NCBI GenBank assembly: GCA_010093605.1
Contig: MU004182.1
Location: 1,645,032 to 1,709,031, forward strand
Length of the DNA stretch: 64,000 bases
Source of the DNA: Lophium mytilinum
Lineage: Eukaryota; Ascomycota; Dothideomycetes; Mytilinidiales; Mytilinidiaceae
Direction: 5' to 3'
Positions within the stretch are counted from its first letter, which is position 1. The number at the start of each line of letters is the position of its first letter. This document shows positions 1 through 64,000 of the stretch, piece by piece. A program made the translations under genes and the position numbers. Below the pieces are notes generated by a model that was given only the letters and a program-made list of their open reading frames with translations, was not told the DNA's origin and did not search any database.

Positions 1-105
1 CTACCTTAATCAATTGCCTGCATGGAGAGAAAATGGGGCTACGAGGAGGCTTGTTCTTTAAAGTCTAGAGCATCCACAGCTAGCACCTAGGTAATAGTGA
101 TACCT

Positions 106-2342
106 CTAAAATCTCCATTTCTGTTGCTTTTCTCGTCCTACAGTCGAGAGGGCTTCGATTTTCTCGCTGTATTGATCTGGCAACCGATTCATCAGTGGGT
201 GTTCTCTATCAAAAGTTGATTTCAGAGTCTGCCATACCTTCAAATACTTGGCCACATTTGCGCTGCTGTGCTTTGAACCGTCTACTTGATTTTCTGGGTG
301 GTCCGCTCGCCCATCATCAAAGTTCACTATCGTCGAAAACTCCTAGAACGCGTTAGCAAACCCTCATCGGCAGGCAGACGAGATGAGTATGGCCAACACA
401 CTTTCAGCACATCCTCGGGCGTCAAGGGCTTGTCAAGGGGAAAAGCAGCGCCACCAGCCCGCTGCCACCTCGTCTTTGCGATCCATCCAACGCCAGCCTC
501 GTACAACCCTCCGGTCGGATTCGATAGCTTATCACTGCATAAAGCCACTACCAGTGGAGCAATGTAATCAGGCTTCAATGCCTGTACCACGTCTTCCGGC
601 ATTATCGTCCGTGTCATGGCGGTTCCGGCTGTCGGAGCTACTGTGTTGATGTAGATGTTGTACTTCGCACCTTCTAGGGCTAAAGAGCGACCAAATCCGA
701 GAGTCCCAGCTTTCTAAATAGATGAGTACTGTGAGTTTTCGCACTCTTGATGCTTTTTTAAGGAAAATGGATTCACTTACTGCTGCAGCATAGTTGGATT
801 GGCCGAAATTGCCATATATTCCCGTAGTGGACGTGATGTTGACAATGCGTCCGTATTTTTGCTTCAGCATGTAGGGCCAGGCCGCCTTCGTGACTCTGTA
901 GGTACCTCCAAGATGAACCGCCAAGACCGACTCCCACGTCTCGTCTGTCATATTTGAGAACGCCTTGTCGCCCAGAATGCCCGCGTTGTTTACGATGATA
1001 TCAATCCGGCCATAGGCTTCGATGACAGCTTTTACGATTTCTTCTCCCTTCTCCACCGACAGCGTCACTCCAATGGCCTCTCCGCCTGCCTTTTTGATCT
1101 CTTCAACTACGCTCGCGGTGCTCGCAACATCATTGACAGCGACCTTGGTCCCTAGCGCTGCAAACTCAATGCAATACGCTTTCCCTAACCCTGCCGCACC
1201 GCCCGTGACCAGCACCACCTTCCCCCGGAAGTCCAGCGTTTTGTCTCCGTCACCCCTCGGTGCTTTCTTAGCCTCTTCAAGCTTAGCTATCATATCCGCA
1301 GACCCACTCGGATGCTCTGGCTTCTCTTTCTCAAAGTCCCCAATCTCTTCCCACATTCTCACTACCGCTCCAGCAGTGAAGCTATCATCAGGCCGAAACA
1401 ATGCGCCCTTCGACCGCTCCCACCGGATCTTAGAGAAAGTGCCGGCTGCCGCCTCAAAGATAGAGCCGGTCTCCGTGTTCGAGGAGTGAACCAGGACCGC
1501 GACAAGCGGTACCACATACACCGGCGACATGGCCGCTAGCACCTCCGGCGTCATGACGGTTGCCGTGAGGCGGGAGCCAGCACCGGGGGCAAGAACATTA
1601 GCCTGGATGTTATACTTCTTCCCTTCAAGCGCCACCGTCTCCGTGAATCCGACCAGCGCGAATTTAGCAGCTATCACGACTCAGGGTCAGCCTCAGATTC
1701 CCCTAAAATTAATCATCGTGAACTCAATTCCCAACATCCCCGCCCACTTTCAATGGAAGGAAGTAGATTCCTCACCTGCATAATTCGTCTGACCGAAGTT
1801 CCCAAAGAGTCCACTCGCACTACTCGTATTAATCACGCGCCCGTACTTCTGCTTCCTGAAATACGGCCACGCCGCCCGCGTACACTTATACGCCCCTTTC
1901 ACGTGCACCTCCATAATCAGGTCCCAGTCCCTCTGCGCCATATTCCTGAAACTGACATCACGCAAGATACCCGCGTTATTGATCAGCACGTCGATGCGGC
2001 CGAAATTTTTGATAGCGGTCTCGATAATGAGGTCGCCGGAGGTCACAGAGTGGTGGTCTGCGACTGCGACGCCGCCGGCGGAGCGGATTTCGGAGACGAC
2101 GGCGTCGGCGGGCTGTGTGAATGGAGAGGTAAGTACGGGTTTTGTTTATGGATATAGTTTTTGGGCGGTTTGGGGAGATAAAATACTTTCGTGTCATTTC
2201 CCTCGCCTTTTCCTGACCCTCCGAGGTCGTTGACGACGACTTTCGCGCCGCGGGAGGCGAAGAAGAGGGCGTATGCGCGGCCGAGACCAGCTCCGGCGCC
2301 GGTGATTACGACGACTTGGTTGTCGTATCGGAGTTCAGACAT
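106..2342 (-). CDS. Fox2-like peroxisomal multifunctional enzyme with two SDR domains, hydratase domain absent
   Basis: Model: exons 2342-2187, 2112-1776, 1670-781, 713-402 and 342-106, 643 aa. Two tandem short-chain dehydrogenase domains each show a TGxxxGxG nucleotide-binding loop ([12 protein letters not shown] near the start, [11 protein letters not shown] in the second) and a YAAAK catalytic motif (NYAAAKF and NYAAAKAG). This is the layout of fungal Fox2, the beta-oxidation multifunctional enzyme, whose dehydrogenase half oxidises (3R)-hydroxyacyl-CoA. Family members are usually about 900 aa with a C-terminal MaoC-type enoyl-CoA hydratase domain and a peroxisomal tail. Here the usual linker ([12 protein letters not shown]) is followed by about 45 unrelated residues ending KWRF and a stop, so both hydratase and PTS1 are missing. 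In both halves an intron falls inside the YAAAK motif. An unseen alternative last exon beyond the window edge is possible. Confidence 0.85.
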
Positions 2343-2888
2343 TTTGACGTTGGATCTGGATGCAAGGAGCTTGTGGGGGTGCTAGGCGTGAGAGCTCCTT
2401 TGGATGCATGACATACTGCGATCTGGAGTTGCAACAAAACAATCGAGAGAACATCCAGGACAGAGGAAAACCTTTACTAAGATACTGCCTCGGTATTCTT
2501 ACATTCGTTAGGCTATGGACGAATGCAGGGGTTCATCGTAGATTGCGGGGTGCCGATTGCGGGGAAATTCCTGACTCGCTGATGCGAGTTCATACCTGCA
2601 TTAACTCGGCAAGGTACCGCGCCAGTCATATCATATGTCTTGAGCAGATCTTGAAGTATGATTCTGGCGACGTGAAATTGCCGAAGAAGTCTTGGCGACA
2701 TGGGGTGTATACAGGTACTGGATAGAACGCTCCGCTTTCAATAGTGTAATAAGTAGAAGTAGTGTACACGTTAGTGAATAGTGTGACCGGAAGCAGTGAA
2801 TGACCAAAGGCTAGGAGCAGTTACTGTGTAGTGCAAAGCATGGGTACGAGATAGTTTGAATGGTGTTTCCATTCGGACATCGCGAAAC
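2343..2888. other. Intergenic, no gene seen
   Basis: This holds the upstream region of the Fox2-like gene and the 3' flank of the sulfatase, both on the minus strand. I see no credible coding sequence, tRNA or repeat. Confidence 0.6.
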
Positions 2889-5451
<2,563 letters not shown>

Positions 5452-7397
5452 TCATAGTCGATACCGGAACTTCTCGGTCACAGGCGCTCCATGCGCGACC
5501 TCTTCCGCCACCTCGCCCGTGACGCGACCAGTGGCCAAGCCTTTGTCGATCCTCCGGTTCAGGAACCAGTATTGGATGTTGCAGACTATCGCCATCAGAA
5601 CACCAAAGCAAATGATACCAGCAATCGCAGCCCATCCCGTATGATACAAGGGCGCGTCAGATGACTGGAAGAGCTGCGAGCCAATGATGCCGCCTGCGTT
5701 GGCCGACATGATCATCATCGCCATACGGATACTGCGCTCGCCAGGTGTTTTCGCATTCAGTGCGACCCAGGACGCGTTGCAAGGGTGCCAAACGTTGCTG
5801 AAGCCAATTCCTAGGAGCAGTGTGGCGAGCCTTGCCTTCTTCTGCTTGGGATGGTAGGATCCGATGACACTGCCAATCTATCGCTTTCATTAGTACCTCT
5901 ATTGCCGAGAAAAGTGTGAGCATATTGACGTACCGCAAATGCAGCCCATGGAACGATGCCGGCAAACACCAATGGCCCTCGCCTGTGGAACCTATCTGCC
6001 ATTACTCCCCAAAGGACCGCCAAAACTGTCAAAATCCACATTCCGATGCTCGTAATAGCATTCGACTTTAGCCGAGCATATCCAAAACTGTTCACGAGTG
6101 TCGGCGCATACGAGGTCATTGTATTGCTTGGCGCCAATCCCGCGATGGTCATCAGTACATGGGGATACATCTTCCAGTCTCCAAGGGTACCAAGTAGCTC
6201 TGCGCGGGTGACGTTCTTGGACTTCTTCTCCTTCGTAGGATCATCGAGGAAGACACGCCGGCGGATGATGTCCTTCTCGCGCTCGTTGAAGTATTGAATC
6301 CTGGTAAATGGTACTGGATCGAACGGGTTCTTGGGTAAGAATGCCATGAGGATGAATGAGACTGTGATTGTGAAGAGTCCCTCGATAATGAAGAGCCACT
6401 GCCAGCCTGCCAGGTTGCAGACTCCGCGCATATGTAAGACTCCATACGCGATCAGCCCGGAGGTAGCCTGTGCCGCGAAGTTGCCAATGAAGAAAGCACC
6501 AAAGCGCGCGCTAGTTTCGTCACGCTTATACCACGTTGTGATCGTGTAGAGAGACGCGGGGATGAACCCGGATTCACAGAACCCTAGCAGGAGGCGAGTG
6601 ACCAGGAACGCGCCGAGTCCCTTCTGGAATGCTTGAAACGTTGCTACGAGGCCCCTAGGGCTGGGTCAGCTGCGGCTACAAGAGAAGAAATTACTTCGTC
6701 TTACCAGCAAAATATCTGGCCAGTGATCCAAGCTCGCGGTCCAACCCGGTATAGGATGATATTGCTAGGTATCTACCTTCCCTCAGTATACATCATTGAA
6801 TTTCAAACAGCGGGGGATTGGTGGATTTACCTCCAGTAAAACTATACCAACCGACAGCAGTTGCTGTCCTACATTGAATTGGTTTTGCGTTATGCCCACG
6901 TCTTTGAGAAAGTGGTCCGTGAGCGCGTTTCCACTTGAAGACGATTAGACTCGTATGATTGACAGAGAGGAGGGCACTTACATGTTCCCGCGGTCGAATT
7001 GAAGCGCGAAGAAGCCAAGAACAAGAAGGGGCATGAGGATCGAGTCAATCTTTCGGACAAGCTTCTTCTCCTCTGCTTCGCTCCAGTCAACTGCAGCGCC
7101 CTCATGGTACCCTAGATCAGAGCTTGAGCCTTGCGAAGTGTATGCCTTCGCGTCATGCTCCGCGTGCTCCTTGGAGACGGTACCATATCCCTCGTTGGGT
7201 ATGGGACCGAGATCGCTTGCCATATCAGAAATTGGGTTTGAAATGAAGCCTGAAAAGTTTCCTGGAGTGTAGGCGGGAGGAGCTCCAAAAGACGCGGAAA
7301 TCAAGCCTTCAAGTAGGTCGTACCGCGAACCCCGGCGGTGGATCTGTTCCGGCATTCTGGCGCATGGAAAAGTCGACGATGTACCGCCGAGGGTCAT
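5452..7397 (-). CDS. MFS permease, anion:cation symporter (Dal5/allantoate permease) family
   Basis: Model: exons 7397-6982, 6933-6831, 6772-6705, 6654-5934 and 5877-5452, 577 aa from the first ATG. A start at 7223 (MASDLGPIPN) gives 519 aa, closer to the family norm. Typical stretches: KIDSILMPLLVLGFFALQFDRGN for TM1, SNIILYRVGPRAW, a GFCESGFIPASLYT segment and, near the end, MSANAGGIIGSQLFQSSDAPLYH. About 12 membrane helices are expected, in the plasma membrane. Known Dal5-family substrates include allantoate, nicotinate, vitamins and sulfate or sulfonates (AstA/Soa1 branch). Which applies here is not decided by sequence, but the adjacent same-strand sulfatase favours a sulfur compound. Confidence 0.9.
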
Positions 7398-8425
7398 TGC
7401 GGACTAGCCGCGTCCTCCTAACGCGGTAAAACACGCGGTCAGACAGGATACTCCCCACGGGTGGACTAAAATTTGCGTAGCGTGGAGTGATAGTTGGTCC
7501 AGTAGAGTAATCGCCCAAGTAATGGATGCATGGTAAAGCCCGCTTGTTGATGCAGGTCAAACTTTGACGTTGTGATGTGGAACGGTGCTCCCTTCCGCTT
7601 GCTATCGATGCCTGCAACCTTCCCGCGTCGGAAGGGATCACCAGTTGATGCGTGAGTAACATGAAATGAAACATGCAAATCCAACCTTTTCATCAGTACT
7701 TAACTTAGATTGTTCAAACGTAAAGTTAAGGTGTTGAAGCCATGAAAGAGCAACTGAAGTCGGGCCACCCGTCTCGCGTTGCGACCTGCATTGTTACATC
7801 CGGAGGCGTCAGGATCATGTGCCGTGATCTTATCTTCGCCCAAGCCTTCAACGTTGGGCGGCTTGGGCCGATGCTTTGCACAGAGCCCTCCAATAAAGAG
7901 GAGGCGTGGCAGCGGATAAAGGCCGGAGTGGGCGATGGAATGTTTCGCGAAGAGAGATGTTTGTTGTCGTGAATGATCCCAGCCATCACGCAATGGTTGG
8001 ATCAAGCTCGGCCTACTTACATAAGCGAGCATTCACCCAATCGTAGCGCTTTGCCCGAGTCAGTCTCCATGCTCCGCAAACGACGTCACGACATAACTTC
8101 GTCAAAATCCACGTGATCAGTAATATGTACAAAGGTACGTTCTTACAAGTGTTTCCTAGAAAGCCTGGGTTGCATTCTCATCACACATTCAAACTCAAGA
8201 CCTCATATACCACCCAAGCAATACCACGTTTCGTTAACGTACCTGAGGCCGCCTGTCCCCGTAATTATGGGGGTGCGAAGCGAGCCTAAAGAAAAGTCCG
8301 TGAGCGCACTTCCAGCCCATCGATGGCCACATGTCTTGATACTGCGAGTATATAGTTGTAGGGATCGAAGGGGAGCTCTGAAGTACATCTATGTTATACT
8401 CACATATCTATCTCAATCCCATACT
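7398..8425. other. Intergenic, no gene seen
   Basis: One kilobase between the permease start and the stop codon of the dioxygenase. Overlapping open frames on both strands at 7700-8030 lack splice-supported extension or motifs, so I do not call them. Confidence 0.55.
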
Positions 8426-9760
8426 CTACTGCAGCATAAACTCAGGTGACTTCAAATCTACCCACCCCAGATTCGGCTCCGACTGCGTCCACCCAAGTCT
8501 ATCCTGCACCACCTTCGAGTACTCTTTCACCTCCTCAACAGGGTATGAGAGGAACGAGATTTCCTGGTGGCAGATACGCATTAGCATGGCCTCGACTCCC
8601 TGCTCCGAAACATAGCTATGAAACTCACCTCCTGTCGCATGTTCCCCGCACAACAGAACATAATATGCATCATCCGACTGCCCTCTTCCAACATAAACTG
8701 CCCGCCGCCATGATACAGGCTTCCTAGCATCAAAAACGCATCTCCCGCTTCCATCTCCACGTCTACAACGCCCTTGCTCCCGTCCCCGAAATCCGGCTTC
8801 GCGTCGCCCCACAAGTGACTCCCCGGCACGACGCGTGTTGCACCGTTTTCACGGCGCGTGGCGCAATCGGGGACAAAGAGGCCAAGAAGGACGTCGCGGT
8901 TCCTTTGGTAGTATGGGACTGCCGTGTGGCGCGCGTGGTGGTTCTTGTCGTCTCGATGGAGCTGCTGGGCGAGCGTGCCCGGTCGCATATCCACCGTAAT
9001 GGAGACGGAAAGGAGGGGGTGGCATGTTGTGGTGGTGGCGTTTGCGCCGTAGTAGCACGTGCTTTCTATTGCGAGGAAGTGTTCGACCATGTCCTGGAGA
9101 TGAAGTTCAGTTGCTATGTTTACGATGCCGATGTGTTAGAAGGGCTCATCATGAGCCTGTATATGCTAGTCTATAACAGCTTGAAGGTCTTCGGTACATC
9201 TTCTGAAATCGGTGACCTGCATGCGCGTCGGTTTTCAAAGGTCCTTGTCGTGGCGGCAGAGATAGTAAGATGAAAGATGAAGATGTTCAGGATGAGAGGG
9301 ATACATATTAAAACGCCAAACGCAGTCGCATCGGGTTTTACACAGACAGGCCCGTGATGAAGCATACTAAATATGGCGGAGAGATGTGGAAAACGGTAGA
9401 AAGTTGAATACCTGGTATAGCTCATCCGCAAGGAATTTTTCTCTGACAGTAGCACTTCGACCTATCAAACGCGTGCATGTTTTCGTACTCCCCTGCAGCG
9501 CTTGGTTACTCAGTTTTTGGTACACGTGCAAGGGTCATAGATGGTTTCCGATAAATCTTACCTCCCACGGAGCTAGCCGGTTCTTCGACATCCAGGTACG
9601 GCTGTACATCTTTTTTCGCTTCTGCTAAGGCTTCTTGAGTAGTAAAGTTCTGCACGATCACGCATCCGTTATTCTCGAGAGCCTCGATGAAGGCGGAGCG
9701 CGGGGAGTCGTAGGGGATGCGCCGGAGGACCGGGTCGCGCGGTTTGCGGCCTGAAGTCAT
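8426..9760 (-). CDS. Phytanoyl-CoA dioxygenase-family 2-oxoglutarate/Fe(II) oxygenase
   Basis: Model: exons 9760-9562, 9500-9412, 9093-8629 and 8563-8426, 296 aa. The N-terminal part reads FIEALENNGCVIVQNFTT, typical of the PhyH fold, and continues to TRLIGRSAT and KFLADELYQ. The metal-binding HxD sits in QQLHRDDKNHH. A later GATRVVPGSHLWG and the YHGGGQF to MMHIMF region complete the jelly-roll core. Such enzymes hydroxylate small molecules using 2-oxoglutarate and oxygen, often in secondary or catabolic pathways. The third intron-free join at 9412/9093 needs a 318-bp intron, long for this genome, but the protein on either side (ELYQ then DMVEHFL) reads as one domain. It shares strand with the permease and sulfatase. 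Confidence 0.85.
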
Positions 9761-10912
9761 GATAATGAGAAAACGGCTCTTAGCACTAGGAAGAGAATGT
9801 AGTGACTGAGTGAATGCATGACTGCGACAGCAGTGCTGGCGTTTCCCTCCCCACCTTTGAGGTGGAGTAGAGAGGCAGTTGTACCCGTCGGATGTAAGAC
9901 CCAATTTCTGCAGTATCCAATATGTGCGTAGGTAGCGTATATCCAGTACCGATAGCTTTCCCTGGTACGGGTTCCTCGTCTCTTGGCCCATCCTCTTCTT
10001 CCTACCTATACGCAATTGACCACATACACATCTGTAATGGCCTCTAAGTCGAGATATCGCACTTTGAAGTCCGAAGCAACCTTCGTTTCATCATGCCCGA
10101 CGACATTCGGGGTAAAGCCCTCAAAAGGAGGGACCCGACCCATAGTTGAGAAAGAAATCGTTACCGTGGGTATGATGCCTCACTTCCGCACTCTGGCCTT
10201 TTCTTCTTTTCAGTTGAAAGTCAAGCAGAGATTTTCATCCGCCACACAGCTACTACTATTACCTTTTTACTCTAGCTCCTCTTCATACACCGTAACCGCT
10301 CGCCGACCGTTAGCCCCAGTATTGACCCGAATACATAACGATAGAAAATGAACCAGGAGACCAAAGCGGAGGCCGGATATCTCAGAACCGTCATATACAT
10401 ATATAGGAAATGGCTAGCAATGAAATTGCCACAGGATTTGAAGGTTGCACGCGATCAGTTAGCTCGTGAGCGTATCATATACCTCTTAGAGGAGAAGGAG
10501 AACCAACTGGCAGTGCTCGATGGGGAAGCGCCATAAACTGTATGGAACGGGGAGGGGAGTATGGGGAATGTATTGAAGACAAAAGTGTTGATGTGGTGGA
10601 AGAAAAAGCGCCAGTGAAAAGGCTGCAAGGCCCCTGAGCATGTACTCAAATTAGATGGCTATTCTATAGCGCCGTATCTCTCGAAACGAACGGAGTGCTA
10701 AACGGTAGTGTGTTTAACAAAAGAGGCCGACATGTTTAGAGCATCTTCTTTTTACTGGGATTCAGACTGCCGAGATCATGTAAAGCCGAAATGAGGAACT
10801 ACTTTACGATACCTACTGCGAAGATTTAGTCTAGTAGGCCGGCTTCAAACTTTTCGCCTTCATAATACAAACTTCCATCGTAATTTTACATATCGCTTCT
10901 CCCAGTACTTAA
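9761..10912. other. Intergenic, no confident gene
   Basis: Upstream of the dioxygenase. A 62-codon frame at 10348-10536 on the plus strand is charged and helix-like, but it has no family resemblance or supporting signals. Confidence 0.5.
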
Positions 10913-11916
10913 TCACAATCCGGCCCGCTCCTTCTGCGCAGCCAAATCCTCACCCTCCACGGAATCAATCCCTTCTTTCACAGCCTTTTCGACCGCCGCA
11001 TCAACAGAATCATCGCCATCCAGAACATCAAGCCACCCCTTCGCTCCAGGGGTGTCCAAAACCTTCGCCACGACCTCCGCTACTGACGCTCGGCTCGTGG
11101 TGCCTCTAGACGGCACCTTTCCAATAGTAACACCTCCAGCAGGCTTATCCGTAAGGTTACCCGGGCGAAGAGAGATCCCGTGAAACCGCTTTGCTTCCTC
11201 AACGCCTTTCTTTGCCTCGTCGTCGTACCGAAGCTTCGCGCCGGCAGTCAAGACTTCATCAGCGGCAACCTTCGCTTGGAAGTACGTAGCTAAGACATTG
11301 TTGTTGACATTTTGAGCTGATTCCCAGTCGGCATCGCTCCACCAGGAGGGCCGATTGCGGCGGGAAGCAATATAGGATACGGTTAGGAACTTTGTGATGT
11401 GGGGATTTGCAATGCTAGCGCGAGTGAAAGCGATGGCGGCGTCGCGGTCGACAGCAAGGGTACGAGAGGGACCTCCGCGGCCTCCAGCGCCTATATCGTG
11501 TTAGAAATATAAATTTAGGGAGCGTTTTCAAGGAATCTGTCTCGACAGAAGCTCTGGATTAGGAGGGAGTTGGAATTTATCACGTGATGGCATTGAAACA
11601 GCACCCAACGTATAGGTAGAATCATGTCATAAAGAGAACGAATGCACTCACCAGCGCTCCAGACAACCCAATCAACCTGCTCACTCTTGCCGGCTTTCTC
11701 GATAACCCCCTTCGCATCCGCCTCGCTCTTCACCTCCTCTATGCTGTCCACTAGCACGCTCAGCTTCCCGGGCTTCCCGGCTCCTAGCTTTTCAATCGCA
11801 GATACCTGTTCTTGGGCCCGGATGAGCGAGGTAACGGACCAAGACTTCGCAAGTAGAAGCGGCGTGAGCAGCTGCGCGATCTTTCCGTGGCCACCGATGA
11901 GTAGAATGTGAGGCAT
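10913..11916 (-). CDS. NAD(P)-binding Rossmann-fold protein, atypical short-chain dehydrogenase
   Basis: Model: exons 11916-11652 and 11490-10913, 280 aa, with a 161-bp intron. The N-terminus MPHILLIGGHGKIAQLLTPL has the GxxGxxG dinucleotide-binding loop of atypical SDRs (the NmrA / YwnB-like group that binds but does not always turn over NAD(P)H). Further support comes from WVVWSAGAGGRGG, DRDAAIAF and a segment FLTVSYIASRRNRPSWW in place of the usual catalytic Tyr-Lys pair. The C-terminus (LRPGNLTDKPAGGVTIGK) matches the sugar-nucleotide-epimerase-like end of this group. Substrate unknown. Confidence 0.88.
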
Positions 11917-12749
11917 TTTGGAAGGTTGTGACGTTATAGTTGGGGTATAATGTCAAAGAATTTGGGGAATATGATCACTAACAACGAGCACTTATAGGTA
12001 CCGCGGGGCTTTATGTAAGAGACTGAGTAACAGGGCGTGATATTGGTAATATGAAACGTCTTCGCCATGACGCCATACCTAGGTATGTATCTCCTCTTTC
12101 ACGCCACAATGCGGCGGGCCGAACCGAGAGATGTGGCGTCGAGACGCTTCATCACCTCCTTTCATGCTCTATGGAGCCTTATATTGTGTGGTTGAGAAAC
12201 GATTTAGGGCTAGGGATACCCCAGATTAATATGCCGGTTGTCAAAATGCTCAGAATGGGCGTTTGAATTAGAGGGTTCATGAAAAGATCTAGGCACCTGA
12301 TTCGCGCACTACAGATTTGTACATTTTGTAATATTATACAGCGAGTATAAATAGATACACCTTGAACCTTTCTAAACACCATCGGAATTCTCATCGCGCA
12401 CTTGAAACTGAGTACTCAGATGTCAAGTCCGAAAACTCGATTTTCATTTTCAAGAACGTTACAATGGCATCGTTCACGAAGCGTGTACGGCCAGGGGTGC
12501 CTCAAGATGCTAGGATCATTCTCAAAACACACCATATTTGCTCTTTCCGGTGATAGGTCACCCGTCAAAACACAAAAAGAAGGGCATGAGGAAGAGTGGT
12601 AAGGATGGTCCCGGATCTTACTTCAAAAGAGGCAATATAGGCACATAAGGCGTGAGAAACAACGTCCAATCTATTCAATCTCTGAGTTACCTCGAGAGAT
12701 CGTTGTTCAGTGTGAACTCTTCTCTATTTTCATCGAAAGACCCCACCTT
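11917..12749. other. Intergenic, no gene seen
   Basis: Lies between the reductase start and the sugar-porter stop. Short open frames only; no motif, tRNA or repeat recognised. Confidence 0.55.
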
Positions 12750-14530
12750 TCAAAGCTCTTCTTTCATGTCTCCAACCTCCATCGTATCCAAATTCTTCGC
12801 GCTAGTGACACTTGACCTCCGTAATCCAGTTTCCGGATCCACCACACTGTTGCCTCTCCTTGCCGTATTGACCAAACCTGGGTTTTGTTCCTTCAGTAGT
12901 GCGAAATTTTTCTCCGCATCCCAAACCCACGGCGTATCAGCAGCGAAAAGTAGGTCCATCTCTTCGAGGGTACGCTGGTTGCTCTCGGGATACAAAGCCC
13001 AGACCATTGGCAGAGCGAGGATGTTACTCGCACCGAAGATATACAGAGTCTTTTCTCCAATAGCGTTGAACATGACTGGGCATAAGAGAGTCAACCAGCC
13101 GTTGCCGATACTCCATCCGACCACGCCCCAGGCGTTGCCCTTTGCGCGCACCTCCAAGGGGAAGATCTCAGCGGGGTATAGCCACGGAACAGTAAGCCAA
13201 GTTGCACCGAACACGGAAGTGAAAATGAAGACGAAGCTGGCCGCCGCAGCACCGTAGCTATTTGCACTGTCGATATTGCCAGCAGCGCGGGCATCGATGC
13301 CGAGGCGACTCATGCCGCCTGCTAGGAACATGGCAATCCCCTGACCGATAGCGCCCCAGTATAGAGTCCAGCGCCGACCTATACGGTCTAGCGTAAACAC
13401 GCAGATCAGAGTGGCAAACATGTAGAAGATGTTGTTCAGTCCGGATATCCACTGCGATTTATTCGAATCGAACCCGGCGATACGGAAAATCGTGGGAGCG
13501 TATACTGTGACTCCGGCAATGCCCACCCACTCTTGTATGATCTGAAGCCAAATAACAAGCTGCACTCGGCGACCCGTGTGGAGTTTGCCTGATCCGATGC
13601 CAAAAAGCATAGCATAGTAGGAACTCCGGTTTGCTGTCTTTTTCTCAAGCTCGGCAACCGCCTTGATATCCTGAAACTCGGCCTCAGCTTTGCCTTCGTC
13701 ATCTCCGGTCTTTCCTCGGAGTCTTTCAAGTATGTAGCGAGCTTCATCATCCCGGCCGACCTTGACCAACCATCTTGGACTCTCAGGGAAGTACCAAACC
13801 GCGCCCAGGAGGAAAAGTAGTGGGATTATCTGGAAAGCAATTGGAAATCTCCAACGGATAGCTGAGCGGCCACCATCAACGTAGGACAGACCACTGTTTC
13901 AATGTCAGCTTTAGTCTAGATCAAACGTGAAATTGCCTACAATTCTAGCCAGTATGCTACTACCACTCCGAAGATGTTGAGAGTAAACTCAATAGCGACG
14001 AATTTGCCGCGAGAGGTATGCTCGGCAGTTTCAGTCGCCCAAACAGGGACAATAGCGTTCAAAATACCTGTACCAATGCCATTCAATGCACGCGCTACAC
14101 TCAATCAGTATTTAGCATCGACTTTCGTAGGTAAATTCGTACCGCAAATCATCCAGTTGGCATTCTGAGCCGAGCATTGCAACGACGCTCCAAGAATAGC
14201 CCAAGCAGCACCCAATGCGATTGTCTTGATCCTTCCGACCTTGTCGCCAACCCAGCCACCCAATAAACATCCGAAGAGGGTGCCCAGATAATACACAGAC
14301 ACGATTCCGCCCTGCAGGAGGCTGTCCGTGACAACAGGGTCTTTAGTAACAGGATCGATATATCCGAATCCCATGAGTTTGATGTAGTCCTCGGCGTTGT
14401 TCACGCCGCCCATCATTCCCTGATCATATCCGAAGAAGAAGATGGACAGTGCGGCGATGCAATTGACAGCGATGAGTAGCTGTTTCTTCTCGAGAACGTC
14501 CGCGACGTTCCATCGTTTTCCTCGGGCCAT
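12750..14530 (-). CDS. MFS sugar porter (hexose/lactose permease-like)
   Basis: Model: exons 14530-14143, 14094-13941 and 13893-12750, 561 aa. Sugar-porter hallmarks are FFFGYDQGMMGG in helix 1, GGWVGDKVGRIKT between helices 2 and 3, the RALNGIGTGI segment created by splicing, PESPRWLVKVGR after helix 6, and DRIGRRWTLYWG after helix 8. The PESPRWL and D-R-x-G-R-R motifs define the family. It should move a monosaccharide or disaccharide with protons across the plasma membrane; the substrate is not predictable. The hydrophilic tail (about 70 residues) contains likely phosphorylation sites. Introns are 48 and 47 bp. Confidence 0.93.
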
Positions 14531-15984
14531 GTTGTTTGAGTCTTGGAAGCAGAGAAGATATAAAAGAACCTGAAATTTGACGCAGAATGTTCCCCATGAA
14601 GCTGGGGTGCGGGGTTTTATAGGCCCACCCAGTTCATGAAGTCACCCATGGTTAGGCTACGACACGGGACTTCTGGCTCCACACAAGCTAGTACACCGAG
14701 TCATCAACACCCTCAAGTGTTGACAAGTCGACCAACTATTCTCACGATGTCGCTCGAGCAGTCTTCACGGGAAGACCGCATCGAGTCATCGTCAGCCAGC
14801 GGGATGCCTAATCGGGAGTAGTTATCTGATCCCTGACACGCGCCGCATGGTAATTTTTCCGCGAAGCATGCGAAGCTGTGCAGGAAGGGCCGTCTGCCGG
14901 TGCAACCCGAGAATGGAGGCGATGTTTATGACGTGAGTGGTGTCTTGAAGCGAAAGTGGAGAAAACTCGGGGAGGCCCCGTGGGAAAGGCATGCTGGATG
15001 AAGCGTGGTTCGGTGGGGTTTCTCCGTATCTTCAAGGCAGATCCTGGGACTTGGCTAGGTTCGCATTGAGCAGGAACAGCCTACGACCTCCAATGGCCTG
15101 ATGATGGACTCTCTTTAGCGTGATGGAGAGGCTGAAGGGTGCAGGTGTAGTCGGGGGAGAGATCGGCTGGATCGTACGTAGTCGTGGTAGTGCGAAGATA
15201 GAGAAAGTTTCGGGGGAATATCTACCGAATGCCGAGCATTTTGTGGGAGCTCACGCCCCCTTCCGCTTCTCCGTGACTTCTTCACCTTTCATCCAAACTT
15301 AAACGGCTTACAAATTCGAATCCTGCATCATGAGACGAATGCAAAACATGAATTCAGTAAATGCATTCACTTCGCCTCTTCCTACCGCTGTCGTCAAATC
15401 GTCACGTGCGCTATCGCTCTCCACCTCGAGCTGTGTAGAAAGAACATATTAGGAGAGTTGAAAGAAGCCCGTGTCTTGGCTCCGTATATGTATTGCTTTT
15501 ATTTGGTCAAGAGGGACTTATGTAATCTTCTCTGCGTCACGTGATCATGCTATGCAAGCAAGTAACAATCAAAGAATAAAGGGATCATCAAGTTGTCATA
15601 CTCACGGAACTGTACTACCAATTGAAATGCATCAAAGAGCTTCTCATATATGTGACTGAACCTAAGTCAGCCATATTGGGTTTCTGAAACAGGTAGATCT
15701 AGTAGTCACGTAAAGCATTGATTGCCTCATGAACCTAAGGCGCGGGTGGAACACCCGCTCCGTTGTATATTGTCTTACCCAGTATTTGAGAGGGTTTGCC
15801 CGGTCCGTGAACACTCTGGGCACATGCAATGTAGATCTGGGGTAATAAGAGTAGGGATATATGATGAACGAATATAAACGACACAACCACAACTTTACGG
15901 GAACTCGCTTCCTACAAGCCCTCGAACACCAAGTTTTTATTAAAGCGCTAAGCGTCGTCAACATGTACTCTCCTAACCGCCAAA
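14531..15984. other. Intergenic, no gene seen
   Basis: About 1.45 kb upstream of two divergent genes, the sugar porter and the AA9 enzyme. It probably holds both promoters. I see no coding sequence with family resemblance. Confidence 0.55.
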
Positions 15985-16797
15985 ATGGCCCAAAGACTCT
16001 ACTGCCTCGTCCTTCTCCTAATCACCCTCACACCCCTAGCCCACTCCCATGGCCGTATCACCTTCATAACTGCTGAGAACGTCACCTACACAGGATGGGA
16101 TCCCGCCCTTGCCCTTCTCAACACGACTCTCCCGAAAATCCCCGCCTGGTCCGCTTCCAACCTTGGAAACATCTACCTCCCACCCTCCGCATTCAACACT
16201 ACAAACATAACATGCCACTACAACGCGCACCCTGGCCAAGCCCACGTCCGCGTCACAGCCGGGCACACCGTATCCCTCCAATGGAACGAATGGCCGACGT
16301 CGCATAAAGGACCCGTGTTGACGTATCTCGCGCCTTGCAACGGCTCATGCACAACGGTCGATAAAACCCAGCTCGAATTCGTGAAGATAGACGAGCAGGG
16401 GTGGCTGAACCGCTCAGATCCTGAGAACGCGGATTTAGGTGGCACATGGGCGAGTGATGTGTTGATTGCGAACAATTTCACGTGGACGGTGATGCTGCCG
16501 GCGGGTCTGAGGGAGGGGAAATATGTGCTGCGGCATGAAATTATTGCGTTGCATGTCGCGAATGAGACGGATGGGGCACAGGCGTATCCGCAGTGTGTGA
16601 ATCTGGATGTTGCAAAGGGAGAGAGTGCAGTGGGTGAGATGCCGGTAGATGGAGAGGCGGTAAGGGCGCCAAAGTTTTATACGCCGGAGGATCCAGGGAT
16701 TGATGTTGATATTCATCGGAATATCAGTGGATATGCGATCCCGGGACCGCAGTTGTGGAGGTATGCGACGCCAATTCGACAAGAAGGGGAGCCATGA
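15985..16797 (+). CDS. Secreted AA9 lytic polysaccharide monooxygenase
   Basis: Single exon, 270 aa. Residues 1-21 form a hydrophobic signal peptide ending LAHS, so the mature protein starts at His22 (HGRITFI), the first copper ligand of AA9 enzymes. The second ligand is expected in SHKGPVLTYLA. The axial site fits the HEIIALH to QAYPQCVNL block. Several N-x-S/T sites suggest glycosylation. AA9 enzymes oxidatively cleave cellulose or other beta-glucans outside the cell with a copper centre. There is no CBM1 or GPI-like tail. An intronless gene of this size is usual for short AA9 proteins. Confidence 0.93.
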   Translation: MAQRLYCLVLLLITLTPLAHSHGRITFITAENVTYTGWDPALALLNTTLPKIPAWSASNLGNIYLPPSAFNTTNITCHYNAHPGQAHVRVTAGHTVSLQWNEWPTSHKGPVLTYLAPCNGSCTTVDKTQLEFVKIDEQGWLNRSDPENADLGGTWASDVLIANNFTWTVMLPAGLREGKYVLRHEIIALHVANETDGAQAYPQCVNLDVAKGESAVGEMPVDGEAVRAPKFYTPEDPGIDVDIHRNISGYAIPGPQLWRYATPIRQEGEP

Positions 16798-17597
16798 GCC
16801 AGGCTATGCTGGAAATAGAGTGGCAGTTCAACGCCTATTGAGCTGGCCTGGGGAGGTGTCGGGCTTGCTAAAATTGGCGTTTTAACAACATGCCGGAGGA
16901 ACCCAAGTGGTGCGAGGCAAGCGTATATAAGGAGGGAGGACGACTTAAAGCTGCGCTCATATTTTGATATCATAATTTAGGAACAAAGGGATGAAGTAGT
17001 AGGGCGATGAAAAAGTAATCCGGGCCCGTGACGTCGTGCGTAGGCAGCAGTAAGATCGGCAAAAATGAAGTTAGGTGGGCGTGTTCTAAGGGTATATAGT
17101 TCGAAACTTTCGTGGCCTTCCTCAAGTTATAGTGGTGCAGTGGTGCTCTGGTGAAGGCGATTCGGTTCACCTATTCCACCTGGGGCTCACTTGCCTACCT
17201 TGCAACGTTCGCGGCTTGGTACTACCACCGGGGTGGATGTAACTTTTGCATTTTTTTGGTTGCTTGAGTTCAAATCTGCGTGTGGCAACTTCTTTTTCCT
17301 TTTTACATCATGTGATATGGGTTTCCAAAAGTTTAAACGTCAATTTCCATGGAGTGGAAGCTAAGAAGTTATGTCACTAACCGACACGAGAGGGTAACAG
17401 TCACGATGAGTACAGTGCCTAGGTACCGGTCTGCACACACTCCCTCGCCACCGTCCGAGATCCTTCTGTGCACTACTAGATATCCAAATTAGATGTAGAT
17501 TTCTAGAGAGCAGAAAGCAGATTTTATCGAAGCGATTCTAGTTAGGCTATCCTGTCGCCGCTCGGGGTGGTTTAACGTATTATCAGAAATCCGACAT
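16798..17597. other. Intergenic, no gene seen
   Basis: Between the AA9 stop and the stop of the SET protein, which are convergent. Expected to hold two 3' ends; no feature recognised. Confidence 0.55.
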
Positions 17598-19884
17598 TTA
17601 CGAACGGCTTTCCTCGTCTCCATCATGACGCTCGCCAGCTTCCCACACGCATCGCTCACAACGACAGTCGCCGCCGAGAGCACCAGCAGCCCACTCTCGC
17701 CTTTCCTTTACCGGCAGTCGAATATCACAGTAATGACTGAGTAGTTCTTCGCCCTTCTTGATACCAGTAACCGTTCGTGCTTCTTTTCCCTTCCAAGCCA
17801 CCCGCTTCTCTTTCGTCCAGAACTTTATGCTACCTTCCCACTCCCAAGCAACGTTCGGATCGCAGCTGTGGTTAGCGAGACACCACATAGGGTGAACGGC
17901 ACCAGTCTCGGGCTTTCCATCTAGACCCTGTCGAGCAGAGGCCGTCCCTCGGAACTTTGCATACAGGGTGTTGAATACCCATGGGTCGTAACGCGGACTC
18001 TGAGTGAATATGTTGACGTCCATCTTTTCTAATAAGTGAAGTGGCGTCTGTATATTCATTTCAAATGAAAATGGGAGAGTTTTAGGAATACCTCCAAAAC
18101 TGCCGCATGGTTCTTCGTCTTTGCCAGTCTGGTATAGTCGGTCAAGCGGTAGTCCGTGGTAGTCTCCCCATATGTACTTGATCTCCTTGACTTCCAGGGG
18201 ATGTATATCTTGAGTCTCCGCCATGGAGAGGACACGTAGGAGGAGCAGGGAATAAAGAAAATCCGCCGCTTCGGTAGCAGGAACAGTCTTGGAGATAATG
18301 TCCACGACGGCGCCACATACTGCGGGATGGTAGGACTCTTGGGCCAGATCGTGACACTCCTGGCTGCAAAAGAATACGTCGTCGCATTCCTCGCAGCAGA
18401 TTGACTGCTCGGGGCTCGAATTTTCGTCCAGATCCAGCGCAGTGGTCGTGATCTTTGGTAACTTGATGCTACAAGCGTCACAAAAAAAATCATGTAGCCG
18501 CGTGATCCCGGTCACCATAGACTTTTCATTAAGAATTATCTCACCGGGAGAGATGTCTTCTTTGGCAAAGATGCCAAGCTGCTGATCAAACTCCGTCGAA
18601 GCATCTGAATATTGTTCCCTAATCACAATACTAAGCTTACATTTTTGGGGTACTTATGGGGCTGTTATACCGGTCGATTAGTGGACTCTTCTAATAATGA
18701 CTTCACTTACCCTATGAGTGATGTTTTTGGAATAGAGAGAACAGGGAGTTTCACTGCGAGAACTTCTAACTTCGGGGCGACCTTGGTCATCTCATGATTT
18801 AGGAAATCTATGCTGGTGGAGGAGTATCGATCGGGCTCGTGATCGTTCCATGGGTAAAGCTCTCGACGCACAAGTCCGCGATCCGGGTAGTCCTCTTTGC
18901 CGAACCCGTCCGCGTCTATATCTTTAGAACGCAAGTATGAAGATACTTCTAAAGCAAGTTTATCCCGAAGAACTAAAATCTTTTCGTCGTCTGGGAACGA
19001 CTTCAGAGCCATCGAACTGTAGGTGGAAGCGCTCTTTAGACAGCCACAAAGCATCAAGCATTCGACCAGGAGAGGATATCTACATTTACTTAGCTAACTT
19101 TCCGGGTTCTGTTTAGGAGCGGCGATTAATCAACTAGCTGGCTAAAGTTGCAATTTCCCTTACGGTGTCCTGGGTCATCTGGAATGGTTGAGATATCGCC
19201 TCGAAGAGACTAGACTGGAACAGCAGTAGAAGAAAATTTCTCTTACGAAGCTCTAGACCAATACTTTCTCGCCCATATCACGACGTCTTCATCAGTGACT
19301 TTGGGATCATCTGCTGGTTGCAATGCCTGGAAACCAGACAGGTCGTGCTTGTGGTCATTGACGTAGCCTGAATCCGGAGATATACCATTTTTGATTAAGC
19401 TCTTGATGCTCGAGCATGCGGCTTCTAATGCCTCTTCATGGTACTCGCCACCTTCTTCTAACACTTCGTCTATAAGAAGCAGGGCTTTGTAAGTTTCGCC
19501 AACAGCAAGATCAGGATATCCAAGACGCTTATATGCTCGTGCTAGTCGAATGCGAACATCCACGTCGTACGGAGCTTCAAGAAGGCATCGTTGAAGCTCT
19601 CTTATGTCTGTCAGTGCTCGACGATAGGCAGCGCGGGGCGTTTGTCCGTTCGCTCCCTGCTTCCAGATCAGGGCAGGGACTCCAAGAGGAAGATTGTCAC
19701 CGACCGTATCCTGCCTAGCGGCTGATGGCTGAATTGTAGGCCCGTCTTTATCTGTGTCCAGAAAATTTGCCTCATCTACTTGCTTTGCCAGCTGGTCGAT
19801 ATGCCTGTCCATGCTGGGGTTGTATGCAGGAGAGAAGGTGTCGAAAAGTTCAAAATCTCGAAGGCGGGAAAATTTCCGCGGCAC
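17598..19884 (-). CDS. TPR-MYND-SET domain protein (SMYD-like lysine methyltransferase)
   Basis: Model: exons 19884-19247, 19079-18711 and 18630-17598, 679 aa. The first exon has TPR-like helices (CLLEAPYDVDVRIRLARAYKRLGYPDLA). Exon 3 starts the SET domain with GIFAKEDISPGEII. A MYND-type zinc finger is inserted in it (CDAC, CCEEC, FCSQEC, HPAVC). The SET core follows with NHSCDPN at about residue 590 and GEELLSHYCDIRLPVKER. A Cys-rich post-SET (CRCERC) completes the methyl-donor pocket. The domain order matches SMYD enzymes with an added N-terminal TPR region. Target protein unknown. Its start codon lies 127 bp from that of the divergent LisH/WD40 gene. Introns are 167 and 80 bp. Confidence 0.85.
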
Positions 19885-20011
19885 TTCGGGAGACCCCTGC
19901 GCCGATCCATCTCGACATCATCGTCGCCATCATTCGCCGACTCTCCCCCATCTCTCACCCCATATCTCTCGACCCCGAGGTCCTTTAAATTCAGTCGCCA
20001 CCTGTACCAGC
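19885..20011. promoter_or_regulatory. Short shared promoter between divergent genes
   Basis: Only 127 bp separate the predicted start codons of the TPR-SET gene (minus) and the LisH/WD40 gene (plus). The interval is pyrimidine-rich on the plus strand with no obvious TATA box. If both starts are right, 5' UTRs and promoters overlap and a bidirectional promoter is likely. Confidence 0.45.
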
Positions 20012-21553
20012 ATGTCTATTTCTGCGGCCACCCTCGTTGCTCGCTATCTCCGAGCCAATGATTATAGTGGTGTAGGCAGCCTCCGATAGGCCCTCAACAT
20101 TCACTGACAGAAGCGGTTGCATACAGACACTGGCAGCGTTCCTGAATGAGGCGGGACTTCCACTGGATACTGGCGCGAACGCTACCGACGGCCTGACGAT
20201 CGAGAAGATCCTCGAGGAGAAGAAGACATATGACCTGAGCGTCAACTTCGAGAAGCTTGGTGTTGGAGACGAGGAGACGGGATGGCGAAAACCTTGTGAG
20301 ATCCTCCACCTATATCTAGGGCCGTCTAGGAAGGAGACACATGGCTCTAATACTCAGCAGCCCCATCCACACCAACTGTAGTCACCACCCTCCCGTCCAA
20401 TTCGAATATCCTACACGCGACCGTGCACCAACTCGCTCTTCCCGAAGCCTCTTCCCCTACCTCTTTCCTCCTGTCCAGCACTGCAGATCGACGATTGAAC
20501 GTGATAGGGCCAGACTTTGAGTCTTTTGATGTGCTCCGATCCTACACACACCTGCAGGATGCCCCCATACTTGATTGCGTTGTTCTAGACGCTCATCACA
20601 TCTTAATCTCAAGCATGTCCGGACGAATCAAGCTGTTCGACCTTAATTCCGAGGCTGTGCTGGACGAGCGGCGAGACCACACCAAGTATGTCGTCCGACT
20701 AGCTAGCTGGCAGCGTGCTGGCGAGACCTATGTAGCCAGTGCTGGCTGGGACACAAAGGTCTTCGTGTACCACATGGGTGTTGGAGAAAATCGAGATCTC
20801 AAGATCGGAGAGCCCATTGCGACCCTAGAACTACCCAGCAACCCAGAAGCACTTCTTTTCGTTGAGCATCCCGAGTCATCTAGGCCCCTGCTGCTTCTCT
20901 CCAGACGAGACTCAACGTTTCTCTATTACTACGCAGTACCTAGGCCCGAGGACCGTTCTCGCGAGCTAGTTCTAATTGGCAAGCAAAACCTCGCACCGCA
21001 TTCAAACGCTTGGCTGGCGTTCACGCCTGCGGCACTTGCAATCTGCCCTACAGACACCTCGATTCTGGCGGTTTCTACCTCGGCTGTCCCTCACATGAAG
21101 CTCATTATCGTCAGGCTTCTTCTACCTCCATATGTTGACCCGTCTGGTGTGAGTGGAGAGCGTTCCCCAGAGTCTAGCCTGGGTCTGCAGGAAGCGCATA
21201 CGACGCAAGCTGCTCAAGCCCGAGCTGCTTTGGTTGTACAAGACCGTGAAGAAGCTGCAATCCTAGTCCAAAGCAACACGTTAGCACCCCAGACTCAGTA
21301 CTCAACCCCAGCGCTCGCGTGGCGACCAGATGGAAGTGGCGTGTGGGTGAATAGTGATGACGGCGTCATCCGCGGCATTGAGGTATCAACAGGAAAGATC
21401 ATCGTTACCTTAGAAGGCCACCAAGCCGGCTCGAAGATACGTTGCCTATGGGCGGGGAGACTTCGCCGCCCAGGCGCTGACGGCCAGGAGAAGGAGGAGG
21501 AATGGGTTGTCAGCGGCGGATTCGACCGGAAACTCATAGTTTGGAAGCCGTAG
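20012..21553 (+). CDS. LisH/WD40 repeat protein
   Basis: Model: exons 20012-20069, 20137-20295 and 20358-21553, 470 aa. The spliced N-terminus SAATLVARYLRANDYSGAF has the LisH dimerisation pattern and is followed by a helical LTIEKILEEKKTYDL segment. The rest is a WD40 propeller with repeats ending in patterns such as SGRIKLFDL, AGWDTKVFVYH, DDGVIRGIEVSTGKII and, last, SGGFDRKLIVWKP. It is probably a scaffold in a ubiquitin-ligase or other complex; its partner is not visible. Introns are 67 and 62 bp. The protein contains a long insertion before the last two blades. Confidence 0.82.
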
Positions 21554-22919
21554 ACCATGTCAAGACCCCGGGTCTCACAGCCATGCCCAGGCAGGGTTCA
21601 AGGTGTACTACTGTGGCACGGAATCCGCTTTCCACGAGAGACTTGACCCAAGCCTCTGGAAGAGTGTTACGCTCACGTGACCTGAAGCCGACTAGTTGCA
21701 GTATCAGCGGTGTCCGCTATCTGACTATGACAACAGCTGATGTAGGGTCGGCAGCTTGACCGCTTGGTCAAGCGTAGCAGCGTAATCGGATATGGTCCTC
21801 TTGCATATTTTACCTGCGCGTTCACTCCACTCTCTTGGTGCAAGCAATGGTCCTGTTGCAGGTGGTCTGGTATCGCGCTTCGACCTCATTCGTTGGATCT
21901 TAGGTGGCTTCCGTTCATGTCTCAGTTCTCGGCGACAGATTAGGCCTTCGACACGCAGTACTTCAGTTACCAAATCTGTCGCTGAAATCCATGCCGAACA
22001 TGCCGCTTCATTACGGTCGCCTAACTCCGAATTAGAAGCAGTTCTGGTGATAGCCTTTGGTTCCACTTGTGGAAAGCCGCATGTTAATACCATCATCTGT
22101 GGAAGATCTTCCCTGTTTTACCGAGGAGGCTTTTTCTGGGACTCTCATTCCTAAAACGTACATAGAGAAGAGGGCACGGAAGATGAGGTGGTTGAAAATG
22201 GCCTTGGTTCCGTCAGTATGGTAAGGGTGCTGTGGTTGCATGGGTGGCTTTTTGCACTCCTACCCCGGACTTGGAAGACCTTGCACTGTGGCGTGCGCTA
22301 TAAATCCTATCTTGCTGCGCGCAAGACTATGGCAAGTCAGATGTCCATACCAAAGCAAACATAGCGGCGCGGCTAGTTGATCACCTCCTTGTCTCCACCT
22401 TTTCCGATCTAGACTTGCTCGGTGCACCTGAGATTGGTTCTTGGCAGCAATGCCTAGTACATCTCGCTTGGGCCAGGACAGTTTTATCACAAATGTGCAA
22501 GTCGAACGATGCTTTGATGGGCAGGTCAGGCGCGTGGTTAGCTGCCTGCGCGTCCGGCATGGCGGCATGCAAGCCTATTCGGATAGAGACCGCTGTCGTA
22601 GCCACAATAACTTTGCGATATGGAGTGAGCTGGTCACTGCTCTCCCTAGCTGGGCTGAGTGCATCCCTGGTCAGGTATATAAGTACCGCCATCCATCGCG
22701 ATGCTTGTTCACTGTCGAGTATACTTTTCAAGTCCTGATTTCTCTTCTCTGGGAGCCATTTAGATCATCTTCCTCTCTTTGTTGGCGGCTTATTCCTATC
22801 GGCACACTTTGTCTCAGGGCTCACGGACGATTTTACTCGTACCTTTACATCCACAGCATACTACTCGTGGGCTATATCCCTGACTACCTCGCATAGCATC
22901 GTCATCGATCTATATCAAT
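21554..22919. other. Intergenic, no gene seen
   Basis: About 1.4 kb between the WD40 stop and the RRM start. Several overlapping open frames of about 100 codons have no motif and no agreement between strands. Confidence 0.5.
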
Positions 22920-24041
22920 ATGCCTCGATCCGGATCGCAGTCACAGTCTAGAGGTTCTGAGAATGAGGAGCATTTCATCTGGGTGTCAGGAGTAAGGTTG
23001 ATTACCTCCACAAACTCGGCTTTACTGACTGATGTTCTAGCTTCCACCCAATTGGACATGGCAGCACTTGAAAGACTATGTCCGCGGCTCGATCGTTAAC
23101 CAGCCTAGGTGGACCGAAGTCATTGAAGCACGACCCGGACTGCGTGAAGGTTACTTCAGAGTGGTCGGAAGAAAAGATGCCGACCTAGCCTACAGCAAGT
23201 CACTAGTAGCTTTCAAACCCGTTTCTTCAGCTAACAATCAATATAGATCGATTTGCAGACCCAGGCGTCAATGCCAACATAATGCTGGTACACGAGTGGG
23301 AACTCTCTCGAGATGGTGCCCAGCCGAAGCTGGTCCGTTGCAATTGCTCATCCCGGCACCGTGGCATAGAGCCAGGCTCGCATAGCCCCCGACGAAGCGG
23401 CATCGACCTGAACGTCATTACTCGGACCATGATGAGCACAACGGCCATGAATATTCCCGTTACTGCTGCCCCCATGGCAGTCTCATACGGATACCCCGCA
23501 GCGCATGCTGGATACTACGCGACGTATACCACGCAAACAGCCCAGTACGGCTATGCGGCTCCCACTGCGCCAGTCGCTGCAGTACCACGACGCGCTCTCA
23601 TGGCCCAGACGCCAGCATACTCGATCACATCCAACGGTCTCCCTGTCAACATCAGCAATGGGGTAGTCCGCACCGAATCTCGAGGCATCTTCATCACTGG
23701 CTTGAGCTATTCTTGTTCCGAAGCGGAGTTGCGAGCGCTTTTGGAGAGCTACGGCTCGATGCCCTTAAGCTGTGTCCTGTCGCGGGACCAGACAACTGGC
23801 AAGTCCAAAGGCTGTGCGACGGCGCAGTTCGCGAGCGCAGCAGAGGCTCAAGTTGCGGTCAAGAAACTAGACAGAGTCCAGCACATGGGCAAGACTCTTG
23901 CGGTACGGCACGACAAGGACGCGACGTCAGTGGGCCAGCCGCAGGGGCCCGTAATCGCCAATGGATCGACGGGGTACAGAGTAAGTGCAGCATGGCGCCA
24001 TCCAACAGGCAGAGCGCGGCACTGACGGAACACAGTCGTAG
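22920..24041 (+). CDS. RNA-recognition-motif protein
   Basis: Model: exons 22920-22991, 23041-23194, 23247-23980 and 24036-24041, 321 aa. The first two exons give MPRSGSQSQSRG then HFIWVSGLPPNWTWQHLKDY. The join to RFADPGVNANIMLVHEWEL works only with a GC-AG intron (23195-23246, donor GCAAGT). The RRM is near the C-terminus: RNP2-like GIFITGL at about residue 221 and RNP1-like SKGCATAQF. Between the two lies a Tyr/Ala/Pro-rich low-complexity stretch, common in RNA-granule proteins. A last intron with good signals puts only Ser-stop in exon 4; without it the frame ends at 24025. Role in mRNA binding is inferred from the fold. Confidence 0.75.
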
Positions 24042-27000
24042 ATGGGCGGCGGCACTGGCGGCATCTGGCATGGGGGGCTTTGTTAGCGAGGGAGCGTGGA
24101 GACGCGTGGAATGGGATTGACGTCTGCAGGTGTCCGAGGGCGCGCGCTGGCAGTCCCTTGGTCGTGCCAGGTACTCCCGCAGCCGCCAGAGATTAGCGGC
24201 AGGCTCTTGCAGACAGTTCGCCGCCCGGCATGCCGGATCCAGCTGTTCGGGATGCCGTTCTCGAGAAGATGAAGTATTTCGTTTGGTCTACAATAATGTC
24301 CTCGCCGTGTTTCGAATTTCTATCTCTGTGCCACTTTACTCCGGGCAAAAGCTGCCTTGTGACGCGAGAAATAAGGGCCAACGCGGTCGATGGCCATGAT
24401 GGTGTCCAGAAACGTGCTTTTGCGACAAGGGTCTTTCCCTGCAGAACATCTGCTTTTGCTCCACCCTCGATGCAGCTCAATCGCGGCGGTCCAACGGCTG
24501 CTCGCGCCTGTGGACAAGACTCGTCGGGAAGGCCAGCCTCGCAGGCGCCTCTACACCACCAACCCGAAAAGGCTTCTCGCGGAAGCATCCCATTGACTGG
24601 CCTCCTTTACTCCCAAGCAGGCTGCTCCAATAGACAGTATGCCATCACGCTCTTTTGCGGGCTGTTTCAGCCATCTTCTCCCAGCCAGCCGGTCCGCCCG
24701 CTTGCTTTCCCTACGTCGCTTGGCCCTGTTGACAGCATCGTTGGATGATGTTAAGCCGCACTGTCGTCAGGCTGCCCAGGCCTGTGTGCCCGCCGACTCC
24801 CCCGCAGCGATCATTGCAGAGTACCGGCCGCGGGGAGACGAGACTCGACGAATTCTCCTCAGGCACACAGCACGGGTAGTACGTGCATAACAGCAACATC
24901 AGTCGCAGTCTGGCGTCGCCGCCTTGTCCCCACGTATCCGCATCTACTAGAGCCCTCGAGACAGCGCTACCGGCACATTTCCCCCTTCCGAACAGCTTCC
25001 TATTGGACGCTGCAACTGTCACTTCTTTCGGGCGACAGTGAGCGGGACCCGATGCACTGGTCGCTGCTAGTACGCTATTGGAGGGCTACTAACGTTTCTG
25101 CTCCCTCTCAGTGGCCGTCAGAGATGACTCGCAGCCGCCACCAGATCAAACGTTCGGACATCCTCGGTGCATCTACACTGGGATCACCCCGCAATTCAAT
25201 CTAAGATCTGAGAGGCCAGCTATACGAGCGTGGCTGCGCCAAAGCCTCCTTACTGGACCCATGCACCGCATCCCGTCTCGGCATGCCGGCCTATCAGAAC
25301 CCGAAATATCTCACCACATCGACTTGTTGCCGTTTCCCCATCATATACTCCAAGCTTCCACTCGAGGGGCCGGACCCTGCCCACGGCGACCCCCATCTCC
25401 TGCAGCTAACACGCGCTTTCTGCAGATCGCTAGCAGAGTACACACCCACGCGCCCCTTCCAGAAGGTGGCTTCATGGCCACGATGAATTGGCTCTTTTCC
25501 GGACTGACAGGTCGCTCAGCGGATCACGGAAGATTCAGGGTGAGCAAATAGATCGGAACTCCGAGATCCACCGTATCAGCCATACTACTCTAAGTAACCG
25601 GCCGGAGGCGCCCAGGTCAACGCCAATTTCTCTGCATTATGTCTCCGGCACACGCTACTTGCGCTTACATGCTCAAGCCCTTGCTGGAGCACTCAGACGG
25701 AACGGAGTCTCCTCTATCCGTTCACCGCTGACATCCCGCGTTGGTCTCTGCGGTACTTCCACCGTCCAATCACCATGTGCTTGCTGTTAAGCTCGTGTTG
25801 GACAGCTTCGAAAGAGCATTCCCCGCGTTCTTCCCCCTGCTGGATCTGGAAGCAGAAGCAATACTTATTTGTATGACGCCACTATACATCGGGGCAAAAG
25901 CTGGCTATCTAAGCTGTGCTGCCTCGCTGTCAAACCACACCCAGTCCTGTGGGGAGCATATGAACAACAAGCGAGTTCAAGGTCGTGTAACTTGCCACGA
26001 ACCCCACTCCGTGCCGATACCACCAGTGTGCCGAAGCCTTTGCCGATGTGTGAAGGACCATTGGCCTACTGTGCCGTGTCTCTTTTGTACCCTATGTTTC
26101 AGCCGGCCGAGAGTCGCCAGACTCTAAAAGCGTAGACCCGGCGTAGCGTCACTGCGTCGAATGTTGTAAGCAACGGTCCGTGCATGGTACGGAAGCTTCG
26201 CTAAGGCCAAAACTCTCTATCGAATATCCTGCTCTACTTTGTCGTAACCTTTTGCTACTGGGTACTCGTAGTACGTTGAGGGTCTAGCAAAGACGACGTT
26301 TCGCCTCGGCATCAAGACCACTGAAACCATCTGGCCTCGGCACAATCTCATATTATAACAGGGAGAGTACTCAAGAGAACCTTTCAAGAAGCCCTCAGAA
26401 CCTGCCAAGTCTCTTTCTACTCCTGGCCGCCGCCAAATGTACATATGTCTTCCATGCTCAAAGACCAACCAAAGCTCCTTCTTTTTCTCAACGTCACCAC
26501 TCGGGACCCCTTTTCCTATTCTAGCCTCTTCATCCCTTTGTTTGCTATCTCAAAGCCCTCTTCTCGGATTTTACGCCCATCTCGTCATCATCAGCTGTCA
26601 GATCTCTACGCTCCCGACGCGACCGTCAGCCAACTCTTTGCCTCAGCCAGCCTCCCCGCCCGCCACGCGGGACACGAAGTCAACGACATGCACCTCGGGC
26701 AGCGGGACAGCGGGGAATCGGTTCCACCGCCAAACACTGGACGTTCGTCTACATAGCCCGCTATGCTGCACGCCATGGGCGGCTCAAGAACGCACGTCTG
26801 GACGCGTTAGGGCATCCTTTCCACGGATCTGCAAGAGGGGAATGCACGAGATTTTACGCACGCGATGAGACGGATAGGGGTGCCTGCAAGGTCGATCCCC
26901 TGCGACGATGGTCCCATTCCTGCGTCGATGAGCTGGCTCTTGCTCGCAGAGCTGCAAATTTGGTTCGGTGCGTGGACAGGAAGCTACCGCATCGAAAACT

Positions 27001-29536
27001 GCTTTGGGAGCGGGGCTTAGAGCTGACGAAGAACGAGGTTTAGCGATTTTGGCTGGGGAGGTTGATCTGGAGCTGATGCCGAATCGATCGCAGGATCAAC
27101 ACGATCGTTTCTGCATGCCGCCTTGCACCTGGCCAGTAGCCGTTTACTCGGGCCATTGTTGGGAAGCGAGCGGGCTGGCGGCTGCTGCCCAGCCAGCGGT
27201 TCGAACGTTGCCGACGGCAGCGCTCTCCTCCTCGAGCTTGACGCGTCGGCATCTAGCCCTGAGCACTCACCAGTAACGCTCGAGCATCAGTGCCAATCGT
27301 ACTACTCTGGGAGAGATATTAGGACTCGTCACAGCCCAATGACGGACAGCATCCACCCCAACTCTCGCCCTGCCTTGTTTTGGTAACTCTCGTCATGCGC
27401 GCGCTGCTCGCCCTTGCCCTACCCTGCTATCGGCATTCCCTTGTCTTATTTTTGGCATCGGATTTCCCACGAATCTGATGGAGATCAGCCATGAACAATA
27501 CGGCACAGTCGCCAGCTTCTCTGTGCTCAGTCGCGCGCGAAAAGGATGTGCCAATGCGCCGCCGGCTTACCTGGCCACGCCGCACGCACGTACGCCAGCC
27601 GCTGGATCCATCCTTCATCCTTGCGACGAGGCACAGGTCGCACAGAGATAGCACGACGTCGGCTGCCGGCAGCCTTCAAGGGTGAGTGTTGGGGTAAAAC
27701 CCGGTAGGGTGGAAGGTTTGCTAGGGAGGGCCTGGAAATTGGCACGCGGGGGGCCGGGGTTGGTCAGCTCTCCTAATCTGACAACCATCGGCAGGTAGGG
27801 AATAGGTTTAAGAGAGGGCAAGCGTGGGATTGGTGTGGAGGGGTGGTAGGCTATCTGCTTCTGGTGGTTTGCTATTGGCAACTGAATCGGGTTCTCCGGA
27901 CGCGAGGAGACTCGGGATGTATGTAGGGGATGCACAGGGCTCAGAACGGCAGGCCTCCCTGCGCGCGCCTTCAAATATGTGAGTCGAATCTCTTATCCTA
28001 CTCTGAGCTTGTCATTGTGTTTCGCTCTAACGGCGCCTTACACCCCATCTTCATCACCTGCGATCTGATCAGTTGGACGTTCCACAATCGTCAGATTTTT
28101 CCCTATTGAAGCGTGTGAGCTTTATGCCTTACTGTCGACCTACGTCGTACTTGCGTTTAAGCTTCGCCGTTACCCCTCCCTAGGTATGTGTCTATCCACT
28201 AGCTCCCGCATTCGGACCGTCTTCTTTCGGACCGTCTTCTGCGCCCGCCTCACACCGCATTACTAGATGAGCACGTGATTGCCTCGAGACGGGGTACTCG
28301 ACGTCACTGTCAGTACATCCATTCTATATAATTTCTGGCGGAAGCGTCGCGTAGACGACGGTCCAGTGAGGAATTCAAAAATCTCTCTGTCCGGAGATAT
28401 GCATCTGTAAATCCCAGATTCGCGCGCGGAGCAGTTATACCAAACGTAGCGATGTGCCGCTTATGCGCTTCCTAAACATCTTGCGAATTGGAGTCAAGCC
28501 GTGTGGAGGCAGCATGCATGCTGGTGAGTGTCAGGGTAGAATGAACGCAGGTGGTCGTTGGTATTCGGATGTGGTCTTGAGTAGCCACCCGCTATAACAC
28601 CTGCGAACACACCACTTCTAATCTACGGAGCAAGGTGGTAACTTGAGTTTTGCAAGATGTTTGGAAGTGACATTGTAGTCGTGGCTTCCTTATGCCAGAA
28701 TGTAAGCCGATGTTAGTATTCGTGCCAGTGACTTCAGAAGCAGTGGACTGTAGCGAGCATGCGTCCGAGCTCAATACACGTAACACCCGGAAGGCGATTT
28801 CCCTTTTCGTCACCGTGAGCTGCTGTAAAACCTTCCTGCTCATTTGCTCCCCGAATGTCCCGTCTAGAGTTTTCCACTCCAGTTTGACCATGCGCCCCTA
28901 CCCCGGTGTGGTTATCTCGGCAAAATGACTTGGCGAAACAATATGAGTATCCTTTCTCTGGCTCCGCTTTATATCAAATTGCTATTTAAGGGTCTCCGCG
29001 TTTTCTTCCGCCGCTATTGAAAACATACCAACTCATGTCAGATAGTGCTGAGCTAGAAAGCGATCTGTCATTTCTCGCAGTTCGTGGCTTTACAGCTGCC
29101 TCAATTTGCGCCACCTAAATGTATGCCATAGTAGCGTCGGCATATGTTCAACGCTCTCGTAACCTCTATGGTCAATCGTTTAGGCACGGCCTCAATCCAA
29201 TTTGCCTCTGAACTCTGATACCTGGCCAAAAATAGTAAAGATGCTTATGACGAACATTGCACCAGCGCTGGCACTCTCGAGAGTATAGATACAAACAGGA
29301 TGAGTGTGATAGAAGCTATCATGGTTTCAGATGCCTAGAGAAGGTTTTTGCGACAGCTCCACCCTTACGTGTCGTTGAAACAACCTTCCATGGCTCGCTT
29401 CATTCGCTTCACATCTTAGGCAGGCGCGGCCAGGGTGACATGACCTCACTTCTATCCTCCACCCATCAACCTCTAAACGCACATCATCCCTTAGATCCCT
29501 CCAGAAAAACACTACAAGTCTCATAAATGTCGTATC
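24042..29536. other. Long stretch with no recognisable gene
   Basis: Nearly 5.5 kb without a convincing gene, in a window that averages about one per 3 kb. The open frames (up to 172 codons) are scattered over both strands, share no motif and do not join at good splice sites. A near-exact 14-base duplication occurs at about 28209-28239. The stretch may hold long UTRs, non-coding transcripts or fully decayed genes. Confidence 0.45.
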
Positions 29537-31061
29537 ATGGCGAAGACGGCGACCCTTCCGAAAAAACCTCCCAATGAAGCCTCGCACATCATCGATCTGA
29601 CCGGCGATGAGACAGTTGACTTGACGGGGGACACGGACTTGGAGAGCAGTTCTGACGAGGGCCCCGAGACTCCTCGGCCAGCGGAGATTGCATCGGGTAC
29701 AGACTCTGAAAGCTCTTCAGATGAGGAAGATCAAGATACTTCGGGCGATTTTCGAGCCGTCATCATTCCCAACGGCAAGCGAAAAGCGACACGCACTACC
29801 TCCGAACCGGGACCCAAGAGACCTGCAACCCATACCAAAGTAGATGCAAAAGAGAAAATACCTGAGCTTAAGCAGACTAAGCTTTCGAGCTTCTTCGTGC
29901 GCAAGGTGCAATGCCTGGCCTGCTACGAAGACTTAATTCCCTCTGCTTTTGCGACCAAGATTACCGCCGAGTGCAATCATGCGTCGCGTATCTGCGCTGA
30001 GTGCGTCCAGGGATCCTTATCTGCTCAACTCTCTGACACAAATACCCGTATCACCTGTCCCAATGCGGACTGCCATCTGCAGTTGACGCATGAGGACATA
30101 CGAACACATGGGACTTACGAGACCTTCGTCCGGTATGCCTCCACGCTACAAAACGCTCCCATCTATCTCATAGCGTACTGACCCACTCTACTAGGTACGA
30201 CACAGCCATTAGTCGCGAAGCAATTCGTGCAATGCCTGGCTTCACTCCATGTCCCAGCGCCAAATGTCCCGGTGGCCACTTCCACGAGACTCCCGAGGCT
30301 GGAAACATTTTTACATGCGAGGTCTGCAAAACAAAATACTGCGTCGTGTGCAACGTGCCTTTTCACACAGGTCAAACCTGCCGAGAGTACGTCGAGGTCC
30401 TGAATACCGCTCCTCAACGGAGAGAAGAAGAGGAGAAGTCGAAAGCGTACATTGAGAGGAGTACGAAGAAGTGCCCAGGAGAGAATTGCGGCTGGAACAT
30501 TGAGAAGAGCGAGGGTTGCGATCATATGACATGTGAGTCCGTTTCTATGGTGGAGCATCAACGTTAGGGTATACTGACTGTCGTGCAGGTCGGAGGTGCG
30601 GGCACGAGTTTTGCTGGGTATGTTTTGCCCCTTGGGCTCCGATCGTCGCGCGAGGAGGAAGCAACGCTCTTCATAACCCTCACTGCAAATACTACGCCAC
30701 ACACGACCCTGAGAACGACGATAGCGAAACATACGACAGTGAGCTAGATGATCTACACGATCGTATGCATCAGGATTTCAGCGATGAATATAACAGCGAG
30801 GACGAGTTGCCAGCCATCGGCGAAAGCTCTCGGACTCAGGAAGATGAAGCAGCTACCGAAGCTCCTCCACCTGCTATGCAACCGCATCATACGCGGGTTA
30901 TACGGGGTAATGATGAGGCGAATGTGGCCTCTCCGCCTCAAGTTCAGCCGATCCATATGCAGCTTCACCGAGAATTGGAGCTTACCAACACCCCACCTGG
31001 TAGTCCGCCCTTACATGTGCGCACTTTGCGAGAGGAATCTCGCGTCAGAGTACAGGCTTGA
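29537..31061 (+). CDS. RBR-type E3 ubiquitin ligase with tandem SIMs and a PIP box (RBR-A)
   Basis: Model: exons 29537-30132, 30195-30532 and 30589-31061, 468 aa. RING1 starts at Cys126 (CLACYEDLIP), with CNHASRICAEC. The IBR runs from TPCPSAKCPGGHFHE through CEVCKTKYCVVC. RING2 is CPGENCGWNIEKSEGCDHMTC then GHEFCWVC, with the catalytic cysteine expected in GCDHMTC. The N-terminal tail carries two adjacent SUMO-interacting motifs (IIDLT at 18-22, VDLT at 27-30) followed by acidic residues, and QTKLSSFF at 113-120, which fits the PCNA-binding consensus QxxLxxFF. This suggests a ligase recruited to SUMOylated PCNA or similar. The C-terminus is acidic and disordered. Paralogues lie at 36.5 and 39.3 kb with the same intron positions. 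Confidence 0.9.
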
Positions 31062-31849
31062 GGGGCCTATTACGAGACCAGGTGTAATTTTTTCGGCGTG
31101 ATGGGTGTGAAAAAAGGATATGTCCTATCTGTGAAAAGTGGTTTGTCCTGAGATTTTACAAATCTGCATCTTATACCCGAGGAATTTCCATCGTCTTGTA
31201 CCTTCCTTTTTCTACCTATCTTAGCGAAATGGCATTGTGTCTTTGTTTGTTCTGCTGCAATTGATCTGCGTGTGAAGTTTAGTGACTAAATGGCTGCCAA
31301 ATCTTCCGTAGCACTCTACATGAGCCATGTCATCGCTACGTAGAAGACGAGCAAGCGTGTAAGAGGTCCAGCAACTACTCCATCCTCTACTCTACGAGCC
31401 CTTTACCCTAAGATCACCGTAGAATTAGTTAACACCTAAAGCCATCCGTATAGCTTGATTCTGCACGCTGCTGACATTCTAGACTCAGGAAAAATCTCGT
31501 AGACTCACGCAAACTGGCCAGACTTTTGCCACGTAGCCCTTCCGCATTTCTTTCGTTTCCATCAGTTTCTAGGCAATTCTCTTTGCTGCGAGCCCGTGGC
31601 TACCGACTTTCATTTTGTGGTTGACCAACAAAAAGGGGCATGGGGAAAAGGGGCGGGGCTCGTTACTCGCCCAACCGCGCTGACACCCCCAAAGATTCAT
31701 GGTTCAGAGGGTATGTGAGTCACAACCATATTCGCGACCGGACTACGTGGCAGACTAATGCTTGGCTCTCGATTTCGTATAAGAGGCTGCCCTCCCCCTC
31801 GACTTTCTGCGCAGCCTTCGGGCTTGCTAACCTGCTAATCATCTAGATG
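31062..31849. other. Intergenic, no gene seen
   Basis: 3' flank of RBR-A leading into the low-G tract. No coding sequence or repeat recognised. Confidence 0.5.
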
Positions 31850-32460
31850 CTAATACCTCCAGCTGATCTATCTGCCATATATCTACTATATAACATATAT
31901 CTACATCATCTAGAGATCATCTACTTACCATTTCTTTTGTTATTTCAGCCTATTCGGCTTGCTTCCATCTACTTGCTATCTCTCCTCGCGTTCGCGTGTT
32001 TTTCCGATATACGTGTCATCTATTTTTGCCATCTGCTTTTGCCATTTCTTTATGCCGTCTCCTTTCCTATTTTCGTTTTTATCTACTTTGCCACCTACTT
32101 GCCATCTATTTACCATCTTTACCATCTTTTCTCACTTACCCCCGTGGGGCGGAGGCGGCATCGTCCACCTGGATGGCCGTCACGGATGGGGGCGTTGGCT
32201 GGGGCCCCCATCTTTACCCTCATTTCTTTGCCATTTACAACCTCCATTTACTACGTGTCATCTACTATCAATTTCCCATACAAATGCCACCTATCTCATC
32301 TTTAACTATATATTTCCATTTAATGCCATTTACATCTGCTATTTACCGGTGCCATATATGCCATTTACCCCCGCTGGGCGGAGGCGGCACCATCCACTTG
32401 GATGGCCGTCACGGATGGGGTGCGTTGTTGGGGCCCCCATCGTAACCCATTTTCATTTTT
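31850..32460 (+). repeat. G-poor low-complexity tract carrying two divergent hairpin modules
   Basis: The plus strand is strongly depleted in G and repeats short words such as GCCATYT and ATCTACTT. Two GC-rich islands interrupt it at about 32131-32216 and 32367-32452; they are copies of each other, each preceded by TTACCCCC. Each has a hairpin equivalent to P1 of the main array (TCGTCC with GGATGG in one, CCATCC with GGATGG in the other) and one equivalent to P2 (GATGGGGGC with GCCCCCATC in the first, GATGGGG with CCCCATC in the second). Confidence 0.7.
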
Positions 32461-32750
32461 TCTTAGTGTGTGCGGGGGATTGTGGGATTTCGGTTAGGTT
32501 GATGAGGACGTGGCTAGAGTGAGGTCTTGGAGTGGATGGAGTTCCAGTCTTAGCATAGCAAATATCAAGCCCATTTCATTCTCAACGCTTATCTTTGTGC
32601 TCATTAATGTGATCTCCGCTATTAGTGTACCTTCTTGTGGTGCTTTGAGGATGCCACATCTCCAGCAAATGCGTCTGCTCGTCACTGCCCATACTTTGCC
32701 CAAGGACCTCAACAACACCTTTGAACACATCTTCGAAACACGCAGATTTG

Positions 32751-33041
32751 TCATCTTTCCCTCCATGGGACCCTCAAAGGCTCTTCTTTTGACGGCGACT
32801 GCATAAGTTTGAACACGCGAGACCCGTCCCACCAGGACTCCTTCCCACCATAAATTCCGCCAGCCTTCCTGACACTATTGAAGGCCATGTGTTCAGTGCC
32901 GACATATCCCGTGGTTAACCGCTCCAGCAAGAATCTGGTGGAATGTTCTCCTTCCACGCGCGGCCTGACGGGCTCGTTATTCACCTTCACTCGTTCAATA
33001 GCGGGCACAGGCCCGGGCGCCCGCCCAAATGGACCAGCCAT
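32751..33041 (-). CDS. Possible hypothetical protein or gene remnant
   Basis: A 96-codon frame starting MAGPFGRAPGPVP. Composition looks coding-like and few repeats overlap it, but I recognise no family. There is no supported splice to the open frame just downstream (32494-32832). It could be a fragment of a decayed gene. Confidence 0.25.
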   Translation of the reverse strand: MAGPFGRAPGPVPAIERVKVNNEPVRPRVEGEHSTRFLLERLTTGYVGTEHMAFNSVRKAGGIYGGKESWWDGSRVFKLMQSPSKEEPLRVPWRER

Positions 33042-33350
33042 ATAAAGTCTGCCTGCCCCGACGCCTTTCCTTCCTCCAACAACCTACAGTTTTTTCTCCT
33101 ACACAACCACATCACCACATCACCACCCTTCCTTCGTCGCGATCTGAGCAGAACCGGCTCCTCGACCACCTCGGTTCCACTAGGTCTTGCCTCCTCTTTC
33201 CGCCCACCACACAAGCCTGCTGTGTTATCCACCACCGCCTCGTTTCTGCGCCCTACTTGGGGCGCGACCCTGTACTCCTCCACCCGTCACAGAAGCCTCT
33301 TCGACTCCCACCTCCTCTTCCTATCTCTTACATTGCTCGTTCCCGGACTC

Positions 33351-35735
33351 GGTGGCGGCATTGCACAACCCATTAATTGGGCAATGCCACGGGATGTGGA
33401 GGCTGGGCCCATCTCTTCGACGGCTTCTCGAAGCTTCCATATTGTGGACATCCGTTCGCACCCGATTCACCGGCCTAAGATATCATGTCGGAGATATCGG
33501 GTCTCCACAAAGAACACGCACTCGACACACACTCGCCTTCGTAAGACCACCACCACACTCGCTTCGACTAATTCTTCTTCGGCGTCGTCTCCTCCAACAA
33601 ATCTCTTCGCCTACTCGCCTATAATCTTCCGGGCCTGGTGGGGGGCACCTTACACCCATTGATCGGGGGTGCCCAAGCAAGGAGAGGTTGGCGGCCTTGC
33701 TACCTACTTCGCCTCTTCGGAGTGCAGGTAGGATGCCATTTCGAAGGCATAGATCTTTTCAATTCTCTTCCACCGTTGGAGGGTTCATCCCATCGTGCCC
33801 ACCGCTTCCACCGCTTCCACTACCAAATTGCTCCGACGCGCCACCGCTACCACCTCCTCGCTCTTCGCGACTATCTGCCATACCATTACCGCTGGACCTG
33901 GTGGGGGGCACCTCATACCCATTGATTGGGGGTGCCCAAGCAAGGAGAGGTTGGCGGCCTTGCTACTTACCTCGCACTCCTTGGAGTGCAGGTAGGCGCC
34001 ATGTCGGAGGCGTTTCTTTTCGACTTCATTCACCCGCTAGAGAAGTTGACCTACCTATTCTCCGTTCTTACTTACATAGACTTCATCGCCGAACCAGTTT
34101 TGCAATACTGCTAGAGGGCTTAGCCCAGCAGACATACTTACACCAGCCCGTCTTTGTTCGTCGCCACCACCACCACCACTACCACCACCACCTCCTCCTC
34201 CTCCTCTCTTCTTCTACGATAGAGCAAGACTTCCGGACTCGGTGGGAGCATCCCATTACACCCATAAATTGGGGGATGCTGGGAAGGAGAGGTTGGCGGC
34301 CTTCCCACCTACCTTGCCGACAGGTAGAGCGCCATTTCAGAGTTGCATATACAGTTCGTTTCCAACAGAGTTTTTCTTCCCATCGATAATCCAAGGCCTC
34401 CGAATCGGGTGGAGGCAGTCCTTACCCGTTGATAGGGGACTGCCAGTAATGGGAGGCTGGGCCCATCTCATCGCCAGCCCAAGGTATCATGTCGAAGATG
34501 CCAGGCCTCCGGACCGTGGACCTGGTGGAGGCAGTTCGTCCCCGTCAGTGGGAATTGCCAGTGATGGGAGGTTGGGCCCGTCTCATCGCCGGCCCAAGGT
34601 ATCATATCGAAAGTACTAGGCCTCTGGACCGTGGACCCGGTGGGAGGCTTCTGCTACCCATTAATTGGGGAAGCCTGAGACGGGGAGGTTGCCCCGATCT
34701 CACCTACCTTCACGACTGGTAGGGCGCCATTTCGGAGGTGCGACAGAGCCCTTGCTTTTCTCGACAGCCTAAGATGCCATTTCGGAGACATCAGGCCTCC
34801 GAACCGCTGACCCGGTGGGAGGCTTCTGATACCCATCAATCGGGGGAGCCTGAGACGGGGAGGTTGGGCCCCGATCTCACCTACCTTCACGACTGGTAGT
34901 GCGCCATTTCGGAGGCCCGACGGAATTGTTCTGTTTATCGACGGCCCAACATGTCATTTCGGAAACATCAGGCTTCCACCCGTGGATGGCTTTCTGTAAT
35001 ACCCGCGAAACACCTCATTTCGGAGATGGTGACGCTAATCTGGTGGAGGCATTCCGCACCCATTAATAGGGGGATGCCAGAGATGGGAGGCTGGGCCCGT
35101 TTCATCTGTCTTCCTGACTGGTAAATCGCCATCTCAAAGGCGTCGCATAGACTCGTTTCCATTTAATGGCCTAAAATGTCATATCAGAGACATCAGGCTT
35201 TCGTACCATGGACCCGTATCAACCTCCGTCGCTCGCTCAATCTGGTGGAGGTATCTCAGACCCGTTGATAGGGAGATACCAGGGATGGGAGGTTGGGCCC
35301 ATCTCATCGACGGCCCCCGAGGCCTCTGTACCTGGACCTGGAACGTGGAAATCGTGTTCGCACGCCTAATCTGGTGGAGGTGTCTCGAACCCGTTAATAG
35401 GGAGATACCACGAGTGGGAGGTTGGGCCCATCTCATCGCCGGCCCCTAGGCCTCCGGATCCGGACTGTGAAAATCGTGGCCTAATCTGGTGGAGGTATCC
35501 CAAGCCCGGCAATAGGAAGATACCATGAGATGGGAGGGCTGGGCCCATCTCATCGACGGCCCCCGAGGCTTCCGGACTTGGACCTGGAAATCGCGTTCGC
35601 ACGCCCAATCTGGTGGAGGTATTCCGAACCCATTAATGAAGGGGGATACCAAAGATGGGAGGCTGGGCCCATCTCCGGACCGTAGACTCTGTCTGCACAC
35701 GACACCGGCCCAAGGTATCATATCGGAGATACCAG
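33351..35735 (+). repeat. Array of 13 covarying hairpin modules (candidate structured RNA)
   Basis: Each module has hairpin P1 with loop core ACCC(A/G)TTRAT; P2 with loop AGGYTGG; and usually P3 with loop ATNTCGGA. P1 copies (start-end, 5' arm): 33357-33388 GGCATTGC; 33643-33674 and 33906-33937 GGGCACC; 34247-34280 AGCATCCC; 34414-34444 GGCAGTCC; 34530-34559 GGCAGTTC; 34645-34676 and 34820-34851 AGGCTTC; 35048-35078 GGCATTCC; 35250-35280 GGTATCTC; 35379-35409 GGTGTCTC; 35494-35524 GGTATC; 35618-35650 GGTATTCC. In each the 3' arm changes to stay complementary, with five single G-T pairs. P3 examples: 33479-33498 GATATC/GATATC; 33733-33750 ATGCC/GGCAT; 34483-34502 GGTATC/GATGCC; 35714-35733 GGTATC/GATACC. 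A GCCTCC/GGAGGC pair often bridges modules. Middle modules are longer, with an extra CTACC/GGTAG stem and a second P3. No coding frame explains this. Confidence 0.85.
34160..34206. repeat. CAC/CTC trinucleotide tract
   Basis: A simple run of CAC then CTC triplets inside the array, between the third and fourth P1 hairpins. It has no relation to the hairpin modules. Confidence 0.8.
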
Positions 35736-36478
35736 GCCTCCAAGAGGGATATGGGCGGAAGGCAAGGACAATGGGTATGCGGCCACTGGGGTCGGTGGAG
35801 GTGGACATGGTCGGGAGGTTTTTCATCCTACGGGGTTTTCCTCCATATTTATTTTACAGAGAGTTTTACAAATTTTCTCTCGCACAATTTTCATTTACGC
35901 CTGGGGTTCGTCGGCAGGGCGGTAGCTTCCAGAAGAAAGAGGGGGCATTGGTTTTCTAGCCTTGTGCTGGGGATCGAAGTCTCTTCGGGGTTGGGATTGT
36001 TGAGCGGTGGACGAGATTGAGCTGCATTCGGGTAAACGGGTTTGTTCGTAACTGTAGTTAGCTTGTATTGCTATGTTCAAGTCTCTGTTTTAATCAAAGC
36101 ACGGTGGTGAGGTGATATGGAGTTCCTATTCTGCTGCTGATAACGAGATGTACTGTGAACGCATGGTGGACTGGGCTGGGTAGCAGAGTCCTAGGAACAG
36201 AGATCTGAAGAACCAATGGTGAAGCACATTGAGGTATTGGAGGAAAGCAAGGAAATCAGGACTGGACTAAGGCTCTAGGATTTGTCGGATTGAGGAAAAG
36301 AAATAATTTGGTGAGAAGCAAGGATGTGTTGTGTAGAAACCAGAGTATGCACTACGCAAGAATGCGAAGACGCATTGCGCTTCGAGTGAAGGTATTTACA
36401 GGCTCTCTTCATGTCCGATGACCCAGCGTGGAAACTGAGTCGACCCTGTTTAACGTCCTTTTCTAGGCTAATGTTGTA
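35736..36478. other. Intergenic, no gene seen
   Basis: Between the last module and the stop codon of RBR-B. No further copies of P1, P2 or P3 are visible. Confidence 0.5.
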
Positions 36479-37711
36479 CTAGCTTGAATACCAAGCTAGC
36501 GTTTCGTTAAGGAGTTCTTCGTTGTAGCCGTCGATGTATTCGTCGTATTCGTCGGGTTCCACGGCTGCATGTGGAGGCTCAGGATCGTGCAACGGTCGAT
36601 AGTGCTTACAAGATTGGTCATGGAAATGGTTGCCATTCTGAATGATGGGGGTCCAGCTCGTCCGACATAGCCAGCAGAACTGGTGGCCGCATCGAGTGCC
36701 TGAATTGATAGAGTGTTAGATCAGTAAGTAGCATCTTATCTGTAAGAGACGGCTTACATGTCATGTGGTCGCAACCATTGTTCTTCTGGATCCTCCAACC
36801 ACAGCCTTTCCCCGGACACTCTTTTGAGATTTCCCGGATAAGGTTGACCGAGTCCTGCTCTTGTTTCTTGAGTTGCGCAGCTTCAAGCTCTGCAGCCTTT
36901 GCGGCGGCTTCTGCGGCCTCTTCCTCCAGTCGCTTCTTCTCCGTCGCTTCAGCCTCTCTAGCAGCCTTTTCGGCAAGCATTTCTGCCACTGCAGCAGCTT
37001 TCTCGGCACTTTTTGCCTGCCTCTCCAATTTTGCCTTCTTCTTGATGGCAAACTGCTCGCAAGTCAAGTTTCTGTGCCAGGGGGCGTTGCAAACAACGCA
37101 GTACTTCGCTCTGCACGATTTGCACGTGAAGATTGGCTCTGCTACTCCCGCTTCATGGAAGTGTCCACCTCGGCATCTAGCCTTTGGGCATGGAATGAAC
37201 GATTCCATTGAACGTACGGCTTGGAAGGTTACCAAATCATCATACCTGCTGCAATTAGCATTCAACAGCGTATATTATGGGGCTGGTAATCTTACCGGGA
37301 GAATGTTTCCTTGGTACTGTGTGCCTTTACATCGGTGTGACTGAGGACCTCCGAACAGTCACTATGCGGGCAAAAAATCTTGGTGATATTGTCGTCGACT
37401 TGAGAGGTAATGGTTTGCTCAATGCAGCCGCGGCAGATCGTTTGATTGTGCTCGCAGCTCGCTGTGGTTTTGGTGGGGAATGCATCGGCAGCCTTTTCGT
37501 CGAGACATACCTCGCACTCAATGAGAGCAGAAGTGGAGACTCCCGTGTAGATACCCGTAGACTGCGTCGGGATTTTGAGATTTCTCTCGGCAAGTGAGGC
37601 CTCTTCTGCCTTTCTCTTCCTCGAGCCATCCATTATTTTGTTGCGGAGCGGAGGTCTCCAGGGAGCTTGTCTAGTCAAATTCGAATGCTGTAGTCCTTCT
37701 GGGGAATGCAT
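36479..37711 (-). CDS. RBR-type E3 ubiquitin ligase with coiled coil (RBR-B)
   Basis: Model: exons 37711-37296, 37245-36758 and 36699-36479, 374 aa; an ATG at 37633 (MDGSRKRKAEE) gives 348 aa and is the likelier start. RING1 is CEVCLDEKAADAFP with CEHNQTICRGC. The IBR follows (CPKARCRGGHFHE, CKSCRAKYCVVCNAPWH). RING2 is CPGKGCGWRIQKNNGCDHMTC then GHQFCWLC, with the likely catalytic Cys in GCDHMTC. An Ala/Glu/Lys-rich coiled coil of about 65 residues lies between IBR and RING2, an insertion not seen in RBR-A or RBR-C. Both introns interrupt the same codons as in the other two. No SIM or PIP motif is seen. Confidence 0.9.
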
Positions 37712-39273
37712 CTTTGTTCGCGAAATGAGTCTAAGCGGATCTCATGGCTCGGTCCGACCTCCCGGCTCCGCTTGACTTTGACTGAACTGAATGGAATGTC
37801 TGACTAGTAAAGGACTATCAGCATTTAGAGATAGCTGTTGAAGCTGGGTGAGATCCAAGACAAGAATACGAATAGGTGTTGTGAGTAGAGACCCTTGGAC
37901 GCGGGGAATAGAGTTGTCTTCCTAGAAGCCTCAAGATGAAGTGACAGTGAGAGGGAGAGAATTCGGTCTGACTTCCAAGATATCGAGAGTCAGCAGAAGT
38001 CCAAGTGAGACTGAAAGCACACGTTGCACCGAACTTAACAGCGATTAGTCCTTGGACTGAGCGAACGATCTGCAAAGCTATGAAAGATGAGGAAATAAAG
38101 AGGCAGCTGTTAAGAAGTTGAGAAAGCCTCGACTAGTGTAGCCGACCTTGCACGCTGGCTCCGTAGTAGTTTGTTTCGGAACCAAGTGAGGTGATTTTTG
38201 AAACAGCTTCATCTGAATCCACGCTGTGGAGTGACCAGGGTAGCACTCATGGCACTAGGTCGTAAGCAAAGACACACGAATATATCCCACCGTGAATGCG
38301 ACTGTTGATGGCTAGACATCGTTGCTCAGAGCATGCGTGTGAGGCAGCAAAGGAACCCCATTTTTCTATTCTGTATACCGACTAGTAATCTTTCACATCT
38401 CATTTCGATGTTCGAGACGTCTGAGTTTCCTCGAATAGCCGCAACCGCAGTGCGCAAAAGGTCGATAACCTGTCACGTGACTGCTCTCAACTCTAACTCA
38501 GAGATGAAGCAGCATCGTCGTGCCCATCTCTACATCCAGTTTCGGTATCTATACTTACTTGCTGTACAAGTTCTGGGACCTTGTTCAAAGACCAGGGGCT
38601 TCAGCGCTGGCGGCGCTATCGTCGTTCTGATCACCAGCGGATCCGTAGTAAAGTGCATGCAGCATGGTTCTCGTCATGCGAAAGAGACATGGCATCGATC
38701 CCTCAAAGACATATCGTACGGCTCCATCTCTTTTGCCTAGCCATCCATGTGTAAATCTCGAAGTCGGTGCAATTGATGCGTCGAGCGGAGGAGTGATGAA
38801 GGCCAAGTCGTCAAGGGGTTAGATGGCCGTGCGCCGCCGATGTCGGGCACGCTTTGATGAACGACTGTCTACTCTCCTATTCCATCAAACTTCATCGCAA
38901 CTCTAATCTCACAATGGGAATTCGTATTCGCGAAACCTTGAATCATGGAGTGCTCTTCTAAGAAGCAAACGGACGGCAAGTAAGGTAATCTCAATCGCGT
39001 CGCAAAGCGTGTCATATACTCTAGTTTCTCATAATCATTTCCATCGCTCATATTGTATTCGTACTGCCATCTATCGCTGTGTTGCTCCGGAATAATAGTA
39101 CATTGAGGCCTCCTCCCTAATCTAAGCTTGAAGGTTGTCATACTACAGCTATCTGATGCAGGTGGGCTAGCTATGTCCACTCTCAGGGCCGTTGGAATCA
39201 CCCAAAGAACTATGCTTAGAGACACCCAGTCACATTCACGATTGCTTCGTCGCGAACGAAGCTTTCACTAAGC
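37712..39273. other. Intergenic, no confident gene
   Basis: Separates divergent RBR-B and RBR-C. A 118-codon minus-strand frame (38869-39225) has a plausible composition but no recognisable domain, so it is not called. Confidence 0.5.
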
Positions 39274-40841
39274 ATGGGAAACCCCCGATTCATGTCGCGA
39301 CCGCCTGCGGCGTCGACAGCTAAGCTCGTGGCGCACAGCTTTCAGCCTACGTTCTTCACTAACACACCTTGCACGTTCGTCGCCAGGGCTGTCTCACAAC
39401 AATCTACCAGAATGGCACCCAAAGCTCGCGGCAAGGCCACCGCCAAAGCAGCCCAACTGAAAGCATCAGAGGCCACCCCTGAGGAACCACAGGCTGAGAC
39501 GAGGTACAACTTGCGCAAACGCGAGCGCCCCGACCCAGGACACGAGGCCCAAGCAGGGGAAGGTTCCACAGCAAAGAAGAAGAAACCCGCTCCACCTAAG
39601 AAAGCTCGAGGGCAGAAAGCCCCGAGACCAACCGCAGCAACATCCAAGAAGCCCGCGACAACCCCTGAAGCTTCGACGAAAGCAAAGAGTGGCAAGACGG
39701 AGGGAAAGTCTACACACACACCTACTCCGACGAAGTCACAAAGCAAGGGAAATGACTGCAGCCCACAAAGCGGACGCGAGATCGAAGGGGTCTTGGCCGA
39801 CGCAACTAACAAGGCAGGATCGACCTCACAGATTCAACCCAAACAGAAGATTCCAGGTATAGCCACAAGCTTCAGGGCATTTGATGCATCTCTGGCCGCG
39901 CGCGGAACAAAGTCTTCCCTTGCTGTAGTTCTCAAAGTTGCGGCATCCAATATCAACGCCGGCCGCCACGATTCTGTAGTTTTTCATGCGGACGGAACCC
40001 CGCAGAGCCCTTCAGTTAGGAAGCATTCTTGCACGAGCTGTTACGACACGAAGGCCCAGGAAGACTTTCCATATCTACGCCCGGGGCTCTCGCATAATCA
40101 TCCGATAGAGACGTGCCGCGAATGCCTCCAAGCGTGGATCGCCACTAGGGTCTCTGAGAAGATTGTGCAGATTGGTTGCCCAGAGTGCGATGAGCATTTG
40201 TCACGCGGCGTGGTTGAAGCTGTTGCTGAGAAACGCGTCTTTGATCAGTAGGCATTTCAATATCCTCTATATACGACATATAGCTAACGCGGTAGCGCAG
40301 GCTGTGCGAGCAAGAGAGCCTCAACTTCATTCGGACAATGGAAGGCTTCATAAGCTGCCCAAATGCCGACTGCTCGGGCGGTCATCAGCATCCACATCCC
40401 GAAGAAGAACCTATCTTTACCTGCGAGGTCTGCAATGCTAAATACTGCACCCTTTGCAAGGTGCCGTACCACGATGGACTTACGTGTGCAGAGTACAAGC
40501 AGCGAGGGGGCCTCACAGAGGAGCAGAAGGGCCAAGAGGATGCAACGGCCAAGTTCAAAGAGAAGCGCACGAAGAAGTGTCCGGATTGCCGTAGCCCCAT
40601 TCAAAAGGACAGGGGCTGCGACCACATGACATGTAAGAAGCAACGGCAGCGACGGCGATGGATGCAAGAACATGCTGACACAACGCTGTAGGCAGCTACT
40701 GCAGGAAACAGTTCTGCTGGGATTGTCTAGCGGACTGGAACTCAATCATCCGGAATGACAACAGCCGTCACAACCCGACCTGCAGATGGTATCGTGGAAA
40801 CCTGCCCTCTGCACCCCAAGTATTATCAGACACGGAGTCGG

Positions 40842-40872
<31 letters not shown>

Positions 40873-40930
40873 AGACGAGGATGAGGTCATGTTTGGTAAT
40901 GGTGGGGGGGATGAGAGCCTCTATGATTGA
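39274..40930 (+). CDS. RBR-type E3 ubiquitin ligase with long basic N-terminus (RBR-C)
   Basis: Model: exons 39274-40247, 40301-40632 and 40692-40930, 514 aa; an internal ATG at 39412 (MAPKARGKAT) gives 468 aa and is probably the start. A long Lys/Pro/Ala-rich disordered region precedes RING1 (CTSCYDTKAQEDFP, CRECLQAW, CPECDEHL). The IBR is CPNADCSGGHQH with CEVCNAKYCTLCKVPYH. RING2 is CPDCRSPIQKDRGCDHMTC then KQFCWDC. The C-terminus has an Asp run coded by (GAT)9 at 40844-40870. The basic, AT-hook-like N-terminus suggests nuclear or chromatin association. Intron positions match RBR-A and RBR-B, one before the IBR and one inside the Cys codon of CDHMTC. Confidence 0.88.
40844..40870 (+). repeat. 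(GAT)9 microsatellite coding poly-Asp
   Basis: Perfect triplet run in the last exon of RBR-C, in frame as Asp codons and extended by acidic GAA/GAC/GAG codons. Length variation between strains would be in frame. Confidence 0.9.
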
Positions 40931-41067
40931 CGGTTTGATGTCCGACCTTTCAATGTGCTAAGATGTATCTAGAGGCCGGACGGGAGTCATAACTAGATAC
41001 CAAAGATTAGACCAAGCCATTGACTAAACAGAAGCTAGCCCAAACATTCTTTTAAACCCAATTAGCA

Positions 41068-41667
41068 CTACCACCCCCCTTCCAACCACACAGTCGCCGC
41101 GAAGCTAAACAGCACCCTCCCATCTGGCAGCTTAGCAACAGCTTCGCACGTGTGGTTCCCAGTGTGCATTGCTGGACCCCAAAGCAAGAAGTCCGCCAGA
41201 ACCTCATTGCTACCCGCTTTCAACGGCCCTCCATAACTGAGGTCTCTCCTGACCACCACGGCCTTGAAATCGCTGATCTTGGCCTCGGCCTCGAATATGT
41301 CAGGGCGGTCCGGCACTTCCGCTCTGGTCAGAAGAGTTGCGTTCTCAAGGCCTGGCAGGGCAGGACTGTAGCCTTCTAAGTAGAAGAAGACGCGCTTGTT
41401 TCTGTGATAGTTAGTAAAAATTAACAGAGTGTTCAGGGCGCATTCTTACTTCGTGGGAGGATTTGGAGCCATTTGGAAATATGAGATGATGAAAAGCTGG
41501 TTTGCCTTCTTTGGGCCGGTGTAGTATGCGGGGCTGTCGCCTGGAACCCTTTCACGGGCCACGGGCTCTTCTAACACCAGTTGACCATCACGGGACCCAC
41601 AAACAAAGGTAGGAAACGATACATGGAGAGCCAAGAACAAGAGAAACCTGACAACGGTGATTTTCAT
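41068..41667 (-). CDS. Small secreted protein, probably ML (MD-2/NPC2-like lipid-binding) domain
   Basis: Model: exons 41667-41450 and 41401-41068, 183 aa. The N-terminus MKITVVRFLLFLALHV is a clear signal peptide. The body has YFQMAPNPPTKNKRVFFYLEG, close to the fungal ML-domain stretch around LSPNPP, and a beta-rich remainder ending FSFAATVWL. ML proteins bind sterols or phospholipids, in fungi often as phosphatidylglycerol/phosphatidylinositol transfer proteins. Only one cysteine lies near the C-terminus (HTCEA), so the usual disulfide pattern is reduced; the assignment is moderate. A 48-bp intron joins the exons. It is divergent from the secreted SGNH hydrolase. Confidence 0.65.
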
Positions 41668-42370
41668 CGGAAATGTAATAACTGAGGGAATGGGAAGTTC
41701 GAATGGTTGAGCGACACAGGATGATCTTGCTGCAAATGTTCGCACAATTGAAGACGTTGTCAAGGAGGAAAAGCGGCACAGCAGCACAGCCGCTATTCAA
41801 AGCCCCAGAGCGCGTGACGAAACTCGCCAAGGCGAACACAAGATAGTTCCGTCGAGGCTTAAGAGGCACGTGCGGCACAGCAGATTGTTACGCGATGTCC
41901 CAGACACGTGATACCTTTGTAAACCCAATTATCATGGAGAATCACAACGTACAACAGGCGCCGCGCTTGGCTCAAACACTCCTGCATCAGGGGCATACTG
42001 TCCTCTGATGTAACTCGTTAAGTACTATACGGCACATCAGAAGTTTGTCTCGAGATGCTTCGCTGATGGACTACGCCTCCAGAGCAGAGCTATTTCTGGA
42101 GGAGAACAGCCTCCACCAAAGGATCAAGGCATGGCAATATACCATCACGCGCTCATTCAAGGCTCTGTCATGTTTCAAGCCGAAGGTGTTGCTTTCTTCT
42201 TGAGGACAGATGCCATTTTCTTCGCCACACATTAGGATGCACATATAGAGTACGATGTCCTGGTGTACTATCCAGTACGTTCAAGTCAGTTCAAACAGTT
42301 TGGTGCTAGGTTGTGCTATTTCTCACGTCATTTGTTCGAACTTATACCCCCACTTCAAACAGACGAAACT
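41668..42370. other. Intergenic between two divergent secreted-protein genes
   Basis: About 700 bp that should contain the promoters of the ML-like gene and the SGNH hydrolase gene. I see no further gene. Confidence 0.5.
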
Positions 42371-44291
42371 ATGCTTTCAGTTATCATTGCACTCTTTCTG
42401 TCACTCTTCAGTACGACCTTAGGTGCAGCTTTGCCGTCTCATCGACTGGACAAGCGCATGATTATATCTAAGGATGCTACTGACGCTCTCATCGCCGCCA
42501 ATGTAGACGTAAATAGACCGCATATCAGACCAAGTCAAGTATGTGACCAGCTACTGTCTTCTACGTATGTCTAAGTAGCACGGATGACTGTCTGACATGT
42601 GTTTGTAGAAAGTCGAGGAGATTCTTGGAATTGGGGACTCATACTCGGCGGGCATTGGTTCGAATGGCGACATAGACAGTGACGACGCTTCCTCCACTTG
42701 TCACAGGTTCGCAAGGGCCTGGCCAATGCAACTTAGGAACAGCGACTCCTGGCTGGACTTCAACATCGACAAGCCAAAACTAACATTCGGTGCATGTTCC
42801 GGGGGGGTTATGAAGGATCTACGCGACAATCAATTGCAGCAAGGTGTGCCAAATCCTGCAGATGTGAATCTGAAGATAGGAAAACCACAGGTAGCAGTGC
42901 TCACAATCGCCGGCAACGACGCCCAATTCTCGAAGTAGGTTCATTCCCAGCCCCTTGCCACTCAAGATTCTTATAACTCACTGAAACCGACAGTATCGTC
43001 AACGACTGCATCTACCGCTTCTGGTTTCCGAAGGACTGTAACACGAGATTGACTGAAGTCGAAGAGAAAATTAGAAGCCCGGAGTTCAAGAAAGAAATTA
43101 TGGACACCTATGCTCTGATAATAGGAGCAGGTAGAGACGCCGGCGGAGCAAACCCATCGGAGAGTTTTCAGGCCTTTGTTGGTGGGTACGTCCAGTTCTG
43201 GAACCACGATGATCCAATCTGTGATCAGGTGTTTTGGAATAGGCTGTGGGGCACGAAACTACTCATTACTCGAGAATTGCGGAAGAGAATGAATGACTTG
43301 GCCGACTCACTAAATAGTGTTCTTAAGTCTGCGGCGAACGAGCTACAAGACTTTGGCGTCTTCTACGTTGAAGGGTACCAGAGCGACTTCAGTACACATC
43401 GCTTCTGTGAGCCCCACGACTTGGAGTACCACCAGCATGAAGACATAGGTTCGAGCACGTGGTTTTGGTCGTACCATAGTCCGTACGAGGACGGCAATGA
43501 AGGGCCTACTGAGGACAAGGCCCCTGTAATAGGAACCGACGTCTTCCAAGATCTCCTTGATGTTCTTATTCCGGACAAAGCCGTGCAGCAGACGATCAAC
43601 GACGACAACCCTCCCTGGAACATAAACGAAGCCTTCTCGAGCCAGGAAGCGCTTCTCGCTGCTTACACCGAAGCAACAGCCGGAGCAAACCCGCCGAAAG
43701 ACCCAAAGCCCGATGATGTTAATGCCATCGTCAAGCGGGTATTCCATCCGAAGGGAACCGCACTGACCCAATTCTCTGATCACTTCATGCAGGAGATACG
43801 GAACCATCGAGACGAGATCGAGAAGCCCGGTCCTCCCTACGAACCTGGAATGTGTACCGTACATGTCCGAGAATACCAGAGCTGTGGCAAGAACGAGGAC
43901 AGTCTGAGTGCCGAAGTGGAAATTCGAGATAACAGTGGAACAGTGGTAGGAACTTCGGAAGGAAGAAAGGCCATCAACGATAACGCCCCTCTTCGGCTTT
44001 CTAGTAAACTACCACAGGACTTGGTGATAACGGGCGAGCACCAGGGGGACTACGTACAGTTCACCTACGGATCTTTACACTGGACCTCTGGCGATAAGAA
44101 AGATGGCGACGACGACGACGCATATTGCATTTTAGGTGACTGGGACCCGAGAAGCATCATCGAGTGGATAAACCTCTGCGAGACCTTTCCTAATGCTCTG
44201 CGAGTAAGGGACGGAATACTCTAACCAGATCGATCGTTTGCTAATCTATTCATAGGACAGACAGATGGATTGTTGGTTCAAGTGCGAGTAA
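42371..44291 (+). CDS. Secreted SGNH/GDSL-type hydrolase
   Basis: Model: exons 42371-42538, 42609-42934, 42994-44203 and 44256-44291, 579 aa. A signal peptide (MLSVIIALFLSLFS) leads to a basic site LDKR that may be processed by a Kex2-like protease. The SGNH block I is ILGIGDSYSAGIG with the catalytic Ser, block III is IAGNDAQFS, and a later His lies in HRFCEPHDLEYHQ. Family activity is on esters, lipids or glycan acetyl groups. The last exon, accepted because the splice gives RDRQMDCWFKCE, restores a cysteine-containing C-terminus typical of secreted fungal members; without it the frame stops at 44224. The middle region (about residues 350-430) is acidic and not conserved. Confidence 0.85.
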
Positions 44292-45307
44292 GTTGATACA
44301 TGATCGCTAGAAGGCTCGCCCAAACTTGGTCATCATATTTTCCACAGCCTGCACCAGTGAATGCGCCTACCTCGGGCTACAACACCTCTACTATTGCATA
44401 CTAAAGTGCTATTTTAGATATAGTTACTCGTGGACTGGGACGTGGAGCTATGCTAGTGCCTTTGTTGTGCAGCAAACCTCAATCCAAGGCCCGCCAAAGC
44501 TGTATCCCTGGACATGGCTGAGTTGATATGAGACGCTTTCCATTATTGTACCCTTGTACGATGCATATGGACACTAGATAGCTAACGCTCAGATTTTCTC
44601 GCATCTTTGCGTCAATATTTGGGCCATTCATTGCGCGTCACTTAATCTTTCTTGGAATGGAACCTATCCAGCCACCATATCGGTCGAATCAAACCCATTT
44701 CACGTTTTGTTTGAGTCCTTCATACGTTGTTCCGAATGCTCAAAAATAAAGCCCATACCTGCCCGCCCGATGTAGTAATGCATGCCCTCGCTAGAAAACC
44801 AGGATCTCCGCGTCGTCCTTGCTCGCGGCCCGCATCCCTGCACATCTGCAACATGACGTCGCCTCCACCTTCTCTCCGCTACACAACACGGGACGCTCGA
44901 CCGCACACGCAACGGTCGCGGGAGCCATCTGCGGATCGCCGTTGGTGGACGAGTTCCAGCCACCAGCAATCGCAGGGGGGGCCCAGCTAACAAGGCAGGC
45001 GGAAGAGCGCAAGTACGTCACCCTAGGGCTCATCACGCAGGCTATGTATAACGGGTTGTCGACGTAACGACTCCAAGTCCCACATCTCGACAGCTTTGCA
45101 GACTCGATCCTCTCAATAAATCTGTATCTGTGCTGCTACCACAACCCCTTTTTATTCAAAGTACCGTGCAAATCGTTCAAAACGTCGTCCAAAAAACCCC
45201 TCAAGCTCCCGTCGAAACGGGCCGTCGCCTCCATCGCCCTCCTCACTCTCCTCTCTACCGTGCAGCCGAAACCGAAATTGGACGACGAGGAGATTGCGAA
45301 ACACGAT
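44292..45307. other. Intergenic, no gene seen
   Basis: About 1 kb upstream of the DUF1989 gene. A non-coding leader exon of that gene may lie here, since its first codons cannot be fixed with certainty. Confidence 0.45.
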
Positions 45308-47091
45308 ATGTCGGGAGAGCTGCAGACTATACCCGCGCGTCATGGCGTAGCGACGTTTGTGCCGCGTGGGAGGACGATTAAGATTATCAATACGTATGGC
45401 AAGCAGGTCGTTAGTACGTGGGCATTTGCGCTGCATGAGCCGCCCGAGAAGGATAAGAAGGCAAATGATGAGGCAAATGCAAAGGAAGCGGCTGGGGAAG
45501 AGGTGGAAGAGGAGGAAGAGGAGAAGGGAGTAGATGAGAAGGTGTCAGAGACCGAGGAAACACCAGAGCCCGAGAAGGTTGAAGAGAAAGTTGAGGAGGA
45601 AGTTGAAAAGCCGAAGGAAGAGGCCAAAGATTCCGACGATGCAGACGATCCTCCCGAGGAAGCGCCTGAAGAGAATGCAGACGACCCGCCGGATGAAGCG
45701 CCAGGTGATGCGGAGAAAACGACCAAGAAGGGCGCAGAGAAAAAGGCAGATACAGCGAAGACGGCAAAAACTTGGTCATCCTACCTACCTTCCATCCCGT
45801 ACCGCTCCAAGGCTCCCGCTGCCTCGAAGAAAGACGCTGCGACAGAGAAAAGCGAGAATGAAGCCACTTCCAAGAAGTGGTCTTCCTATATCCCAACTGG
45901 CCAAGGCTTCTCGAGCTACATTCCAAATGTGCAGATGCCGTCGAAGGAGACCCTAAGCGCATTTGCTGGAAGCCACTACAGAGATCCCAACAAGAGCTAT
46001 GCCGAGCAACTGTACGAGTTTTCGAAGACGCCAGTTGGCGCAGGAGGCATTGCTGGTACGTCTACTTGCTCACTCATATCCTTAGCCCAAGCTAACATCA
46101 TCCAGCCGCATCTGGTTCAGGCACAGCATCATCCATCTACGCCGCCTACTCCGCCTACACCAAACTCAGCCCGAACTCCTCCAACCTACCACCCATGGAA
46201 TACCTCTCCCTTCCCCACACCCGCGCGTCCTCCCATCGCCTCGTCCCACAAGCCGAGGATACGCTCCTAACGAATCTCCGCGCCCCAATCTTGACAGTAG
46301 TCGAAGATACCAGTACTGGCGCCCATGACACTCTCACAGCTGCCTGCGATGCAAGTCTTTACGCCACCCTGGGCGTCGAAAAGGCTGCCGAGCACGGCTC
46401 ATGTGCTGAGAACCTCGTCCTAGCGCTCAAAGAGCTCAACGAAAAGGCTGGACTGCAGGGCGCGAAGGCGATCGGTTCGGACGTCACGGTCAATATCGCC
46501 CCGACACCGCTCCATCTCTTTATGAACGCGCCGATCGAGGTTGACACCAAGGAGGAGGGCGCAGGCGCTAAGGGCGTTACTTTCAAGGTTGCGGAGCCCG
46601 CAGGAAGAAAGCGTGCTTTTGTGAGGTTCCGTGCTGAGAGAGATGTGGTGGTTGTTATGAGTGCCTGTCCGATGGATGTGGGCAGTCAGAATGGTGGGAA
46701 GTGTATGGCTGCGAACTTTGTTGTTGAGGCAGGGGAGGAGGAAGAGAAGACAGGCTCGCCGAAGAGTGAAAAGGCTACACCGAAGCAGAAAGGCAAGCCC
46801 GCCAAGCTTCAGGCAGGTCAGAAGAGTAAGAAAGATGAAGAGAAGAAACCAGAGGAGAAGAAATCTGAGGAGAAGAAACCTGAGGAGAAGAACGACGAGG
46901 CGGCGGGAGGGAAACCGATGCCTAAGCCGAAGGGCGGGCCGGCTAAGATCCAGGCTATCATGAAGCAGAAGCAGGAACGTGATGCCGAGGAAAAGGGTGA
47001 AGCTACGCCGCCATCCTCCGGGGATGGAAAGGGGACTGAGGGAGAGCAGAAACCAAAGAAGAAGCCAAAGAAGTTGGAGAGGCGGACTTAG
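45308..47091 (+). CDS. DUF1989 (urea carboxylase-associated family) protein with acidic and basic low-complexity inserts
   Basis: Model: exons 45308-46055 and 46106-47091, 577 aa. The start segment IPARHGVATFVPRGRTIKI is the domain's first strand pair. After an Asp/Glu/Pro/Lys insert of about 130 residues the domain resumes with MEYLSLPHTRASSH, APILTVVEDTSTGAHDTL and AACDASLY, then MSACPMD near the end of the fold. These residues are typical metal-ligand or core positions of DUF1989. A long Lys/Glu-rich tail follows with repeated EEKKPEEKK units. Bacterial relatives accompany urea carboxylase, but fungal function is unknown. Upstream in-frame codons extend the frame to 45260, yet the first ATG is at 45308. 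Confidence 0.8.
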
Positions 47092-47876
47092 GAGGCGTTG
47101 ATTGCTGTAAAAGTATTCTATGTAATTTTGGTCTTCGGAAATACTCTGGCATGTTTAATAGTTAACAAACCTTTCCACGATAGCTATCGGCTCGTGTACT
47201 GCATAATTATTTTTGGCCTTGAGGCACTTAGACAGCTAGGACTGGCTAAATGGTCCCGTGTTAAACGGTCTAGCGCTGATGAGTCATCTAGCGGCTTGGC
47301 GAAATTTCGACGTCTTCCTCTCCCTCGTCCTCCGCACCTTCTTCTTACCTTGTTGGGGTGGCCGAGCTCATGAATCCGGTCCACCTGGCAGACTGTCCTG
47401 CATTGCACTACGCGGCGACGGCTGTCATGAATCTCCTTCGGGGGCTTCACCGGCGTAATTTTTGCTGGTCCGCTATCTGCCTTTTGGCTTTTCATTGACT
47501 GTTCCTGCCTTGCGCAGGACGTTGAAGAAGAGCTTCATCACAGCCAGCTTGCTTCTTGCCCAGCATGGCTCCATCGACATCCAAGTGGTTTGATGTTGAG
47601 TCAATTGGTGAGAGTCGCTAACTCAATATGGCCTAGGAAAGGTGGGGAAACGCTACCTAGGCTGTGTAGATCCGGGGCCTCGGAGCCAGCGATACGACCC
47701 TATCATCAAACCAACTACTCGGGGCCGCTTTTCCACGCCGAGGCAATGCATTTTTTGTGTTTCGTTCCCAAGGTGGAGCTGTGGCGGGGAAGGGAGGTGG
47801 ACGCTGGAGATACATAGGGCTCCATAGATCGACGAATGACAAAACATTCACAACTCAATCTTCTACCTTATACACA
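47092..47876. other. Intergenic, no gene seen
   Basis: Between the DUF1989 stop and the acyl-CoA dehydrogenase start. No feature recognised. Confidence 0.5.
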
Positions 47877-49417
47877 ATGCCTCCAGCATCAGCTAGAATT
47901 CCTCCTCTTGTCAGAGACAAAGTCAGCGATCATGCAAAGAAGACGCTCGATATAGTAAGCTCTTCATCTTGACTTTATGAGCTCACAGCTAACAGAAGTC
48001 AGGTCGAGAAGTTCGTCAACGAAGAATGCATCCCCGCCGACGCCGTCTATTCCGCCCAACTCGGCCAAGGCGAGGCAAGGTGGAGTCTGCCACCCATAAT
48101 GAACGAACTCAAAGAAAAGGCGAAAGCCCTTGGACTATGGAACATGTTTCTGGCAAAGGGTCACTACAAAGAGGGGGCTGGGTTCACCAATCTGGAATAT
48201 GGGTTGATATGCGAACAATTTGGACGGTCGAGGACAGCATCTGAGGCGACGAATAACTCGGCACCAGATACTGGCAACATGGAAGTTCTCGCAAAATATG
48301 GATCGGCAGAGCAAAAGGCGAAGTGGCTTACGCCGTTGTTGAACGGAGAAATCAGGTCAGCATATGTGATGACAGAGCCCTTGACCGCGTCGAGCGATGC
48401 TACGAACGTACAATTGAGCATTCAGCGCGACGGCGACTCCTACGTGTTGAATGGTCAGGTAAGTGGAACCGCTATTTGTTTCCCATTGTCCTCCCTCTGG
48501 CTTATACGAACGCAGAAATGGTGGATATCCGGAGCTGGTGACCCTCGCTGCAAGCTCTACATCGTCCTGGGAAAGACCGATCCGAACAACCCGAACAGAC
48601 ACAAGCAGCAGTCTATGATTCTCGTACCATCCAACACTCCCGGTATCACCATCAAGCGCATGCTCTCTGTCTACGGGTATGACGACGCGCCGCACGGGCA
48701 TGCTCATCTCATATTCAAGAACGTTCGCGTCCCTGCGAATAGCATGGTCCTCGGTGACGGCCGTGGTTTCGAGGTGATGCAAGGACGGATGGGTCCAGGG
48801 CGTATCCATCACGCTATGCGATCCATCGGTGCTGTATGTGCATCCTTTTCCCCGCAGGCGACCTTCATTCTTTCATGCTAATCCGATTCCAGGCCGAAGA
48901 AGCCCTAAGCTGGCTCCTAACCCGCGCAAACGCCGAGCACAAAAAGCCCTTCGGCAAGCTCCTCTCCCAACAAGGCGTAATCCTCCACTGGATCGCCAAA
49001 TCGCGCATCGAAATCGACGCTGCTCGCCTTATCGTACTGAACGCTGCCGCCGCCATAGACACTGGCGACGCGAAGTCTGCCCTCGTCGAGATCGCTGAGG
49101 CAAAGATTCTGGTTCCTAACATGGCACTCACGATCATCGACCGCGCTGTGCAAACCTTCGGCGCACAGGGAGTATGCCAGGACACGCCGCTGGCGGGGAT
49201 GTGGGCGAGTGTGCGGACGATTCGAATTGCGGATGGGCCGGATGAGTCGCATCTGGAGCAGTTGGGGAGACGGGAGAATAAGAAGGCTGGTGAGGCGACG
49301 GATAGGATTCAGACGCAGCTGGATAAGGCGGATGAGTTGTTCAGGAAATATGGGACGGCGCCGTCAGGGCCGTGTACGCCGCTGAATATGAGAGAGATGG
49401 TGCCGGCGAAGTTGTAG
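47877..49417 (+). CDS. Acyl-CoA dehydrogenase, ACAD10/11-like, with PTS1
   Basis: Model: exons 47877-47954, 48003-48458, 48516-48833 and 48893-49417, 458 aa; all three introns are phase 0. Diagnostic stretches: [27 protein letters not shown] for FAD binding, [30 protein letters not shown], and [16 protein letters not shown] near the C-terminus. It should introduce a 2,3 double bond in an acyl-CoA with FAD. The protein ends in AKL, a functional variant of the peroxisomal targeting signal, so it probably acts in peroxisomal beta-oxidation. The catalytic base is not assigned with certainty. A peroxisomal theme is shared with the Fox2-like gene at the window start, though that one lacks PTS1. Confidence 0.93.
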
Positions 49418-50849
49418 GGGTCGGTTAGGGAGTTGACATGGTGTAGTCATGTAGTTCTCAGGCGTCTAATGAGGGTTATTTCTCAAATACATACCTGGTG
49501 CGAATATGCTTTCACACGTGCACGGTTGGTTCTCACATCTACCAACAGATATAAAGCCCCGTCTATCTTCCCCAGTCCGGGTCTCAACAAGAGCCAGGGC
49601 GGCAGTAGATCAAAATATGTTCTGCTACGACTTCCTCATGGAGCTTCAAACCACGTATGGAGAGCTCACATGGGTGGGGAGTCGACAAGCCTGATCAAGC
49701 TCGTGATGGTTCAGACTTTTCCTATCAATCGAACCCTCACCAAAGCCGAAGATGGCGGCAATCTGCATCTCATAATTTCAACACTCATCACATCATACAA
49801 AAATGTAGCTGAGTTTCATCACAGCCATGCCGAAAAGGTGCCATAGAAAAGAGGTGACTTACGTTTTCGAAATATGTTGCCTACGACCATCAGCGAAGCA
49901 CAATAATGCCGATCTCCTTTTTCCTCCATCTCCCATTCTTCGGTTTTTAGGTCATTGCTGATCCTCCTCCTCTCTCCAACTCCATTCGCCGGGTGACTCG
50001 TGACTTTTGGTCCTCCGCCCCCTCTCCAACATCGTTCGAAATTGGTGAGGTTTTCGATGCTCTCCCGCTCCGACTGCATGAATCGTGGAGCCTTGACGTG
50101 TCGATGGCAAGATTCAAGCAGCACGACCCATCGTTGCTTCATTAGAGGATGGTTGAACTCATTCCCTCCTCCCTTTCCCTTGATGAAGGATCATTGTTTG
50201 GACCTGGTAACGGAGGCTTTTATAGGCGAAAGAAGGTTGTTATCACTTGGGCTTGGCGTTAAGCACGTGATATCCTGAAGTAGTAACTCAAACCCTTGTG
50301 TTTCTCTTGCTTGGTTATGCCGACGGTGCCGCGTGCAACGTAGCCGAGGGAAGGGCTCTCTGCTTACGGTCGTCGCTATAGAAAGGGAGAAGAGCAATTT
50401 TGGTATATGCTAACAGGTATCTAGTACCAATTTTTACGACCTATCTATAGCGCGAAAGGCTAACAACGTGTGTTATGCTATGTAGCTTTTGTCATACTTG
50501 AAGCTTAAAAGTATTGAAACACTAACCAATACGAAACTCAGATCGATCGTTTGTATTGGCAGTATAACCATGATAAGGAGCTGGTGATTCCTTATCAGAT
50601 ATGGGGCAACTCAATGAAGATCTCACTAAAGGTAAAGTATAAATGGGTTGAAGAACTGATTCTGTGGAGATTGGTGGAGGAGATTGGCTTGAAGCCATTC
50701 CCTCGATTGGCTGCCGTCTAGTGATTCTTAGCGAACCCCTATTTCTGCCAATACCAACCTCGAATCTTGCGATAGAAATATAGGTCGGCAACCGGAAGGC
50801 ATATACGGAATGCAAATTTGCGATTTAGACGGGGTCCAGCATCGAAAAG
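49418..50849. other. Intergenic, no confident gene
   Basis: About 1.4 kb upstream of the acyltransferase. Open frames here do not carry motifs. Confidence 0.5.
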
Positions 50850-52423
50850 ATGGCAGCCTTTATGCGCCTACTTTGGGCATCTTCCGCAAGGAACCCAACG
50901 CCGCCGGCAAAAAGCGACAATGATGATATTTATCCCGTTCACATGCTTGACGACACCAAGACGCTCCGGAATATTGTCGTTACATCGACGTTGCGCTTCA
51001 ACGACGTACTAGACGCAGAGAAACTACATGACTCGCTTTCGCAACTGCTGGAAATTGGGGACTGGCGGAAGGTTGGCGGCCGATTGAGGCTAAAGGTTCG
51101 AACATATTCTCGCTTTGTTCCTCATAGGCTCTCTTTCTCTTAATAGCGCTACTATTTCATGCTCGCTAGGATGAGGGAAAGCTGGAAATTCATGTGCCGC
51201 GGCCCTTCACCGCGGAACGTCCGGCCGTGACATACTCCCACCAAGCCATAAATCTGAATATTGAAGAACATCCGCTGGCAAAGACACTTCCCAATGCCAC
51301 TGAAACCCCGTCAATCCAGCCTGGGCCCCAGGCTTTTCGAATTTTTGCAGCTCGTAAAGATGCGCCAGAAACGCTCGAGGACTTCATCTGCCAAGACCGG
51401 GATACGCCCCAACTATCGCTCCATGTTACTTCCTTTGACAATGCGACGCTCGTAGGTCTCTTATGGCCGCACACACTCATGGATGTTATGGGCCAGCAGG
51501 CTCTCCTGCGCGGCTGGTCCCTAGTGCTAGCTGGTCGAGACTCGGAAGTGCCGCCTCTGCTTGGTGCCAGAGAGGATGCGATTTGCGAAGCTGTGGATTT
51601 GCCCGTGAAAGAGAAGGACCAGGAGGAGTTCAGGCTTGGGCAAAAGAGGTTGAGAGGTTGGGCCATGTTTACGTTCGGGATGCGCTTTGCCTAGGACCTG
51701 CTATGGAACCGCGTTGTCGAGACGCGCACCATCTACTTGCCCAAGAAAGTAGTGGCTGAATTGCAACGCCAGGCGCGAGGCGAGCTACCTGCCACGGATG
51801 GAGAAAAGCCGTTCATCGGCGAGGGCGACGTGCTGACGGCATGGGCAGTCCGCGCTGTGGCTTCCTCTCTGCCACAGCCACGACCGATAACAGTGGTTCA
51901 CGCACTCAACGCACGCTTCAGACTCTCGTCGCTGATTCAGGCGTCGGGTGTATACGTCCAAAACATGGCGGTGGCCGCTTTCACGTTCCTGTCTCCCGAT
52001 GTTGCAACAAGTCTGGGGCCGATCGCTCTGGAGAACCGGCGCCATCTGATGGAGCAATCGACGGAAGCTCAAGTGCTAGCCTTCCTACGCGAGCTGCGAT
52101 CTACTCCGGGTAGCGACCCGGCATTGGTATTGTGTAGTGAATCGGATGCCGTGTTGATGCCCTTCACCAACTGGACCAAGGCCGACTTCTACAAGACGGC
52201 TGACTTCAGCCCTGCACTTCTGCGTGCTGGCGAAGCGGGGCCATTGAGGAGCAACCCGCCCGGCACTATGGTATTCCATCACGCGCAATCGATGAGACAG
52301 GGCTCGACGGTCAGGAACGTCGTCGTGGTGCTGGGCAAGGATCACGGCGATAATTACTGGTTGACTGGGATTCTGCTGCCCCAAGCGTGGGCTAAGATTG
52401 AAGAGGACATAAGTAGAATGTGA
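50850..52423 (+). pseudogene. BAHD-type acyltransferase gene interrupted by one in-frame TAG
   Basis: Exons 50850-51095 and 51170-52423 give a 500-codon frame with one internal stop, TAG at 51692-51694 (codon 257). The N-terminal half has WPHTLMD with the HxxxD catalytic His at 183 and Asp at 187. The C-terminal half continues in the same frame with LLWNRVVETRTIYLPKKVV and a region that ends LTGILLPQAW. The family transfers acyl groups from acyl-CoA onto alcohols or amines, often in secondary metabolism. Both halves look unchanged otherwise, so the stop is recent, a base-call error, read through, or a strain polymorphism. The position matches a Trp in relatives as I recall them, so a single G-to-A change could explain it. 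No plausible intron removes it. Confidence 0.75.
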
Positions 52424-52985
52424 CAGCAGACGCCTTCTGACCACTATTGAGGACGCTTTGCACCTGAGCGACATGGTGAAGACCCGCGGGTCTGTCAATG
52501 GGGGCTTGGGATGAAATGTAGATTAAAGACCAGATCGAATAACGACGGTTCATCGAGACAGTAGACATATCTCTGCTCCAACTACGGAATGGTCCGGAGA
52601 AGATACGGAGTGATGGAATGGGAAAGGAAAATAAAACTCTCTTACAACCGTTGCGTCTCGCCAGCCTCGTTCTCATCCCCGCCTCATCTATGAGTTGTTG
52701 GTACCGATGTCGGAACCCAGACTTGTACTCGAAGCCAACCTTGGTACCGCTGGGGAGACCCAATGGAGACGCAGCGCTCTGATGACCCACCGACGCGCTC
52801 TGATTTTTTGAAAACAATAAGAACGCTGCTATTGTCCTCGCTCACTTCACTTTCACCTACACCCATATAACTTTCGACCACTACCCAGCTCCCACTTCCA
52901 ACTCACCTCACTCACATAACTTTTCTCCACAACCCAGCTTTCACACACACACACAGTTCTCCAACAAGCACTCAAACGACACAGA
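52424..52985. other. Intergenic, no gene seen
   Basis: Between the acyltransferase stop and the next start. It includes a pyrimidine-rich leader with a short (CA)n run near 52941-52952, likely the promoter and 5' UTR of the following gene. Confidence 0.5.
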
Positions 52986-53855
52986 ATGTCTTCCACTTCC
53001 GCCATGCATATGGTCGAGCACCCAATCGTTGGTCTCGTCACCAAGCGCGAGTACGACGCCTTCCCTACCCTGTCGCTCCGCAACATCACCGACCCCAAGA
53101 ACTTGCAAGAGATTCTACGCGGGGGCCTCGAAGATGCAGCCGGTACCGCTACCCGCAAGATCTGCCATCAAGCCGACGAGTCCTCTCCAAAGCGTCACCA
53201 GCAGGCTGGCGATTGTACCACTGTCTTACCCACTCCTCCTCGCTCCACCACGCCCTCTCCCGTCGCCAAAACTCCTACCAAGACCGCGAGCGTCAAGACC
53301 TCACTGTCAACTACCCCACAACGCGCCGACACGGCCACTATGGCACGCCGCCGGGTCGCCCACCCAACACCACCCTCGGAGAAGAAGAAGTCGCAATACC
53401 AGATGATGCTCGAGGCTGGCAGGAAGGCCCAAGAGGTGCGCGAGAAGAAGCCTATCGGCATGATTGTTCACAAAGTCGAGTCGAAGGAGGACATGCTGGC
53501 GCTTCACGAAACGGAGAAGAAGAAGACGGAGAAGCGAGCCTTGGAGGACGACGCGGTCAGCCCAAAGACGACCAAAAGGAAGCAGACTGGGTCCTCGGCG
53601 TTGGGCGTCGTGCCAAAGATCCTGTTTGGCAAGAATGTCGCCGCAAAGAACGTCGCGTTGGGGAGGACTGGCTTTCCGGACACAACGGGACGAAACAAGA
53701 GGATAAAGGAGGAGAAACTGGCGAAGGAGAGGGCGAAGATGGAGAAAGAGAGGGCAAAGAGGGAGAAGGAGGCAGAGGAGCTGAAGGCGATGAAGGAGAG
53801 GGAGGCGGAGGAGAAGCGGAAAGAAGAGGAGTTGTTCGATGAACTGTTTGGATAG
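52986..53855 (+). CDS. Hypothetical charged protein with C-terminal coiled coil
   Basis: Single exon, 289 aa, no family recognised. The N-terminus (MVEHPIVGLVTKREYDAFPTLSL) is moderately hydrophobic and may be folded. The middle is Pro/Thr/Ser-rich and disordered. The last 55 residues are a Lys/Glu/Arg helix, with EKERAKREKEAEEL as a typical stretch, ending EELFDELFG. A long Kozak-like leader and clean frame support a real gene. Composition suggests a nucleic-acid- or chromatin-associated scaffold, but this is a guess. Confidence 0.75.
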   Translation: MSSTSAMHMVEHPIVGLVTKREYDAFPTLSLRNITDPKNLQEILRGGLEDAAGTATRKICHQADESSPKRHQQAGDCTTVLPTPPRSTTPSPVAKTPTKTASVKTSLSTTPQRADTATMARRRVAHPTPPSEKKKSQYQMMLEAGRKAQEVREKKPIGMIVHKVESKEDMLALHETEKKKTEKRALEDDAVSPKTTKRKQTGSSALGVVPKILFGKNVAAKNVALGRTGFPDTTGRNKRIKEEKLAKERAKMEKERAKREKEAEELKAMKEREAEEKRKEEELFDELFG

Positions 53856-53989
53856 GCTTGATGGGCCTACATAGTGTATAGTGTTCTGCAGGCGGAGGCG
53901 TCAATTCTGGATGTTTTCATCTTCTGCACGTCGGGTCGTTTGGCTCTATGATGGCTTCACATTGGTATTCACATAAATAGAATGAGACC

Positions 53990-54940
53990 GAAAGTTACAC
54001 AGTTTTGCCGATTGCCTGCCACCGTCTGGAGTGTCCTACCTGCAGAGTTGAAGGTCAAGCGTAATGTAAAGCCCAGGACATTGTGAATCGGAGAACAGCC
54101 TTTTCCGATTGCTTGCTACCGTCTGGAGTGCCCTAGCTGTGTATTTGAGGGTCAACGGAAACGTAAAGCCAGGACATCGTAAATCAGACAATAGGACTGG
54201 AGGTGATCGAATAGGCGGGATTGAAGCTATTTTACTACCGCATGCCGCCGTTAGAGATGCCTCAACAAATCATCTGAAACCTAGACGCGATGTAAAGTCC
54301 AAGACATCGTGAATCGGAGAGGAGGACTAGAAGCGATCAGATAAGCGGAATTAAATCTACTTGACCACAGCATGCCGCTGTTAGAGGTGCCTTGATTAAT
54401 CATCTGAAGCCTAGACGCGATGTAAAGTCTTGGACATCATGATTCAGAGAGTAGGACTGGAGGTGATCAGATGAGCGGGAGACAGGATAGATGTCTGCCA
54501 CTCGTCTACCACTGTTTGGGGTGCCCAGAAAGGGTTTGAAATGTCTATGCACGATGTAAAGCGATACACAGCTGAGATCAGACTACCTCCTGGCTGACTG
54601 GCTACTGATCAGCGAGGCCACTCCTAGCAGCGGTGTCCAGCTTCCATAGTAGCAATCAAGCAAACCTAATATCACTGTACTACGGATTACAAGTCCATAC
54701 TCACATCCATACCAGCAACTCTTTTGGAAGCTATTTGCCACTGTCTGGAGTACCTCAGCTGGTACCTAGTCTGTCAGCCAAAACGTAGTCTGATTTAGAC
54801 TGCGTTGATCTTTACATCCTAGACTCTACACTTGACCACCGCATGCCACCGTTAGAAATGCCTTGACTAATCATATGAAGCACAAATGCGATGTAAAGTG
54901 TAGGATTACCTGAATCAGACGAGCGGGAGAAGATGAGGTG
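53990..54940. repeat. Degenerate tandem repeat array, about 130-bp units
   Basis: At least six diverged copies of the word GATGTAAAG, at about 54063, 54161, 54289, 54419, 54554 and 54890, most followed by ACAT and GAATC. A second word, TGCCRCYGTYWGRRRTGCCT, recurs at about 54017, 54116, 54243, 54372, 54508, 54737 and 54843. Spacing is roughly 97-135 bp. Some copies form a short hairpin with loop AAAGYCYRGG: AATGT/ACATT at 54063-54082, CGATGT/ACATCG at 54288-54309, GATGT/ACATC at 54419-54438. Neither strand has a coding frame through the array. Confidence 0.75.
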
Positions 54941-55067
54941 GGATCTAAGCTTCGGCTAGTGAATTGCTAGCATTGTTCAATTCTAGCGCCGAAACGCACG
55001 TGTAAACGTGTTGACCTGTTTCTCAACCTCCCGGACACACCCCACGCGCCGGAACCCCACCAACCCT

Positions 55068-58000
55068 ATGGATGCTCTTCTCGATGGACTCAATCCGGCG
55101 CAGAAGAGTGCAGTCACCAGCCCAGCCTCCGTTGTCCAGGTGCTGGCGCCTCCAGGATCAGGCAAGACGAAAACACTCACTTCACGCGTCGCGTACCTGA
55201 TCAACCACAATCGCCTCCAGCCATGGAACATCATCGTCTGCACCTTCACAATAAAAGCCGCACGGGAAATGAAAGAGCGGATCCGGGGATTTGTTGGAGA
55301 TGGAATTGAGGCGAAGCTGATTCTAGGCACATTTCATTCGGTCGCACGTCGGTTCTTGGTCCGGTACGGCAATCATATTGGCATTGAGAAGAATTTTGGG
55401 ATTGCGGACACTTCGGATACTCTGGCGATTATAAAGCGTATCATCAAGCGGCAAGGTTATGGCGTGGAACCAGGCGTAGCTCGGTCAAGAATATCTGGAT
55501 TGAAGGCGCGGAGTACCACCGTGGAGCAATTCGCAGCTACGCACAAGAAAGCGGACCAGCACGAATTTGCGGCCCTTTATGCCGAGTATGACGAGACACT
55601 GAAGACTTCAAATCTACTGGACTACGACGATCTTCTCCTCAGGTGTACTGATCTCCTCCGAAAGCATCCTGAATGTGTTTCAAGCATTCAGGCGGTGCTC
55701 ATTGATGAGTTCCAAGACACCAATCACGTTCAATACGACTTGATGGGTCTATTAGCCCAAAAGCAACAGTGTATCACTATCGTTGGGGACCCTGACCAGA
55801 GCATATACGGATTCCGATCAGCGGAGATAAAAAATCTCAAGTTGATGAGAGAGCACTACCCAGAGACGGTGGTCATCAACCTAGAAAACAATTATAGGTC
55901 ATCAGGGTGCATATTGACCTCTGCACTCGCCGTAATCGAGCAAGACGAAAGCCGACATAACAAGCCTCTTCTTCCCACCCACGTTGTTGGAGAACGGCCC
56001 GTCCTTCGCAAGCTTCCGAATGCTCTGGTCGAAGCGAAATGGCTAGTTTCGGAAATTCAACGATCTAAAACGCTGACTGGAGAATTATTTACCTTCAATG
56101 ACTACGCAATCCTTCTCCGCTCAGCAGCCCTATCTCGGCTCATTGAAACACAACTTGGCAAAGCTGGGATACCATATCGAATGGTGGGCGGCCATCGATT
56201 CTTTGATCGAGTAGAGGTCAAGGTTGTCTTAGACTATCTTCGTGTCGTCAATCAACCTGATCACAACGATGCACTTGTCAGGATTATCAATAATCCACCA
56301 AGAAAGATTGGTGAAGTCACTGTGAAGGCACTTTTGGAAGAAGCCGAGGCAAAGAAGATGACTCTTTGGGATCTAGTTCTTAATCAAGCTCAAGGGAGGA
56401 AGAGACCTCAAACGAAACTGTCGTCACAAGCTGAAAAGGGCATCGACACGTTCGTCAACCTGATTCTAACTTCAAGAAAGAAGCTGCTTAATGAAGACAG
56501 CAAAGACTGTTCTTTGGTCGATCTAATCGCGCATGTTCTCAAAAAGCTATCCTTTCAAGATTTTTTGAGAAAGACGTATCGAGAGGAGTGGGAAGGAAGA
56601 TGGGCCAACGTGGAAGAGTTGGTTGCGCAAGCGACGGATGTAGCGCTGTCTACGGAAGCCGGTGAAAACGCTCTCGACGAAATTTTGCCAGTTGTCGATG
56701 GTATCGAACAGCGCACGCTGTCTTCGGGAGACATATTGACCAAATTTCTGTCCAATGTGGCGCTGTCTACCGAAGTTGAAAAGAAAGATGGAGAGCAAGC
56801 TGAACAAGTCACTATCTCAACCATCCATGCTGCTAAAGGGCTCGAATGGCCCGTGGTATTCATACCTGCTGCTTACGAAGGATCAATACCACACTCAAGA
56901 TCGGAGGATACAGACGAAGAGCGACGACTTCTGTACGTTGGCATGACGAGGGCGCAAGCATTGCTCTACCTAAGTTGTCCCACCCAAAACTCTCTGAAGG
57001 AACAGACGACAATGTCACCCTTTGTTACTCCGAAGAACGTGGTTAGGAGCTTTGATATCAGGGGGCCTTCTTTTGGGTTTCAGACAACCCAAGACTTGTC
57101 CCGCATTCTTCGGCGTGCTTGTCCTGCAGCCTCGATTATTCAACATGCTAAGACACTCATCGAGCGCGTTGAGGACGACCTATACCCCTTGGATGGAGAA
57201 GAGATCGACCCTGAGAGTAGCTACTGGGACATCGACAACCCACGTAGCGATGCTTTTCCTTCCGACTTTCCTTCGAAGCGACGCAAGTTTGAGACAGCGA
57301 AAGCTACCACGATGACGACGTCAACGACAATGCAGAATACCTCACACTATTCCATATCAAACACGACTCTTCCTCCAAGTGGATTCGTCAGCGCTGGTGC
57401 ACATATGAAGGTCCTCCAGGAGACTGAAGCTGCGCAGAAAGTCAGCATTACGAAAGAATATACCCCAAAACAGCTCCAACGCGAGGACAGCGGGATTAGC
57501 AAACTTGGAGTAGCATCTACGAAGAGATCCACCAAGCGACCGATAGGACAAGGGAGTATCAAGAGCTTCTTTACTCACTCAAACTCCCACACAAAGGACC
57601 TTACAGAGAAACCTACCGGCTTCGTCAAGTCTTCGCAGCAATTTCCCGCATTTTCCTCAATATCGCATCAGCCGCCTTTGAACGATGTATCCAACCTCCG
57701 CAAGCAATCTGTTGCCTCGAAGCCCGTTTATGTACCGCCCACCATTTCAACGCACCGACCACGAAATCAACCGCTTCTTGGAAAACCGCGACGGATCGAT
57801 GAGGAAGAGGTTGGAGAAACACAGCGATATGTGCTGCTTTCAAGTTCACCGGTAAAGCTAGAAGAGGCAGATAAAGCGATTGTGGGAAATGGTGAGTTCA
57901 GATGTTCTTCATGCACGTCTTGAGGTTTCTGCTAACTTTGTCCCTCGCTAGGTGCCTCTGCATACGACGCGGAACCCCCTAGCCCAACTAAAATCCTATC

Positions 58001-58178
58001 TGACACCGTCACCACCAGTGCCGGCTCCTCGGATGGGTTCCGCCCCGCGTCGACGTTCCATGCGACAAGCATGTCGAAACTGACCACTTCTGCTGCACCA
58101 CAGCGGAAGACGCTCGGAATGCGAAGGAGTTTGCAAGGGTGGAGTGTTAAATCGCATCAGCCTCCCCGGCCAAAATAA
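55068..58178 (+). CDS. srs2: UvrD/Rep-family DNA helicase, Srs2-like
   Basis: Model: exons 55068-57891 and 57952-58178, 1016 aa. Superfamily 1 motifs in order: LAPPGSGKT (Walker A, 30-34), DEFQDT (213-218), GDPDQSIYGFRSA, NLENNYRSS, TISTIHAAKGLEWPVV and LLYVGMTRA. It should translocate 3' to 5' on single-stranded DNA and act in replication-fork repair; fungal Srs2 strips Rad51 filaments. The C-terminal third is disordered and carries QGSIKSFF at 828-835, a consensus PCNA-binding box, and YVLLSSSP near 921, which resembles a SUMO-interacting motif followed by acidic residues. Yeast Srs2 uses an atypical PCNA-binding motif and a SIM at the same end. A prokaryote-like UvrD/PcrA assignment is the alternative, less likely because of the tail. 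Confidence 0.9.
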
Positions 58179-58643
58179 CTAGTTTCAGTTTTGTATCTTG
58201 GGGGGCATTAGCGTGGTGTTCTGTTTCTCTGAGCGCATGAGCTGTATCTCTAGGATTGGAGTCGATGGCATGGCGTCTCGGATGATGTTTCGTTATTGGG
58301 AGTTTAGAAGAGGGCGATACTCCATACGTTTGATATCCCTCATGTATGAAAGCATCTATTGATGAGTGAACGACAAAGCGACATCTTTATGGCATCAAAC
58401 GAATCTCTACACAACTATCATTTTGAACAATATAACTATGACGGCATTGGTATCCCAAGGCAGCGCTATCTCCAACCATACACCAAACTTATCAATCCGC
58501 TAAACACCGCCAAACCCACACCCAAACAGCCCAAAGCAAGCATCTCAAACCCATCAGTCATTATAGCCACCTCGAGCGTGAACCCCTCGACTTCAGCTCA
58601 TCCCAGACCACCAATCCCAGGATACCCTGCACTCGTAAACCCT
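58179..58643. other. Intergenic, no gene seen
   Basis: Convergent 3' flanks of the helicase and the Cys-rich gene. No feature recognised. Confidence 0.5.
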
Positions 58644-59362
58644 TCACCACCCCCCTCCCACGCCTACACACCTCAAACACCGCCGCTCATCCCCCGCTAC
58701 CGCACACATCCCACACACCCGCCGCCTGCACCCCGCACACGCAAACTCATCCCCTACCTCCCCCATCTCATCAATCTCCATACTCTCCGCCTCCAGCGCG
58801 CTGTCGCAGTCCTCACACGGCAGGCCCTGCTGCGGCGGGTTCGGGCCGGTATGCGCGTCCAGGTGCACATGGCTGAAGACCGGCGCGCGCGGCGCGGGGA
58901 GGGCCCAGAAGGCGTGGAGGGTTGATTTCTGGGTGGGCTCGTGTTTCGTCGTCAAAGGCTGCGATTGGGAGGGGGTTGGGGAGGGGTGCGGCGCGCGCGC
59001 GGCGGAGAAGAGGAGGGAGAGGGTGTTTTCTGGTATGGATTAGTACGCGTTCAGGTGATGGTAGTATGGGGAATGGAGGTGTCCGTACCGTGGATGGTCT
59101 CCACGTCGGGTCGGTTGTCGCGGAAGCGCTTGCGCGTGCGGCTGGATAGGTCTGTGGCGGAGAGGCGGGCGCGGGGGAAGCTGGCGGTGGGTTGCGAGGG
59201 CCATTGGAGGGTTGAGGGGAAGGAGGAGGAGAAGTCCATCACGCTACCCATGGGGCGCGATGGAGGGGATGGACTTTGCGGGTCGCATGTTGACGTGGAC
59301 GAGCAGCTGGAGGTGGAGAGGGGAGAGTCGTTTGACATGGAGCGTTTGCGTTTAAAGGCCAT
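58644..59362 (-). CDS. Small protein with C-terminal Cys-rich (zinc-binding) segment
   Basis: Model: exons 59362-59089 and 59029-58644, 219 aa. The N-terminus is Ser/Pro-rich with a basic KRKR motif near residue 5 that may act in nuclear import. The C-terminus has eight cysteines arranged CEDC, then CAGC, CGMC and CLRC with spacing suggestive of a treble-clef or RING-like zinc site. I cannot assign the family. A middle segment TLHAFWALP may be a conserved short motif. The 59-bp intron has a usual donor and acceptor. Confidence 0.7.
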
Positions 59363-59951
59363 TGTGGAGGATTGGGGTTTTAGTCGGGTATAATATGTTG
59401 ATTGTGATGCTGGTTGTAGTTGGTGGGATGCTGATTGTTGGAGGAGAGACGTGGGATTTATGGCGGGAGATCTTTTGGGGGCTGGGAAGCGCGTAGATCG
59501 GAAAATGGCGACGCGAGACTCGCGCGTTTTCGCAACACTCTACACCCCCCAAGGATTTGATCAGGTTTTACGTTACTTCAAAGATGTCGATGATTCTGAT
59601 GAGTATTGTGTCTTCAGTTTCGATATCAAAGCGTTATTAATGCTCTCAAAGCTCCAAAATGACAATAATAGAGCTCAGTAGAATAAGTTCTGCCACGCAG
59701 AGATGAGCTGCAGTTCTAAGTATTCTGTCTAGTTCGTATCTATCATCTCTTGTTATGCTGTATAAACAATGACGTCTTCGGAAGGGTTTATAGATATGTT
59801 GAACTGAGATCCCCTACAGTTACAATACAGCTCTGCCTCACTCACTATCGGAACCCCACCTCTACCCCTCCATCCGAGCTACCCAGAGCTTGCCCAGTAT
59901 CAAACAATCAACAACACCACTCACACCCCAGATATAACGCAAGACAACACA
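59363..59951. other. Intergenic, divergent promoter region
   Basis: Between divergent starts of the Cys-rich gene and the Memo homologue. No further gene seen. Confidence 0.5.
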
Positions 59952-61143
59952 ATGCCAACTCGAAGAGCTACCCATGCCGGCTCGTGGTATTCATCCAGCA
60001 AATCCGAGCTCTCTGCTGAGCTAGACGGATGGCTCGACGCCGTTCCCTCATCCGCCAAAGGCATCGGCACTGAGTCGTCCAAGCAAGACGCCGCTTCACT
60101 ACCTTCAGAGGGCGCCAGGGCCATCATTGCACCGTAGGCTAAGAGACATAGCTGGTGGTCTTGAATATAAGAGGCTCATAGCTAAGCAGGCACGCCGGAT
60201 ACTCGTACTCTGGGCCTGCCGCGGCATGGGCGTACAAGGCATTAGATCTGTCTAAGACGTGAGTTGAGTCTTCAATTACCTTTCTTTAAAACATCAAGGG
60301 GAAATTCAAGCTGAGACTGGCCCCTGTAGCAAACGCATCTTCCTCCTTGGCCCATCCCATCACCACTACCTCTCCGGCTGCGCACTCTCCCAATGCGACA
60401 CCCTCGAGACCCCCCTCGGCAACCTCCAAGTCGACAAAGCCACAGTCGCCGAGCTGCACCGAAAAGGCTCCTTCGACAAGATGTCCCGCTCCGTCGACGA
60501 AGCCGAGCACAGTCTCGAGATGCACCTCCCCTACATCTACAAAGTGCTCTCCAGGTACCCCCCTCCAACACTCCCCTCCCACCACTCACCTATTTTAACG
60601 CCTCTTACCTCCAGAACCTTCTCCACCCCCTCCTCCTTCCCGCCCATAACCCCCATCCTCGTCGGCGCCACCACCGCGACCTCCGAATCCGCCTACGGCG
60701 CCCTGCTCGCCCCCTACCTCGCCGACCCCACCTCCACCTTCATCATCTCCTCCGACTTCTGCCACTGGGGCGCCCGCTTCCGCTACACCTACTACCAGCC
60801 GCGCACCGGCCCAGCCGTCGACCTGCGCAGCAGCGACCGCCCGCCCGCGGACCCGCCGCTACACGCCAGCATCGCCGCCGTCGACCACCTGTGCATGGAC
60901 GCGGTTGAAAGCGGGGTGCACGCCGCGTTCCTGGAGGTGCTAGCGGACACGGAGAACACGGTGTGCGGGCGGCATCCGATTGGGGTGGTGATGGCGGCGG
61001 TGGAGGCGCTGGAGAAAGGGGGCGAGGTGGAGCGGGGGAGTGGGAAGGGGAGGTTCAGGTTCGTGCGGTATGAGCGGAGTAGTGACTGTGTGAGCGTGAG
61101 GGATAGTAGTGTTAGTTATTGTAGTGCTTTTGCTGTGTTCTAG
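59952..61143 (+). CDS. mho1: Memo family protein (MEMO1/Mho1 homologue)
   Basis: Model: exons 59952-60133, 60190-60258, 60330-60554 and 60615-61143, 334 aa. Family marks are THAGSWY at the N-terminus, IAPHAGYSYSGPAAAWAY made by splicing, IFLLGPSHHHYLSGCALS with the conserved His cluster, SVDEAEHSLEMHLPYI, and SSDFCHWGARF with the metal-ligand Cys/His. Memo binds a metal ion and has been linked to redox signalling and cytoskeletal control in eukaryotes; catalytic function is unsettled. A strong codon bias to C/G at third positions in the last exon differs from the surrounding genes. Introns are 56-71 bp. Confidence 0.92.
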
Positions 61144-61399
61144 GGGGAGTTCTGGAAAGGGGATTTTGGTGGAGGGGGATTTCGAGGGAGTTGATTTCGG
61201 GCTGAGTAGTGGGGATAGCGGGGTAGGCTAGACTAGAGTTTCTTTGATAGGAATGGATTACGATATGCTTTTACTCCACTCTTTGCTCAAGAATCTGTTC
61301 GATGTCATTACGGATCAGATATCTCCATTGCCTCAATCCATTATCAAGGATACTATTCGGCATAATTGGGAAAGTTTCGAAATTCCTTAGCGAATCACA
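61144..61399. other. Intergenic
   Basis: Short 3' flank before the tRNA. No feature recognised. Confidence 0.5.
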
Positions 61400-61491
61400 G
61401 CGAGCGTAGTCTAGTGGTTATGATGTCTGCTTTACAGGTCACGTGTCCTTTGAAGCGCAGAAGGTCGGGAGTTCGATCCTCCCCGCTCGTA
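61400..61491 (+). tRNA. tRNA-Val(UAC) with a 19-nt intron
   Basis: Acceptor arm 61400-61406 pairs with 61484-61490 (first pair G-T), discriminator A at 61491. The D arm lies at about 61409-61424. The anticodon stem TCTGC/GCAGA encloses TT, anticodon TAC (61433-61435) and A, followed by an intron at 61437-61455 in the canonical position, between nucleotides 37 and 38. The T arm is GGGAG, loop TTCGATC, CTCCC. Five Ts at 61493-61497 form a Pol III terminator. A and B boxes are recognisable (TAGTCTAGTGG and GTTCGATCC). Confidence 0.93.
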
Positions 61492-62649
61492 CTTTTTGTT
61501 TTGAGGATGTATAACTCTAGAAGTTCTCTTTTGTGGTGGTAAGTGTGCACGGGAACCTGTGTATAGAACTTGAGGAAGCTTTTTAGGCTTCCGAAGGGCG
61601 TAGTGTATAAGATAGAGCAATACGTAAGTAGGTATCTCGAGATAGTGCAAGATAAATTAGAACCTTTTGATATAGGGAATTGAAGTTCTGGATCCTTAGT
61701 AAGAATTCATTCTCGATGTGTTCGCTCTGTTCTAGAGTTTTAATCGAAAGTGTCATTCAACAACATGCCAAAATCAACTCCAAGTTGCACGGACTGGCTC
61801 ACGTTCATACATCTCAACACCTCATAAAATTCCCCCAATTCCAGTCTAATTTAGCTGGCCACAGATCTTACATCTTGATTTAATCGTAAGACTTCTACAC
61901 TGGGCATTGTTAGAAGCTAGAGGCCCGAAGTCGTAACCTCTTTCATACCCTTTTGCCGCGGGGTCGAAATCGCGGACTGGCTCCTCTTTATGCACATCAA
62001 CCGTGGTTCAAAAATCTCATTTCTCTAGGTCCGTTTAAAAGTGTCGTGCAGAGATCTGCCAAAGACAATTGTAAATTGCATGGAATGGCTCATGTTGGTG
62101 CCTCTTAACACACTATGACTTGGATAAACTCCTATGTCATGATTCAGAGGGGCGTAGCGTCTATTCGTAAGAGCCTGCTGGATCATGCCTCGAGGGCGAT
62201 TGAAAGCGAGGGACGGCAGATTGGAACATATCTGGAACGAAAGTGCTTTAGTATAAAGAATACGGACTCCCGTTTACGCTTCTCGTTGTTAGCCAGAAAG
62301 CGTCTCTCATCACAGGTTCCTAGATCTGGGATCCAATAACCGGTGTAGAAGAGGGCTGTGATAAAGGACAAAAGACAGAAAGAAGAAGAATGAAGGGGAG
62401 TATCGTATGCATATCTCATCGTAGCCGCACGTCTATAGTAGTCACCCATACCCAAGCAGCAGCCATGACCCTGCTCACCGACCCATCCAGCCCCAAGCGT
62501 TCCCAATTACTTCCACCCGAGCGGAGCGGACTCAAGCTGTCAAATGCTCTGTACGTCACTAGCACCGCGACTCAGCTCTAGAACACCATCCTGAGTCGAG
62601 GTAAGGATGGTATTCTAGGATCAATCTATCGCCTCCAGCCGCCCCCAGC
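61492..62649. repeat. Intergenic with a two-copy degenerate direct repeat
   Basis: After the tRNA terminator the interval has two diverged copies of a segment of about 75 bp, at about 61747-61825 and 62038-62115. They share AAGTGTC, TGCCAAA and the word TGGCTCA(C/T)GTT. I see no gene. Confidence 0.5.
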
Positions 62650-63929
62650 TTATGCACTACCCAGAGGCGGTGACGAATCCTTCGACCTCTCCTTCTCCTT
62701 TTCCTTCTTGCTGCCCTTTTTGTCGTGCTTGTGCTCTTTCTTGGCTGCGGCCTCGGCCATGAGCTGCTCGAAGGCCATGTAGTCGCCTTCTTCGTCTGGG
62801 TCTCGCGCAGCCTATCCGAAATGTTAGCTGCTAGAATCCCACTGAAACAAAAATGACACGGGCGAAGCTTACCTTGCTGTGCATCTCCCCGATAATCATC
62901 AGCGCCTCCGCCCTCTCAATCCTCTTCTCCAGCTTGACCTTCTTATCGTTCAAGACGCGGTCGCAAACTTCCCGTAGCACACTCTGGATCTCAAACTTGC
63001 TCCCCCGCCACGCCGCCGCAAGAATCTTGCCCGTAACCCTCTTCTCATACTCGGCCTTCTTCTCATCCGTCCAGTCCTCACCCCCCTTCTCCTCCATCTT
63101 CGCCATCTCCTCCATCGTCATCTGCGCATCAATCGCCGTGCTAATAGTCGTCCACGTCTCCTTCGCCAGCGTCCCCTTATCCTTAACTCTAGAAAAGAAC
63201 CCCGCAATCCCCAGAAACTTCTGACTCTTCAAGAACCCCGACGCCTTCTGCAAATACGTCGCACCAATCGCATGCATGATTTCCAGCCCAAAGCTCTCCA
63301 TCTTCAGATTCTCAATCTCGAGCTGCGTCTTGTCCTTGAACGCTTTCGTGACGTCCGCGCCCTTGTCCGTCTCGGTCCACACGCTGATGCGGTCGATGAG
63401 CTTCTTTTGGAGATTCGAGACGCGCTCTTCGCGGATCTTTTTCCGCTCGAGCTCGTATGCGGCGAGTTCTTCGCGCTGCTCTTTGCTTAGCCCCTTCCGC
63501 TTCTCCTTCGCGCGGAGCTCCTTCTCGGCATCCGTCACGCCCGCTGCTTCCAGTCGCGCGTCTTCTTCTGACCGGTCCATCACGGCGAGGCGGGTGGGGA
63601 GCCCGCGGCCGCTGCGGGGCGTGCTGGTGCCCGAGGCCGAGGGGGTGATGGGGGTGTTTACGGCCGCGGCGTGCGCTGCGTCTTTGGCGGCCGCATCGTC
63701 TGCGGCTATGGGCGTGTCTACGGAGACAGAAGGGGGAGGGGGCGCGGCGAAGGGAGTTGCGCCGGCTGCAGGTGGGGGAGAGGAGGACTTCGAGCCCTCG
63801 GCGGCATCTGGGTATGAGGGCTCGGCAGAGGCAGAGGCAGCGGCGGCTTGAGCTTCCTGTTCTTCCGCCTCTCGCATCGATATATCCATGGTTTTTGTGA
63901 GGTCCTTCATGAGTGATATCTCTCCGATC
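62650..63929 (-). CDS. DnaJ-X domain protein (Djp1/Caj1-like), 5' part outside window
   Basis: Visible exons: 63929-62873 and 62811-62650, 405 codons plus stop, joined by a 61-bp intron. The exon at the right edge starts with IGEISLMKDLTKTMDI, the usual beginning of the DnaJ-X region; the splice acceptor CCAG lies at 63930-63933 and the previous exon, with the J domain, lies beyond 64000. The X domain continues with KEQREELAAYE, ERVSNLQKKLIDRI, LEIMHAIGATYLQKA, FFSRVKDKG and ILAAAWRGSKFEIQSVLREVCDRV. The tail is Lys-rich. It is probably an Hsp40 co-chaperone linked to peroxisome import or the endoplasmic reticulum. An Ala/Pro-rich segment (about residues 25-90 of the visible part) is disordered. 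Confidence 0.9.
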
Positions 63930-64000
63930 CTGGTGTCTGTTAGCCATGCTCACCCATGAACTCCCCAGCTCATCTACGATTATGGGGAGATTGGGGTGGT

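Follow-up and report, generated by a model that had tools for sequence, protein, structure and literature searches.

A tandem array of hairpin modules in Lophium mytilinum is a probable structured RNA locus, with relatives in plan close by and on a second contig

What kind of element changes the sequence of its stems from copy to copy and still keeps them paired? This question is raised by a tandem array of hairpins in the dothideomycete Lophium mytilinum (order Mytilinidiales). The window, i.e. the whole 64 kb stretch of DNA that was analysed, corresponds to G000:C2:1645032-1709031 in a genome of 43.2 Mb on 24 contigs. An earlier note had described thirteen hairpins (P1) with 11 distinct 5' arms, opposite arms that change along with them and a conserved loop core, and had read them as a structure under selection that it could not match to a known RNA or repeat family. 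The array is probably a structured RNA locus, seen here in this one fungus; similar loci lie close by and on a second contig (Table 1).

Table 1. Features of the array, of the type B unit upstream of it and of the second type B locus; TATA boxes were read in the sequence and their function is putative.
Feature	Position	Strand	Remarks
Motif GGGCTCGTTACTCGCC	31656..31671	+	Upstream of type B unit
TATAAG	31778..31783	+	Possible TATA box of type B unit
Type B unit	31830-32480		Pyrimidine-rich, two modules, own TATA-like site, just upstream of array
Type B copy 1	32138..32228	+	BLAST relatives on C12; R2 103.1 bits
Type B copy 2	32367..32457	+	BLAST relatives on C12; R2 109 bits
Motif GGGCTCGTTATTCACC	32970..32985	+	Upstream of array
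TATAAA	33041..33046	+	Possible TATA box of array
Pyrimidine-rich stretch	33075..33345	+	Before array, 69% C+T, possible leader
Module M1	33357..33415	+	P1 33357-33388, P2 33391-33415
Module M2	33643..33701	+	P1 33643-33674, P2 33676-33701
Module M3	33906..33964	+	P1 33906-33937, P2 33939-33964
Module M4	34247..34306	+	P1 34247-34280, P2 34281-34306
Module M5	34414..34469	+	P1 34414-34444, P2 34446-34469
Module M6	34530..34584	+	P1 34530-34559, P2 34561-34584
Module M7	34645..34701	+	P1 34645-34676, P2 34677-34701
Module M8	34820..34878	+	P1 34820-34851, P2 34852-34878
Module M9	35048..35103	+	P1 35048-35078, P2 35080-35103
Module M10	35250..35305	+	P1 35250-35280, P2 35282-35305
Module M11	35379..35434	+	P1 35379-35409, P2 35411-35434
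Module M12	35494..35551	+	P1 35494-35524, P2 35527-35551
Module M13	35618..35675	+	P1 35618-35650, P2 35652-35675
First P4 hairpin	33479..33498	+	Loop AUNUCRRA
P4 loop starts 1-7	33485, 33738, 34001, 34334, 34489, 34604, 34729	+	
P4 loop starts 8-14	34779, 34906, 34956, 35017, 35131, 35181, 35720	+	
Last P4 hairpin	35714..35733	+	Within GGCC/GGCC outer stem (outer stem by eye)
Second type B locus	G000:C12, L031:4294-5012	-	Four modules, CCATCTAC-rich linkers

Both counts of the earlier note were correct: thirteen P1 hairpins lie at 33357-35650 on the plus strand, and their 7-nt 5' arms are of 11 distinct kinds. All follow a plan of 7 base pairs, a 5'-side bulge of 4-7 nt, a CCC/GGG triplet and a loop of the RUURAUN type, somewhat variable in length; all three pairs of the triplet are formed in 12 of 13 modules. 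In the lower stem, 90 of the 91 positions pair (85 Watson-Crick and five G-U pairs, the exception being an A-C mismatch), whereas permutation of the 3' arms among modules gave a mean of 63.9 paired positions and a maximum of 84 in 100,000 shuffles. The opposite arm thus indeed changes along with the 5' arm. Six of the seven stem positions are variable, and at each of these both sides have changed together once or more. Exact copies of the loop core ACCC(A/G)TTRAT were found in nine modules, but modules 4, 6, 8 and 12 deviate from it, a small correction to the earlier description. As to self-kissing of P1 loops, nine of thirteen are self-complementary with G-U permitted, as judged by eye and without a control.

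Changes were also counted on an NJ tree, from the building of which the P1 lower stem had been left out. At a cost of 1.5 for a double change, 18 both-sided changes were obtained against a maximum of 9 in 200 shuffles; at a cost of 2.01, the count was 4 against a shuffled maximum of 3. A tree-based null of our own implementation, akin in idea to R-scape, was applied to 29 columns (406 pairs); the columns tested also served to build its tree, and its power is limited by 13 copies and 47 substitutions. Ranks 1 to 4 were all taken by proposed pairs (E = 0.022, 0.06, 0.12 and 0.31), a single one of which lies under E 0.05, and rank 5 by a pair outside the proposed structure.

A second hairpin, P2, follows P1 in all thirteen modules, with 96 of 102 hand-aligned positions paired, a count without a shuffle control of its own. 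Its arms are very unlike one another (AGCAAGG/CCUUGCU, GGGAAGG/CCUUCCC, GAGACGGGG/CCCCGAUCUC), around a loop of about AGGYUGGG. In an alignment of P1 and P2 fitted by R1, the model built from the 13 modules, 84.6% of the cells pair and both-sided change occurs in 26 cells, against 9.6 after shuffling and 2-5 for slid structures; this alignment is biased towards the model, and some of its stems are off by a column. A third hairpin, P4, was present in 14 copies spread over 10 of the 13 modules, one to three in each. Thirteen of them were picked up by scanning the whole window, and the fourteenth was placed by hand; all 13 plus-strand matches of the scan lie inside the array, and its two minus-strand matches both lie outside. 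When only the inner 5 bp of P4 are counted, 62 of 70 positions pair, against at most 59 in 20,000 shuffles; over 6 bp, 69 of 84 positions pair (shuffle maximum 68). By eye, seven P4 copies are nested in an outer stem built on a GCC/GGC core, and in M10-M12 this outer stem is retained with a short loop as cap. The pattern of P4 plus outer stem matched eight sites, five in the array and three elsewhere, the control matching none. YCAU stands at the edge of the P4 loop in all 14 copies.

Because compensatory change in P1 and P4 exceeds that of shuffled arms, and because P2 stems are varied yet paired, selection for structure is well supported, as the earlier note had proposed; the sample comprises 13 copies from one locus of one genome. 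Since the stems covary within a single locus, a deep species alignment is dispensable for arguing structure. To our knowledge, there are few examples in eukaryotes of long repeat-module RNAs that covary clearly. The near-duplicate modules M2/M3 and M7/M8 would be compatible with a functionless, decaying tandem repeat, whose stems arose from hairpin-prone replication or conversion. However, P1 pairing above all 100,000 arm shuffles, both-sided changes above all 200 shuffles at either cost, and stems that change while loops are kept make such a decay highly improbable. An assembly artefact is unlikely too, given the divergence among modules and the presence of a locus of similar architecture on another contig.

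Open frames that run through the first part of the array reach 254 codons. A protein-coding tandem repeat was rejected since module lengths do not come in threes (e.g. 115, 116, 175) and a Pfam match was lacking: none of the eight frames crossing the array reached the Pfam cut-off. No protein relatives up to E 1 were found for one array frame (9 candidates) and one frame through the type B unit described below (39 candidates), a weak test as regards other fungi. With Rfam 15 at curated thresholds, the tRNA at 61400 was the only match in the whole window; between 32.9 and 36.1 kb the best score was that of RFPL3-AS1_1, with 16 bits against a threshold of 70. The array thus matches no known RNA family of Rfam 15, in agreement with the earlier note. 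R1 recovered all 13 modules in the 64 kb at 53.8-78.2 bits, with no further match up to E 1. In the genome, exact matches of ACCCRTTRATNGGG (8 of 8) and GGGAGGYTGGGCCC (7 of 7) all fell inside the array, and the array DNA matched only itself, save for a 36-bp match on contig C18 to a CCA/CCT-repeat stretch. Strongly diverged copies of the array module (type A) could be missed because the genome was searched by DNA and patterns. A transposable element was rejected, there being no dispersed copies in the genome, with type A at one locus and type B at two. A pattern scan of viral contigs for the modules gave no matches, and the sole match among genome contigs, a lone 14-bit R1 match on a Prevotella contig, was taken as chance.

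Compact hairpin pairs, repeated in one direction, may also bring to mind a precursor transcript that is cut into many small RNAs, at least one per module, in the manner of a snoRNA or small-RNA cluster. We consider this unlikely. As delimited, P1, P2 and P4 measure 20-34 nt, which is short for Dicer, and Rfam gave no match. Guide RNAs conserve arms or boxes, whereas in the array the loops are less variable than the arms.

On which strand does the structure operate? Over P1, P2 and the five inner base pairs of P4, 17 G-U pairs on the plus strand (5, 7 and 5, respectively) stand against 7 A-C mismatches (1, 3 and 3), corresponding to a one-sided binomial probability of about 0.03 if positions are taken as independent. 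Since G-U pairs exceed A-C mismatches, RNA of the plus strand is favoured over a folded DNA strand, on modest evidence. Energies of single hairpins were better on the plus strand for 8 of 13 P1, 11 of 13 P2 and 4 of 14 P4. A DNA element acting through cruciforms or folded single strands, for instance an origin or a recombination site, would agree with the equal or better folding of most P4 hairpins on the minus strand and with window energies that are about equal for the two strands (−29.6 vs −28.8). The G-U excess, the upstream motif common to both units and the TATA-like sites speak against such an element, which we regard as very unlikely. Folding energy as a mark of the array was rejected: the mean z of 100-nt windows was −0.57, with 5 of 47 below −2, no different from coding DNA, where 5 of 57 windows of the helicase gene lay below that value.

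The array does not stand alone. The region 31600-32480 matches C12:327783-328567 (minus strand) at 69-74% identity; the C12 locus holds four type B modules and the window two, and the module is similar to type A. R2, a model built from the six type B copies, scores those six at 88-109 bits. The 21-base core of type B matches the genome exactly six times, always at the two type B loci, and with three mismatches five times elsewhere. Type A and type B modules may be kin, as their sequences suggest: of the weak R2 matches between 31.4 and 36.4 kb, 12 of 15 others on the plus strand overlap type A P1-P2, against 5 of 14 on the minus strand. Unfiltered, R1 scored the copies of type B at 5.4 and 3.4 bits, a minus-strand match of the same stretch reaching 6.7 bits, and R2 gave no match above 8.2 bits on type A. 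Within type B, covariation is weak: two both-sided pairs were counted, a number reached in 117 of 500 shuffles.

A 16-base motif precedes each of the two window units. In the genome, GGGCTCGTTAYTCNCC occurs exactly twice (31656 and 32970), with no third exact match and with one mismatch at four more sites. Beyond this motif and one stretch of 24 bases (75%), alignment between the regions upstream of the two units is poor. Together with the TATA-like sites, the shared motif forms a promoter-like context that would count in favour of a non-coding RNA gene. C+T amounts to 65-72% in type B leaders and linkers and to 52-68% in six of the twelve array junctions, the window mean being 50%. The two type B units hold 7 and 13 copies of CAU(C/U)UAC, against means of 0.2 and 0.3 in mono-nucleotide shuffles, and the array holds none. 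CCAU(C/U)U is densest in the type B units, at 21.5 and 14.8 per kb, followed by the array with 5.4 and the DNA downstream with 1.0; it is absent from the stretch before the array, and the idea of a shared motif therefore stops short of there. A CATCTAC-CATCTAC-CATCTA chain is uninformative since its seven genome matches (two at C12) compare with eight for the reversed control. YCAU-like sites suit KH-domain proteins, and it is a guess from sequence that P4 loops and type B units might draw the same kind of protein through a YCAU-like motif. Also common to both type B units is TGCTAAYRCCTCYAG (31848-31862 and L031:5259-5273, minus strand), which we take to resemble a fungal branch point and 3' splice site; because of this resemblance, type B transcripts may be spliced.

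What could such loci do? We give about an even chance to a cluster of long non-coding RNA genes that act as multivalent binding scaffolds. A long non-coding RNA, probably transcribed by Pol II, would run from about 33.1 to 35.9 kb on the plus strand and would fold into 13 modules, each with a bulged P1 and a P2, and with P4 in 10 of them. Since stems drift yet stay paired and loops change less, the loops of P1, P2 and P4 are likely the recognised surfaces. The module copy number suggests multivalent binding, i.e. a platform that might gather or titrate one or more RNA-binding proteins. The upstream unit and the C12 locus would have the same role, with fewer modules, of type B, and CCAUCUAC-rich linkers. 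We infer transcription, transcript ends, the kinship of the module types, protein binding and titration or scaffolding from this arrangement. More tentatively, the loci could represent a new class of large fungal RNA formed by module duplication, in which YCAU-like sites, shown in P4 loops and type B linkers, would assemble a multivalent ribonucleoprotein body. That this class would be defined by three hairpin families with conserved loops and by sister genes carrying a second module type is possible but equally tentative.

The A-repeat region of human XIST may be the closest working analogue, in likeness of plan and not by kinship. In the part of PMC10870365 that concerns it, this region is described as eight and a half repeats joined by linkers rich in U, whose modules are a protein platform in a long non-coding RNA. 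Both systems have multiple short folded modules, with linkers that are pyrimidine-rich here and U-rich there (PMC10870365, same part). The array, however, has three hairpin families and short late linkers, and it is fungal. An RNA of the very kind of the A-repeat, acting on chromatin or transcripts, with modules that recruit a silencing or RNA-processing factor nearby, would fit the pyrimidine-rich type B linkers when set beside the U-rich ones described in that part of PMC10870365. We nevertheless hold it to be distinctly unlikely: linkers between the later array modules are short, the likeness of linkers was judged from C and T jointly, and a target in cis is only hypothetical.

In the open PMC subset, no fungal RNA of this form was found described. 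As far as the portions of PMC8216456 used here go (Gao, Jones and Rivas 2021), the conserved intergenic structures 1-4 of fungi are likewise intergenic and supported by covariation, and three of them have an H box and one hairpin; those structures are single, whereas the array is tandem, the comparison being by description and Rfam. The 15 motifs that Li and Breaker 2017 (PMC5640933) present are structured RNA candidates from fungi as well, but according to the portions used they are single motifs and many are linked to particular mRNAs, again compared by description and Rfam; the main text contains no words starting with 'tandem' or 'repeat'. Module number can be compared naturally across the type B loci, and with a named culture-collection strain this ascomycete could serve for studying module number in an RNA scaffold.

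Around these loci, Pfam gave no match for any of seven frames from the region of 29.5 to 33.7 kb. An IBR-domain open frame lies downstream of the array (36618-37265, minus strand), and the window further encodes a UvrD/Srs2-like helicase with 100% identity, over 97% of the query, to a Lophium mytilinum protein and 89% identity to a Mytilinidion resinicola protein; Glonium and Lepidopterella have relatives of the helicase as well. Upstream of the helicase frame, a tandem repeat with a 130-bp unit in 2.4 copies occupies 54163-54478. The tRNA gene at 61400-61492 measures 93 nt against a model of 71 positions, its anticodon call is ambiguous, and its extra length is perhaps due to an intron inside.
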